DNA of 64,000 nucleotides from Chondrosia reniformis (taxonomy: Eukaryota; Porifera; Demospongiae; Chondrillida; Chondrillidae). Positions 1 to 64,000 of the stretch are shown here, in pieces. The notes beneath the pieces are model-generated. The model was not told where the DNA came from. It searched no databases and saw nothing but the letters and a program-made list of their open reading frames with translations. A program made the position numbers and the translations under genes. How positions within the stretch are numbered: the stretch's first letter is position 1; each line of letters starts with the position of its first letter. Location: assembly GCA_947172415.1 (NCBI GenBank), contig OX359200.1:4342501-4406500 (forward strand), in the 5' to 3' direction.

Positions 1-239
1 CATGCACCTTATTTACCTTCCAACGCTCAGTACGTTTAATCATGAAGCAAGAATGCACATAATTGACTAGTAACTATGAAACTGAATACTTAAAATCAGT
101 GATCTGTCACAGAACTATAGACACCTTACATATCATCCTTGCACTTCAATTTGTCTATATATATATATCCATACATTAAGGTGAAGTCTTTGTGGCCAGG
201 CTATGGATTTTAGTATTTCACCTCTGTGTATATACGTAT

Positions 240-350
240 ACACAGAAAGTGATTATAGCCTATCACATGATCACTGTTATGTTTTGTTGCTTTTTCCTGA
301 TAGGTAATCACTGTGGCAAGCAGTGCCATAATTCCTACTTTACCTTTTGT
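240..350. repeat. Half copy of a dispersed MITE family ending in AAGTAGGRATGGC
   Basis: The sequence from 'cacagaaagtgattatag' to 'gccataattcctacttt' resembles one arm of the foldback element at 15830-16262 and single-arm copies near 39160-39250 and 59925-60030. Shared features are the terminal AGTAGGGATGGC-like motif and an inner block similar to 'tgataggtactgttgcag'. It lies left of the last recognised exon of the helical-repeat gene; nothing else was seen in 1-493. Confidence 0.5.
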
Positions 351-493
351 GCTGTTTTTATTTAATATTTAAACATGGTTCTAGAGAGGGAGCTACGTAT
401 ACAGAGTGCTACATAATATCTCTAACTTTCATAAGTAATTTATAAAGCATATAATTAATACAATTAGAACAAACCAGATTTTTAAAAACTCAC

Positions 494-2061
494 GTTTTCA
501 CCTTCGGAAACTTGCAGAAGTATTCCTAGCAGCACATTAAATATGTCAAATAGTTGAGATTCAGGTAAACACAGGTTTAACCAAACCAGTTTGATGTACC
601 CTTTTGTACCATGGACTTCTCTGCAGCTAGGTAGGCCTGAAAAAGATAATTCAAATGTAAGTCAAGGTATACTGTTTATAGCCATTGCATATGCATGCAA
701 TATCTTACCAGGAACAAGTTGCCTCAAACTCTCATAAACCCCTTCTATTGAAGAGTCAGTGGCATTAACTGAAGAAGAGGCAGGTTGTGTGGACCTTTGG
801 TTACCATTTAAACTGTGCATAAAGTTGTCAGCCATAGGAAAACCAATTGTTTCTGTTACCATTGTTTGTGACATAGCATCAGGAAGTGATTTTTGTCGCA
901 CTACAACACGAAACCCTGCTTGAATAAATTGATGCAAAACTTGCTCTTTTTTCAAGTTATTAATTTGAACATGACCTACAGGGCAATCTGCATGAGGAAG
1001 TGGACAATCTGGACTAGCATCTTTATTAAGAAATATTTCAGCACATTGCTGAGAGAAGAGTGTTCGGCATAAAAAGATGCAATAATGTCTTCCTTGAGGA
1101 TATTTTGGAGAAGAGTAGCCCTTTCTGACACTGACCTTGAATCTTAAACCCATGCCTTCACCAGACATAACAACCACTTCTGTGTGTCCATCGGGAATTT
1201 TTGGTGTGTTAGAATGTGACCTATTTGTTGCAAGAGCTTTAACAGTTATTGGATTGTTATTTTCCATTAACAAATTTTGACAAGACTGCCCACAAAATTT
1301 CACTTGAATTCCATCAATTGTAATTGGTTTTGCCATTACTGATGCTCTTGACAAACAGTTTTCACATCTCTTAGAGCAATACCAGCAACGTTGAGAAGTT
1401 CTACACTTCATATCAAGTGGGGACCCAAAAGTACTAAGAATTGATAAATAAAGATTTTTTAAAATATTCATGTACAGTATAAGAACAGCATCTCAAATAA
1501 CCACTTAAACATTTTTATGTTTTACTCATATGAGTGTTTGCATACCCATGCATTATGGCCACAGCTATGGTAATTTATGCATTTTGTGAATGGTACATAT
1601 ACAAGACTTCAACTGGTTGTCAGCCAGTTAAGCATTTCTATACACTACTATTTAATAAGAAGAATGTGTGTTTAAACAAGGAACTATATATTCACCCATT
1701 ATGAAGCCTGCAAATAAACACTACTGGATATTATGCCAACCAACCAACCAGTGATGACCTCCCAGTCATCCAATGATGGCAAAAATCATCAATGAACCAC
1801 AAAGCCAAGCCAACTAGCCAAGTAGATGATTGTCACTTGGTTGGTCGGCGTAATATCTAGTGGTGTTTATTATTTTCAATGATAGCCCAGAACAGGCTTA
1901 CATGCAATAAACTCCCCTTTTCAATATGAATCCTATTTGAAATATCTTATACATACAATACAAAGCAGTAGGTAAAGTATATAATTTAATTCTATAAGCT
2001 AGATGTCCACAGAAGAGGGTAATTGTTTTCAGAAGAATTGTCTGATGTACATATTGACAGA

Positions 2062-2099
<38 letters not shown>

Positions 2100-5000
2100 C
2101 AAAAAGGTGTACACTATGCAGTAGTTAGGGTTTACCTGTGCTTATAATGATACATCAGTGATTGAAGATTGACAAACCCTCTAGACTGAAGTATTACAGG
2201 AAGATTACTTAAAATGGAGTCTTTCAAACGATTCACTAAAAGCAAAACAGTTGGATATCCCTCAAGTGTAGTATCACAAATTATGTCATCAACTTGGCCA
2301 GATGGTGTTAGAAAAAATCCAGCTGCAAAGACATTCCTTAAATTGGATTGATAATGAATAACAAATGGTCTTAAAGGAACCCTTTGCTTATCTAGCACAC
2401 CTATGAAGGCAACACTTGTATCATCACTATCTGGTGTGCTATAGTGAAGTAAAAGGTGATAATTAGGTGGCATAGATACAACTGCATCTTCCTCTATTAT
2501 GATAAACTGTTCAGGGAGCAAATTCAGAACTGCTTTTGATTCATTTTCACATTGGTCAGCAAATATAAGCTGATCTTTTTCTGTAGCTTCTACAATTTTA
2601 ACAGCTTCTAGTTTCTGCATTTTGGCTTCAGTTTCGGCTGTTGGCATAGCTTTTGGTTCTTTGTCCTTCTTGTGAAATAATGACTTAAGAGTTTCACGTC
2701 TAAAGTCTGAGGACTGCTGGCAGAACATCTGCCATAATCCTTTAGGAAGGATTCTATCTGATTCCTTAGGAATAATACATTTTCCCTTTATTGGAGAAAC
2801 CTTATGACAGTTTTGCTCCAAATCAATTGAAGGAAACTCAAATGGCACCAAAATATTAATGATACCTATATGTGCTACTAAAAATTGAGCCACTTGAGGT
2901 TGACTTTTCAGTCCATCATTGAGCTTAATATCATCACAAAAGAAGGAGGCAGGACAGATTAAGACCTGATTGAGTATCCTATCCTTATATTCATTAGGTA
3001 CACTTGTAGGATTGAACAGCAAATACAAATCAGGCAGTTCAGTTGAGTCTGCCTCGATCTCTCCTAAAAGGAATTTCCTACATTTAATAAAAAAGTTGAA
3101 AACTTTCTGGCTTTCCATATAGGAAGGTATTCCAGTGATAACACCAACTGCTCTGAATAGGGTACTTATACAAAAATTGTATAGCCACGATTCATACTCC
3201 AGAATATACTCTTTTTTAAGACAGTCAACATCTTTGTGATTATATATTTTCAGGAAAAAATTAGTCAGAAACTTTTTCTCTCCCCCTTCATTAAAGACAC
3301 CTTCACAACTCTTACAGAAGGTAAAAAAAGCAAATTCATTGGGGGAACGATATTTAAAGCGCCTTTTCATAGGTACATTTATACCCTTAAGACACCTTTT
3401 AGTAATGGTTTCACCCATTGAATCTGAGAAGAAGGTTAAAACAGATTTAGGTACAACATGGCTATGCTGAAGAGCTGCAGGACATTGTAAACACAATAGG
3501 CAACGCTGCATTTTAGCTAATTTTTCTGTGGCTTCTCGTGCAAGATCTGTCATAGCTATATTAAAAAACTGTGAAGCTTCTGAATCAAAACATCTATCCT
3601 TAGTGTAGGGCTCCATAGACTTAATAGAATCTCTTGCAATAGAGTAGCAGCTATCATGTAGCTTTACAAATTCTTCATCTTGATAAGGCCTCATGGAGAG
3701 CAAATTTTGCTGTCTCCTATAATCCTTGAATTGACATTTTCCAAGGATGACAGAAGAGGCTGCTAATATATGTTTCGGCAAGTCTTTTACGGAGACTAAA
3801 GACTTGCAGACAATAGTACATTCTTTGATCAGGCTCCAGGCATAGCATCCTACTGCATACTTAAGCCTTTCCTCAAAACCTGCATGTATATAAAATATAG
3901 GTTATCTATATGCACGGGGTTTTGCAGCATTTCATCTTTAATTAGGCCTCCATTTATCATATATATACATAAACTTCATAACTGGCAAATTGGCACCTCA
4001 ACATAAAAATTACGTTGCATGTTTGGGATGTCCTAATGAATTCAGTGGTGGTATATATAAAGATATATTTTCTATAATAAATTACACTATATAATTGAGT
4101 TATGACTAAAAATGATACTTTTTTCATGGCTGCCCACAATATTGAAGGGGCAAATGTGGCAGTGAATTCAAGTCCCAAGCGCAGTAATTAATGCTCCATT
4201 CATCTACGTATATATATAGGTTATGTACACAAACGTACATATCCTCACCTGTTTTTAAATAACCCTTCCAGCATATCAACACAAGTTTGAGAACATCTTT
4301 TGCTTCAATTCCAGCTTCACCAATAGAACTCTCTAAAATTCCTTTCAGCAGTGGAGCTTCCTTTATCACTCTGTCATGCAGCTCTTTCTCTTGAGAAAGC
4401 ATCCACAGAAGTCTAGCTGCCTCAATCTGGGTTTCTGAATTTTGCAATAAAATGGGAAAGCACTGTAAAAGTCCTTGATCTAACATAATACAACAGTTCT
4501 CCTGGAGTATTGTTGCTTCCAGTAGAAATTTCATTATTTCAGTTGCTTCCATTGGATATTCAAAAATTCTAGTAAATAAGACTGGATTATCCAGTGCTTC
4601 AAAGAGACCCTGAACACATTTCTGGAGTATATCTTTGTTAAGAGCTGCAACCTCTAGGACTCTATTATCCAGTAGATTAGCAATGTGCATTAAATTCATT
4701 TTAGTCAGAAAGTATATTGTAGGATAAGGAGTAGAAAGATAATCTAAAAGAATTGAAGCAACTTTGTGATAATTGTCAAATGCATACATTTCAACAGCAT
4801 CAGCCGAACAATAGTGAAGTAGAGTGAGGCAAAGCACAACCTTAGAAACTGTGTCCTACAGCAAAACCAAGAAGTAAATATTCAATGTGTATGTAGGTTT
4901 AATACGAATGTAAAAATTAAGTATGGCATGAGGTATAAATGACTTGGCTAGCTGATTTTATCTATAATGGTAAATTAGTGATGGCTATGAAATATCTAAC

Positions 5001-7243
5001 TTACATCAGTAGCAGCTTCATTCAAGTTGGTATTGTCAAGTGTAGTTAACAGAGTGCTTATTAAGCCAGAGCTAACAACAAAGCTTTGACTTGTGGTGTG
5101 CCTGCACATTCTAATGAGCAACTTTCCAATTAAATGGAGAACAGCCTCACATTTTGGATTTGTGCAAAATCCTGTATCTGCATAAGTATAGGTGAATGAA
5201 GAAAGACTAATTAAAAAGATTAGGATCTGTGATATATAAATTGGAGAAAAATATTTTTTTCATTTGTCGGTAAATAAACACTAGCTATTATAATTATTAT
5301 AATGACTCACCTAAGAGGTGTAAATGCAGAAATAATGAGAGTTCAGAAACCGTATTGTCAACTAAATGTTTAGGAATTTGTAATAACTTTTTCTTGGGAT
5401 GCCATTTGAGACTGGAAACACAGTTGTCTAGCACTTGGTAAATTTCCACTACAGCTTCTGCCTTTAAGCTGGACTCTCCAACTTGTACATTTTGGGCTTT
5501 CAAAAATGACTGCAAATGCTGTAGTTTTTCACTAAGAGAACTACATTCCTCTCTCAGGTTCACTATACTTGAATCAGAAGTTATCTTCTCTGTTTTCAAA
5601 TTTCTAGTGTCAGTTTCATATACTTCTTGAGTTGCAATGAGAATCATATCCAACAAGTCAACCAATTCTTCAGTTGAGTAGACAATATCAAGAGACCGAG
5701 TTATTGATGTCATAATGTTACTCTCCTTAAATAGTCCAGTATTTTCAGGAAGCAAAATAGTTTTCTTTAAAAAGCTGATTGCTAACTCACTTGGAATGCA
5801 TAATTTTAAGACATATACTTTTAAATGTGAAATTTCACATTTAGTTAGTTTTTTGATCTCATCTGGAAGTAAGGCTGAATCTAGATCTGATTTAGCAAAA
5901 AATATAATTGTTATTTTGCAAAGCAGCTGAATTTCAGGAATGTCAGACTTTAATAGAGGTCTCACAATATCACCAACAATATTTCCATCAACAAATTGCC
6001 TGAAGTTATCCTCATAGCAGAAGTTGAGTAACAGTTTCAGTAATACAGCAACAATTATGTGTACTTTAGGATTCTATAGAATAATGGAAGGACCCATTAT
6101 AAATAGATGAAGACAAATATGTCATGTCAGACATGTACTTCCATGGAAAACATGTACGTACGTAGTTCTATATGGTGTTAATATAATTATTACATAAATC
6201 AAAGCTACTGAACTGCAATAAATTGCCCATTGTACGTGGGTATCATTAACAGCTTGGTACTTAAATTGTGTTTATCTTTCAAAAGGTTCATCTTCCAAAC
6301 ATTTTAAGCATTTCTAAGTTTGATGCAGTTAGAAGAAATCAATTCTATTATAATTAAATAGTTAAATCTTCTTTTTGGATAAACATATTTACATGACATA
6401 GACCTCTACATTACCTGATTGGCTAAAAGTAAAGCTTCTTTGGCAATGTGGTCCAATAAATTATTAATGAGCTCCTTTGAGCGATTTTGATGTCTTTCTA
6501 AAGTATCAGTATGACGAATGACAGTACTAAAAGTGCTCCAAATTGTCAAAAGAAGTCTTTCCAATAACAGAAGATTGTCTGTGTCATCCAGACAGCAGTG
6601 AAAACCTGTATGAGATAGTGACAAAATATCTCAATGTATTGTTACAGGGTCATGTAAACAAGTTAATATTGCTGAAGTATACTATCCCATGCAACCCTCC
6701 TTTTCAATTTTAAATATAATCCATATTACTGGGACTACAACTTTACTGTCTTTAGCAAAATTTTCCTTTTTACAGTTGCACATATGTACGTACGTACATA
6801 TGTACATACATATTTACATACATACATGTACAGACATACATATATATATATACTGATGTACCATATGACTATTTATATATATCAAAGGAAACCAGATTCA
6901 CTTTGTGGTTCATTTCTGGTAATATTTGATAATATATACATTGAACCATCCCACTTATAATGACTCTCTAATAAAAACAGATACCTATATTATGCTTACC
7001 ATAAAGAATTTGCATTAAGAATTCAAAACAACTGTGTATGAATCTTTGCAACTCTTGGTTATCTGCTTCATAATCACATATGGAAGATCTTAGATTGACC
7101 ATCATTACTTTAATGATGGCAGACAATTCATTGTTAATTTTGTGATCATATAAAAGTTTCTCTTTAAATTCAACCATTTTTACTATTAAGTCAGCAATGT
7201 TGACTGTTGAAGAAGTAGAAAATGGTGATAACGGCCTTGAGAT
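494..7243 (-). CDS. Helical-repeat / HNH-like / Cys-cluster protein, module B (partial, runs off the left edge)
   Basis: Family not recognised by name. Exons on the minus strand with matching phases: 7243-7000, 6605-6415, 6073-5311, 5177-5005, 4855-4249, 3879-2136, 1433-709, 636-494, each bounded by AG/GT. The first five encode leucine-rich helical sequence of armadillo/HEAT character, arranged as a leading exon and two short-plus-long exon pairs. Exon 3879-2136 starts with a TPR-like helix pair, then has CLLC, SHVVPK and FCKSCE spaced like a zinc-bound HNH/treble-clef core, then a helix resembling WLYNFCISTLFR. Exon 1433-709 has a Cys cluster (CRTSQRCWYC, CENCL, FCGQSC). Exon 636-494 begins another phase-1 to phase-0 helical exon, so the coding region continues outside the window. 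Paralogous to 7419-14190. The leading exon has an acceptor but no clear start codon, and its phase 0 matches the preceding module's last donor, so both modules may be one gene. Function unknown; nuclease activity is inference. Confidence 0.72.
1713..1871. mobile_element. Small MITE with ~35-bp terminal inverted repeats
   Basis: The left end 'aataaacactactggatatt' followed by 'atgccaaccaacca' is mirrored at the right end by 'ttggttggtcggcgtaatat' followed by 'ctagtggtgtttatt'. About 90 bp of unrelated sequence separates the arms. No coding potential. It sits in the intron between exons 3879-2136 and 1433-709. Confidence 0.75.
2066..2098. repeat. (TA)n microsatellite
   Basis: Uninterrupted TA dinucleotide run just downstream, on the coding strand, of the donor of exon 3879-2136. 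Confidence 0.95.
3302..3502 (-). other. HNH/treble-clef-like core of module B
   Basis: Encodes CLLC (two zinc-ligand Cys), SHVVPK ten residues later (candidate catalytic His within an [SDE]H[IV]xP-type motif), and CKSCE 48 residues after the His. The same order and near-identical spacing occur in module A. Zinc binding and catalysis are inferred from the pattern only. Confidence 0.5.
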
Positions 7244-7418
7244 CTATTGTAAGCAAATTAACACAAAAATTACTAGCTAGTTATCTCATTCACCCATGTA
7301 TATTGCTACAACTAAATGCTTGTGCATACATCCTTATAATTTACTTTTTAATCTAACTACTTTAATTGTAAATTATATTTATCAGTAATATATAAAATGT
7401 CTGTTGTAGGTAACCTAC

Positions 7419-10400
7419 TATTAAGCATTTATTTTCATCCTGCCCCTGAAATAGTAGTTTCAGCTTAGCCATAATGACATCCAAATTGACATTGTTTAAG
7501 GAGGTATTAGTTTTCCTCTCTATTTCTACCTTGATTTGATTTAATGTAGGTACTAAAAAGAGTACTGGAGTCCCTGCTTCATTAAGATTCAAAATGTCTT
7601 CACGCCCTTTATGAAAATCTACATCAGGTAATGGATCTTGAAGTACTGATGCAGCAGAGTCAACAAAACATGCCACCATTCTCTGACTAAAGGCACTCCG
7701 ACAGACCAGGAAAACATAAAATTTGCCAGCAGGATCTTTGTCAGTCTTGAACCCATGATAGAATGAGCAATACATAACAACATCTTCAAATCTTCCTAAT
7801 TTAATTTTTGCAATAACATTGAACAGATGAAAACTGTCCTTCTCGAATGATGAAGAAGTATAAGGAGGTGGAATTTCAATTGAAATCACAGGCTCTCTTA
7901 CATTTAAACAGGAAGCACAGTTTTCACTGCAAAATCGCAGTGCTACCTCAGATTCATATGGAAAAGTCATGTCCGGACCCACTGTAGCTGGCTGAAGACA
8001 CACTTCACATCTATACTTACAGTACCAGCATCTTATCTCTGAGCGACACTTCATGTCAGTTGAAGGTAACAAGCTAAATGAAGGAAAAGAATATATTGGA
8101 TACATACATATGTATATTATGCAAGTTTACTTCAAACTGAATGACATTTATACGTAGATGTCATTTAGTTTGAAATAAATGTTCGTTTAGAATTGAGACT
8201 CAATAATGTTTGTTTTGGTTACATTCATAAAGGGGAACAATATTTAGTGGATACCCCAAAATAAAGCCATTGATTAAATAAATCCATCTTGACATAAGAA
8301 TGAATTATAGTCTTACATGTGATATACAAAAAGACAGATTAGACAATTGGGTCTTAGAATGGTAAATCTCATCATATAACAAAAGATATTATCCTTAAAA
8401 TGCGGAGATCTAACTAATATTATTATTTATAATTAAAAGTACATGGATGTATATAAGCAGGTATATCAATAGATATACGTATAGAACATTAATTTAGATG
8501 GCAGCTAACATACATGGTTTCAACGACTTGGGTATCAACAAAAGATTGAAAGCGGCTGTTGGAAATAAATCCAGGACAGCTGGTTTTAGCTACAGTATGT
8601 ATATACCAGTTCTGTACCATTCTCCACACCGCATCACATAACAGTGATGCTCTGTCTCTGTATATACTCTTGTAAAAAGCTCATGTATTTACGTAGCTAC
8701 TTTCCAAATACAAAACATGCATGTATGCAAGTAAATAACTAACTTGTGGTCTGCACATTTGATTAACAGCTGAAGATTAGCATAACCCTTCCTATGCAAA
8801 GAGCGAGCTAAATTTTGATGAATGAATGACTGGGCTGCCTTTTCAGCGAGTTGAATTAATTCATTTTGCTCCTTCATGTTAATTTTATTCATATTCTCAA
8901 GAAGTAATGCTGAAATTGATAATATGTTATATCCCACAATAAATGCGGAATTTGGACGGATTAATCTGAAAAATATTATAAAGGCCTGTGAGCCCAGCTT
9001 CTTGCTGGTCTTCTTGCCACTCTTCATGCCTATGAAGAGTGTAACTGGCAAATCTTCTGATTCACTGACTATAAATGTGTGATGTGTCAACAGTTTGAAA
9101 TTAGCAGGAAGCATCACAGTTGCACTCTTTAAATCAATTTTGATATCAGATGGAAGAAAATTTATTTGAACAGAAATGTCTAGATTTTCCATAACGTCTT
9201 TCGTGATCATACCTTCCTTGCCCATGGCCTTTAAAAGAGGGTGTTTTGGGTCCTGGTGTGGTGAAAAATCAGATGTTATCTCCTTGCTGGGACGGTCTTT
9301 CATAGAAAAAATAGATTCCATGCTAAATTGGAGCCAATACTTGGTAATCTCTTGGAATACAGACCAGACACCAGAGGGGATGTTCTTAGTCCTGTCTTCC
9401 TCAGCTGGAACTATGTAGATACCTCCTTCTGGGTTGATCTCCCACTCTGGTGGTAGTTCTGTATCTTCTTCTGGGGAAAATTTACAGAGTATGTTGAATA
9501 CCCCAAAATGCGCTAAGGCAAAGTGAACCCTGTTTGTGAGTAGGGATTCCATGCTTGGCTGGAAGTCATCTAGATCTGAGAGGTTGTGGGTCTGGATATC
9601 AAAGAAACCAGGACAATTTAGAATGGCATCTACACATGACGTCTTGTATTCTACAGGCACATTCACTGGGTTTAGAAACAAGTAAACCTTTGGGAGCGAT
9701 TTTAAGTTTTTACATTTGTTTAGCAAATATTGACGGCTTACTGTAAACAAATTGTATACTTCTTGGCTGTTTACAGCATATGCATCTGGTATACCAGATG
9801 TTGTTGCCATAAGTCTAAAGAGCAACCCTATGCAAAAATGGTAAAGCCATTCTCCATAATGCACAATCTTGCTCTCAAGAAGCTGATACCCTCTTGACTT
9901 TTCATATAGCTGCAAAAAGAAGGAGTTAAGAAATTCCAATTCTCCTCCTTTATTAAGCCGATCTTCACATTCAGCACAGAGCAAAAAAAATCGCAACTCT
10001 TTGGCTGAAAAATAATGATACTGGTCCTTTGGGTGGGTCCAGGCAGGACTTACTCTGATGTAGAATTTGTCACCATGTCTTGGTAAGAGGCTGTCAGAGA
10101 TCTCTTTCAGAACAGCCCTTGGGATTATGTGACTTTTTTGCAAAGTACTACCCAGTTTTAAACAAAGCATGCAAGGAGAGTCATTAACCTTATCAAGTTC
10201 ATTTAATTCAATAACAATGTCCATCAATACCATATCAAGAAATTTTATTCCTTCTTCATCAATGATTCCTTCTCTGAGGGCCTTAACAAACAATGATGCA
10301 GCATGCTTACTTTCCTTCATAATTGTAACATGTTTTTGGAACGATTTTTCTTCAGGATTTTCTTGCAGTTTGAATCTTAATAAATTCCTTCGATAAATCT

Positions 10401-13400
10401 TAAACTTACACTTTGCCAGCAAAAGCAATGCTGGACCGCCATCTTTAGAATCTGCTATATGTTTGCAGACTTTTTGGCATTCAGCGATATGTCCATGCTT
10501 GTAGCACCCTTTGGCATATTCCAATAGTGAATGGATATCTGTCAAGTAGCAAAATATGATATAATATACACCCTAAAACAAAAAGTTCCTACAACATCAG
10601 ATCATTTGGTTTATATTAATACTATATCCAAGTAAAACTCAAAACTGTCACAGTTATATAATACATGTGCCACCAAAGTGTAAACAGGACATAGACATGC
10701 ATACACACTGTTTATGTACTATATACCGTATTTGTCCAAATAGAAGTGCCCCGGTTTCTATTTCGTTCCAGTCATTTTTGACCCGGCTTTAATTCGAGCT
10801 GGGCTTCTATTCGAGCCCGGCTTCTATATAATATTAGTTAAAATTGATGTTGGTATAGATATTTACAGCGCACTCCACGGCCTTCAACTTGAAGGAGACA
10901 TCGTAGGACTTTCACTTTGACATCGCTACTGCAGCAGAAACTGGTCAGACAGTTCGCACCTTAACCAGTGTATCGATTAGCGAGATTCAGCCACTATTTT
11001 AGATCTGCTTCTATTCAGGGCCGGCTTCTATTCAAGACCCAGCTTCTATTTAAGAATAGCCCAGCTGACACCGGCCTCTATACAGACAAATATGGTATTT
11101 AAAGGGATTGTTTTTCTATTAAGTATAAAAATGAGAGTGAAATTAAAAATTAAAATCAGATTTTACTAAAATCTTACAACAAAGGAAATCAATTCATTTA
11201 ACTACATATAAAAATGAATTTTGTTGCTATAAGACTAGCTATATAGAGTGTATTAGATGTTTACGAAATTAAGGGGATGTAATATGTAGCCGATCTTAAA
11301 GCTACGATGTCTCATCATTTGACTCTGAAGACATGAGTGGGTGGGGTACATCCATAATGGAGTACATAAGCAATCAATTAATACTACAAATGGACATTTC
11401 TGAAAGAAATGTATACAATAACTATTAAATAATAAAAGATTTACACATTTATTATTATATAGGTTTACATATTTAGGTTTACCCCAACTAACTAGTCTAA
11501 GAAAATAGTGTTTTTAAGTCGATATCCTCTTTATGCTTCCTTAACCTCATCAGATTATATATTCATATAAATCTTACCTACCTTTTTCATTGTCAGTAGG
11601 AATTGACATCAAAATTAAACTAGCCAATTTGCCAGCAGCAGGTGATGCTGAATTTGAACATATTTCATTGAGCAAGGATTGGAGCAAATGACCCACTTCA
11701 GAATCACAAGCCATATTACTTATAAGATTACTTCTTATGTTGAAGTTCCACAACAGTGACAGCCCGCTCATAAGTGTATCCTCAACTTGGCAAAGCAGAA
11801 TTGAGGGTATTATATCAGTGAAGGATGATTCCTCCAGCAGTTTAGCATTCTTTTCAACTTCCATTCCCAAATCAAGTTCTTGCAATATTTCTTTTGCTGA
11901 GGTGATTACACTTCCAAATAAGGGAATAGTAGAAACACAGTTAGGGGTTTCTAAAGCTGTCTTCAATCCACTCAGTAATTCTTTAATTTCACTGGATGTG
12001 AATTCTAAGTTTGTAAGCTCAGTGGAGCTCAGTAGGGGCCCCAGGTGTAGGGCTACCACAAGGGTACTCATGCGAATTAAAGGTGTGGTAGATTTTATAA
12101 AGGGAATCAAAATATTCAGCACAAAAGTGGCATTATTGAAGGAATGATATTCCATTGCAACTTCTGAACAATTTCCAAGTAAAAGAAGAATCAGAAATAT
12201 TCTTTTCTCTAACTTCTAAATGAAAAATAATTTTATAATGAGATAAAATATTGCTTATCATAAATAGTAAAAAATGATTAAGGAGTGTATGGTCATGCAT
12301 GGGATGTATACTTGAATATCCAAATCATTAGGATCATGCATGCATTCTAAGGAAGAATTTTGGTATGAAACTGTATATGTGTATGGCCATTAACAAAAAC
12401 AATATATACATGCAAAGAAAATTTAAATTAGCCATAGAAAGTGAACATATATATATGTACCGGCAAAACATTAAAGTAGGTTGTAGCACTTTCATACGTA
12501 TATTGTAATTGTGAGGTGTAGAAATAAACTTTTAAACACTACCTATATTCACAGGTAATGTAATTAAATTGTTTACTGGAGTAATATTTGCAACTGTCAA
12601 GTATTAATTACTATTACTCAAGTTATCAGATAATTAGTGAAGAAACTTGACAAGTACCTGTATATTAAGACACAGGGACTGAGTTTAGTGGTCTTATTAA
12701 TAATTTCGTATATGTTTGTTTTATGTAGTGAAAACATGCAAATTTGCACATTTTTGTGGTTGTTAACAATAATCCTAGTGAGTGTAGGAGTACCTTAAAG
12801 GTGTTGTTCAGTACTGTAAGTACATGGGATTTTAATAAAAATACATCTTTGTAGACCTTTATGATTATTAAATTAGACCTTTGAACGCATCCATACTTGA
12901 ACATAGATTAAACTAATTAATGATCTTCATACAATTGAATTACCTTTTCATAGATTGCAAGTTTACTAAATTTTTGCAAGGCATCCAACAAGATTCGAAC
13001 TATTCCGATTGAAACAATTCTTTTTTGAATGATTCGGTTCACATCAGAGGCAGCAACCAGAAATTCATTTGTTAAGTACAAGAGCTCTTGACAAAACGGA
13101 TCTGTACAGGTTCCCATATCTACATAATAATACAATATAATAATAAAAAGGTTAATTTTGTGGCATTATCAATAGAGAAAAGTAAGAAAAATTTGATGTT
13201 TTAGAAATCAAAAACACTTAGTCTATATAGATTCCTACTTTAGTAGGGAGTGCCATCTTAACTAATGACTTGCTTGCCATAATTACATATCACTTTCATT
13301 ACAACCAACATGTACAGAAAAATCATATCCTCACCCAAAGCTCTCACTAAGTTTAGTTCCCTATAGACCTTTACACTAATTAATTTCTCTAGAAATACAT

Positions 13401-14190
13401 TAGACATAGCAAAAGCCCCAGTCCAATGCATGGTGTCCTTATTTCTCAGGTAATCAGGTATTCTCTAAAATCAGTAGTAAAATTCTCATCACTACAGCTA
13501 CAGTTACAGAATACAGTCACTTAGTCTACTAGGGCATACGTACTTTGACCTTATATATAGGAAAACTAACAATTCCTGTAATGTCACCTTCTAGTTTGAA
13601 TTAAGATTAAATGAGAGCTCATCAAGTGAACCAATAAGATAAAAAAGAATCACTGCTGAATTGTGGAATTCCCTAAATTACATCTCTAGCCCAGTGGATG
13701 AGAGAAATAAAAAGACTCTATCTTGGCAAATCTACGTATATTTAGTGTGCATATACCAATCATTGGCCAAGGATAAATGGTATTTCTGTTAAATTTGTAC
13801 ACCACGTATATAGTAGGATGGTGAATATGTCTGTAAACGTAGCTATGTACGTTATATACAGTTCTCAAGTAAAATCGCGCGCAATAGCTTACCTGATACA
13901 TGTGTACTGACATAAGAACAGAAAGCCTCAATTACAAGTTCTTTACATGCGATCCTTGCGATGAATGCAACTTTCTGTTGCCTGCCCATTTTATTCATAT
14001 AACTAAGTAATGAACGAAGGGCAACGAGTATCGTTTGTCCGCGTTCTTTGTCTATCCGTCCTTCGTAGCAATCTTCCGAATGTACGGCTAGGGTGATAGC
14101 CACCTTTTCAGTAACAGTCACCATGGTCTCGTCTGGTTCATTTTTTGACTCTTTGCCGTTATTTCGAAGAGGACTTTGTAAGTCTGTCAT
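7419..14190 (-). CDS. Helical-repeat / HNH-like / Cys-cluster protein, module A (N-terminal)
   Basis: Exons with matching phases: 14190-13893 (ATG, good AAAATGA context), 13119-12944, 12215-11582, 10538-8744, 8073-7419. The first three encode about 370 residues of helical, armadillo/HEAT-like sequence. Exon 10538-8744 carries a TPR-like start (YAKGCYKHGH, then AECQKVCKHI) and an HNH-like core: CMLC, SHIIPR, then FLLCAECE about 50 residues later, followed by WLYHFCIGLLFRL. Exon 8073-7419 carries MKCRSEIRCWYC, CEVCL and RFCSENCASCL, an MYM/FCS-like zinc cluster, then a domain shared with module B (YVFLVCRSAFSQ). The last exon can either end at an in-frame stop at 7362 or splice at GTAGGT after 7419 into the phase-0 exon ending at 7243, fusing modules A and B. 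Bacterial proteins with the CxxC...SHIIP...CxxCE pattern are known HNH-like proteins; this link is from motif memory. Domain calls are inference, the exon structure is well supported. Confidence 0.75.
8131..8174. repeat. Near-perfect short palindrome
   Basis: 'ttcaaactgaatgacat' is followed, after about 10 bp, by its near-exact reverse complement 'atgtcatttagtttgaa'. It lies in the intron just upstream of the Cys-cluster exon of module A and could be a tiny foldback element. Confidence 0.7.
9964..10173 (-). other. HNH/treble-clef-like core of module A
   Basis: CMLC, then SHIIPR ten residues later, then LLCAECE after 51 residues. The pattern matches module B and resembles zinc-bound HNH proteins, where the His activates water. 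Only the motif supports this; no structure or alignment was available. Confidence 0.5.
10723..11098. mobile_element. MITE with ATACCGTATTTGTC-type inverted termini
   Basis: The left terminus 'ataccgtatttgtccaaata' is mirrored by 'tacagacaaatatggtat' at the right. Inside are several repeats of 'ggcttctattcgagccc'-like segments near both ends and a central unrelated block. No open frame. Inserted in the intron between module A exons 12215-11582 and 10538-8744. Confidence 0.75.
13360..13720. repeat. Fragments of a dispersed repeat inside an intron
   Basis: Short blocks ('ccaaagctctcactaagttt', 'gttccctatagacctttac', and near 13665-13720 'ggaattccct...cccagtgga') recur at 23205-23435, 27735-27895 and 57985-58170. 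The remainder of the 13120-13892 intron shows nothing else. Confidence 0.4.
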
Positions 14191-14410
14191 TTTCCTATAA
14201 TAACAGACTAGAGGTTAACAGAAGGTCACGCGAATGAATAATTCATTAAATTTCTATTAGCCCATTCAATTAATATGCACTTCAACAGAGTGGCATTAAA
14301 ATTTTCTATTAGCTATTAAGGGATTATGTGTTTGATTATAGCAGATGCTAAGCATAAAACCCATGCAGAATCTGGCAGCCAAGCGGCAAAGTACTATATT
14401 CACCGAAGTA
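14191..14410. other. Upstream region of module A, up to the inverted-repeat boundary
   Basis: Holds the 5' flank of the minus-strand start codon at 14190 and the last unique bases before the left arm of the large inverted repeat. No TATA box or other promoter element can be fixed by eye. Confidence 0.4.
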
Positions 14411-15179
14411 TATGCTCAACCAATTGAAAAACATGCATGTACAGTGATAAATATAAGAATTGTATGTCACCTGTTATAGGTATATATATATACAGTATAT
14501 ACACACACAAATCTGCCTATATGTATGCAGAACAGTGTTGGTGTAAATGTGAATTTTGTATTATTTCTTGAGTAGAATTACAATAGGTCATACCATTGTA
14601 CACTATTGTGTATGTTTCCACTTCAGTTTTAATATAGAATTATTCAGCTGCTTCCTTTTATTTAACTTTGAATATATATACAGTGTACTTGTGCAAACAT
14701 TATTAATTTGGTACAAATGCACAAATACACAATTTCATTATAGATTTTAAAATTGTAAACAACTTAAGTTACAATATACAGTCTTAACTTTCATTCAATA
14801 ATGCTTGATTTATTCAAACTGACAATGAAGTAGAGCTATTTCAGTTTTGAGTACTTAGCGTAGGATTCATATTATATAATATTTTACAGTAAAATTTTAA
14901 CAATATTGCAAGTTAAAGATGTATAATAATGGTTGCTATAATGGCATGTACGTATAATCTAATCTAATTTTGTGTCCATATTATACTGTACATACATGGA
15001 ATTATTACATTAACATGCACATAATATAGAAGTTAGCATGTAATGTGGAGGCAATGAATGAGGCACTGTTCAGATGAGACCTAAAGGTAAATTGGAAGAA
15101 ATCAAAAATTATGAGAATGGCAAGAAGAGACAGGAGTGTCAGGTAATATATAATTAAAGAGTAATAGTTAGAGCAAGAG

Positions 15180-15665
15180 AAGTAGAGGCAAGGCTTGGGT
15201 GTGCATCTAGAGTGTGCAAGGCTTGGTGTGCATCTAGAGTGCAAGGGGCTTGGGTGTGCATCTATAGAGTTATAGGGGGAATAAGCCAGGCAATTCTGAG
15301 GAGGAGAGAACTGAGTAAGCAATATAAGTTGAAGGTTCTGAATGCAATGGTGGTGCTAGTGTTAATTCATGGATGTGAAGTATAGGCAAAGAGTAAAAGG
15401 CCAAGGTCTAAGCCATACATACATACAAATGAATGTACTGAGGAAGAAAGAGGGAATGTGCTGGAAGGATCGAAAAACTAAATTATGAAATTCTGTAGAG
15501 GCTGGGGCAAGTGCATGGGGATCCTAGGGATGGTATAAGATGAGACAAGAGGTATGGAAAGGAAGCTTAGAGAAGAGAGATATACCAAACAAATATTTAA
15601 AGGAAATGTGGAGGGAAGAAGACCTAAAGGAAGACCCTATATAAGATGGCTGGACAATAATACTT
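15180..15665 (+). pseudogene. Decayed LINE reverse-transcriptase 3' end
   Basis: With stops and frameshifts it still reads like the C-terminal end of the LINE at 34030-35337: 'RRELSKQYKLKVLNAMVV' then 'LIHGCEV' matches the RRELSKDTKMRVFNAVII...YGCET region, and a downstream 'RRPKGRPYIRWLDN' matches RRPRGRPRKRW. A short tandem of three ~28-bp 'gtgtgcatctagagtgcaag' units precedes it. The same fossil is in the right arm at about 36790-37270, so it predates the inverted duplication. Confidence 0.65.
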
Positions 15666-15828
15666 GTAGAGCTATAAACTCTTTTTAACAGTACATACTC
15701 CTATGCATATTGATGACTGCAGAGTTTATACACATAATGTAAGGATGACCTCCCATCTAGAAGATGTTTATATATATATATGTACGTGTGCATAAATAAT
15801 TATAGTAAAATGCGTATTTTATTCTATA

Positions 15829-16794
15829 CATTACAAAAAAGAAGGAATACAAGTAAATAAAAACATTTAAAAAATGAAATGAGAAGTAGGGATGGCAGTC
15901 CCTGCAACAGTACCTATCACATCTAGAAAAAGTAACGAAACAAGAAAGTGATCATATGATAAGGCTAACATTGCAGAAGTGGCATATTGAAACTTAACTA
16001 TATATACACATCACTTCTATGTTTGGGCGCATCATGGATATACTAGAAGTAGGGATCGATGCGCCCAAACATAGAAGTGATGTGTATAGTTAAGTTTCAG
16101 TATGCCACTTCTGCAATGTTAGCCTTACCATATGATCACTTTCTTGTTTCGTTACTTTTTCTAGATGTGATAGGTACTGTTGCAGGGACTGCCATCCCTA
16201 CTTCTCATTTCATTTTTTAAATGTTTTTATTTACTTGTATTCCTTCTTTTTTTGTAATGTTATATACTTATTAAAATTAGTTTTGTAATTTTTTTGGCGA
16301 AAACTCGAAATATAACGTCGTAGTCGAAGGCAATCAGGAGATGACCAAGAACTCCTAATTAGAAAATGGCGACAAAAAGGTTCCAATTTGCTTACGCGCC
16401 ACAGAAAACCGTCTTTGCACAAATCGTTTGAAGACAGAAAGGTGCCTATTCCCTAGTTGCTAAAACTTTTAGACGATATGCCCCTAAGATGTATTTATCT
16501 ACAAGCGCGTTTATGCACTAGCGTGAAATAAAAGGAAGAATAAGAAGAAGAAGAAGAAAATGAGGAAAACCGGAAGTAGGCCTGAAACCGTTTTACAATC
16601 TTGGAGCCTTTATGCGCTCTTGAAAACAGCTTCCCTCAATTGAAATCGTACAAAAAAGACACATTATGAGTTTAAAAGAGGTAAAAACTCATTCGCTGCC
16701 TACTTATAAGGTGTTAACCAGTAATACATTGAATACGGCATCCATTTTTTTTTCGGGCCATCCCTACTTAGAGAGTACTACCGTACTCTCTGAT
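15829..16794. mobile_element. Left-arm-specific insertion containing a foldback element
   Basis: The right arm runs uninterrupted across this site, so these ~966 bp were inserted after the duplication or lost from the copy. Positions 15830-16033 and 16058-16262 are near-perfect inverted copies of ~205 bp around a 24-bp spacer. Terminal-type motifs AGTAGGGATGGC occur at about 15883, inverted at about 16195, and again inverted near 16757-16770. The rest (16263-16794) is relatively CpG-rich with no convincing gene and ends in a small palindrome 'agagagtactaccgtactct'. Confidence 0.78.
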
Positions 16795-16846
16795 AACCAT
16801 ATGCACCTGCATATGTATAATAATGAATGCACATTGCATGCATGTT

Positions 16847-16880
<34 letters not shown>

Positions 16881-18170
16881 GATGTGGACTGCTCAGTTTT
16901 AGTAATGAAGCAATTGTCTCCTTTTTGTTATTGCTGAACTGACTATTGAGTTTATGTATATGGTTATGTATTATTGCATCACTAGTACATATGTTTGTTG
17001 TTGTTGTTGTTGTTTTGTGCCTCATAGGGTAGTTTGGCCCTAGTGCTGGTGAGCATGTGGTAAATTAATAATAATATACAGCTCCCGGTTATTGATTGAA
17101 TATTAAAATTATTAAATACCTTTGTCTTAACAGATTTCTTATAAATGGTAAAGAGGAAAAGTGGCTGATAATATGGATTATATATATATGTATATGTACC
17201 ATTTTTAATTTTAATATTATATAGAAATATTCAGCTGTTTCCTATTATATTATTATTATAAATTGTGTGATATAACGCAATAGTATGTATAAATTTCACT
17301 ATATATTATACTTATGAAATTGTAAACAACTTACTCTTATAGTGTTAACTTTCATTTATTCAAACTGAGATGTATATGTAGAGCTGTTTCAGTTTTAAAT
17401 TTTAGCATATATACGCTATATAGGATCAAATGCACCTGCATACGTATATTAAATATGTATATATATATATACAATGTATATGTATATACACATTGCAAGT
17501 TATAACAATATACATACGACTCCTGTAGAAGTGCCAATTAGCAGATCGAATTTTTTAAGTTAGTTCTAAATGATTTTGTCTTAACAGATTTCTTAATTAA
17601 TATAGCATGGTCTTTGTTTTAATTTCCAATAAATTACCATGAGGGCCATACTGATAATAGTAAGTGACATATGCATACAAATGTTCAATTGTGTATATAC
17701 AACCAAATTAAAGGTTACACAGCACCAATTGCAAGTACACCTTAATTGGCAGTTAGCCATGCAGCTGCAGGCTGATGTAGATTGGTAAAATAAGTCTAGG
17801 CATACACACAGTTGACAGGAAGATTACGATTGTGAGTTTGTATTACATGTACATTATGATCAGAAACAGTTTAATTCTTTTTACAGCTATGTAGGCACAC
17901 AACTACGAATGGCTGTTAAATATTCCAGTTTACTATTATGGTGTATACGTACACCTGGAGGTTAGTTGCTTTGTTGTCTTATACATATAAGGAGTTTTTG
18001 AATATACCAAATATTGAATGTTGAATTATTATTATTATAAACATTTTGTTAATATCACTTTCTTTATCAAAGTGGATATTTATATAAATGGGTATAGGCT
18101 GAATGAGATAAGATCAGCATAATTTTAGTATACGATCCATAGCTGGTAAAACTGTTCATAGACAAGCAAA

Positions 18171-19590
18171 ATGATGGTTACAGCTCTTTTCCTGATGCTC
18201 AGCTTTATTCTGGTATATATACATATATATATATATATAAAATTGTGTTGGGCACTTCCTCCCCAGATGACTTTGACTTAATCTATTCCCAATGATATTC
18301 TTTTTCTGATTATATATATACTGTATATATATATATATGTATGTATACATACATGTATTATAATTATGCTGTTTGATGCTTGTGCAATTATCTATACGTA
18401 CATACATTATAGTTTGTGAATGCAAACATGACTCCTAAGCTTGAACTTGACACTGCAGATGAGCAAGACTTCACAACAAGGGATTTCCTCCTCTTAGCTT
18501 CTGTAAATATGTTACATCACCAGATAAATTCAGATTGCAATCGGTGCAGGTACTTTGTAAAAATATTCGAGCAATCTTTGAAAAACAAAGCACTTTCCAA
18601 AGAAAAGGTAATTTTAAATATATACTTACTGACTATACTGACGTGTACATTTATATACATATTCCATGTCAGTATATTCTATTTGTTATGGTGTAGCCTA
18701 GCAGCAAAGAGCTTGAAGCAATATGCGATATTTTGACTATAGAACAAAGGCATAACATATATGGTCATCACAGGGGTAAAACTGTGAGTCAATTATATAA
18801 ACGCACAAGTGTATATGATGTAAAGTGCTAGTATTTGTATATTAAATTTTATATAGGGTTGTGTAGCTTTCCTGTCAAAACACCATACTAACTTTTCCAT
18901 GTACTTCAGCCAATATATGAAGCCATTTCTAGTATGCCCATATTTGGGATGTCATGATCAACCACTTTCAGAGATGGAGGCTTTTGTAAGTATAACTGCA
19001 TAGATCCTTAAATATATATAAGTCTTGCAGACTCATTTATTAGGAATTTGCATGCAATTTGTGCTGTGTTCATCTTTTATTAAATCTGTACATGTAGCTT
19101 ACAGCTGGAAATATTAGTGGCAATGTAGACTTGCCCATTCTCTGCTCACTTTGCAAAAATTATGCTAAAAGCATTGTACAAGACATATTGATATATGCCA
19201 GTGATGTGGGTTCATGTATATATGCAAATATATATACATACTAATATAATATTAATGGTATACAGTATCATGTATTTTGCAGCCTGCTAGGCTTGGGAAA
19301 ATATTGAATTATCTTTGTAGCAGTGTACCTAGTCCCTTCAAATCAACTGTAAGTCCATATCTTAATCCACATTTACGTAGTCTTTAATTTTAAATAGATT
19401 GTTGATCAAAAGTATATCATGCATATTGTCTGTATAGCTGAAAAATTATACTACTATAGCTATTCATTTTGTATAGTGTAAGAGAGGAGTTCAAACTCTA
19501 CTTAATCATATCCCAGAAATTGTGAAAGCTGGTTCTACTGCAGGAGCTTGGATAGTCTGTAAACTCATCCATGCGTGCACGTGTTTCTAA
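18171..19590 (+). CDS. Secreted two-saposin-domain protein, left-arm copy
   Basis: Seven exons, all phase 0: 18171-18212, 18413-18607, 18697-18783, 18857-18985, 19098-19205, 19283-19348, 19477-19590, predicting 246 residues. The tiny first exon gives a signal peptide (MMVTALFLMLSFILFVNA, cut likely after VNA). Two saposin-B-like domains follow: the first starts SDCNRCRYFVKIF and includes EAICDIL, GCVAFLSKH and LVCPYLGC; the second starts ILCSLCKNYAKSIVQDIL and ends WIVCKLIHAC. The paired CxxC starts and later single Cys match the six-Cys, three-disulfide saposin pattern. Such domains bind or perturb lipid membranes; family roles range from lysosomal lipid activation to antimicrobial amoebapore-like activity, so the specific role is undecided. 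Nearly identical to the right-arm gene at 31370-32803 and homologous to 40081-42598. All splice sites are intact, so it is probably functional. Confidence 0.85.
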
Positions 19591-19909
19591 TAATTGATCA
19601 GGAGTGTTTAACAAGCTTGACATACATATGTATATTAAATAGTTTGAATTCATTCCAACTATACATACATACATACGTATAAGCCCTATAGCTACATGTA
19701 CGTACTTATTTATTTAATGTAGCTAATAATTCTATTAAGGTGTTTGTATTGTATAAGATGTCCGTATAGCAATTATGATAATGAACCATTACATAATACT
19801 ATCACAGGAGGGGTGCAAAACATTAAACAGATTTAAGTTATATAATATATACATAGGTACATATCATTTCTAATTATTCATATACGCATATAATTATGAA
19901 ACATATTAG

Positions 19910-20030
19910 TTTAAATTTCTAAGCTCCATTATCTTGCACTAGCTATATAGTTTAGGTACTTAAAACTTCATATTCTTAAGGCTTCTTTCTCTTTGCTCTT
20001 GTAGTGCCAGATCTAGAATCATCACAGTTT
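19910..20030 (-). pseudogene. Diverged duplicate of the NPEPL1 3' end
   Basis: The stretch from 'ttaaatttctaagctccatt' to 'ttctttctctttgctcttgt' and 'agtgccagatctagaatcat' is a clearly diverged copy of 21060-21150, the last codons and 3' flank of NPEPL1. The part up to about 19965 is also in the right arm, so this smaller duplication is older than the large inverted one. Confidence 0.6.
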
Positions 20031-20575
20031 AATATACATTATACATTATATTATACTTTATATAATTTTTGAATTATATATATTATCATCTTTTCTCATT
20101 TATGGTCATTTCAAGGTGCACTCAGGATGCATGTGTATACAATGCATGAGTGTGCAGTATGTATAGTGTTCACAGGAAAATGAAGATCATCCTCCAGGAG
20201 CTGCTAACGTAAACCTTGTCTTCCATCAACACTCCTTCCACATGCTCTTTGTCCTGCGGTACTGTTAGAAACCTCATTAATCACTTTTCTTCTGGATCAG
20301 TCATATTGATGAAAGCCACTCTTTTCCAGGCAGAGTACTGATAATGTTACAAAGTGTTATTTCCTCCATTTTCAGAAGAAAGACAATTTGAGGTTAACTG
20401 GCTCTAGATCTGTTACCTATCATTTGTTCTATCTTCTCCCACAAAGAACTGTTACGCGCTCTTTGATCTTCTTTTACATGGCTCTCTGTTTTTATACTTC
20501 CTGAATCAGTTGTTTTAAGTTGTTTGACAGTGGTGCTGATAAATTTCCAAGATGAACATTTGAAGAGCTTTGACA
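20031..20575. other. Segment present only in the left arm
   Basis: The right arm jumps from the equivalent of about 19965 to about 20575 with no counterpart for this DNA, so it was deleted from the copy or inserted here. A minus-strand open stretch (20624-20394, with LWEKIEQMIGNRSRAS) looks mildly coding but has no recognisable domain. Confidence 0.5.
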
Positions 20576-21108
20576 CTTGTAATGACACTTTCACGAGAAG
20601 ATTGACTGTGCATGCGCCATGCAAGATGCTGTATATATTATTATATATAATACATTTTATGCATGTATACTATATATATAAAACTGCCATAAGTACTAGT
20701 CTAAATAAATATTATACCTCTGAGGTATATATATAGTCCTAGCTTCTTGCATATATATGGTTCACCAGTTATAACTGAGTTCCTGATATATACTTTTGAG
20801 GTTGGACGGACCAAATGTTGTATAGATATTACCCAACTCTCCTTATATGTCTCTATTATAAAAGAATGAATATTAATTGGTACAGTGTGACTGAAGGTAT
20901 GCATTACCTAAAGATTGCCCAGCTCTTGCAGCCACAGCTTTAGTTTTTGTGGCAAACTGCATGCACAACTGTTGCGATCGCTTTAACAGTAAACATATTC
21001 AATCTACAGGTATACACTGCACTTCTAATAATATTACAATTATTATGAATCATGTATAAGTCTAAATTTCCTAAGCTCCAATATCTTGCATCAGTTCAGA
21101 TAAACTTT

Positions 21109-24100
21109 TCAAGTCTTCTTTCTCTTTGCTCTTGGAGTGCCAGAATCACCACACTGAGGAGCTATGTTCTGCAGAATTAAGCTGTTGGAAAAACTTCCAA
21201 ATAAGGATGTTAGTAACGCTACTCCATAACCAGTGGCCCTTTCTCCCTGTAAAGCAGAACATGTACAATGACAATATTGCCAACTAAACAATAACAGTAT
21301 AAATATCTTTCCTGTTGCTGTATTGTACATAGAATATTAAATTAAGAAGAAATTATTAGTATACTGTAATACTGTTGGACCTAGCATTCCACTTAAACTT
21401 CAATTACACAGTCTATTTAGTAGTCAAACAGGGTATGTATGTAAGAGTGTAAATACGCACACAATGAACAGGAGCTGCCATGTCCAAGTGTATCCATACT
21501 CCAGGGTAGTCGAATCCGAGATGGGATCCTAAGCCAAAAGGATAGCTAATTAATATTTAGTATAAATACATTGTTTGGTAAGTGGTTGATGACAACTAAC
21601 CAATGAACAATCCTGCACAAGAACTGGCAGCATTAGATCTGTCCTATAAATTCAAGAGTTGAATCAATGATACACACGGGAGTGACAATCAGAATACAAA
21701 CTTCAATCAAATGAAACACGTATGTACGTAGGTATATAAACAGCATTTTAGATAGCAGCCTCAATGGAATGGTCAAACTAAGATTATACAATTGAAGGTG
21801 AAGTGCAATGGGAAGGCCCAAAATGTATTTCAGCAATGATTTGGGAGGCCTTAGCAGAAACTATGAAAAAGTACATATACAAGGGTTACACAACCATTTG
21901 ATCCATCAAACTAAGCACACATAAAATAAGCCAAGTCAATTCACAGTGGTATATACGTACAGTGTGCAACAACTGCCAGCTACAGCTGTTGGCTTCTTAC
22001 TTTAACAGAGTTCTTCATGTCAGCTACAACACTATTAAATTCTTGAAAGTGCAACTCGGGAGTGTACACAAGTGGAAACTAGAACAATAAAGATTACAAA
22101 TCTCCACACTGTGCTTAGGCTATATAGAGAAATACAGCTAAACTGGAAATTAGGACTTTGACTTTCTAGAAGTTAGACATGATGCATAACTGTATGTACT
22201 AAATATCACCATATATCTGTAATACATACGTATACCATAACGAGGTACAATATACTGTACGTATATATATAATCAAAGATAAAGCACTTTCAACTAACAG
22301 TAAGATCACCACTGTTCTTTCCTGCCTTCACTACCAGATCCTCCCATTCCTCAGAGTTGGTAAGCACACCGGCATGATACTTCCCAGTGGCCACTCCCTG
22401 GGCACCGGTCAGTGTGGCCATATCCAGCACAATGTCTGCTCCAAGATCCTTCCGGGCATACACCACCTAACATTATGAGTAGTGGACAAGAGTGGAAGAC
22501 CAACTCTTTATATAGCAACTACGTAAGTGAAGATATGTCACTGCACTGTACTGATGCCAATACAGTGCTGAAAATATCAGATGGTAATCTGCCCAAAATA
22601 ATCAGCGCAGACTTTCAAGATTTCTAATGCCAACCTTTCTTACAAATACGATGGACTACCTACTCTTTCATCTTTTAAACATAATAATACTAACTACCAT
22701 CATCATCATCAGCATATATAAGAGAATTATTCCACCAAACAGATCAGACAGTTAAAGTATCTCCCATTTAGTGACAAAGGCTGTTATATTCATATAAGAA
22801 GGGGTGCACTTACTCCATCTCCTAGCACTAATCTTCCCTCAGCATCTGTGTTGTTGACTTCAACTGTTCTGTAATAACACAACACAGTTTTTTTACAGTC
22901 AAGTTCCACAATTTAGTTTATTCACTATAGTATACTGCATGTCTTCAAAGAGGAGCTTACTTTCCTGAATACATAAAGTGAATGTCATCAGGTCTGGCAG
23001 CTCCAGGACCAATAGCATTCTCAGCCAGACAAAACACTGCATGCAGATTCTGAGTAAATCCCTGTATAGACATCAAAAAGTAAAATGACAAAATTTAAAA
23101 GAAGATACATGTAGTAATCAATCTATAATGAAACTACCTGAGAAAGGTGAGAGAAGGAAATCATGCAGGACAAAGTAGAGACTATCACTTTGTCCAATAG
23201 TAGCTAACAAACATAGGAAGGATTCACAAAAGATCAAGATAAAGAAAAGGACAAAGACTCCCGGGGTCACTAATGAAGGGTGGAATTTCCAGAAACAGCT
23301 GTCTGGCCTAGTAGAGCAAAAGAAGAAAGAAAAGACTACTGTATCCTCATCCAAAGCTCTCTCCAAGTTTATTTCCCAATAGCCCTTTATGTTTACAGAG
23401 TAGGTATAGCATGTAAGAAAATGGTGCATTGGGTTATTCATACATGTGCATACACACCAGTTTCACAGCAGTGTAAAAGGCTCCAAGTATCCCTGCAGCA
23501 CCACCACAGTCCCGCTTCATTCCCACCATGAAATTCTAAATAAAAAAAGCAGTCAGGAAGTTAGTAATAAACATTGACATAACAAACAGCTAACCACAGA
23601 CATTACGTCTACACTTAACAATTTATACAATTGTACTAAGCTGAATGTCTATAGGTAAACAGCTTTCAAGAATTGACACTCAGCAACTATTTCCTCTTCC
23701 TAAATCTTTCCTGTTTTCACATGTTTACAGGCCTTCTCTGGGCATGGAGGTGGACCTATACCAGGTCACACCAAGTGATGGAGGCCACTCCCAGATCATG
23801 ACATTGACATATCCACTGTGTGATCTAAACTCAATTCTCCTGGCACACATTTGAATAAATAGTTTTCCTCCGATGGGAGCTACATGGTATCTTCACTTGA
23901 AGAAACAACTCTCAGAAGTAATTGCTCGCTTGCTATAATTATTTTGTTTAGAAAATCATCTGTACACCAGTACTAATGGGACAGTTCTAGCAACTAGTCA
24001 ACAGCCATCAGACACAGACCATCTTTTTGTCATCACCTTACCAAGTTTTCCATCATGGGTGTTGCCCTGCTTTCAACTTAAGTGAATTTAGTTTATTATA

Positions 24101-27100
24101 GTGTCTATGAAACGAAATAGGCTGCACAAATTTAGATTGATACCTATGAGGGTGTCCATTCTAATCGATGTATAGCTTGTAGCCAAGATTTACACTGATT
24201 ACTGATTGATTATTAACTGATTGTGTATTACATTGTGTATGTGTGTATGTGTATGTCTGAATGCCTCTTTGCAGATGATGGAGCCCTCCTTGCAACAAGT
24301 CAGGATGGTGCTCAATCAAAAAGCAATTAAGGAATATATGGCTGTGAGTAGAAGTTTTGGTCCTACAGTTAGCATCTCTAAGACAAAGCATATGGCTACT
24401 GGAAGAGCTTTATCAAATGTAGAGAAGGCACCAATCTCAGTAGGTATATATGAAACTATTAGTGCGGTTGAGGAGTTCAAGGACCTAGGTTCTGTTATAG
24501 GTGCTTCTAGAAATATGGATGGTGACATTCAAAACAGATTGGCTCAAGCATCTACAGCATTTGGTGACCTGAGGAAAGCTGTTTTCCAGGATAAGAACTT
24601 ATCTCTGATGACAAAAAGAAAGATCTATCAATCCTGTGTTCTTACAGTGCTCCTTTATGGTGCTGAATCTTGGATACCACTAAGAAGACATGTCATCAAA
24701 TTAAATGCTTTCCATCATAGATGTATTAGATCAATCTTAGGGATAACGAATAGGCAGCAATGGGTGCAGAGTATTACTTCTTACGACATCAGACAAAGAT
24801 GGGTTGATCTGGAAACAATAGAAGATAAATTGATTAAGAGAAGATTGGAGTGGCTAGGTCACCTTGCTCGTATGTCAAACAAAAGAATCTCCAAATCTGC
24901 ACTATTTGGATGGCTCACACAACCACACCCCAGATGTGGACCAAAGAAGAGGCGGAGAGATGCAGTTAGACAGGACTTGAAGACTATAAGCATTGGTGAA
25001 AACAACTGGTATAGTGAAGCAAATGAATCACGAGAGGTATGGAGAGCATTGTATAACTTAGGAGTAGAGGATCATGCGAAGAGCCGATGCACAGATAGAC
25101 AATCAACCCAAGCCATCTATGGTGTATTTTGTGACATATGCAAAAGGTCTTTTAGACGTGAGGGTGATAAGAAGAGGCACAAATGTACAGCCGAACAGAA
25201 AAAACCAATAGCGGAACAGGTTGGGGCTATGCAATGCCTGTATGCAGTAGGTGGTTTCGGAGCAAAGGTGGTTTTGCTCTGCATAAATGTTCCCCAGAGC
25301 CTTCTTCACACTGAAGAGTTTTGTGTCTGCTGGAGTCTTGTTCCCTTTTATGGGATAGTGTGACCAATTTATGGCAACAAACAAGACAAGAAAAGTATGT
25401 GTATGTGTATATGTTCACTGTAATTTGCTGAGCACCCTGAAAAGTAGTCTTCTGACAAAGTGGTGTACCAAGGTAAATAATCAAATCAAATCAATCACTC
25501 AATCCTTCAAACAGTTTTCACCTGTAAAATGCATTGATCATAAATATTTTCGTAAATCGTTTTACAGAACGTTCAAAGACAGAATTTATAGTTGTAAACA
25601 CCAAGAATCCTTACTTAGATTATGGCATCAGGGTTTCATTCAAGGGGGGGGGGGGCATTCCCCCTTGCTAAAGGTGCCCCCCCTTGGATTTAGGTTGCCA
25701 CTTTACTATTTTATCAAGGTATGACACTGCCCATGCAAAACGTTTACAAGTCAATTCCCCCTCCTTACAAAAATTTCTGCATGGATGAAACCCTGCTTTC
25801 CCATCAGGCAATTGCAAGGAATCTTCTACCTCAATTTTCCAATCTCCTTTAACCTTATCACAGAAATGGCCAAACCAAAGCCTTTGCCAGTGACCTAACT
25901 CTATTCTCTCATAATCCAACAGGGCACCATGTAGTCCCTACGTGAAATGACTGATGGAGTATGATAGGTGGACTTGCATGGACAAGCAAAGGGAAGCTCA
26001 TGCCTTTTCAAGGAATCACCTAGTACATATGAGCCTCTCAGCTGGTGAATTTTGTTATTCTGAGAAACAAGTAGTGGATGAAAGCAGAAATGTATTAGGC
26101 AGTTCCAGAAGTTTAATCAAAGCCTGACAGGTCCCACATATGTATGTACACTTACTGCACCTAATGATGTGTATGGTTAACAATCTGACTACATATACGT
26201 ATTATTAATAATTGGTCAATCTTGTAACGTACCTTATCCTTTAGGGACAGTCCACCAGTGTCGTACACAATGCCCTTTCCAACCCATGCAATGGTTTGGG
26301 AGGCACCCTTGGGGGTGTGGCTTAGAACAGCCAGGACAGGTGGGTGTGTTGCAGCCTTCCCTACACCATAGATACCACCAAAGCCTTGCTTTTGTAAATC
26401 CTCACCCTTGACAACAAATGGCTCAATGCCCAATTCCTTTCCAACTGAGGCAATTTCCTAAATTAACAATTTAAAAGTGTATAGTACAATACACTGCTAT
26501 GCAGGGAGAGTATCAGGTAACTGAACAAAGTACGTACATATTGTCGAACCAGTTCACCAAACCATAATTCTACCCTTTTGGTCTACATCACTAATCATCT
26601 GCTTTTGATGGTCAACATTTCAACATTGTTAGCAACTACATATATTAATGATATACAGGGTTTACAGGTCTGATCTGAGATCCTTCTAACAAAAATACAT
26701 TTTCAGCTAGCCCGTAAGGAAGCAAGTCAAATACAGTACAGGCATATTAAAAACATACATAGCTTGCTATACTCATAATTCACTGGGGTTCTAATGATCT
26801 CACAATAACCATCTAATATGCTTATATATACATCAAATTTGCTAACAAAAAGTTAAATGTATGACAAACATTTCAGATTACAATATAACTTCTATCAGGA
26901 TTTGGCTAACTGGTAAAGAAATCAGCATTACTTTTCATTTCAAATGTTATCAAAAGATGGTAATGACCCAACCATACAACTGGACCGTCAAAAGATCAAA
27001 GAGGAAACATCAAAAAATAAGTTTGCTAAAAGATTTATAACTTTTACGACTAATTGTAAAATAAAGGAAAATTTGCACATATGTATGTGTTTTAGTTATT

Positions 27101-28585
27101 GTTATAGGATATGATTAAATTTCATGCAAGGAGATACCCATATGCATACCTCCAAGAATCTAGAAGTGTGCATTTCACTGCAGGGTGTATCCACAAGTCT
27201 TTGAGCCAATCGAACACCTGTAGAGTCACAAATACATGCAACAATCATTTTTGTCAACCTTGTAACAGTGTGCACAATGGAAGGTTTTCATACAATCTAT
27301 AAGTACAATGGAAGTACGCCAGGTGTAATATAAGACACATAATTTCAGTATCAATGCATTTTAGAGGTAGTTAAAAGTAGATATGCAATTTTCCTAGCAA
27401 GTTTCTGTCTGATACAGGCAGAGCAAGAGTACCATTAATGGCTGCATTGAGGCTGTGAGCCTCATCCACCGAAAGGGGAGCACCTGCTGGATCAGGTGAA
27501 ATGTACAGAAGCAGCGCTTCACTTCTGCTCTTGAGCTGCTCCTTGGAAAGTGACTTGACAGTGTAATGAGGGAAGGCCCTCCCGGCAGCACACCCACTGG
27601 CATACAGAGTGGACCTGTCACACACCAACTGCAAGTAGAAGGAACACATTACACTCTGCCAATTCTGATGCTTAATTATACATCATATTCACTTTGATTA
27701 AACTTAGATATGGACAAATTACATGAATGAGCCAAGGATTCACAGACGATCAAGATGAACTAAAAGACAAAGACTCCCAGGATCAGTGATGAACGGTGGA
27801 ATTCCCAGAAACAACTGTCTGACCCAGTGGAGAAGAAGATGAAAGAAAGGAAAAGAAGAAAGAAAAGACTCCTCTATCTTCATCCAAAGATGAATGTGGA
27901 GCTACATATACAAACACTCCTTCCCTCTACTACGTACATGAGGAGTTGAAGTGATTGAGCCAATACAGGGAACAGGAAGTGTACTATTCCTTAACAAGTT
28001 ATGGATGATGTAATAGAATATTAAAAATCAGACATTCAAATTGTTACAAGTTCAAGTACACCTCTTTACTAACATACAAGACTCCTGTAGTATTGAGTAC
28101 AAATATTTCAGACACATAAACACTGGCTTACATCTGCATGTATACAGCCATGTACTCACAATTATGATCTCCACTCCCAATTGCACAGCACATCTCTGTA
28201 CCTGCGCGGTTACAGCATGAGCGTGGGATGGTGTATTGTGTCGACTGACGATCCCTGGCAAGGAGGCGACCTTCACTCCTTTTAGCCAGACACTACATGT
28301 GTCGGCTACAGAGGGGTTCAAACCTTCCAGAGACTCCTTCCACGTCTCCTATAGAAATAGGAGGACTTACTGGCTAAGAATTTAGTAGATCGTAGATCAT
28401 CTAATTCTGACCTTGCTAACTCTGCCATTAAAATATTTTTCAATCCTGGAGAAATCAACCTGTAAAAGATGATCCACTTGCCCTATAATCGTCACGGGAC
28501 GCTCCTTCGGATCAGATGGTTCCAAGAAATTCTCTGTGCAGAAAATAACACGATGCTCTGGTCGCTCTTCCCAAGGAACAGCCAT
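21109..28585 (-). CDS. NPEPL1: NPEPL1-type M17 leucine aminopeptidase
   Basis: Thirteen exons with matching phases: 28744-28412 (ATG taken at 28585), 28348-28160, 27628-27433, 27217-27150, 26457-26233, 23535-23458, 23061-22961, 22868-22814, 22466-22299, 22078-22001, 21643-21601, 21528-21461, 21246-21109. They predict 526 residues, close to the vertebrate length. Recognisable stretches in order: VSRHNTPS, GVRLAQRLVDTPCSEM, GFGGIYGVGKAA, IAWVGKGIVYDTGGLSLK (metal and active-site Lys region), GMKRDCGGAAG, LAENAIGPGAARPDDI, NNTDAEGRLVLGDG (metal ligands and catalytic Arg), DMATLTGAQGVATGKYHAG, PELHFQEFNSVVADMKNS, WIHLDMAAPVH, GERATGYGVALLTSLFG. It should be a cytosolic, metal-dependent exopeptidase releasing N-terminal residues. 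The frame stays open upstream of 28585 to an acceptor-like site at 28744, so an N-terminal extension is possible. The last exon lies in the left arm of the inverted repeat. Confidence 0.92.
23205..23435. repeat. Dispersed repeat copy 1
   Basis: Block running from 'gattcacaaaagatcaagat' through 'ctcccggggtcac' and 'cagaaacagctgtctgg' to 'agcatgtaagaaaatggtg'. Homologous copies at 27735-27895 and 57985-58170, with weaker fragments at 13360-13720 and, inverted, near 48350-48415. No coding frame is shared. It lies in an NPEPL1 intron. Confidence 0.65.
24240..25505 (+). mobile_element. 5'-truncated, frameshifted LINE with C2H2 finger tail
   Basis: The long frame (about 24273-25363) encodes the post-catalytic part of a LINE reverse transcriptase: EFKDLGSVIGASRNMDGDI, YGAESWIPL, then CIRSILGITNRQQW and RLEWLGHLARM, ending with a zinc finger CDICKRSF...KRHKC. 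The catalytic FADDGALL sits just upstream at about 24256 but in a different frame that soon stops, so the element is broken; no fingers domain or endonuclease was found further 5'. The 3' end has an 'aatcaaatcaaatcaatcac' tail. Inserted antisense in the NPEPL1 intron between exons 26457-26233 and 23535-23458. Probably inactive. Confidence 0.82.
25627..25796. mobile_element. hAT-like MITE with CAGGGTTTCAT termini
   Basis: 'cagggtttcattcaaggggg' at the left is mirrored by 'ggatgaaaccctg' at the right, with G-rich subterminal stretches in opposite orientation ('gggggggg', 'ccctccttacaaaa'). The CAGGG terminus is typical of hAT elements. I could not see a clear 8-bp target duplication. It lies in an NPEPL1 intron. 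Confidence 0.6.
27735..27895. repeat. Dispersed repeat copy 2
   Basis: 'gattcacagacgatcaagat', 'agactcccaggatcagtgat' and 'cagaaacaactgtctgaccc' match the copy at 23205-23435. It lies in the NPEPL1 intron between exons 28348-28160 and 27628-27433. Confidence 0.6.
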
Positions 28586-28744
28586 TTTAAAAGGAGGCTT
28601 CCGGTTCCGCATAACATGCATATTTTGAGCTGTAGAAATCTCAGGAAATTGGCTTGACAGTGCATGTAGCACCATAGATAAAGGGACAACAACACGGGCC
28701 AATTTAGGATCAGGTCGTTTGTAGTGTTCGAACGAGGTATTTTC

Positions 28745-29564
28745 CTAATTGTACGGAGATCACAAATTCTACTCAATTCTTCTAACTACGTATCTATAAT
28801 ATATTACACTTTACAGAATCTGATAAGGCCAATTCACAGTTTATCGTCCAGCAGTTTTGAAAAAATAGCATGAGGGAGGGAGGTCATTTTTCATTATTTA
28901 TTATTACAAATGCAATGAATCAGTCATCAGACACACAAAACTCACTGAGTTGAATATATTTCATTATGCAATCAGACATCAGACATACAAAACTCACTGA
29001 ATTGCCAATAATAAAGAAACAATTGTAAGTTGTACATATTAAAGTAGAACACACAGTATTAGAGTTGAAAATGTAATAAAGGAGCACAGAAGCAAGTTAT
29101 AACCAAAAGTTATTGGCACCTATTTATGTGCTCTAATGAAAAATGAAAGTTGGACGGCGTGCCCAAACAAGCATGCGGGTGGGGACGGTAAACTGGGAAT
29201 CGAATTTGCCTGGCCTAATGTTGCAAAGCATAAAGAATGTCATACATATACAGTTCTATATTTGTTTCCCTTATAATACATGTCTCATCATTTGTCTCTG
29301 GATTCTACCCCACCCACTCATGTCTCCTGAAGAGCACAATGAGCAAAAGTGTGGAACCAAAGGTCACTTGATGGGAACCAAAGTTTCCCCTTATCCTCTC
29401 AAATAGAAAGTCAGGGGAGTTCGTTTTTGGGGGAGTGCGAATTTGCCATCACAGAGGAGACATGAGTGAATTGCAATTGATAAGTCATTTGATGATCTAT
29501 ATATGTGTGCTTAATTATAAGGCTTAATATATATATTGTTCTATATAGGCAAGGATGGCTAGTG
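28745..29564. other. Upstream flank of NPEPL1 with a dispersed repeat
   Basis: No gene recognised. Positions 29200-29410 carry a repeat with 'ccccacccactcatgtctcc', 'gtggaaccaaaggtcac' and 'ccttatcctctcaaatag', which recurs at about 58855-58985 and in pieces near 11310-11350 (inverted) and 38520-38640. Two direct copies of 'atcagacatcagacatac'-like sequence lie at 28918-28998. Confidence 0.5.
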
Positions 29565-30004
29565 ATTCATTATAAGCATCAACAGCAGATTGTTGAAACA
29601 AATTTGGACTTCTTGACCCACTCTAAAGGCAAGGATGTATATTATGTACATATATGTATATAACTTTTATTAGACTCACGAATCCCTATACAACTTTTAA
29701 CTTATATTTATAATTGACTTGAAAATGTATCCTTTTAATTCACATCAATAGCATTCAAATATTTGTATATGTTATATATATATATGTATATATAAATAGA
29801 GAGAGCTTTTCTGTTTCATTTTCTGGAGCATTCAAAAGTACAATTGGTACATTATAATAGTTTCAATGTGAATTTTGCCGAATAGCACACTCTTCGTTAA
29901 TTCAATGAATTAAATAACACATATATTAATGAATTGATTCTATGAGAATACTCTTGAAATTGAAGACCTTTTGATATACAGGTAGATGTATACTATGGGG
30001 TGTG
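29565..30004 (+). repeat. Direct repeat flanking the right arm, copy 1
   Basis: From 'ttataagcatcaacagcaga' to 'gtatactatggggtgtgt' it matches 38045-38463 in the same orientation almost base for base, with one ~18-bp length difference near 29698. The two copies bracket the right arm of the inverted duplication; copy 2 abuts the arm exactly and copy 1 is about 185 bp away. Confidence 0.9.
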
Positions 30005-30327
30005 TGAGAGGCTCCGGAGGTCAGCCAGACTGGGAGGACACAAGAAACAGCACCAACACCAGCTACATGCAGTGTCAGACAACCATCATGTCACTGGAGG
30101 TAGTCAAAAGACGTTTCAGAGGTAGAATCCATGATGTCTGGAATGGATTATAGTCTGAGTGGCTGAAGATCCCCGGTCCATAGTGGGATTGAAGTTTAAG
30201 TGGTCCAACAGTATTACAGTATACTGTATAATTTTTTAATTTAATATTCTATCATGCAGCAACAGGAAAGATATTTATACTGTTATTGTTTAGTCAATAT
30301 TGTCATTGTACATGTTCTGCTTTACAG

Positions 30328-30465
30328 GGAGAAAGGGCCACTGGTTATGGAGTAGCGTTGCTAACATCCTTATTTGGAAGTTTTTCCAACAGTTTAATTC
30401 TGCAGAACATAGCTCCTCAGCATGGTGATTCTGGCACTCCAAGAGCAAAGAGAAAGAAGACTTGA
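30328..30465 (+). pseudogene. Orphan copy of the NPEPL1 terminal exon
   Basis: Preceded by an intact acceptor ('ctgctttacag'), it encodes the full 45-residue C-terminal end starting GERATGYGVALLTSLFG and ending RAKRKKT before TGA, with one change (Cys to His after NIAPQ) relative to the real exon. No other NPEPL1 exon lies on this strand nearby, so it cannot make the enzyme alone. It is a by-product of the inverted duplication whose edge fell inside the intron upstream of this exon. Confidence 0.9.
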
Positions 30466-31369
30466 AAAGTTTACCTGAACTGATGCAAGATATTGGAGCT
30501 TAGGAAATTTAGACTTATACATGATTCAGATATAATCAATTGTAATATTATTAGAAGTGAAGCGTATACCTGTAGACTGAATATGTTTAAGGTTAAAGCG
30601 ATTGCGACAGTTGTGCATGCAGTTTGCCACAAAAGCTAAAGCTGTGGCTGCAAGAGCTGGGCAACCTTTGGTAATGCATACCTTCAGTCACACTGTACCA
30701 ATTCTTTTGTAATAGAGACATATAAGGAGAGTTGGGTGATATATATACAACATTTGGTCCGTCCAACCTCAAAAGTATATATCAGGAACTCAGTTATAAC
30801 TGGTGAACCATATATATGCAAGAAGCTAGGACTATATATATACCTCAGAGGTATAATATTTATTTAGACTAGTACTTATGGCAGTTTTATATAGTATACA
30901 TGCATAAAATGTATTATATATAATAATATATACAGCATCTTGCATGGCACATGCACAGTCAATCTTCTCGTGAAAGCGTCATTACAAGTGGTTTGAGTTT
31001 GAGTTTGAGTACCTAAACTATAGCTAGTGCAAGATAATTGAGCTTAGAAATTTAAACTAATATGTTTCATAATTATATGCGTATATAAATAATTAGAAAT
31101 GATATGTACTTATATATATTATATAACTTAAATCCGTTTAATGTTTTGCACCCCTCCTGTGATAGTATTATGTAATGGTTCATGATCATGATTGTTATAC
31201 GGACATCTTATACAATACAAACACCTTAATAGAATTATTAGCTACATTAAATAAATAAGTACATGTAGCTATAGGGCTTATATGTATGTATATATGTATA
31301 GTTGGAATGAATTCAAACTATATAATATACATATGTATGTCAAGCTTGTTAAACACTCCTGATCAATTA

Positions 31370-32803
31370 TTAGAAACACGCTTTGATGAGTTTACAGACT
31401 ATCCAAGCTCCTGCAGTAGAACCAGCTTTCACAATTTCTGGGATATGATTAAGTAGAGTTTGAACTCCTCTCTTACACTATACAAAATGAATAGCTATAT
31501 CAGTATAATTTTTCAGCTATACAGACAATATGCATGATAAAATTATATACTTTTGATCAACAATCTATTTAAAATTAAAGACTACGTAAATGAGGATTAA
31601 GATATGGACTTACAGTTGATTTGAAGGGACTAGGTACACTGCTACAAAGATAATTCAATATTTTCCCAAGCCTAGCAGGCTGCAAAATACATGATACTGT
31701 ATACCATTAATATTATATTAGTATGTATAAATATTTGCATATATACATGAACCCACATCACTGGCATATATCAATATGTCTTGTACAATGCTTTTAGCAT
31801 ATTTCTTGCAAAGTGAGCAGAGAATAGGCCAGTCTACATTGCCACTAATATTTCCAGCTGTAAGCTACATGTAAAGATTTATTAAAAGATGAACACAGCA
31901 CAAATTGCATGCAAATTCCTAATAAATGAGTCTGCAAGACTTATAGGATCTATGCAGTTATACTTACAAAAGCCTCCATCTCTGAAAGTGGCTGATCATG
32001 ACATCCCAAATATGGGCATACTAGAAATGGCTTCATATATTGGCTGAAGTGCATGGAAAAGTTAGTACGGTGTTTTGACAGGAAAGCTACACAACCCTAT
32101 ATAAAAATTAATATACAAAATACTAGCACTTTACATCATATACACTTGTGCGTTTATATATATAATTGACTCACAGTTTTACCCCTGTGATGACCATATA
32201 TGTTACGCCTTTGTTCTATAGTCAAAATATCGCATATTGCTTCAAGCTCTTTGCTGCTAGGCTACACCATAACAAATAGAATATACTGACATGGAATATG
32301 TATATAAATGTACACGTCAGTATAGTCAGTAAGTATATATTTAAAATTACCTTTTCTTTGGAAAGTGCTTTGTTTTTCAAAGATTGCTCGAATATTTTTA
32401 CAAAGTACCTGCACCGATTGCAATCTGAATTTATCTGGTGATGTAACATATTTACAGAAGCTAAGAGGAGGAAATCCCTTGTTGTGAAGTCTTGCTCATC
32501 TGCAGTGTCAAGTTCAAGCTTAGGAGTCATGTTTGCATTCACAAACTATATACATGTACGTACGTATAGATAATTGCACAAACATCAAAATAATACATGT
32601 ATATATATATATATATAAAGTATATATATAATCAGAAAAAGAATATCATTGGGAATAGATTAAGTCAAAGTCATCTGGGGAGGAAGTGCCCAACACTGCT
32701 GCTGCGTTCCCCTGCTGCACTGCGACCGAAATTCTATATATATAATATTATATATATATACCAGAATAAAGCTGAGCATCAGGAAAAGAGCTGTAACCAT
32801 CAT
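31370..32803 (-). CDS. Secreted two-saposin-domain protein, right-arm copy
   Basis: Seven phase-0 exons: 32803-32762, 32545-32351, 32261-32175, 32096-31968, 31864-31757, 31679-31614, 31477-31370, predicting 244 residues. The protein is nearly identical to the left-arm product: same signal peptide exon, same Cys spacing in both saposin-B-like domains. Differences include His to Arg (QRRNIYGHH), Asn to Lys (CKKYAK) and a shorter tail (CKLIKACF instead of CKLIHACTCF). No stop or splice-site damage is visible, so both arms appear to encode a working gene. Likely secreted or lysosomal, acting on lipid membranes, by family knowledge only. Confidence 0.85.
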
Positions 32804-33974
32804 TTTTGCTTGTCAATGAACTGTTTTACCAGCTATGGATCGTATACTAAAATTATGCTGATCTTATCTCATTCAGCCTATACCCATTTATATAAATATC
32901 CACTTTGATAAAGAAAGTGATATTAACATAAAATGTTTATAATAATAATAATTCAACATTCAATATTTGGTATATTCAAAAACTCCTTATATGTATAAGA
33001 CAACAAAGCAACTAACCTCCAGGTGACGTATACACCATAATAGTAAACTGGAATATTTAACAGCCATTTGTAGTTGTGTGCCTATATAGCTGTAAAAAGA
33101 ATTAAACTGTTTCTGATCATGATGTACATGTATTACAAACTCGCAATCGTAATCTACCTGTCAACTGTGTATGCCTAGACCTATTTACCAATCTACATCA
33201 GCCTGCAGCTGCATGGCTACCTGCCAATTAAGGTGTACTTGCAATTGGTGCTGTATAACCTTTAATTTGGTTGTATATACACAATTGAACATTTGTATGC
33301 ATATGTCACTTACTATAATCAGTATGGCCCTCATGGTAATTTATTGGAAATTAAAACAAAGACCATGCTATATTAATTAAGAAATCTGTTAAGACAAAAT
33401 CATTTAGAACTAACTTAAAAAATTTGATCTGCTAATTGGTACTTCTACAGGAGTCGTATGTATATTGTTATAACTTGCAATGTGTATATACATATACATT
33501 GTATATATATATATACATATTAAATATACGTATGCAGGTGCATTTGATCCTATATAACGTATATATGCTAAAATTACTTAAAACTGAAACAGCTCTACAT
33601 ATATATACATCTCAGTTTGAATAAATGAAAGTTAACACTATAAGAGTAAGTTGTTTACAATTTCATACGTATAATATATAGTGAAATTTATACATATCAT
33701 TGCGTTATATCACACAATTTATAATAATAATATAATAGGAAACAGCTGAATATTTCTATATAATATTAAAATTAAAAATGGTACATACATATATAATCCA
33801 TATTATCAGCCACTTTTCCTCTTTACCATTTATAAGAAATCTGTTAAGACAAAGGTATTTAATGTTACCTTAAGGTAGTAGGGGGAGCTATCGTGTCTAA
33901 ATCAAAACGACACGAATTTTGGTACAGAGGTTAGGTTAGTGGTCTATTTTTCATATCTAGATTTTTAAACAGAC

Positions 33975-35476
33975 TCAGACTCACCCGGAGTATGCAGTAT
34001 AACTGGTGAGATGCTGAAGTTAGGAGGTTTTGTATGGTGTAGTGAAATGGATGCATCAGATTATAAATCTGGCTTGGAAGAATGGAAGTGTGCCAGCAGA
34101 CTGGAGGAGGGCCCTGATAATCCCCATACACAAGAAAGGGAGTAGATTGCAATGTAGAAATTACCGAGGCATTAGCCTGTTAAGCATACCAGGAAAGGTG
34201 TACGCTAGCATACTAGACAGAAGGGTGAGAGCCATCACTGAGGACAAATTACTTGAAGAGCAAGGAGCCTTCAAAAGAAATAGGAGTTGCATAGATCAGA
34301 TGTTTACCCTGAGACAACTAGGAGAGAAGGTGATTGAGAAAAATAAAAAGATGGTTATGGTTTGCGTAGATCTGGAGAAGGCGTACGATAAAGTGAATAG
34401 GGGGTTGCTATGGCAGGTGATTGATGCATATGGAGTCAGGGGTAGACTAGCAAGAGCAGTGAAATCGCTGTATGTGGGGTGTGAAGCCTGTGTCCGAGTG
34501 CTAGGAGAGAACTCTGAATGGTTCAAAGTGAAACAGGGGGTGAGACAAGGGTGCGTAATGTCCCCATGGCTGTTCAACATCTTCATTGACAACACAATAC
34601 GGGAGGCTAGAGAGAGTTTTGTCGGAGGAGTAGAACTGAGAGAAAATACAGTTCAGTTGCTGTTATTTGCGGATGACCTTCTACTAGTCACGGAGGAGGA
34701 AGAGGATACACAGACTAATCTTAGGGTGATAAATGAAGTAATGCAAAAATGGAGACTCAAAATCAACCAGAAAAAGACAAATGTGATGGCTGTCTGTAGG
34801 GGTGGCAGTACAGTGGATATGTCTGTGAATAATGAACCAATTGAGGTAGTGAGAGTGACAAAATATCTAGGAGCAATGTTTAATGAGGAAGGGACCTGTG
34901 ATGATGAAATTGAGAACAGAATCGGTACAGCTTCAAAGGCAATTGGGGCACTTAGGAAGGAAGTACTAGAGAGGAGAGAGCTATCCAAGGACACCAAGAT
35001 GAGAGTCTTTAATGCAGTCATTATACCAACACTGACATATGGGTGTGAGACATGGACGCTACAGAAGAGGCACAGGAGCAATATACAAGCACTGGAGATG
35101 AGATATTTGAGAAGAGTTGAAGGAGTCACTAGAGCAGACAGAGTGAGGAATGAAGACATTAGAAGGGAGCTGGATCAAGAAGCTGTACTCTCTGTAGTGG
35201 ATAGGAAGAAGAAGGAATGGTACAAGAAAGTAACAGAAATGCAAGAGGACAGACTGGTAAAGAGAGTGTTCCTAGATGAAGTACCAGGAAGGAGACCTAG
35301 AGGACGGCCTAGAAAGCGGTGGAGTGATGATCTCTGATGTATCTTGACTATTATTACTATTTTTCTTTAATTTTCTTTTTTCTCTTTATCCAAAATATGT
35401 TAATACTGTATACTAGTGGCTACCTCCTGTATAGGAGATATGGCTGTATGGATTTGATTGATTGATTGATTGATTT
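33975..35476 (+). mobile_element. 5'-truncated LINE nested in the TIR element
   Basis: Flanked by an apparent 11-bp target duplication ('gatttttaaac' on both sides) and ending in a GATT microsatellite tail, as expected for target-primed reverse transcription. It holds the reverse transcriptase frame 34030-35337. Confidence 0.8.
34030..35337 (+). CDS. LINE reverse transcriptase (N-terminally truncated)
   Basis: An uninterrupted 435-codon frame with RT blocks in order: WRRALIIPIHKKGS, CRNYRGISLLSIPGK, DLEKAYDKVNR (first catalytic Asp), VRQGCVMSPWLFNIFID, LLLFADDLLL (catalytic FADD), WRLKINQKKTN, YLGAMFNEEG, YGCETWTLQKRH and a basic end GRRPRGRPRKRW. No apurinic endonuclease domain lies upstream, so the element is 5'-truncated and not autonomous. 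The clade cannot be fixed by eye; a CR1/L2/Jockey- or RTE-like non-LTR element is plausible. The intact frame implies a recent insertion. Confidence 0.88.
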   Translation: MYGVVKWMHQIINLAWKNGSVPADWRRALIIPIHKKGSRLQCRNYRGISLLSIPGKVYASILDRRVRAITEDKLLEEQGAFKRNRSCIDQMFTLRQLGEKVIEKNKKMVMVCVDLEKAYDKVNRGLLWQVIDAYGVRGRLARAVKSLYVGCEACVRVLGENSEWFKVKQGVRQGCVMSPWLFNIFIDNTIREARESFVGGVELRENTVQLLLFADDLLLVTEEEEDTQTNLRVINEVMQKWRLKINQKKTNVMAVCRGGSTVDMSVNNEPIEVVRVTKYLGAMFNEEGTCDDEIENRIGTASKAIGALRKEVLERRELSKDTKMRVFNAVIIPTLTYGCETWTLQKRHRSNIQALEMRYLRRVEGVTRADRVRNEDIRRELDQEAVLSVVDRKKKEWYKKVTEMQEDRLVKRVFLDEVPGRRPRGRPRKRWSDDL

Positions 35477-36789
35477 TTAAACCCGTCTGTACTTCTAAAC
35501 TTGAATTATTAAAGGAATAAGAAAGCGTTATCTTGTGTTAAATTTTAAGCGTTAATTGCCTACTTGATATTGAGTGATTCTCTTCTTTATTTTCGGCATG
35601 GCAGATTCATTCAGAAACACTTACGAAGGTGATAGATAAATTAGGTGTGAAATCAACAATTAATGGGGCCCAAATTCGACCGAGTTAACTTTCTCCTCTT
35701 GTGAATAAACGTTATAGTCGCTGGCCTTTAAACTAACTGATTATTGTATACAGTATGGATAATTCTACGATTTGATGTTTGTTTAAGGCGAAAATATGGT
35801 AAGACCGTTTTTTCCGTAGTTAATTTGTATAGAATCAGGTAACGAAGGTGTTGCAAATCTAACTACTCTGTTACGTTGCAACCGATTCGAACGCGGACAA
35901 CTTGCCTGTAAAGGCACCCAAAGCGTGCACAAACTGACGGGAGCGAATTGGAATACTCGAAGTTTTGACGAAGATATTGCGATTTTTTGGAAAACAGGAA
36001 TTATTCCAGAATACAAGCGAGAATGGCGATTCGCTCCCGTAGTCCTGTGAACCCATGCTTGTAGATTATATATACCAAATTTGGTGCTTCTCAGCTTATT
36101 TATGCAGAAGTAGATAACTTTTTTGTTGAGCTATTTGACACTTTTTGAGGTGACATTTTTCGACTTTAAATTAAAATATCTCGGTAACAGAGTAACCAAT
36201 CAAATTATGGTTGACACCAAATAATGCGCAATTTACCTAGTTATTTTGCTTGTAAAATTCAAGTTAGTTGGACTTATGGTCAGAGAGATACATCACTAAG
36301 ACCAATGTACCCCAAAGAAAGCCTTTAGCCCCCCCTACTACCTTAACATTAATATTCAATCAATAACCGGGAGCTGTATATTATTATTAATTTACCACAT
36401 GCTCACCAGCACTAGGGCCAAACTGTAAAACAACAACAACAACAACAAACATATGTACTAGTGATACAATAATACATAACCATATACATAAACTCAATAG
36501 TCAGTTCAGCAATAACAAAAAGGAGACAATTGCTTCATTACTAAAACTGAGCAGTCCACATCTTCATATATATATATTGTAACATGCATGCAATGTGCAT
36601 TCATTATACAAATGCAGGTGCATATGGTTATATAGAATAAAATACGCATTTTAGTATAATTATTTATGCACACGTACATATATAAACATCTTCTAGATGG
36701 GAGGTCATCCTTACATTATATGTATAAACTCTGCAGTCATCAATATGCATAGGAGTATATACTGTTAAAAAGAGTTTATAGCTCTACAA

Positions 36790-37270
36790 GTATTATTGTC
36801 CAGCCATCTTATAATCAGGGTCTTCCTTTAGGTCTTCTTCCCTCCACATTTCCTTTAATTAAATATTCGTTTGGTATATCTCTCTTCTCTAAGTTTCCTT
36901 TCCATACCTCTTGTCTCATCTTATACCATCCCCATGCACTTGCCCCAGCCTCTATAGAATTTCATAATTTATATTAGTTTTTTGATCCTTCCAGCACATT
37001 CCCTCTTTCTTCCTCAGTACATTCATTTGTATGTATGTATGGCTTAGACCTTGGCCTTTTACTCTTTGCCTATACTTCACATCCATGAATTAACACTAGC
37101 ACCACCATTGCATTCAGAACCTTCAACTTATATTGCTTACTCAGTTCTTTCCTCCTCAGAATTGCCTGGCTTATTCCCCCTATAACTCTATAGATGCACA
37201 CCCAAGCCTTGCACTCTAGATGCACACCAAGCCTTGCACACTCTAGATGCACACCCAAGCCTTGCCTCCA
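36790..37270 (-). pseudogene. Decayed LINE 3' end, right-arm copy
   Basis: Inverted counterpart of the LINE fossil at 15180-15665, including the short 'gcacacccaagccttgca' tandem. The minus strand still reads RRKELSKQYKLKVLNAMVV before a stop after HGCEV. Shared by both arms, so inserted before the duplication. Confidence 0.62.
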
Positions 37271-38044
37271 CTTCTCTTGCTCTAACTATTACTCTCTAAC
37301 TATTACTCTCCTGACACTCCTGTCTCTTCTTACCATTCTCATAATTTTTGATTTCTTCCAATTTACCTTTATAGGTCTCATCTGAACAGTGCCTCATTCA
37401 TTGCCTCCACATTGCATGCTAACTTCTATATTATGTGCATGTTAATGTAATAATTCCATGTATGTACAGTATAATATGGACACAATATTAGATTAGATTA
37501 TACGTACATGCCATTATAGCAACCATTATTATACATCTTTAACTTGCAATATTGTTAAAATTTTACCGTAAAATATTATTTAATATGAATCCTACGCTAA
37601 GTACTCAAAACTGAAATAGCTCTACTTCATTGTCAGTTTGAATAAATCAAGCATTATTGAATGAAAGTTAAGACTGTATATTGTAACTTAAGTTGTTTAC
37701 AATTTTAAAATCTATAATGAAATTGTGTATTTGTGCATTTGTACCAAATTAATAATGTTTGCACAAGTACACTGTATATATATTCAAAGTTAAATAAAAG
37801 GAAGCAGCTGAATAATTCTATATTAAAACTGAAGTGGAAACATACACAATAGTGTACAATGGTATGACCTATTGTAATTCTACTCAAGAAATAATACAAA
37901 ATTTACATTTACACCAACACTGTTCTGCATACATATAGGCAGATTTGTGTGTGTATATACTGTATATATATATATATACCTATAATAGGTGACATACAAT
38001 TCTTATATTTATCACTGTACATGCATGTTTTTCAATTGGTTGAG

Positions 38045-38463
38045 CATTATAAGCATCAACAGCAGATTGTTGAAACAAATTTGGACTTCTTGACCCACTC
38101 TATAGGCAAGGATGTATATTATGTACATATATGTATATAACTTTTATTAGACTCACGAATCCCTATACAACTTTTAACTGAAAATGTATACTTTTAATTC
38201 ACATCAATAGCATTCAAATATTTGTATATGTTATATATATATATGTATATATAAATAGAGAGAGCTTTTCTGTTTCATTTTCTGGAGCATTCAAAAGTAC
38301 AATTGGTACATTATAATAGTTTCAATGTGAATTTTGCCGAATAGCACACTCTTCGTTAAATCAATGAATTAAATAACACATATATTAATGAATTGATTCT
38401 ATGAGAATACTCTTGAAATTGAAGACCTTTTGATATACAGGTAGATGTATACTATGGGGTGTG
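38045..38463 (+). repeat. Direct repeat flanking the right arm, copy 2
   Basis: Same orientation and nearly same sequence as 29565-30004; it begins exactly where the right arm ends and runs into a GT-rich stretch. Confidence 0.9.
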
Positions 38464-40080
38464 TTTGTGTGGTGTATGTGTGCATGCATATGCATGTGAA
38501 CAGTGTTACATATATGTCATTATTATTTGACTCTGGATCAAACATTATATATCCACATGCATGGTCTCTAAGAGTATAATTTACTAAATAGGTGGAACCA
38601 AAAGTTCACTTGATGGCATTCGAACCATCTGAGTTTAATTTCCTCTTATAATAGTCAATCAAAAAGATGATTGAGACATAGACTGCTGTTTTTGCTTATT
38701 GTAGTCCAAAATCAAATAATGACAATGATTTTTGGGTTAAACGTATAATTAGATATTTAAATGCCCAAATTTTTAATATAATTAATTCTTATACATTATT
38801 TATATTTTCTTTACGTGCACCTGATGAACTATTTTAAGTTTATCAGATGTAAATGAAAATGCACAGAAAATATACATTTTTGAGGTGCCAAAGGGACATT
38901 GTACATGAAATAAATTAAAGGCCTCAGCCTTTATGACATAATGTCCCTGTGTGCAAGTTATACCAAATGGTCTCTAACCCTGTTGTTTATGTGAATGCAT
39001 GCAACCAATCGTCGGTTTACTCCTAGCTCACACTCAAGGCAAATCAAATCTGTGGTGATTATTGGTTGAGACCACCTGAGACTGGAATTTTTCCTGATAA
39101 TGGCATGCAGATGCATCATCTTCAGTCTATATATATAAAGCAAATAAAAACATTGAAATTAGAAGTAGGGATGGCCCATGCAACAAATGACAAACACATC
39201 TGGAAAAAGTAGTGAAACAAGACAGTGAACATGTGATAAGGCACACTGAAATTTAAGGGACTTAATTATTACCTGATTGTGATTATTTTGGGAGTCACTT
39301 GCATCCGCGTATAAATTCGTAACTTGCACTGTGTAGTACTTGATTGTAATTAAACATGTATAATGTATGTAAAATAAGTTGCATCATCTTTTGTCTGTTT
39401 ATCATTACATCTTGATTATTTTGCAATTTTAATTAATTAAAACTTCGCCAGACGTTTGTCATACACATGTATCATGATATATGTCGGTTTCACAGTTATC
39501 TGACCAATTGAAATTTTTTATCAATATAGCACATGGTTTCCTATAAGTTTTCTATAGTCCTATGGCCTTTTATATGCAGAAATGAGTTTTTTTATATGTC
39601 CATTCTGTTTCTAGGCCCTTTCTTGGAGCCATATGAATTAGATTACCTTAGTATATTGTACTTGAACTGTATTATCTCTCACCAAAATGGCGGACGCTCC
39701 TTTAGTTTTCTAGCTTAAATTCGCTTTCTCCTCGATCCATTACGTCGAGCATTGAACGAAAGAAAAGGATTTAAAACCACCACTAATACTATGTAACGTA
39801 TACGTAATTATAAAGCTTGCGCAAAAACGTTTTATACGAGATATAGCCTTGAAATTGACTGCAATTACCGTAACGACCGGAACCGGTAAGCTAACCGGAC
39901 ATCTAAGAACCAGCAAGTAGTTCGAGTTTACATGGCGTCCCACGAGTTTTTTAAACTCGAAATACTTAAGCGGGATTATGGTTTCAGTTTTGTTACACAG
40001 TGTATAAAAAGTATTATGTATCCACTGGCTAGCACATTGACGTCTTCTTTTCTAGATCTCTTTCCAGACTTTTAAAGAAG
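38464..40080. other. Gene-free stretch between the right arm and the third saposin gene
   Basis: No gene recognised. Contains a single-arm MITE copy at about 39160-39250 (AGAAGTAGGGATGGCC terminus) and a dispersed block near 39598-39640 ('aggccctttcttggagccat') that recurs inverted near 54121-54160. The last ~100 bases are the 5' flank of the gene at 40081. Confidence 0.5.
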
Positions 40081-42598
40081 ATGATTTTGAAGACCTGTTG
40101 TATGGTATTAACTTTGGTGCTCCTGGCATCAAACATTGAAGCTAATTCTGATAAGAAGTTTATCCCAGCATTTTTTCTCAGAGAGGTAAATTGCATGTAG
40201 CATATTTTTCTGCAAATTAAACTGTCACATATATGTACTCAGTATATATATATACAATTCCATGTATATTTATAAAGTATATATATAATTATACATTTAT
40301 ACGTTTAAAAGTATCTAATATCCTATACATGCAGGCTAATAAAAATCCGGAGATGAGTGAGACTGATACCGTCAGTAACCAAGACTTCACAACAAGGGAT
40401 TTGCTTCTCCTAGCCTCTATCAATATGTTTCATCAACAGGTTAATTCAGATTGTAATCAGTGCAGGTACTTTGTGGAACTGTTCCAAAGATCTTTGCAAG
40501 ATATTTCATTCTCTGGAGAAAAGGTACGTATGTAAGGAGACTATAATCTACGTATATATGTGAGTGTTTTGTGATGATCATATTATTATTATGTATATAC
40601 ATGCACACTATAGCCATCAGCCAGACAATTGGAGACAGTCTGTGGTATTTTAATGAAGGGCCAAAAGCATAATCTTCGTAAGGTGAGAATATTATATGTT
40701 TTGTATATCTATATACTACTAGTCTAACTACACTACAGAGAAATCTATATGGACAGCAATATTAGTTTCTTTCTGATACCCATCCTGATGCTATACCTGG
40801 TCATAATCAAATTTAATATTTAAAATCATCACACTTGTGTTTATCAATATAGCTTAATAATCGTATATAAGCTGTATAATATATATACCAATTGCAATAT
40901 TATGTTATAAACTTAGTATAGAGTTGACATGTTATATATATACACATATATATACGCATTACTAAATTTAGGAGGATTTTCTTTTCAATTATAATTAGCA
41001 GTAATATAGATGTGATGAACCACAATTTAGGGAGATAGGAATCTACGTGACTGCATGCATTCACATGTTTTTAGCTATACGTATTGGTATTAGACAATAA
41101 CACCTCTTCACAAGGGCATTCTGTGGTTTAGATATAGACTCCAGACTCTAATGTATACATGCCCTTCTACATATAGCTAAAGAGCTCTGTATTTGTTTGA
41201 ATTCATTTAGGGATGTGTGTCCTTTCTGTCCAACCACTATGCCAACTTCTCTATGTACTTCAGTGAATATATGAAACCATACCTTGTATGCCAGGAACTT
41301 GGATGCCAACCATTTTTGGAACTTAAGGATTTCGTAAGAATATATATATTCTCTCTATATGAATAATAATGCCATAGAGTTTATTACAATATTATATAGA
41401 ATATGGCTAACTACATCAAAATTATATATCTTTTGAAAGGATCATCTTTCGACATTTAGAGCGTCTAAAGATGCAGCAGTTTAATTGTCTCTTCTTTGTT
41501 GTCAGACATTTCAACCCCAAGGGTCTAGATCTTCTTCAGTGAATGTATCCTTTTAAAAGATGATAAATACATACATATATATAATAGTTAATTAAATAGA
41601 TACACCGTGTATATGTGTGTGTGTGAGTGAGAGAGGTTTTTATAATTACTTAAATGTAAAGTTTCAGTAAACTTACCCATATATTATAATTATATATAAT
41701 GTAAAAGGGAGTTTATTTATATAGTATGCTGATGATACTAACTTCCAAGATTCTAATGGACTCAGTTGTACAGTGTGCAAGATGTATGCTAAACAAATTG
41801 TGGAAGATATTCTGAAAGATTACACTGATGTATGTATGTAAGATATTCTGAAAGATTACATTGATGTATGTATGTATCAGCTGGAACTGGTATATACACT
41901 ATATATAAGCAGAGACATATATATAGCTTTTTGTGTGTATAATGATTGTGTATACATGTATGTATAGAATAGCATGAAAATGCATTAAGCATATCAACTA
42001 GGCATTAAAATAACAAAATCAATTATATTTTCTGTGAATATAGCCAACTAAACTCAGACAGGAGTTGGAAAATATTTGCAAGCAAGTTCCAAGTATTTTT
42101 CGCTCATTTGTAAGTTCTACGATTTATCTATAATATATTCCTATATTCATCTATCTTTGCTTATCCTATATATTCATGCATATAATACAAGCCTATATTT
42201 GACATCAATGCATATACATTATAATATATGTACTCAGAAGGACTGTTTATGCATGTAGAATATATGTCATGCAAGTTTTTATATGTAGCTATATTTGGCA
42301 TACTGCAAGCAACTTTATGTATATACAAGCTCTATAGGAACTACATATGAATGTTGGTGCTGCATTTATACAATAAATTGTAATGTAAATAATATATATA
42401 CTTGTTGCATATTTAACCATTTATATAGTCAATTGCAACAGAAACTCAGTAAATATGTGTGTAAGAGACGTTTTTTATTTTTATATGAATTAGTGTCTAA
42501 CGGGAGTTAACATTCTGATGGATCACATTCCAGAGATTCAGAAAGCTGGAGCTGAAAAAGGAGCTGCACTTGTCTGCAAACTTATCAAAGCTTGCTGA
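40081..42598 (+). CDS. Secreted two-saposin-domain protein, diverged paralog
   Basis: Seven phase-0 exons: 40081-40185, 40335-40523, 40614-40682, 41211-41333, 41725-41829, 42044-42109, 42494-42598, predicting 253 residues. The first exon gives a signal peptide (MILKTCCMVLTLVLLASNIEA). Domain 1: SDCNQCRYFVELF, ETVCGILM, GCVSFLSNHYANFSMYF, YLVCQELGC. Domain 2: LSCTVCKMYAKQIVEDIL, ENICKQV, CLTGVNILMDHIP, ALVCKLIKAC. The Cys pattern fits two saposin-B folds. Exon number, phases and order equal those of the two inverted-repeat copies, so all three descend from one gene; this one is clearly older in divergence. A tandem duplication at 41804-41875 repeats the end of exon 5 with its donor, giving two possible donor sites. 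Function by family: lipid or membrane interaction. Confidence 0.85.
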
Positions 42599-43231
42599 AG
42601 AGTGCACAGTAGTAAAGCTGAACTTGCTGGCTGAAATATTTATAGGACTCTAATAATACTTGGTGTGTGTGCCTGCTTTGTTTATATTATACTTACAGTG
42701 AATTTTGCAATTTGCAAACGTCTTAATAGATGGTTCATCTTAATAATAGGTCAAAAACACTTCACGGTACGACTGATACAAAGGCCACGAGGGGATTTTT
42801 GACATAAAAACACGTACATGCAAGGTAGTTACAAGTAAACTTGCTAGTTTTTAGGAAAGAAAAATATAATAATAGGATAAGAGCATGTATTTACAGATGC
42901 ATTTCACCGTGTAAGTGGCGATCTTCATAACCATACGGCATATCTAACGTTATTATTTCTCTAGCGATACACTTTAAAATTGCCGACCTACTAGCTACTG
43001 GGGTAAAAACTTCGAATACAGCGTTCGGATGGCTCTTTGGATGGGAACACTAACGACTGTAATACCGTTTTCACATGGGCATCGAAAGTGGGTCGAAACC
43101 GAGTCGAACCCGAGTTAAATCGTTCACAAGAAACCGCAAAAGCGGGTCGAACCCGGGTTAGCGAAGCGAGTTCGACCCATGTACGAAGCAGGGTCGAACC
43201 CAGTTTAGCTCATTACGAAAGCGAGTTAAAG

Positions 43232-44395
43232 ATGGCGGAGCGAGGACGAACTTGGACGGACGACGAAGTGACTGCGTTATTAAGCATTTGGAGCGAAGAA
43301 TCGATACAGCAGCAGCTCTTAGGTGCTGTTAGGAATGTTGTACCTTTTAGGCAGATAGCTGAAGAGCTGGAAAGGAAAGGATTTCATCGCGATTTTAAGC
43401 AATGTCGTGATAAAATAAAAGCGTTAAAGAAAACCTACAAATCGGCCATTGATAGGCTTCGAACTAGTGGTATTGGTGTCGAATCAGATGATGACCTTGA
43501 AGATCACAACATTTATGTGAACTTCAAGTGGTTTTGGGAGCTTCACTTTGTAATGAGGAGGAGAGCAGTAGTGAATCCCCCTTCATTGCTAGATACCTCC
43601 CAATTTTCCAGCCAGCTGTCACCAGGGGGAAGTTCATTTGATGGAACAGAGGACACAACCATATTGCAGACTCCAGCAGCCAGTCCCATAGCCACTCAGC
43701 AGCCTGAATCATCAATGCAACCGGGGCCATCTACGCAACCGGGGCCATCCACGCAACCGGGGCCATCCACGCAAACGGGGTCATCCACGCAACCGGGGCC
43801 ATCCACGCAAACGGGGCCATCCACGCAACCGGGGCCATCCACGCAAACGGGGCCATCCACGCAACCGGGGCCATCCACGCAACCGGGGCCATCCACGCAA
43901 ACGGGGCCATCCACGCAACCGGGGCCATCCACGCAAACGGGGCCATCCACGCAACCGGGGCCATCCACGCAATCGGGGCCATCCACGCAATCGGGGCCAT
44001 CCACGCAATCGGGGCCATCCACGCAACAAAGACCATCCAAGAAGCGCAAGCTTACAAAGTTAGACAGGGTGGAGAAGTCTAACAAAGTTATGATGGAGAC
44101 ATTTGTTGCTGCACAAGAAAGAAGCCGGCAGGAAATGATGAAGTTGGAGCAAGACAGGATGAAATGGGAACAAGAGCAAGCTAAGAAAGCAGAAGAGAAG
44201 GAAGAAAGGTTCATGAGCTTAATGAAGGACATGCTAACAATGCTAATGCCAGCACCCCCACCAGTTATGCCACATTTGCCAGTGCCACATCCAGTGCCTG
44301 GTGTGCCCTGGCAGCTGCAGGATTATCCACCAGGTCCTATGATGGGTTATCCGGCCGTTAATGATCATGCAGATGATGGTGAAGATGAAGAGTAG
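43232..44395 (+). CDS. Harbinger Myb/SANT-like DNA-binding protein with QPGPST repeats
   Basis: The start is taken at 43232 (MAERGRTWTDDEV) because upstream codons run through the terminal-repeat zone. Residues ~6-75 are a Myb/SANT-like trihelix (WTDDEVTALLSIW, FRQIAEELERKGFHRDF, QCRDKIKALKKTYK). The middle is about 17 copies of a six-residue unit (QPGPST, QTGPST, QSGPST) from an 18-bp DNA repeat, followed by KKRKLTK (candidate nuclear signal), a charged coiled-coil region (QEMMKLEQDRMKWEQEQAKK) and a Pro-rich acidic tail. In Harbinger elements this partner helps bring the transposase to the nucleus and the transposon ends. The frame is intact over 387 residues. Confidence 0.85.
   Translation: MAERGRTWTDDEVTALLSIWSEESIQQQLLGAVRNVVPFRQIAEELERKGFHRDFKQCRDKIKALKKTYKSAIDRLRTSGIGVESDDDLEDHNIYVNFKWFWELHFVMRRRAVVNPPSLLDTSQFSSQLSPGGSSFDGTEDTTILQTPAASPIATQQPESSMQPGPSTQPGPSTQPGPSTQTGSSTQPGPSTQTGPSTQPGPSTQTGPSTQPGPSTQPGPSTQTGPSTQPGPSTQTGPSTQPGPSTQSGPSTQSGPSTQSGPSTQQRPSKKRKLTKLDRVEKSNKVMMETFVAAQERSRQEMMKLEQDRMKWEQEQAKKAEEKEERFMSLMKDMLTMLMPAPPPVMPHLPVPHPVPGVPWQLQDYPPGPMMGYPAVNDHADDGEDEE
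43718..44027 (+). repeat. 18-bp coding minisatellite (QPGPST units)
   Basis: About 17 tandem copies of 'caaccggggccatccacg' with C/A/T variants at the third-to-fifth bases giving Pro, Thr or Ser at position 2. It stays in frame within the Myb-like gene, and its complementary strand is also open, which explains shadow frames there. Confidence 0.95.
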
Positions 44396-44470
44396 TTGTA
44401 ATGTTAGCATTGTGACTAGACTAGTTTAATTTACAATACTTTGCCTTATATTCGTTTATATTAATCATTA

Positions 44471-45745
44471 CTAAACAGTGTCAAAGTAGTCACAAAGGGC
44501 TTCCCTAATGTTCTGCCCAGTTGTACTGACTGTCGCAGCAGAAGATGTTGATACATGCGTTATTTCTTCTCTTTCTATATTAGATATCCTCTGTATCCAC
44601 TCTTCTTCACATGTATCACCTTGTATTTCACACAGATTGTGCAATACACAACATGCAGTCACTAGAGTAGGTACTGACTTAATGTCATTATCATTTCGTT
44701 TCATGAGTGACCTCCATCTCCCCTTCAGTCGCCCAAAAGCATTTTCTACTACCACACGTGAACGACTTAATTGGTAGTTAAATTTTCTCTGCTTTCTTGT
44801 TAAACCTGTATCAGAGAAAGGTTTAAGAAGCCAACTTTTAAGTGGGTAGGCAGGGTCACCCAAAATAACCAAAGGAATGGGTGTGCCACATAATGTTCTT
44901 GTCCAGTTAGGTAAAAAAATTTCGCTTTCACATTTTCTGTAAAGTCTAGAGTTAGCCAACACCCTGGCATCATGCACACTACCTGGCCAACCAACATAAA
45001 CATCCAAAAATCTGTAATCATGGGATACTAAAGCTTGAAGTATCGTAGAATGATACCCTTTCCGGTTATAATAATCCAATGGATTTTCCTTTGGAGCAAT
45101 GATAGGTATATGACTTCCGTCTATGGCACCAATGCATTGTGGAAATCCCCATTTACTGAAGAAACCATCAACTATATTTCTCAACCCTTCCCCTGTTGGG
45201 ATATCAATATACATTGGTGCCATATGTTGAACGATAACACCACATACATCATGTACAACACGACATACTGTTGAAATGCCAACTCCAAATAAGTGGCTAA
45301 TGGTACGATATTCTATATTGGTTCCTAGTCTCCATAAGCAAATGGCAAGCCTTTGTTCAACAGTAAGGGGTTTCCTAACAACATGTTGTCTTTGGAGGTA
45401 AGGTTTAAGTTGTTGGCAAAGGAATTGAAACGTACTCCTAGATATTCGAAAATTTTGCTTCCATTCTTTGTCACTCCAGTTTCCAGCAATGTTCTCCAAA
45501 AAAGATTGATTCCTTCTTTTACTCCAATGCATTCTTCTGCTCACGCATGCAGACGAAACACGATGCAGTATAAATCGATAAAAAATTGCTCTCTCTTCTT
45601 CTTGAACAGCATTAAAACGTAGAATACGTGTTCTTCTAGCGATATTCCTTGCCATCAGTGAACGTTTACGTTCCATACGTCTTCTTCGTAGCCACAATAG
45701 AACGAATACAACGATAAAAGCAAGCCGAAAATTTTCGTACGCCAT
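44471..45745 (-). CDS. Harbinger (HARBI1-like) DDE transposase
   Basis: A single 424-codon frame; ATG at 45745 (MAYENFRLAF) chosen over one 13 codons upstream. It has an N-terminal basic segment (LRRRRMERKRS), a helix-turn-helix zone (KPLTVEQRLAICLWRLG, TISHLFGVGISTVCRVVHDV), then the DDE_4 nuclease: CIGAIDGSHIPI (Asp 1), DVYVGWPGSVHDARVLANS (Asp 2 region), ILGDPAYPL and VVENAFGRLKGRWR (Glu). These residues bind metal for strand cleavage and transfer. The frame is complete and all catalytic motifs are present, so the element could be autonomous or only recently silenced. Confidence 0.9.
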   Translation of the reverse strand: MAYENFRLAFIVVFVLLWLRRRRMERKRSLMARNIARRTRILRFNAVQEEERAIFYRFILHRVSSACVSRRMHWSKRRNQSFLENIAGNWSDKEWKQNFRISRSTFQFLCQQLKPYLQRQHVVRKPLTVEQRLAICLWRLGTNIEYRTISHLFGVGISTVCRVVHDVCGVIVQHMAPMYIDIPTGEGLRNIVDGFFSKWGFPQCIGAIDGSHIPIIAPKENPLDYYNRKGYHSTILQALVSHDYRFLDVYVGWPGSVHDARVLANSRLYRKCESEIFLPNWTRTLCGTPIPLVILGDPAYPLKSWLLKPFSDTGLTRKQRKFNYQLSRSRVVVENAFGRLKGRWRSLMKRNDNDIKSVPTLVTACCVLHNLCEIQGDTCEEEWIQRISNIEREEITHVSTSSAATVSTTGQNIREALCDYFDTV

Positions 45746-45872
45746 CTTGATCTGATACGCTACACGAGTAAATACTACTAACAAAATCGTCTTGTGAACG
45801 GAAACCGAGTTCGACCCGGATTAAGCTAACCCGGGTTCGACCCACTTTCGATGCCCATGTGAAAACGGTATT

Positions 45873-46368
45873 ATTTAATTAATTTACACCTGCATTACAT
45901 ACATACCATGAGGTTTCCCCTACGTGATTAAAGGGTGTGTCCAGAAGTACTTGTCACATTTTTGGTATGCGAGGAATGCGGTTTTCACCTATGCTGTAAA
46001 GTTGCTTGAGGTTCCAAATTTATTCCGTTTGCCCTTTCCCCACAGTTGAACAGCCAGATAGAGCTAAAGGATAAGTAGTGCGGTGGAAGGTAAGAGTGTG
46101 ATGCTGGCGTCTTCCCGTATTGTTAGGATTTCTCATGCTAATGAGTACATTGTCTTTTGATATTAGATAAGACCAATGGTAACTTGTGATGCCTAATTTC
46201 ATTAGTGATCCTTAGTTAACGACACTACTTTCGCCGTATTTCAGTTTCAATTCCGTTAAGGATCTTTCAGTTGTGCTGTCTGTTTAGATCTATCTGATCA
46301 TGTCCACCTTTTCAACTTTTCCCCGCGTTAATCTCTCGTTTCGTCCTTTTCGAAGGTTTACATACAAG
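45873..46368. other. 5' flank of Par-6
   Basis: Between the Harbinger element and the Par-6 start codon. An in-frame upstream ATG at 46300 would add 23 residues. No TATA box was visible. Confidence 0.45.
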
Positions 46369-49300
46369 ATGTCTCATCCCTACAACAGCGTATATGATCC
46401 AAATGTGGTAGAAGTCAAATCCAAGGTAAGTACAAAGCCTAGCTGTTCCATAGAGTAAGGAGATCACAGGCCTTTGGAATATACTCACGTGTGTGTACGT
46501 AGTTACTAGGATCGCGTTATGCCTTGTTGAGGGTTACCATGGAGTTAAGTTTTGTTGAGAAATGGGATTATCAGTTGAAGCCAGTCATATGCAGGTGAAG
46601 GAGTGTGTTGCCACTGGTAGATACTGCGTGTTTGATGTCAAAAGGGGGATCACAGATTAGGATACTATTGTCTGCATAATGTAAAGTGACTCTCATTGTA
46701 CTCACGTATTTGTTAAGCCCCTGCTTAATATGTGTGTACATATACTTTTGTTTTTAAGGAATCAGTAACAACATTTAGGATTTGTTAAGGTTGTAAAGGC
46801 TTTCAGGGATTATATTTGTTTAAGGTGAAATACCTAATTTTATTTCTAAGGCTGCACTACATATTTTAGATCTGGAGTCAGAATGTGTAGATAATTATTT
46901 TGTACATCATCCTGTTGTGGTATTATATGCAAACATTGAGGTTTCTCTCTTCAATTGCTGAAAACGTAGCTGTGATTTATGTGTACTGTAATACCAGTGG
47001 ATGTACGTATGTAGGTTTGTGTATAAAATACGTATGTACGTACAATGGTAACATCCAGGGACCTGTACATTTCTACCATTATTTTCATCACAGTGTGTAG
47101 TAATTAATTTAAATAACTTATAAAGTACATACCTACGTACATACATATGTGTATTGAGCTATGTTTTGTGTTTTTACCAGTATAAAATGTCTTGCAAGAA
47201 GTGTCAGGTAATGCTTGAAAGCTTAGTTATTTTAAACACTATTGTCTGTTTTATGTTGTAATTGTACACTTTGTCATTGATTATGTACTTTACAAATACC
47301 TGTTAACCATATTGTTCCTGTTAGTGTGTAAACTGGTTTATATAAGTATAGGGATAGATGTCAGTTTAGTGCTTTAGACACTCCTTTCCTCACACTCCTC
47401 TACATGGAATTATAGGTACATACATTAGTGTTAGACAATAATAATGTAATTCTGTATTTATATGCATACCTACACGTATGTATGTATGTATGTGCGTATA
47501 TGTGTGTACTGATAGTTATTTGATTCTTAGAAACTGACTATAATTTAATAATTTTATATGTCTGTTGGTCATACTGTATTAAGTACGTGTTTAGTAGAAG
47601 AGAAGGATATACGTAGGTAGGTAAACCTGTTTGAGTTACTTTTCTATCACAATACCTTTTTGGATCAGGTTACTTATAAGAGCTGTTTTTAAAGTGTTAC
47701 ACAATTTATTCACCTAAAGATTAGCTCACTCTTGTTTGCTTGCCTAGAGGTAGATTTAGTGAACCTGGGGAGGTCAATGTTGTCATAAACTATTAGCATA
47801 GTGGCTGTCTTTTCCTATGCTGGTTGTGTGCTTGTAACCCATAATGTACCAAGGAATGTACTCATTCAATGGATTATCCTATTATTAGCTGATACATTAT
47901 TTAGTGACATACCTACGTAGGTCTCCCTTGTGACAGGATGTGAGACACTCACTTCACATAAGATCATCATATCCAGAGCATTTGTGGCATCTGTTCTGTT
48001 TACATGTGAGCATTTGACCATCTATTCTCATAAGATGAAGTCATGTAACTAAATTTACACTCTGAATGCTACAAGCCTCTTTACATTTTCTAACTCTTGT
48101 ATTGTATTAAGCACTTCAATTTTTTGCTGCTTACGTAAGTATATCCATTTACCAAATTTAGGTTTTATGATTGTAATGTTAACCTATAGGCATCTGTGGA
48201 TGTACCTACGTACGTATGAATTTTCCAAGATACTCTCTTCCAAAACTATGGTTATCATGCCTATAAAGCTAAGGAAACATAAAGAGAATAGACTAAATCT
48301 TAGACTAATGAGTTATGGCAAACCTATAGAGCTTTGGATGAGGATACAATAAGGTTTCTTGCTTCCTTCTCCATTGGGCTAGACAGCTGTTTCTGGAAAT
48401 TCCACCCTTTTGTGTGTGGGGTACGTACGTACTTAACTACTTGTATTTATATTTTATTTGAAATTGTTTTTAATTTCTGATACACACAGTACTACAAACT
48501 CACTAATTGACAGACTTTCCATAATGTACCACTTTAGTATGGCTATGTAGTAATTACCATACACTTATTGTCTATTGCCTTTCTACCACATCTACATACC
48601 TACTTTTATTTGCCACTGATGGTAGGGGCTAGATAATCTCTGCATGCACCTACGTACGTACATTCACAGTACGTACGTACGTATGTACTATTAAAAAGAA
48701 AGCTTAAAGCTTACTTTCATTATACGTACTTGCCTACATGTACTTGAATCACATGCACATACATACCATACATTTATTGGTGTCAAGAATTGTATGTATA
48801 CATATGTACGTAGTTGCGCTCGCTCTTAATGATTACGTAGCTGTGACTGTTTACTTATATTAAATACGTACTTGCTGACCTCTTTAAACTTAATTGTTTG
48901 CTATAGTGAATACATTCCTCCTATTCACGGTTTTGTTACTTGGGAAGGTTACACCTACGTAAGTTGTTTTAAGAATTTATCCGTAAAAGTGTACTACTTG
49001 TTTGTTAGCATACTTTCTGATACTTAAATTTGACATTTTGTGTTTAGCTGTCAAACAATTCTGTGAAAAGTCATACAGGGTTTAGATTTACCAAAATGGG
49101 TCTTCATTGCTACTCGTGATGCCTTTTTAATGTTATGTATATGATATTGTGAGGAAACATACATTTATACGTACATATACATATCTACGTACATGTTGCA
49201 TTTGGTCAAACTGAAATGTGTAGTACACACAGTACGTACATACGTAGGTACATGTGTCTGTACTATTTTTAGTTTCAGACTGTAGTTTCTGTTTAACTTA

Positions 49301-52300
49301 TATTTTGTGTAAACTACATACATAGTAAACAGGAGCCTGACTTGTTATTTGGTACCTTGTTTTTTATGAAAGTGACTTTGTCTGGAATTTTCATCTTTAA
49401 TACTCAACTTTTTAGCTGTACAGGAATTGATGAGTTATACATATGTGTATTTATGCACTAACCCATGTGAAGCAACACATTATTACTATATACGTAGACA
49501 TACGTACATACCATAAAGGTACAATTGTATGCGTGTGAAAATTTATGCAAATTTGGAAAATTTGGCCTCTGAACAAATTTATGCGCTTCTTATTTATGCG
49601 TTTTTGTCTATCAAGATCAAGCAACATCTTTTATTACTGACTGACTGCCACTACATTTCCATTCTCGGAAGCATATCTCCTTATGGCAGCTCTCTGTTCA
49701 GCGGTAAACACCGTGTAAGCCTTACGCTTTCTCGGCTGTTTTGCTGTGTTGTACCTCACGTAGAACGGCTGTGTTTCTCTGGCTGTTGGCAAAGAATTTG
49801 CAGGTTGGAAGTAATGAAGCAAGCCATCATTTACTGCGCTAACGTACGTACGTACGTGTGAAAATCAGTTGCAAATACGTATGATCACGATCACGCACTT
49901 AATTTTATGCCGTACTAATATTGTGCAAATAGAAATTTATGTGCCCAGGAATTGACTTGCATGATTCGCATAAATATAACTCAAGCCTACAATTGTCGCT
50001 TTACGGTACGTAATTACTTACAAATGTATTCCATGTGTACTTTGTGTGTGTGTGCTTACGTACATTTTAATGTCAGCTTTCCAGTAGTCTGTAGTCTGGA
50101 CTATACATTATGATGTCATTCCCCATGAAGTGTTGGATGATGTTAGGGCACTGTGAACTTTTGTATGAGTGTCATCTTCTATGTATATTGTGTTACCAAT
50201 ACAGCCTGATATAACTTTTCACCCATACAGACACTGATATCAATATCTTCTCTTATTACCTGTTTTATGGGAAATTGCTGTACATACATACGATTAGCCT
50301 TACAGGAAGGAGCTTACTGAGTGGCTGTTACCTCTGGTACACCTGCCACCACCCCTGGTGTTCCTTACCCACACCTGCCACCACCCCTGGTGTTCCTTAC
50401 CCACACCTGCCACCACCCCTGGGGTCCCTTACCCACACCTGCCACCACCCCTGGGGTCCCTTACCCACACCTGCCACCACCCCTGGTGTCCCTTACCCAC
50501 ACCTGACACCACCTCTGGTGTCCCTTACCCACACCTGCCACCACCCCTGGGGTCCCTTACCCACACCTGCCACCACCCCTGGGGTCCCTTACCCACACCT
50601 GCCACCACCCCTGGGGTCCCTTACCCACACCTGCCACCACCCCTGGGGTCCCTTACCCACACCTACCACCACCCCTGGTGTTCCTTACCCACACCTGCCA
50701 CCACCCCTGGGGTCCCTTACCCACACCTGCCACCACCCCTGGGGTCCCTTACCCACACCTACCACCACCCCTGGTGTCCCTTACCCACACCTGCCACCAC
50801 CCCTGGTGTCCCTTACCCACACCTACCACCACCCCTGGTGTTCCTTACCCACACCTGCCACCACCCCTGGGGTCCCTTACCCACACCTGCCACCACCCTG
50901 GTGTCCCTTACCCACACCTGCCACCACCTCTGGGGTCCCTTACCCACACCTGCCACCACCCCTGGTGTTCCTTACCCACACCTGCCACCACCACACCCCC
51001 CTCGATCTTGTGGAGGTACATATCTGCCAGAATTTATTTTCTGTGTGTCTATACATTCTATAGACCAAAGTTATTGATTTTTAATAAGTGGTCAATTTGA
51101 CAGTGAGTGGGGATGCCTTGAGTACAGCAGGGTCAAATTCTAAAGTATTGTCTCGTAGCTGTTCTATTATAGTGCTTGGAATTTCCACTTATTCTAATGG
51201 TGAAGTAGCTACTTACAATAATATAACACCTTTTATTTATAATATGCCTCAACACAGTTACATACATAAGTAAATGATATAATTCTTCACAATCGTCATG
51301 ATGTAAATAGGGAAAAATACAATTGCTATGAATTGAAGCCCAAGACTGATTGTTAAGACCAGCAGTGCTCTGCCAGCGAGCTACAATTGCCACAGTAATG
51401 CTCCATTCATGTTTCGATCTTACGCTAACCTACATAGAAAAACTAATTAGTTGCCATTCAAACTATTTAGTGGTGATTTGATCTATCAGGACAAGCTGAT
51501 AATCAGAGAGCCAGCCCATTTCAAGTAGGAGGGACCATCTTAACAAGTATAACTAGTAATCAGCCAGTAAAGCCTTACACAGATTCCAGTGGTTATCCTA
51601 CCTTTTGAAGTATGTTACATTGTATGTACGTACGTAGCTCTCTTTTCCCGAATTAGTTATCTAATGAGTCTAGGTTCCCAACCTAAATTTCTTTTATACC
51701 TACGTACGTACATACGTAAATACTGTATTTTGTTATCAGTACTTACGTACTTATATTGTATTGTATGTTTATGAGAAGTGAATAATCACTGGAACATGTT
51801 ATGCCAGACCACCCAATTGAGCAATGTGTATTGAACCTTATAAGTGGTGATCAGAGAGCCAGCCCATTTCAAGTAGGAGGGACCATCTTAACAAGTATAA
51901 CTAGTAATCAGCCAGTAAAGCCTTACACAGATTCCAATGGTTATCCTACCTTTTGAAGTATGGTTGGTATTGGTGGGAAGTATTGGCTGGTTTCTAACAT
52001 ACTGTACGTACGTACTACGTATGTATTTATGAATATTTTACATGGTATACATCTTTTGACTCTTTGAGCATCTACAAATGCAGTTTGGTTTAAATGTTTT
52101 ACTCTGGGATCTTCACTGTACCATCAAATAAATGGGCTCAACACGGTTTTAGTATTGTTTATATTCATACGTACATATGCTTAATTACATATACGTACGT
52201 GCATATATGTACACATACATATTAATTTTTCTATAGTTTGAATCAGAATTTCGCCGTTTGAATGTGAACCGTACAAAGATGACGCACTATGAGGACTTTC

Positions 52301-53540
52301 AGTCCCTAGTTAAAGAGTGTCACAGGTTACCCATTCAGATGACAGTCACCATCTCCTACACAGACCCAAGGAATGGAGATCTCCTTCCAATCAACAATGA
52401 CGACAATCTACAGCGAGCATTTACGACAGCCATGCCACTCTTAAAGCTGTTCATATATAGAGAGCAAGGTAGGTGCAAGATCTGTTCATTCAAAACATTA
52501 ATGCCAGTAGAGCAGCCTACTTAGTACGTACGTAGTACATATTTGACAATTTGCTGTTGTACAGTAGACATACAAAAGTATATACGTAAATATAGTTTTC
52601 AATTATAAATTGCCATACTGGCCAATTAGCTAGATAAACTTTACCTTGCACACAGGTGCCTTATACGCATGTACGTACATAGGTACGTTACGTATATGGA
52701 AAATACTGTACATATTCAATTTCTGTATTTTAATTAGTCATTTGTGCTTCTTGCTTGTACTCTTTAGAATCAATGTTTAGAGATATGGGACTGAAACAGA
52801 AGCGAAGTAAATCAAAGCTTTTCAGTAATGATAGCAAAGTTAAGAAGCCTTTAACCATTATCAGTGTACCTCAGGACTTTAGACGAGTTTCTTCAATAGT
52901 AGATGCTGATTTGTTACCTGACACTGTTCGAAGAGTAAAGTTATTGAAACACTCTTCTGACCGACCTCTTGGGTTCTACATCCGAGATGGAACCAGTGTT
53001 AGGGTAACCCCTTATGGCTTAGAGAAAGTCCCTGGTATATTCATTTCTCGATTAGTCCCTGGTGGTTTGGCAGAAGGAACTGGCTTACTTGCTGTTAATG
53101 ATGAAATATTAGAAGTTAACGGAATTGAAGTTCAAGGCAAGACCTTGGATCAAGTTACAGATATGATGGTTGCTAATAGCCAGAATTTGATCATAACAGT
53201 TAAGCCAGCACAACTCCCACCGAGCACTCCCCGGGCACCTCTCCCCAAAGGAAGGAGTAATTCTAAAGTGGCTAGCCAACACCAACCGCTGTCAACATCT
53301 GTCAAGAAGACTAGCCAGGCAGATTCCTTAACATCACAGAAATATACCAGTCGGAGCCAAGGGGATCTCCCTTCTGCTACTGGTGGTTCCCCTACCAATT
53401 CACCGAGATCCAGTAATATGTCAAACTCTGACTTTACTCCACAAAAGAAAGTGCCGTCTTCCTCAAATCTTTTGTCTGGAGAGAGTAATGGCATCAAACC
53501 AAGTGGTAATTTAAGTCAGCCGGAGGGAATAAATTACTAA
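46369..53540 (+). CDS. PARD6: Par-6 cell-polarity adaptor
   Basis: Three exons: 46369-46425, 52237-52468, 52768-53540; 353 residues. Residues 1-19 end in VEVKSK, the conserved lead into the PB1 domain (about 14-96; [32 protein letters not shown]), which should pair with atypical PKC. The semi-[24 protein letters not shown] (128-147) and the PDZ domain (about 150-245; [63 protein letters not shown]) bind Cdc42-GTP and partners such as Par-3. The tail is Ser/Pro-rich and low-complexity. It acts at the cell cortex to set apical-basal polarity. The 5.8-kb first intron holds a minisatellite and transposon debris. Start at 46369 preferred since animal Par-6 proteins have short N-termini; 46300 is an in-frame alternative. 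Confidence 0.95.
49634..49822 (-). pseudogene. Fragment of a transposase-type helix-turn-helix domain
   Basis: The minus strand reads [20 protein letters not shown] then [15 protein letters not shown] and a stop. This resembles the N-terminal DNA-binding segment of pogo/CENP-B-like or related transposon proteins, but nothing after it continues the domain. It lies in Par-6 intron 1; treat as a relic. Confidence 0.45.
50340..50996. repeat. 32-bp minisatellite, about 20 copies
   Basis: Units read roughly 'cctgccaccacccctggtgt' followed by 'yccttacccaca', with few variants (gtgtt, gtgtc, gggtc; one 31-bp unit near 50897). Because 32 is not a multiple of three and the unit has no stop, all three plus-strand frames stay open; these frames are not genes. 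Located in Par-6 intron 1. Confidence 0.95.
51498..51613 (+). repeat. Direct repeat (with 51846-51962)
   Basis: About 115 bp from 'tgataatcagagagccagcc' to 'taccttttgaagtatg' recurs almost unchanged at 51846-51962. Both lie in Par-6 intron 1. Confidence 0.85.
51846..51962 (+). repeat. Direct repeat (with 51498-51613)
   Basis: Second copy; differs by single bases (for example 'ttccaatgg' for 'ttccagtgg'). Confidence 0.85.
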
Positions 53541-54504
53541 TGTACACACAGCATAACATCTGCACAATCCTTCGTACATACTTACATGGGCCCAATTGTA
53601 CATCATACCTTAGTCATCTCTGAAAGATTCAATGCTGTACATACAAGATAGTTTGTGTATTTAGACTATTTATGCAGTAATTAGTTTTTGTCCATTCTTC
53701 ACTGTAATATTTCTCAACTGTTTGGCCATTTGTATTATGCATAATATATATAATATTAATTTTATTTGGTTAAACAATTACATACATATGTGTATAAATT
53801 ATTATTAGGTGCATATTCATGGCAAAGTATATAGCCATATTTATTGTGATATATTATGTATTATGTAAGTGATTAATGTGTGCAGAAACACAATACTTAA
53901 GCTTATATCTACACATGTACGTACAAGCACTCCCAGTAGGGGATGGTCTAAAACAACATGGCTGCCCTCTCCATATACGTACTTTGGATTATACAATAGC
54001 CATCATGATCAATGTGTCTAATTATATAGCTATACAACACTAGTTAGCTGTATACAGTACAAGTTATAATATAAGGTAATCTAATATAAATAAATAAATA
54101 ATATAATATAATATAAATAATTCATATGGCTCCAAGAAAGGACCTAGCAACTGAATGGGCATTGTATCATAAGTTTAGGGTATATAAAATTCATTTTAAA
54201 TAAGGGATTTTTCATTTAGGCCTCATAATTATATACATATATACGTATATAACACTTGTCTTGGTGTGATTATAAGGCAAACATTTACAGAAGCAGAGGT
54301 GGTTATCTGCATTCAACATTTGAATGTGGTGTGGGTTGACTCATGATCAGATGTAGCATCTTTGATTACAGGTTAAAATACATGAACATATCTGTACAAT
54401 ATATACAGTGATATTATACCAACAGACAGTTATATTGTGCTTTAGATTAGTCATATACATATGTACTTTAATCTATGAAATATATATATATACATATATG
54501 TCTT
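53541..54504. other. Intergenic stretch between convergent Par-6 and CRAL-TRIO genes
   Basis: Holds the 3' ends of both genes, AT-rich runs ('aaataaataaataatataat' near 54087) and a fragment at 54121-54160 of a dispersed repeat also seen inverted near 39598. No gene recognised. Confidence 0.5.
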
Positions 54505-57500
54505 TCAAACAGTTGTTTGCAGTTTATTACAAGAATGCACATTTGACACTCTTGAACAAATTTTTGGTTCTTTCAAATCTCTTGAGTCTGAATTATCAGA
54601 TTGGCACAGACTGGTTTGGCTGGATGAAGGCTTGAAATCTTCCAGACAATCATAAAACTCATCTTCTTTTTCTATACATTGATCATCTGGGTATTTGTAT
54701 AAATCAGCATTAATATCCATTGTTATATATTCACTTGAAGAGCTAGATTCACTGAGTATTCTATCAGATAAAATTAAGCTGAGAGGAGAGTCTGGCAGAT
54801 GAATGGAATTTGGACCAGGCAAAGTTGATTGCAAGAACCAGCTTTCTATTTCAGCTGCCCATGCTAATCCTCTATAGGCAGGCATGTGACCACCTAGTTG
54901 CTCTGGGAGTACCTCTGGAGATATAATCTTATGCAGCATCTGGAGGTTATCTCCAATTAGTGAAATCTACAAGATGGAAGAAGGAAAGCATACTAATACA
55001 TACGTACGTACCAAAGTTCCACAAAATTGAAATGTTACATACTGCTAGTTATGTAAGGGTTCCATGCAGTTTAGATAGCTTGATAATCACAGATAAAATG
55101 GTTTATAGTACTTTTTGGGTCGATTGTCCAGACCGGATGCTACAATCGGTAACTCACGACTACCATTTGCACAAACTTCCCACCAGAATGGTGTCACCAT
55201 GCATGCGGTGATAACCTTTTACGAGTACTGATTGCAATGTACAGTCTGCATGGACAACTGACCCAAAAAATATCATAGCAAAAATTTACTGTTTCCATGT
55301 AATTAAGTCTCAATTCTCTTGAATAGTCAAAACATAGTGTACACTGTTACTAAAATCCTGCTCTTAAGACACAATAAATCATAACCAAGATTCACAACTA
55401 TATATGTAGATTCTGTTGCAAACATAGTGGATACAATAAAAATTAGACACAATGTAATAAGTCCTATCAACTAAGGGAAATAAGGATGAATGTGCAGACT
55501 AAGAGAAATGACATCATCACAGGTAAATGTGTCATTTCTCTTACAAGGAATAATTACACAATACATCAGTAGCATCTTTATGTATAATGTTAGCGGCTGG
55601 TGAAGCCACTTACCCTTTTCTTCATCTTTTCAGACAAAAATGGCTTAAAAAGTGCCATCACAGCATTAAAGGCCCATGACTGGTTTACAATATAGACTCC
55701 CTTAAATCGAGCAGGAAAGGAATTCTACATAAAATAAGATTTATAATCATACGTATATGTATATAAAGTCAGTTGTACGGTCATATTAAAATGTGCCCTC
55801 TATCAAGTAGAAATGGCCAAAAAATATGGCTCTAAGTAGCAATGGCCAAAAAATGGCCGCCCTATCCAATGTAAAATGTGCTCAACTACGTATATAATGT
55901 ATAGCCATAATAGTCACATCTGCTGCATGAAACTAAACATGTATAAACTTAACAATAGAGACTATGATATGACATGATTTCACTTACCGAGGTTGAACTT
56001 ATCTTTGAAGGATTCATCTTTTGGTCTCTATTTTGAGCTTAAAATGGATCTCCATGCTCAAAATGGACAGAAAGATGAAACCTCTCACAGATAAGGTAGC
56101 TGATTATAGTGCTAAGACTGTACATACGTACATGTGTGCATACTAACATCATAGCTCTACTGAATTAATTGTAAATTAATAAAATGAAGTTTAATCGAAG
56201 ATTAAAGGGGGTTAATGAACTGAACCGGTCGCATTCGCTATACCTTGATTGAGGTACTGTATCAAGCATGCGCAGTCTCTACCTTGTGAAGTAGTGTTGA
56301 ACAGCGGCAGGACAATTTTTATCTTTTATTTTATTTTAATTTTTCTTTTTCTTTTTCTTTTTTCTTTTCTTTTGAATTGTAACATAGGATCTCCACTCTT
56401 GTAGAGGGTGTGAGTGGAAACTTGGGTCTGTGCCCCTCGGTGTGTCCTCTTCTGTGAGTCAATGTTAGTATATAGTTTGACTCATACTGTTAGGCTCAAG
56501 GGGGTTAAGTACAAGGGTCAAAGGACACGGTGGGTGCAACCCAGGTCCCATACGCCAAGGAGGTTCTCATTCAATGAGTCCCTCTAGCCAGATTGGGTAG
56601 ATCTAGAGTCTATTTATATAGAGGGTTACTCTATATAGGCTTGGGGTATCATGCACTATAGATGTACTCTTAGGCACTGGAGAACCAACTAGTTCAGAGG
56701 TGAGGAGTCATTAAGCTATGCTAACTGTTTTCATATACATCTCTTCAGTAGAATATTAGAAGTGGCCACTGAAGGACTGGTTGACTCTGTTAACATTAAT
56801 ACATTGGGTAAGCTGGATTAGTTAGCTAGTTATATGGGAGAGAATTAAGCTTGAAGTACGTACGTATAACTGCAATACTTGTAGTTCAGTGGGTGTGGCA
56901 GAACAATTACTGGATAAAGATCATACACCTATAACTCTTGTCACTACTTGGTTCTCATCTTTGGTCTTTATGATGTTGCGATATTGATGCTATACATCTG
57001 ATACTGTATACGTAGCATGCCACTACCTTAACCCACAGCAGTACAATTACAATATAAAGGTTTATATATATTTCTGTACAGCAGAACATTATAAACCCTC
57101 TACCATATATAAAGGTATAACAGTATGTTAATATACATATTTATGAAACACTTCCTTAAATTTGGCCACAGTTTGATCACTAAAAACTGTTGTAATAACT
57201 TTAATACATTATTCTGTCTGTCAATAAGTACGTAAAGTATCTGGCACTGTACATATCTATAAATTACTATCTATTGACACTATATATACAGTTGCTAACT
57301 TAATTGGGTTATCAACAATTCTTAAGGATAACTAAAGAATGCATCCAATTAATAAAAATGGGAAACTTTGTAATTAAAATCTATTCTTAAGGCCTTGAAT
57401 GTTGATAGCACGACTGAGATTGTTAACGTTGAAATATATATATAGGCAGGCAAGTCCTTATCACACAACTGATCCATAGTGTATTACATACATACGTATA

Positions 57501-59782
57501 TGCAAAGAACACCAAGGCCTTGCATGTACGTGGAGTATTAGTAGGTCTGACATTTTTGACACCATGGAATAAATTTATCAGATAAAAGCAACAGTAAACA
57601 AATTGCATCAGATACGTAAATACTCAGTAAACAAGTTACAAACTGTCTTCCTATCATGTAAATTAATACCCTTACAATACTGAGTATACTAATTTATTGA
57701 GACTCAGCAACAATTGTATTTAAAAACAAATTGAACGTTTCGACCCGGAGGTCTTCATCAGCATAAACTTTCCTTACAATACTCTACATGCATTATAGAT
57801 GAAAATATTACTACATCTCACAACTATATGTATGTATAGTCAAATTCAATTCAACTTCCTGTTACCTTGACAAACATGTAATGAACACTATTAGCGGTAA
57901 CATGTGTTTTAGTTAACACCTAATTCAACTGTTGGCACCAAAGTTGTGTATACAAAACACCTAGACTTAGCATAGAAAGCCAAGGACTCACAAAAGATCA
58001 AAAAGAAAACAATGGTTCCCAGGGTCACTGATAAAGGGTAAAATTCCCAGCAACAGCTATCTGGATCAGTGGAGAAGAAGACTCATGTTTCCTCTATCCA
58101 AAGCTCTCAATAGGTTAGTTCCCTATAGGCCATTTACTCTAAAGTAGATGTAGCATGTTAAAAATGGTGTGCTAGATTATCTCGCGTTAAAATCAGTTAT
58201 CCAAAATTTGGGTCATTTTCAGCAGTTTCTCACTGTTAAATTGTATACATTTATACAAGCGACAGCTGAAAAAGACCCAAATCTTGATTGGCTATTTAAG
58301 ATCATAGTGTAGTAGAGTGCCAGATTCAACTTCCTTATCCAATTAACAGGGATCTACTCACAGGTAGTGAGTGTCAGGTGCCCAAGAATGAGGAAGCCTT
58401 ATGACATCCTGGTCTTATAGAAAGGTACCCATATGAAGACAACACACCCGTCCAATTCACAGTAGCCATCCCTTGTTGAACAAATTCTTTACAATAATCA
58501 TGTCAATAGCATACAAACTAGGGATACCATTTCATGAATGGAAGGCAAGGATCTGGGGATGTGGCAGCCATTTAACAGCTATTGCCCATTCACACAGTCA
58601 AAGGATTGAATTAGTATACATACAAACACTGCACATCACAGTGGCATTACACTAATATAGTACATGGCCCAGTAGAGTAGAACAATGAAGAGAATACTCA
58701 GCCAAAGCTCTCTAGGAATTCGCCTAATAAAATTTACACATGCACAAATGCCAATGCATTTTCTCCAATGCTTACATACATAAAGAAAAGGCATTCATAC
58801 TGCTGCCGGTCAACATTAGCACAAATTTAAAATTTAGTGCTTATTATCATCATTATATTCTGGATATTACCCCACCCATTCATGTCTTCCGAGAAGCGCA
58901 ACGAGCTAATGGGCAGAACCAAAGTTGGCTAAATGGCATGGGAAGCATAGACTCCCTTATCCTCTCAAAGAGACATCAGTTATCCGCATACAGCCTTTGA
59001 GGTCTTACTGAAAGGCAAGGAACTATAAAAACAATCATCACTTCTACCTCTTAACAGACATGCATACAGTATGAGTATAAATCTTTCCTCACGTTTAAAA
59101 TAACAATACATCATATATCCTTAATTTAATCATGGGAACAATTACTTACTTGTACTAGATTGACTAGAAGTTGTATGTATGAAGGACGCAAGGATCTTGC
59201 TTGCTCAAAGGTAAACTTTGAAAAATCTACAATCATGGTAACACCAGTTATCTGTGTCTCCGCATTATCTACCAGATATTCCAGTTGGCATATCAAACTA
59301 CGGAGAGCATCCTTCAGACCCACCTCCTGGGGCTGCCAGTGTCTGGGGAATACGAGCATCACACGTCTACCTTCTTTATCACGATCCAGCAATCCACCAA
59401 CAAAACCAGACTCCCACACATACCGAAGAGTCTCTGGTCGAAGATCGTTGAATATATCTGGATTGCTTTGACGAATCCTGTGATAATTTTTAAATAAGTT
59501 CAAAGTTTTACTGACAGAGTATTTCTTTGGCCTTAAAAATTTTATGAGATAATTATCATCAGTCCTGACATCCTTTAAGTTGTTGCATTCGGCGTTAATC
59601 GCACGTCTGAGTTCTGTTACTGTTGCTCTTTGTACTTCGGGCGTTTCTCCTAGTTCCCTCTTAGCTCGTTCTCTGAGAACCATCGGCAGTTCTGGAAGCG
59701 ACTGACTGCGAATCGGTATTTGATTAGAAGCAGCATTCGAAAAGCAAAGCAAATCAGAGGTACTTTGGGTAATCGCATTCAT
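54505..59782 (-). CDS. CRAL-TRIO (SEC14-like) lipid-transfer protein with FFAT-like motif
   Basis: Three exons, phase 0: 59782-59150, 55724-55614, 54966-54505; 401 residues. Residues ~45-110 are a CRAL-TRIO N-terminal helical region (ATVTELRRAI, DDNYLIKFLRPKKYSV). Residues ~120-290 form the lipid-binding domain: GGLLDRDKEGRRVMLVFPRHW, GVTMIVDFSKFTFEQARSL, NSFPARFKGVYIVNQSWAF, ALFKPFLSEKMKKR, ISPEVLPEQLGGHMP. This order matches clavesin/alpha-tocopherol-transfer-like proteins, which move hydrophobic ligands or phosphoinositides between membranes. The C-terminal tail is Ser-rich and acidic and contains EFYDCLE in an acidic setting (residues 351-357), a match to the VAP-binding FFAT consensus. 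The 3.4-kb first intron contains dispersed repeats and a hammerhead-like relic. The exact subfamily is not settled. Confidence 0.88.
54640..54660 (-). other. FFAT-like motif (EFYDCLE)
   Basis: The seven residues fit EFFDAxE with conservative changes (Y for F, C for A), preceded by the acidic IEKED tract. Known FFAT motifs dock proteins on ER-resident VAP at membrane contact sites. Binding here is inferred from sequence only. Confidence 0.6.
57735..57765 (-). other. Hammerhead-like / Penelope-type repeat relic
   Basis: The minus strand contains CTGATGA, a hairpin GACC-TCCG-GGTC, then GAAAC, in hammerhead order. One extra A lies between CTGATGA and the hairpin, so the catalytic core is not perfect. 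Similar blocks with CTGATGA/GAAAC occur at termini of Penelope-like elements. No open frame for such an element is nearby. Confidence 0.35.
57985..58170. repeat. Dispersed repeat copy 3
   Basis: 'gactcacaaaagatcaaaaa', 'cccagggtcactgataaagg' and 'ccaaagctctcaataggtta' match the copies at 23205-23435 and 27735-27895. It lies in the CRAL-TRIO intron. Confidence 0.6.
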
Positions 59783-59924
59783 CTCGATGAAATAATCAGG
59801 CTTCGAAGCTATTTGTAGTTAAGCTTAAAAGTCACGTGTCCGTCTTGTGACCATTTGATGCCAATAATTCATCATACCGCATGGTTATACAAAGTATAAA
59901 TATACTTAAAAAATAATGTTAAAA

Positions 59925-60030
59925 GTAGGAATGGCAGTGTTCACCAGTCTACATGTGCAAAAAGTAACAAAACAAGACAGTGATTATGTGACAAGGCTTA
60001 TACAGAAGTTGCATGTATACTTAACTGGTG
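59925..60030. repeat. Single-arm copy of the AAGTAGGRATGGC MITE family
   Basis: 'aaaagtaggaatggcagtgt', 'aaaaagtaacaaaacaagac' and 'gtgattatgtgacaaggctt' align with the left arm of the foldback element at 15880-15985. Confidence 0.6.
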
Positions 60031-60069
60031 ACATTCAGTCTGACCTAAGTCACCTAGCGTGTGAAGAAT

Positions 60070-61140
60070 GTGGGTGAATAATCACTGCAACACGTTATGC
60101 CAGACCAACCAATTTAGCAATGTGTATTGAACCTTGTATAACAGTGAATATACATATGTTATATATATGGCACTAATGTAAGTGATCCATGTTCCTTTGA
60201 CTGATTTCTAGCATACGAACTATGTATTTATGAATGGTTTACATGGTACCCCATCTATGGTATACAACTTTTGACTCTTTGAGCATCTACAAATGAAGTT
60301 TGGTTTAAATGTTTTTTTTTGGATGAAAGTTTTGACTCTAAGGTCTTCACTGTACCATCAAATAAATGGGCTCAACACAGTCACATCTGTATTTTAGTAT
60401 TGTTTATATTTATACGTACATATGCTTGAATACATATACGTACGTATATGTACACATACGTATTTGTAGATTGAATCAGAATTCCGCCGTTTGAATGTGA
60501 ACCGTACAAAGATGACGCACTATGAGGACTTTCAGTCCCTAGTTAAAGAGTGTCACAGGTTACCCATTCAGATGACAGTCACCATCTCCTACACAGACCC
60601 AAGGAATGGAGATCTCCTTCCAATCAACAATGACGACAATCTGCAGCGAGCATTTACGACAGCCATGCCACTCTTAAAGCTGTTCATACGTATATAGAGA
60701 GCAAGGTATGTGCAAGATCTGTTCTTTCAAAACATTTATGCCAGTAGAACAGCCTACTTTGAACATACATACGTACGTAGTACATATTTGACAATTTTCT
60801 ATTGTACAGTAGATATACATAAGTATATACGTACATATGTACGTACATATATAAATATAGTTTTCAATTACATACACATACATACACATACACATATATA
60901 TGTATGATACACATACGTATATGGTGCAGGAGGTCTTTTTAACAATTTACTGCTGTACAGTAGACAGAGGTTAAAGTATATAAATATATTTCAACATTTT
61001 TAGCTATTAATTACCCATATAGGACAATTGGCAGCTGGATAAATTTTACCTTGCACACAGCTGCCTTATACACATGTACATGTATATGGAAAATTCATAT
61101 CATATATTCAATTCCTGTATTTTAAATTTGTCACTCTATT
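60070..61140 (+). pseudogene. Partial duplicate of Par-6 intron 1, exon 2 and intron 2
   Basis: Matches about 51780-52745 with some loss. The exon copy (60470-60705) keeps an acceptor and donor and nearly the full PB1 coding sequence, but its first codon is Ile instead of Phe and a 4-base insertion near 60689 ('catacgtatatag') shifts the frame into a stop after KLFIRI. No semi-CRIB/PDZ exon follows; the homology ends about where Par-6 exon 3 should start. It cannot encode Par-6. Confidence 0.88.
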
Positions 61141-61378
61141 TCAGATAGTTCAGAAACGATCGATTTTACTGAACATTATTAAGGAAAATTTCAGCAAACC
61201 TAGAATAAACGCCACTATTTGAAATAACCTCTATCGTGATTCAACCAAGCTTTCTCTATAATATTTTTTCGCTTATATTAACCGGGAAGCCATTTTTAAA
61301 GTCTGGCTAGGGACAAAGAAAAAAATGGGCACAAAAGGAACATGTCCGCTTTTCAGAGAGTTTTATACCTCTTGAATA

Positions 61379-63099
61379 ATGTTGAAGATACTATCTCATA
61401 AAGTGAAATACCTACTGATACTATTGTTGATATGCTGCTCTTTCTTCGTTTTCTATTCGGCAATATCTCACCAAGAATCACAAGGTATCGCAGGTAAAAC
61501 AGTTATCATTCCTCTAACTTTCAGCACCTCCAGCTCGAGGAAGACTGTATCACTGGAAACGCTAGAACATGGTGCTGTTCCACTAAACACTCAACGTCTT
61601 GACACTTTAGCTGCGACAGAACCGCCCCAGAGTCGTTTTTTATTAGTCGTGTTTCCATCTGAACAACTCCATGCTCAGACCAACAGCTACTTGGATACAT
61701 GCAGAATAGCACGAGACTGGAATGCTTCCTTAATTGAACCGTTTATCTGTGGAACAAGATTATTTGGTTTAAAACATTTTGTCAGCGAATACTGCCCCAA
61801 AAGTGAGAGTGTGGTATCTTATGGTACAATATTTGACCTTTCCAGACTCGAAGAAGTACTGGAATACAACAATTGTGAGTTAAAGTCGTGGGGGCAGTTC
61901 GAAAGACATTCATATCGTAAGATATTTCTCATAATAATAACAGTCAAGGCAAGAGGAGAGCAGAAACCTGGCCTGACCTTGTGTAACGATGATAATTATA
62001 CTTTGCTGTCAACGTTGATCTCCACTTTAAATTCCAACCTGCCAAAGACATATCCTGCTTTTGAAGGAGCTGGTGTTGTATGTGTTTCATTAAATTATTC
62101 CACACATACAACTACCAGTAATCTTTCATTTTTCATGAACTCATATCTCCCAAAGAATAAAAGGGACTCTTTCAGTGTATTTATATTACATTATAACTTT
62201 AGAATAAGAAATGGATTTATCCAGTCCTCGAACTCCATGAGATTTTCTCAAAAGTACTTTCCGGTGATTTCTAAAAAGTTGGATCCCTTTGTTGATATGT
62301 TTTTAGGAAGTCTTTCATTGAAAGAAGATAACTACCTATCAGTACATGTGAGTATGTCTTTGAAGTGACAAGCCAAGCAAGTTACTTATATGCTCTATAG
62401 GGTAGTATTTGATCAATTCAAGCAAGCAATTAAAGGTGGGAGGGGTCTATTGGCTAATTAGCTATGTAAGCTACTTTCCAAGCAGCCCATTGAAAGAATA
62501 AAATTTGAAATAAATTGAAAATGTTAATTCTGTGTTTATTGTTGTTCGTGCGTGATATAGTATGTAGTGTGCTATGCACAATATTTCTCTCTATAATTAC
62601 CCCTCTTTTTAAACTAACGTGTTTACTTGTTATATAGGTAAGGATTGAAAAACTCCTAAGAAGTCATGTACGTAAAAATATTACTTGTTGCATGGAGAAA
62701 CTGAGGTCAGCCCTACTGGGAATGGGAGACGAGGCTGCAGATGGGCAAAGTAGGAAAATATTATTTATTACAGACATATCAAAGTATGGAACACAGTCCT
62801 GTGTCAATAAGTGTGCTAACAAGTCACGAGCTACTCTAAGAGGGTTTTCTAATGTCATCAGACAAGAACCAAATTTCTTTGATGCTAGGAATTTCTATAG
62901 ATACTTCCCTTTCAATAGTGCTGCTGTGTCAGCAATTGAACAAGAAGCCTTGAGTAAAGGGAAGTGGTTAATTGTAGTTGGGGGAGGAACATTTCAATAT
63001 TCACTGAAATCAAGATTTACTCAAATAAAAGAAAACCATAACAGTTTAGGGAAGCAAGCTGTAGAAATTTGTCAAGCAAAAGAGGCTTATGAATGTTAA
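61379..63099 (+). CDS. Type II membrane protein resembling a fucosyltransferase
   Basis: Two exons, 61379-62347 and 62638-63099, phase 0, 476 residues. A short basic cytosolic tail (MLKILSHKVK) precedes a transmembrane segment (YLLILLLICCSFFVFYSA, about 11-28), then a lumenal region with several Asn-glycosylation sites (NASL, NYTL, NYST, NLSF) and scattered Cys. RFLLVVFPSEQLHAQTNSYL starts the candidate catalytic domain. The exon join reads LSVHVRIEKLLRS, similar to the VHVR-type motif in protein O-fucosyltransferase-like enzymes, where Arg contacts GDP-fucose; WLIVVGGGTFQYSLKSRF near the C-terminus is like a late nucleotide-sugar motif. This layout suits a Golgi or ER glycosyltransferase. 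The family assignment is tentative; gene structure is well supported. An alternative end without splicing at 62368 would truncate the protein. Confidence 0.7.
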
Positions 63100-64000
63100 A
63101 ACAACTTTCTTAGCTTAAATTTACGTTCTATATTTTATATTTTGAATACAAATTTTCTTTTTGCCAAGTGTCCAAATACAATCATTGATACAAACATTTT
63201 GTGTAGTGTGTGGATATTTATTAATTTACAGACTTTATACTTTTACAAATAAGATTGAGTTTACTATAAAGTTAATGCCTACACAAAACAGGTATGTGGG
63301 TTATATGTCATGATTTTTATAACTTACTAATAAGTGCTTTTTTTGATCAATCTATATGTACAATAAATCAGTAAAACGGGGATATATACTAACATCAGAA
63401 ATCAAAATACAACCTTAACATAAAATTTAAATTTACAATGGATAAATAATAATAATAATAATAATATAGTTACACATGCACATGCAACGGACATTGTCAA
63501 AGTGCTTATTATGAAACCATACATAATAATTACCCTTCCAGTGCAGAGTTTAAACAGCTTCACCTGATGACATTACTGAGCCATCTATATTATGTTTGAA
63601 CATAGTATTTGGTACTTGTATATGATGACTCTCTGGGAAGTGCAGACTAGTAACCTTAAGATAATGTTCCTAGGTAGTGGTGCTATGTACCTGAGTTGTC
63701 AGCCTGGTAGACGTACAAGAGGTGATGGTTTATACATGTATGTCCTGGTATAGTCTCAGATATAGAGATTGTCCCTCACTGATCAACGGATGTATGGACA
63801 AATGAATTATTTGTCTTTTATAAACTCTTTCACATTAATTGCTTGCTATTATTATTTCTTGTTAATATATGGCCAATTACCATAAATGCTATGCTGTTTG
63901 AAGTTCCTTTTCAGGAAATTGTAAGCTTATATAGAGACAGATTTGTTCCTATATTGTTGCAAAAGAAATTTGTTTAGGCAACCGCATTAAAACTTTGAAT
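63100..64000. other. 3' flank, no gene recognised
   Basis: AT-rich, with an (AAT)n run at 63446-63467. Short open frames only. Confidence 0.5.

Follow-up and report, generated by a model that had tools for sequence, protein, structure and literature searches.

An HNH-like zinc core of prokaryotic type joined to repeat-like scaffolds in a multi-copy gene family of the sponge Chondrosia reniformis

Organisation of the two modules

Two paralogous modules lie on the minus strand of the window, the 64,000-nucleotide stretch of DNA analysed here, which is located on chromosome 12 of Chondrosia reniformis: module A at 14190-7419 and module B at 7243-494 (Table 1). When spliced, module A is open over five exons and 1186 stop-free codons, the donor of its last exon (7419) being a choice among alternative donors, while module B is open over eight exons and 1530 stop-free codons, with both ends open. 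Each proposed exon of module B is flanked by AG on its acceptor side and by GT on its donor side, and all seven junction phases chain. Since exon 8 of module B stops at a consensus donor, the transcript should continue past the window, and ARM-like frames do extend beyond its edge, at -84 to -551 and -2671 to -3129 in window numbering. Combined, A and B also form a single open frame of 2716 codons, which fits one gene or two.

Table 1. Positions of the exons and motif regions of modules A and B within the window
Feature	Positions	Strand	Remark
Module A exon 1	13893..14190	-	ATG at 14190
Module A exon 2, ARM-like	12944..13119	-	matches B 5177-5005
Module A exon 3, helical, ARM-like	11582..12215	-	matches B 4855-4249
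Module A exon 4: TPR-like helices (by inspection), HNH-like zinc core, helical region with W/F-R motif, C-terminal region	8744..10538	-	
Module A zinc core, CMLC...SHIIP...CAECE	9964..10173	-	
Module A exon 5, contains Cys cluster	7419..8073	-	3' end uncertain
Module A Cys cluster, MKCRSEIRCWYC...FCSENC	7917..8054	-	from sequence and alignment
Module B exon 1	7000..7243	-	start codon not identified
Module B exon 2	6415..6605	-	
Module B exon 3, helical	5311..6073	-	
Module B exon 4	5005..5177	-	matches A 13119-12944
Module B exon 5, ARM-like	4249..4855	-	sub-threshold ARM_PUB, E 0.011
Module B exon 6: TPR-like helices (by inspection), HNH-like zinc core, helical region, C-terminal region	2136..3879	-	
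Module B zinc core, CLLC...SHVVP...CKSCE	3302..3502	-	
Module B exon 7, contains Cys cluster	709..1433	-	
Module B Cys cluster, MKCRTSQRCWYC...FCGQSC	1280..1411	-	from sequence and alignment
Module B exon 8	494..636	-	ends at consensus donor

Four exons of A each have a single counterpart of equal phase in B, the pairs beginning at 13119/5177, 12215/4855, 10538/3879 and 8073/1433, and the exons upstream of this set, one in A and three in B, show no correspondence. The large exons resemble each other far above chance (E 8e-66, 30% identity), and the Cys-cluster exons match at E 1e-16. The original prediction, made from the letters of the DNA, of two paralogous modules with a common order of exons, phases and motifs is thereby confirmed, and the zinc cores that it had placed at 9964-10173 and 3302-3502 map exactly there. 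Its description of an HNH-like zinc core attached to a scaffold of repeat-like character is supported as well, with the label "Armadillo" denoting sub-threshold Pfam matches (ARM_PUB, and EFR3_ARM at E 0.085, both below cut-off, with no significant match to an Armadillo profile) and the label "TPR" denoting inspection. The second Cys cluster, which retains seven Cys in five of five aligned rows, is MYND/FCS-like in look; the profiles of these fingers gave no significant match (zf-FCS E 0.011, zf-MYND E 0.28, below cut-offs). On the scanned module exons no family of Pfam, NCBIfam or PADLOC rose above its cut-off, and in the ten module exons scanned with Pfam there was no NACHT, NB-ARC, TIR, Death or other signalling domain.

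Six further copies of the core are distributed over five other chromosomes of this genome, some of them near-identical. The proposed multi-copy family is therefore real, with eight scored copies, and its expansion in the sponge, which broken copies extend further, holds for this one genome. Across the eight scored copies the residues C, C, S, H, P, C and C are invariant despite 20-22% identity, and all eight retain SHxxP with its Ser-His, so the non-conservation of Cys and His envisaged in the original prediction did not occur in these deeply diverged copies; the C-C-H-C-C core is beyond chance. Copy C13 carries an insertion of about 140 residues within the zinc core and has Asp in place of the Glu of the signature described below, while paralogue C9a terminates in a domain resembling the tip of RHS proteins (E 2e-3). 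The pair C9a/C9b has a dN/dS of 0.39 over 2695 codons, and the range of 0.35-0.39 in the pairs measured indicates purifying selection. These values, together with the long and open exons, led us to set aside isolated pseudogenes as an explanation, and introns and chromosome-scale scaffolds speak against bacterial contamination, which was likewise set aside.

Prokaryotic and phage relatives of the zinc core

The zinc core and about 100 residues beside it are homologous to a prokaryote and phage family, phrog_26326, whose profile matches module A at 7.9e-8, module B at 7.6e-6, C9a at 1e-11 and C4 at 4e-15. A six-frame search of the genome with this profile identified five places (best 1.6e-14), with C7 and C9b among the matches; copy C8 matches phrog_19960 only, and C13 has no match among the PHROG profiles. 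Compared by hhalign, the sponge and prokaryotic profiles align with a probability of 98.5% (E 3e-15). Direct tblastn with the core of A reached E 0.2 in phages and 2e-2 in plasmids at best, and the core of C4 gave stronger matches (5e-3 in phages, 1e-3 in plasmids). Outside the sponge, the searches made here found the domain solely in bacteria, archaea and phages, and no description of the family was found in the open PMC literature.

The signature common to the sponge and prokaryotic proteins consists of CxLC, L..SHxxP, LCxxCE, a Glu 6-8 residues later and W/F-R, with exceptions in L058 (without Pro), L031 (without one Cys), L063 (with Asp) and L034 (without the second Glu). In an alignment of nine rows from the sponge, archaea and bacteria, thirteen columns are invariant in all nine, and two of these columns, a Leu and an Arg, lie beyond the zinc core. 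The phrog_26326 profile recovered 21 distinct prokaryotic places, 20 of which show the core, the match of L064 falling outside it; Ser-His is present in all 20 core-bearing places and SHxxP in 19. The prokaryotic rows of the alignments, the tree and the hhalign comparisons were chosen by a pattern requiring SHxxP, which excluded L058, L063, L064, L065 and L068, so the count of 28 conserved rows out of 28 is partly circular. In the tree the sponge rows cluster together (91/93), as they do in 94% of 200 bootstrap trees, and for this reason the domain was probably, or at the least possibly, acquired once in the sponge and later duplicated.

Among prokaryotes the family is patchily distributed, with copies in 8 of 296 and 5 of 299 genomes, and it occurs on plasmids and phages. 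Neighbouring proteins, 20 at 12 loci, were picked by eye, and defence genes were found within about 1.4 kb at four of these loci, comprising a TIR protein, a type III restriction enzyme with GIY-YIG, AbiEi/AbiEii and an Mrr-type nuclease; the other eight had no defence gene among the scanned neighbours. Six more bacterial or viral loci (L046, L047, L069, L199, L201 and L204) were viewed as ORF lists only, and none of the four SHIIP proteins tested matched a PADLOC model.

The original prediction had likened the core to HNH nucleases and to bacterial SHIIP-type proteins; the core is homologous to the prokaryote and phage family, and the likeness of that family to the Pfam HNH families is remote and sub-threshold. 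Against three HNH families, hhalign gave the prokaryotic family probabilities of 55-83% over 17-21 columns, with the HNH and HNH_5 rows derived largely from the same genes, the HNH_2 set trimmed from 27 to 21 rows by an H-x-x-P requirement and 29 of 30 rows kept for HNH; a zinc-ribbon control gave 2-5%. With shuffled columns the highest score was 16.1 (among the best five of 20 shuffles listed) versus 26.0 for the real alignment. Among 12 family members, sub-threshold Pfam matches to HNH_2 occurred in four and to HNH_5 in three, while no scanned member or module exon reached a Pfam HNH cut-off, the best E values being 0.027 (HNH_5, archaeal L032) and 0.078. The His in an H-x-x-P strand flanked by two Cys pairs, which is the HNH-type arrangement, is present, whereas the Asp/Glu before the His and the Asn/His after the last CxxC, a trait of HNH and HNH_5, are absent, with Ser and Glu in their place. 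Structure prediction gave mean pLDDT values of 56 and 66 and no PDB match at E <= 0.001. These comparisons suggest that the prokaryotic family distantly resembles HNH nucleases. For the sponge family, the gene structure, the paralogy, the conserved residues and the homology to the prokaryotic proteins are established, and an HNH fold, catalysis, a trigger and an immune use are proposed.

Possible functions of the fused domain

The original prediction as a whole is partly supported, and the nuclease activity and immune role it envisaged enter a reading that we favour tentatively, at somewhat less than an even chance: a prokaryotic HNH-like domain, in fusion with ARM/TPR-like scaffolds and with a Cys cluster, may act in defence or cell death, either as a nuclease under the control of the scaffold or as an effector that binds nucleic acid. 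The prokaryotic-type domain of the sponge proteins, running from CxLC through L..SHxxP, LCxxCE and, 6-8 residues on, E to W/F-R, would form a zinc-stabilised ββα core, where the conserved His would serve to activate water and a pair of conserved acidic residues would contribute to metal binding. The binding of a trigger or of a partner may fall to the ARM/TPR-like helices, and that of a protein partner to the second Cys cluster. Once released or oligomerised, the HNH-like domain would be able to cut nucleic acid or hold on to it, in the service of defence or programmed cell death. Defence or cell death is suggested because defence genes adjoin four of the 12 prokaryotic loci, by hand-picked neighbours, and because C9a ends in an RHS-tip-like domain. 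Several results weigh against the reading: the scanned module exons gave no family above cut-off and no signalling domain, C13 has its long insertion and matches no PHROG, Ser and Glu occupy the places of Asp and Asn in HNH/HNH_5, eight of the 12 loci showed no defence gene, and the tested SHIIP proteins matched no PADLOC model.

Other explanations account for parts of these data. It is possible, if rather unlikely, that the zinc core derives from an HNH domain but is catalytically dead and serves as a structural or DNA/RNA-binding module, in which case the proteins would be large adaptors that work through their repeats and Cys clusters; the Ser and Glu at the Asp and Asn positions of HNH/HNH_5, the long insertion in the core of C13 and a scaffold that makes up most of the protein all fit this. 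However, Ser-His and the following Glu are also usual in free-living prokaryotic relatives, and are thus the signature of the family itself rather than decay in the sponge, and HNH_2 rows too show Ser or Ala before the His. A generic zinc knuckle with a convergent pattern, neither HNH nor prokaryotic by descent, would agree with predicted folds that match no HNH entry and with Pfam HNH matches that are all sub-threshold, but is highly improbable given the prokaryotic homology that runs beyond the zinc core, with E down to 4e-15, and the low score of the zinc-ribbon control.

Purifying selection in the measured pairs, a modest copy number and a second Cys cluster resembling MYND/FCS (sub-threshold zf-FCS) would also be expected of a sponge housekeeping or developmental family, acting in nucleic-acid processing or as a ubiquitin or chromatin adaptor and unrelated to immunity. 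We consider this improbable, as genes of biological conflict better fit the patchy relatives on plasmids and phages, the very deep divergence of the paralogues, the broken copies and segmental duplication, and the toxin-tip-like domain of one paralogue. A more specific form of the effector reading is itself doubtful: the SH..P/CE clade would be an HNH-like nuclease, so far undescribed, that belongs to the defence islands of bacteria. This anti-phage effector would have entered the sponge lineage once and then given rise to immune or cell-death receptors of two kinds, one with ARM scaffolds (A, B, C8, C13) and one with beta-repeats and a toxin tip (C4/C9-type). If true, the small set of animal effectors of bacterial origin would gain an example from a sponge, an unnamed phage and plasmid family would become tied to defence, and the His, Glu and Glu of the core would be a concrete set of residues for testing. 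Even with a dead domain, an undescribed animal gene family bearing a prokaryote-type domain is documented.

Comparison with known systems

The signature of the sponge domain recurs in phrog_26326, phrog_19960 and phrog_7075, prokaryote and phage families with no assigned function; the proteins compared are mostly stand-alone and about 180-410 residues long, whereas the sponge domains sit in scaffolds of more than 1100 codons per module. Pfam HNH (PF01844) and HNH_5 (PF14279) possess, like the sponge core, a Cys pair, a His-x-x-Pro strand and a second Cys pair, and HNH_2 (PF13391) rows have Ser/Ala-His, where the core has Ser-His. Unlike these families, the sponge core carries Glu for Asn/His after the last CxxC and a longer spacer from SHxxP to the second Cys pair.

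PMC3482391 treats Tox-SHH and further HNH clades among the polymorphic toxins of bacteria as HNH-fold nucleases named for motif variants, and reports transfers to animals. Identity with Tox-SHH was set aside, since its motif, [SG]HH and H without the Cys pairs of the sponge core, differs; Pfam finds none on the module exons. PMC3482391 and PMC8195603 describe CIDE (CAD/DFF40) as an HNH nuclease that came from bacteria and that animals employ in cell death. CIDE does not match the sponge modules and offers a precedent for the use of a bacterial HNH nuclease by animals. Its domains and motifs are other than those of the modules. PMC8195603 reports lineage-specific expansion, varied architectures and bacterial links for TRADD-N in Amphimedon and other marine animals. 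The family described here resembles the TRADD-N expansions in these features; no TRADD-N or Death-type domain was found in its module exons.

A multi-copy sponge family with a prokaryote-type domain

The genes described here form a real multi-copy sponge family, in which intron-bearing genes carry a prokaryote-type domain. Two paralogous modules, A and B, had been proposed in the window of the Chondrosia reniformis genome (117.38 Mb, 15 contigs); both are real and lie on the minus strand. Module A comprises five exons with 1186 stop-free codons, and module B eight exons with 1530 stop-free codons, all seven of whose junction phases chain. The shared exon order and phases also held, with four exon pairs corresponding at equal phases. 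The large exons, which carry the zinc core (a C-C-H-C-C pattern with SHxxP), are 30% identical between A and B (E 8e-66), and the separate downstream exons carrying an FCxxxC-type Cys cluster match at E 1e-16. Module B is closed by a donor site, ARM-like frames continuing outside the window. Read together, A and B stay open as one frame, and they may be one gene or two.

Whole-genome searches recovered six more scored copies, named by contig: C7, C8, C13, C4 and two on C9. The C7 copy is 94.6% identical to window 1-3770 and ends inside the large exon, while C8 has two additional broken copies. The order of ARM-like exons, large exon and Cys-cluster exon is common to C8 and C13, and seven Cys of the cluster are retained in 5/5 rows. 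Within the sequence read, the Cys cluster was not found in C4 and C9, which by inspection have beta-rich repeats in series, with a WLC motif, in its place. C9a (2867 codons) and C9b (2932 codons) are both open frames and are 92.7% identical. The end of C9a is similar to the terminal portion of a plasmid-encoded RHS protein of Sphingomonas (33% identity, E 2e-3), in an alignment that stops 18 codons short of the gene end.

Coordinates of the window, family copies, nearby repeats and prokaryotic loci
Feature	Location	Description
Window	G000:C12:4342501-4406500	contains modules A and B
Inverted repeat	window 15835-16002 and 16085-16252	arms 168 nt, 99% complementary, 82 nt apart; looks like a foldback element
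Tandem repeat array	L017 1-2259 and L036 (G000 C12, past low edge of window)	LGCFGILRHIRIPNSRLKVGGRPPLELQLWS; long, several frames readable, near the gene cluster
C7 segmental duplicate	L014 1615-5344 (G000 C7)	shorter Cys-cluster frame
C9a	G000 C9:4965076-4973676 (L011 with L038)	single open frame; TPR-like start, HNH-like core, row of WLC beta-rich repeats, RHS-tip-like domain, short tandem repeat SPADDREHPLDG
C9b	L012	single open frame; layout as C9a, with SPADDREHPLDG
C4	L013 (G000 C4:1110800-1120700)	by inspection, the C4 frame precedes a beta-repeat frame (2245-3672) and one that is ankyrin-like (3-1223), all on one strand
L045	4998-6334	bacterial/viral relative; TIR/SpbK-like gene ~20 nt downstream
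L070	91-5770	bacterial/viral relative inside a cluster, type III restriction enzyme upstream, GIY-YIG downstream
L200		AbiEi, AbiEii piece and toxin-antitoxin pairs close to relative
L205		Mrr-type nuclease and serine recombinase close to relative
L203	3811-4530	protein resembling guanylate cyclase (E 1.4e-6); the relative nearby has an in-frame stop inside its frame

Conserved residues and prokaryotic relatives

The predicted Cys/His conservation was confirmed in an eight-row sponge alignment, where every row keeps both Cys pairs, Ser-His and Pro, including the distant rows, which share 20-22% identity with A. SHxxP is present in 28/28 rows compared and [LF]C..[CF][ED] followed by Glu in 27/28, counts that are partly circular because rows were chosen with a pattern. 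A recount over profile-found places having the core gave Ser-His in 20/20 and SHxxP in 19/20; the sponge copies, not chosen by pattern, have SHxxP in 8/8.

The phrog_26326 profile, of a family without assigned function, matches A (7.9e-8), B (7.6e-6), C9a (1e-11) and C4 (4e-15), and phrog_19960 matches C8 (3.4e-7); no PHROG matched C13. Relatives are located on bacterial and archaeal plasmids, phages, viral contigs and genomes, distributed sporadically (8/296 and 5/299 genomes in two phyla; 0/14 control genomes). Homology extends beyond the zinc core as far as a Leu and an Arg that are both conserved, and hhalign relates the sponge profile to the prokaryotic one at 98.5% probability (E 3e-15). 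In a 25-row tree, all six of the sponge rows cluster together (support 91/93; 94% of 200 bootstrap trees) and split into C4+C9a and A+B+C8+C13; the tree being unrooted, we can only infer the direction of transfer.

Neighbouring genes and possible function

Among hand-picked neighbours at 12 prokaryotic loci, defence genes lay close by in four (L045, L070, L200, L205) and none was seen in eight; PADLOC models gave no match for four SHIIP proteins, prokaryotic relatives of the domain, that were tested. The original suggestion of a sensor-effector with a possible nuclease is partly supported: the family is real, its core is probably HNH-like, and it may have a role in defence. The scaffold may gate nucleic-acid cutting or binding by the zinc-core domain, which would serve defence or cell death, a reading we hold tentatively, at somewhat less than even confidence. 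The chief alternative is that the protein is an adaptor whose core is catalytically inactive.

Comparison with HNH families

The zinc core has the HNH-type order of Cys pair, H-x-x-P and Cys pair. Using hhalign, values of 55-83% were obtained against HNH, HNH_5 and HNH_2, compared with 2-5% for a zinc-ribbon control, and shuffles scored at most 16.1 versus 26.0. Several members matched Pfam HNH models, all sub-threshold, with no cut-off reached by the members scanned. Structure predictions (mean pLDDT 56 and 66) gave no PDB match at E 0.001 or better. Judged from sequence, the core is likely HNH-like, and we do not term it HNH. Residue differences speak against HNH: after the last Cys pair, HNH families have Asn or His, whereas the sponge and prokaryotic domain has Glu. 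The Asp position of HNH and HNH_5 is occupied by Ser in this domain, and HNH_2 rows likewise have Ser or Ala there.
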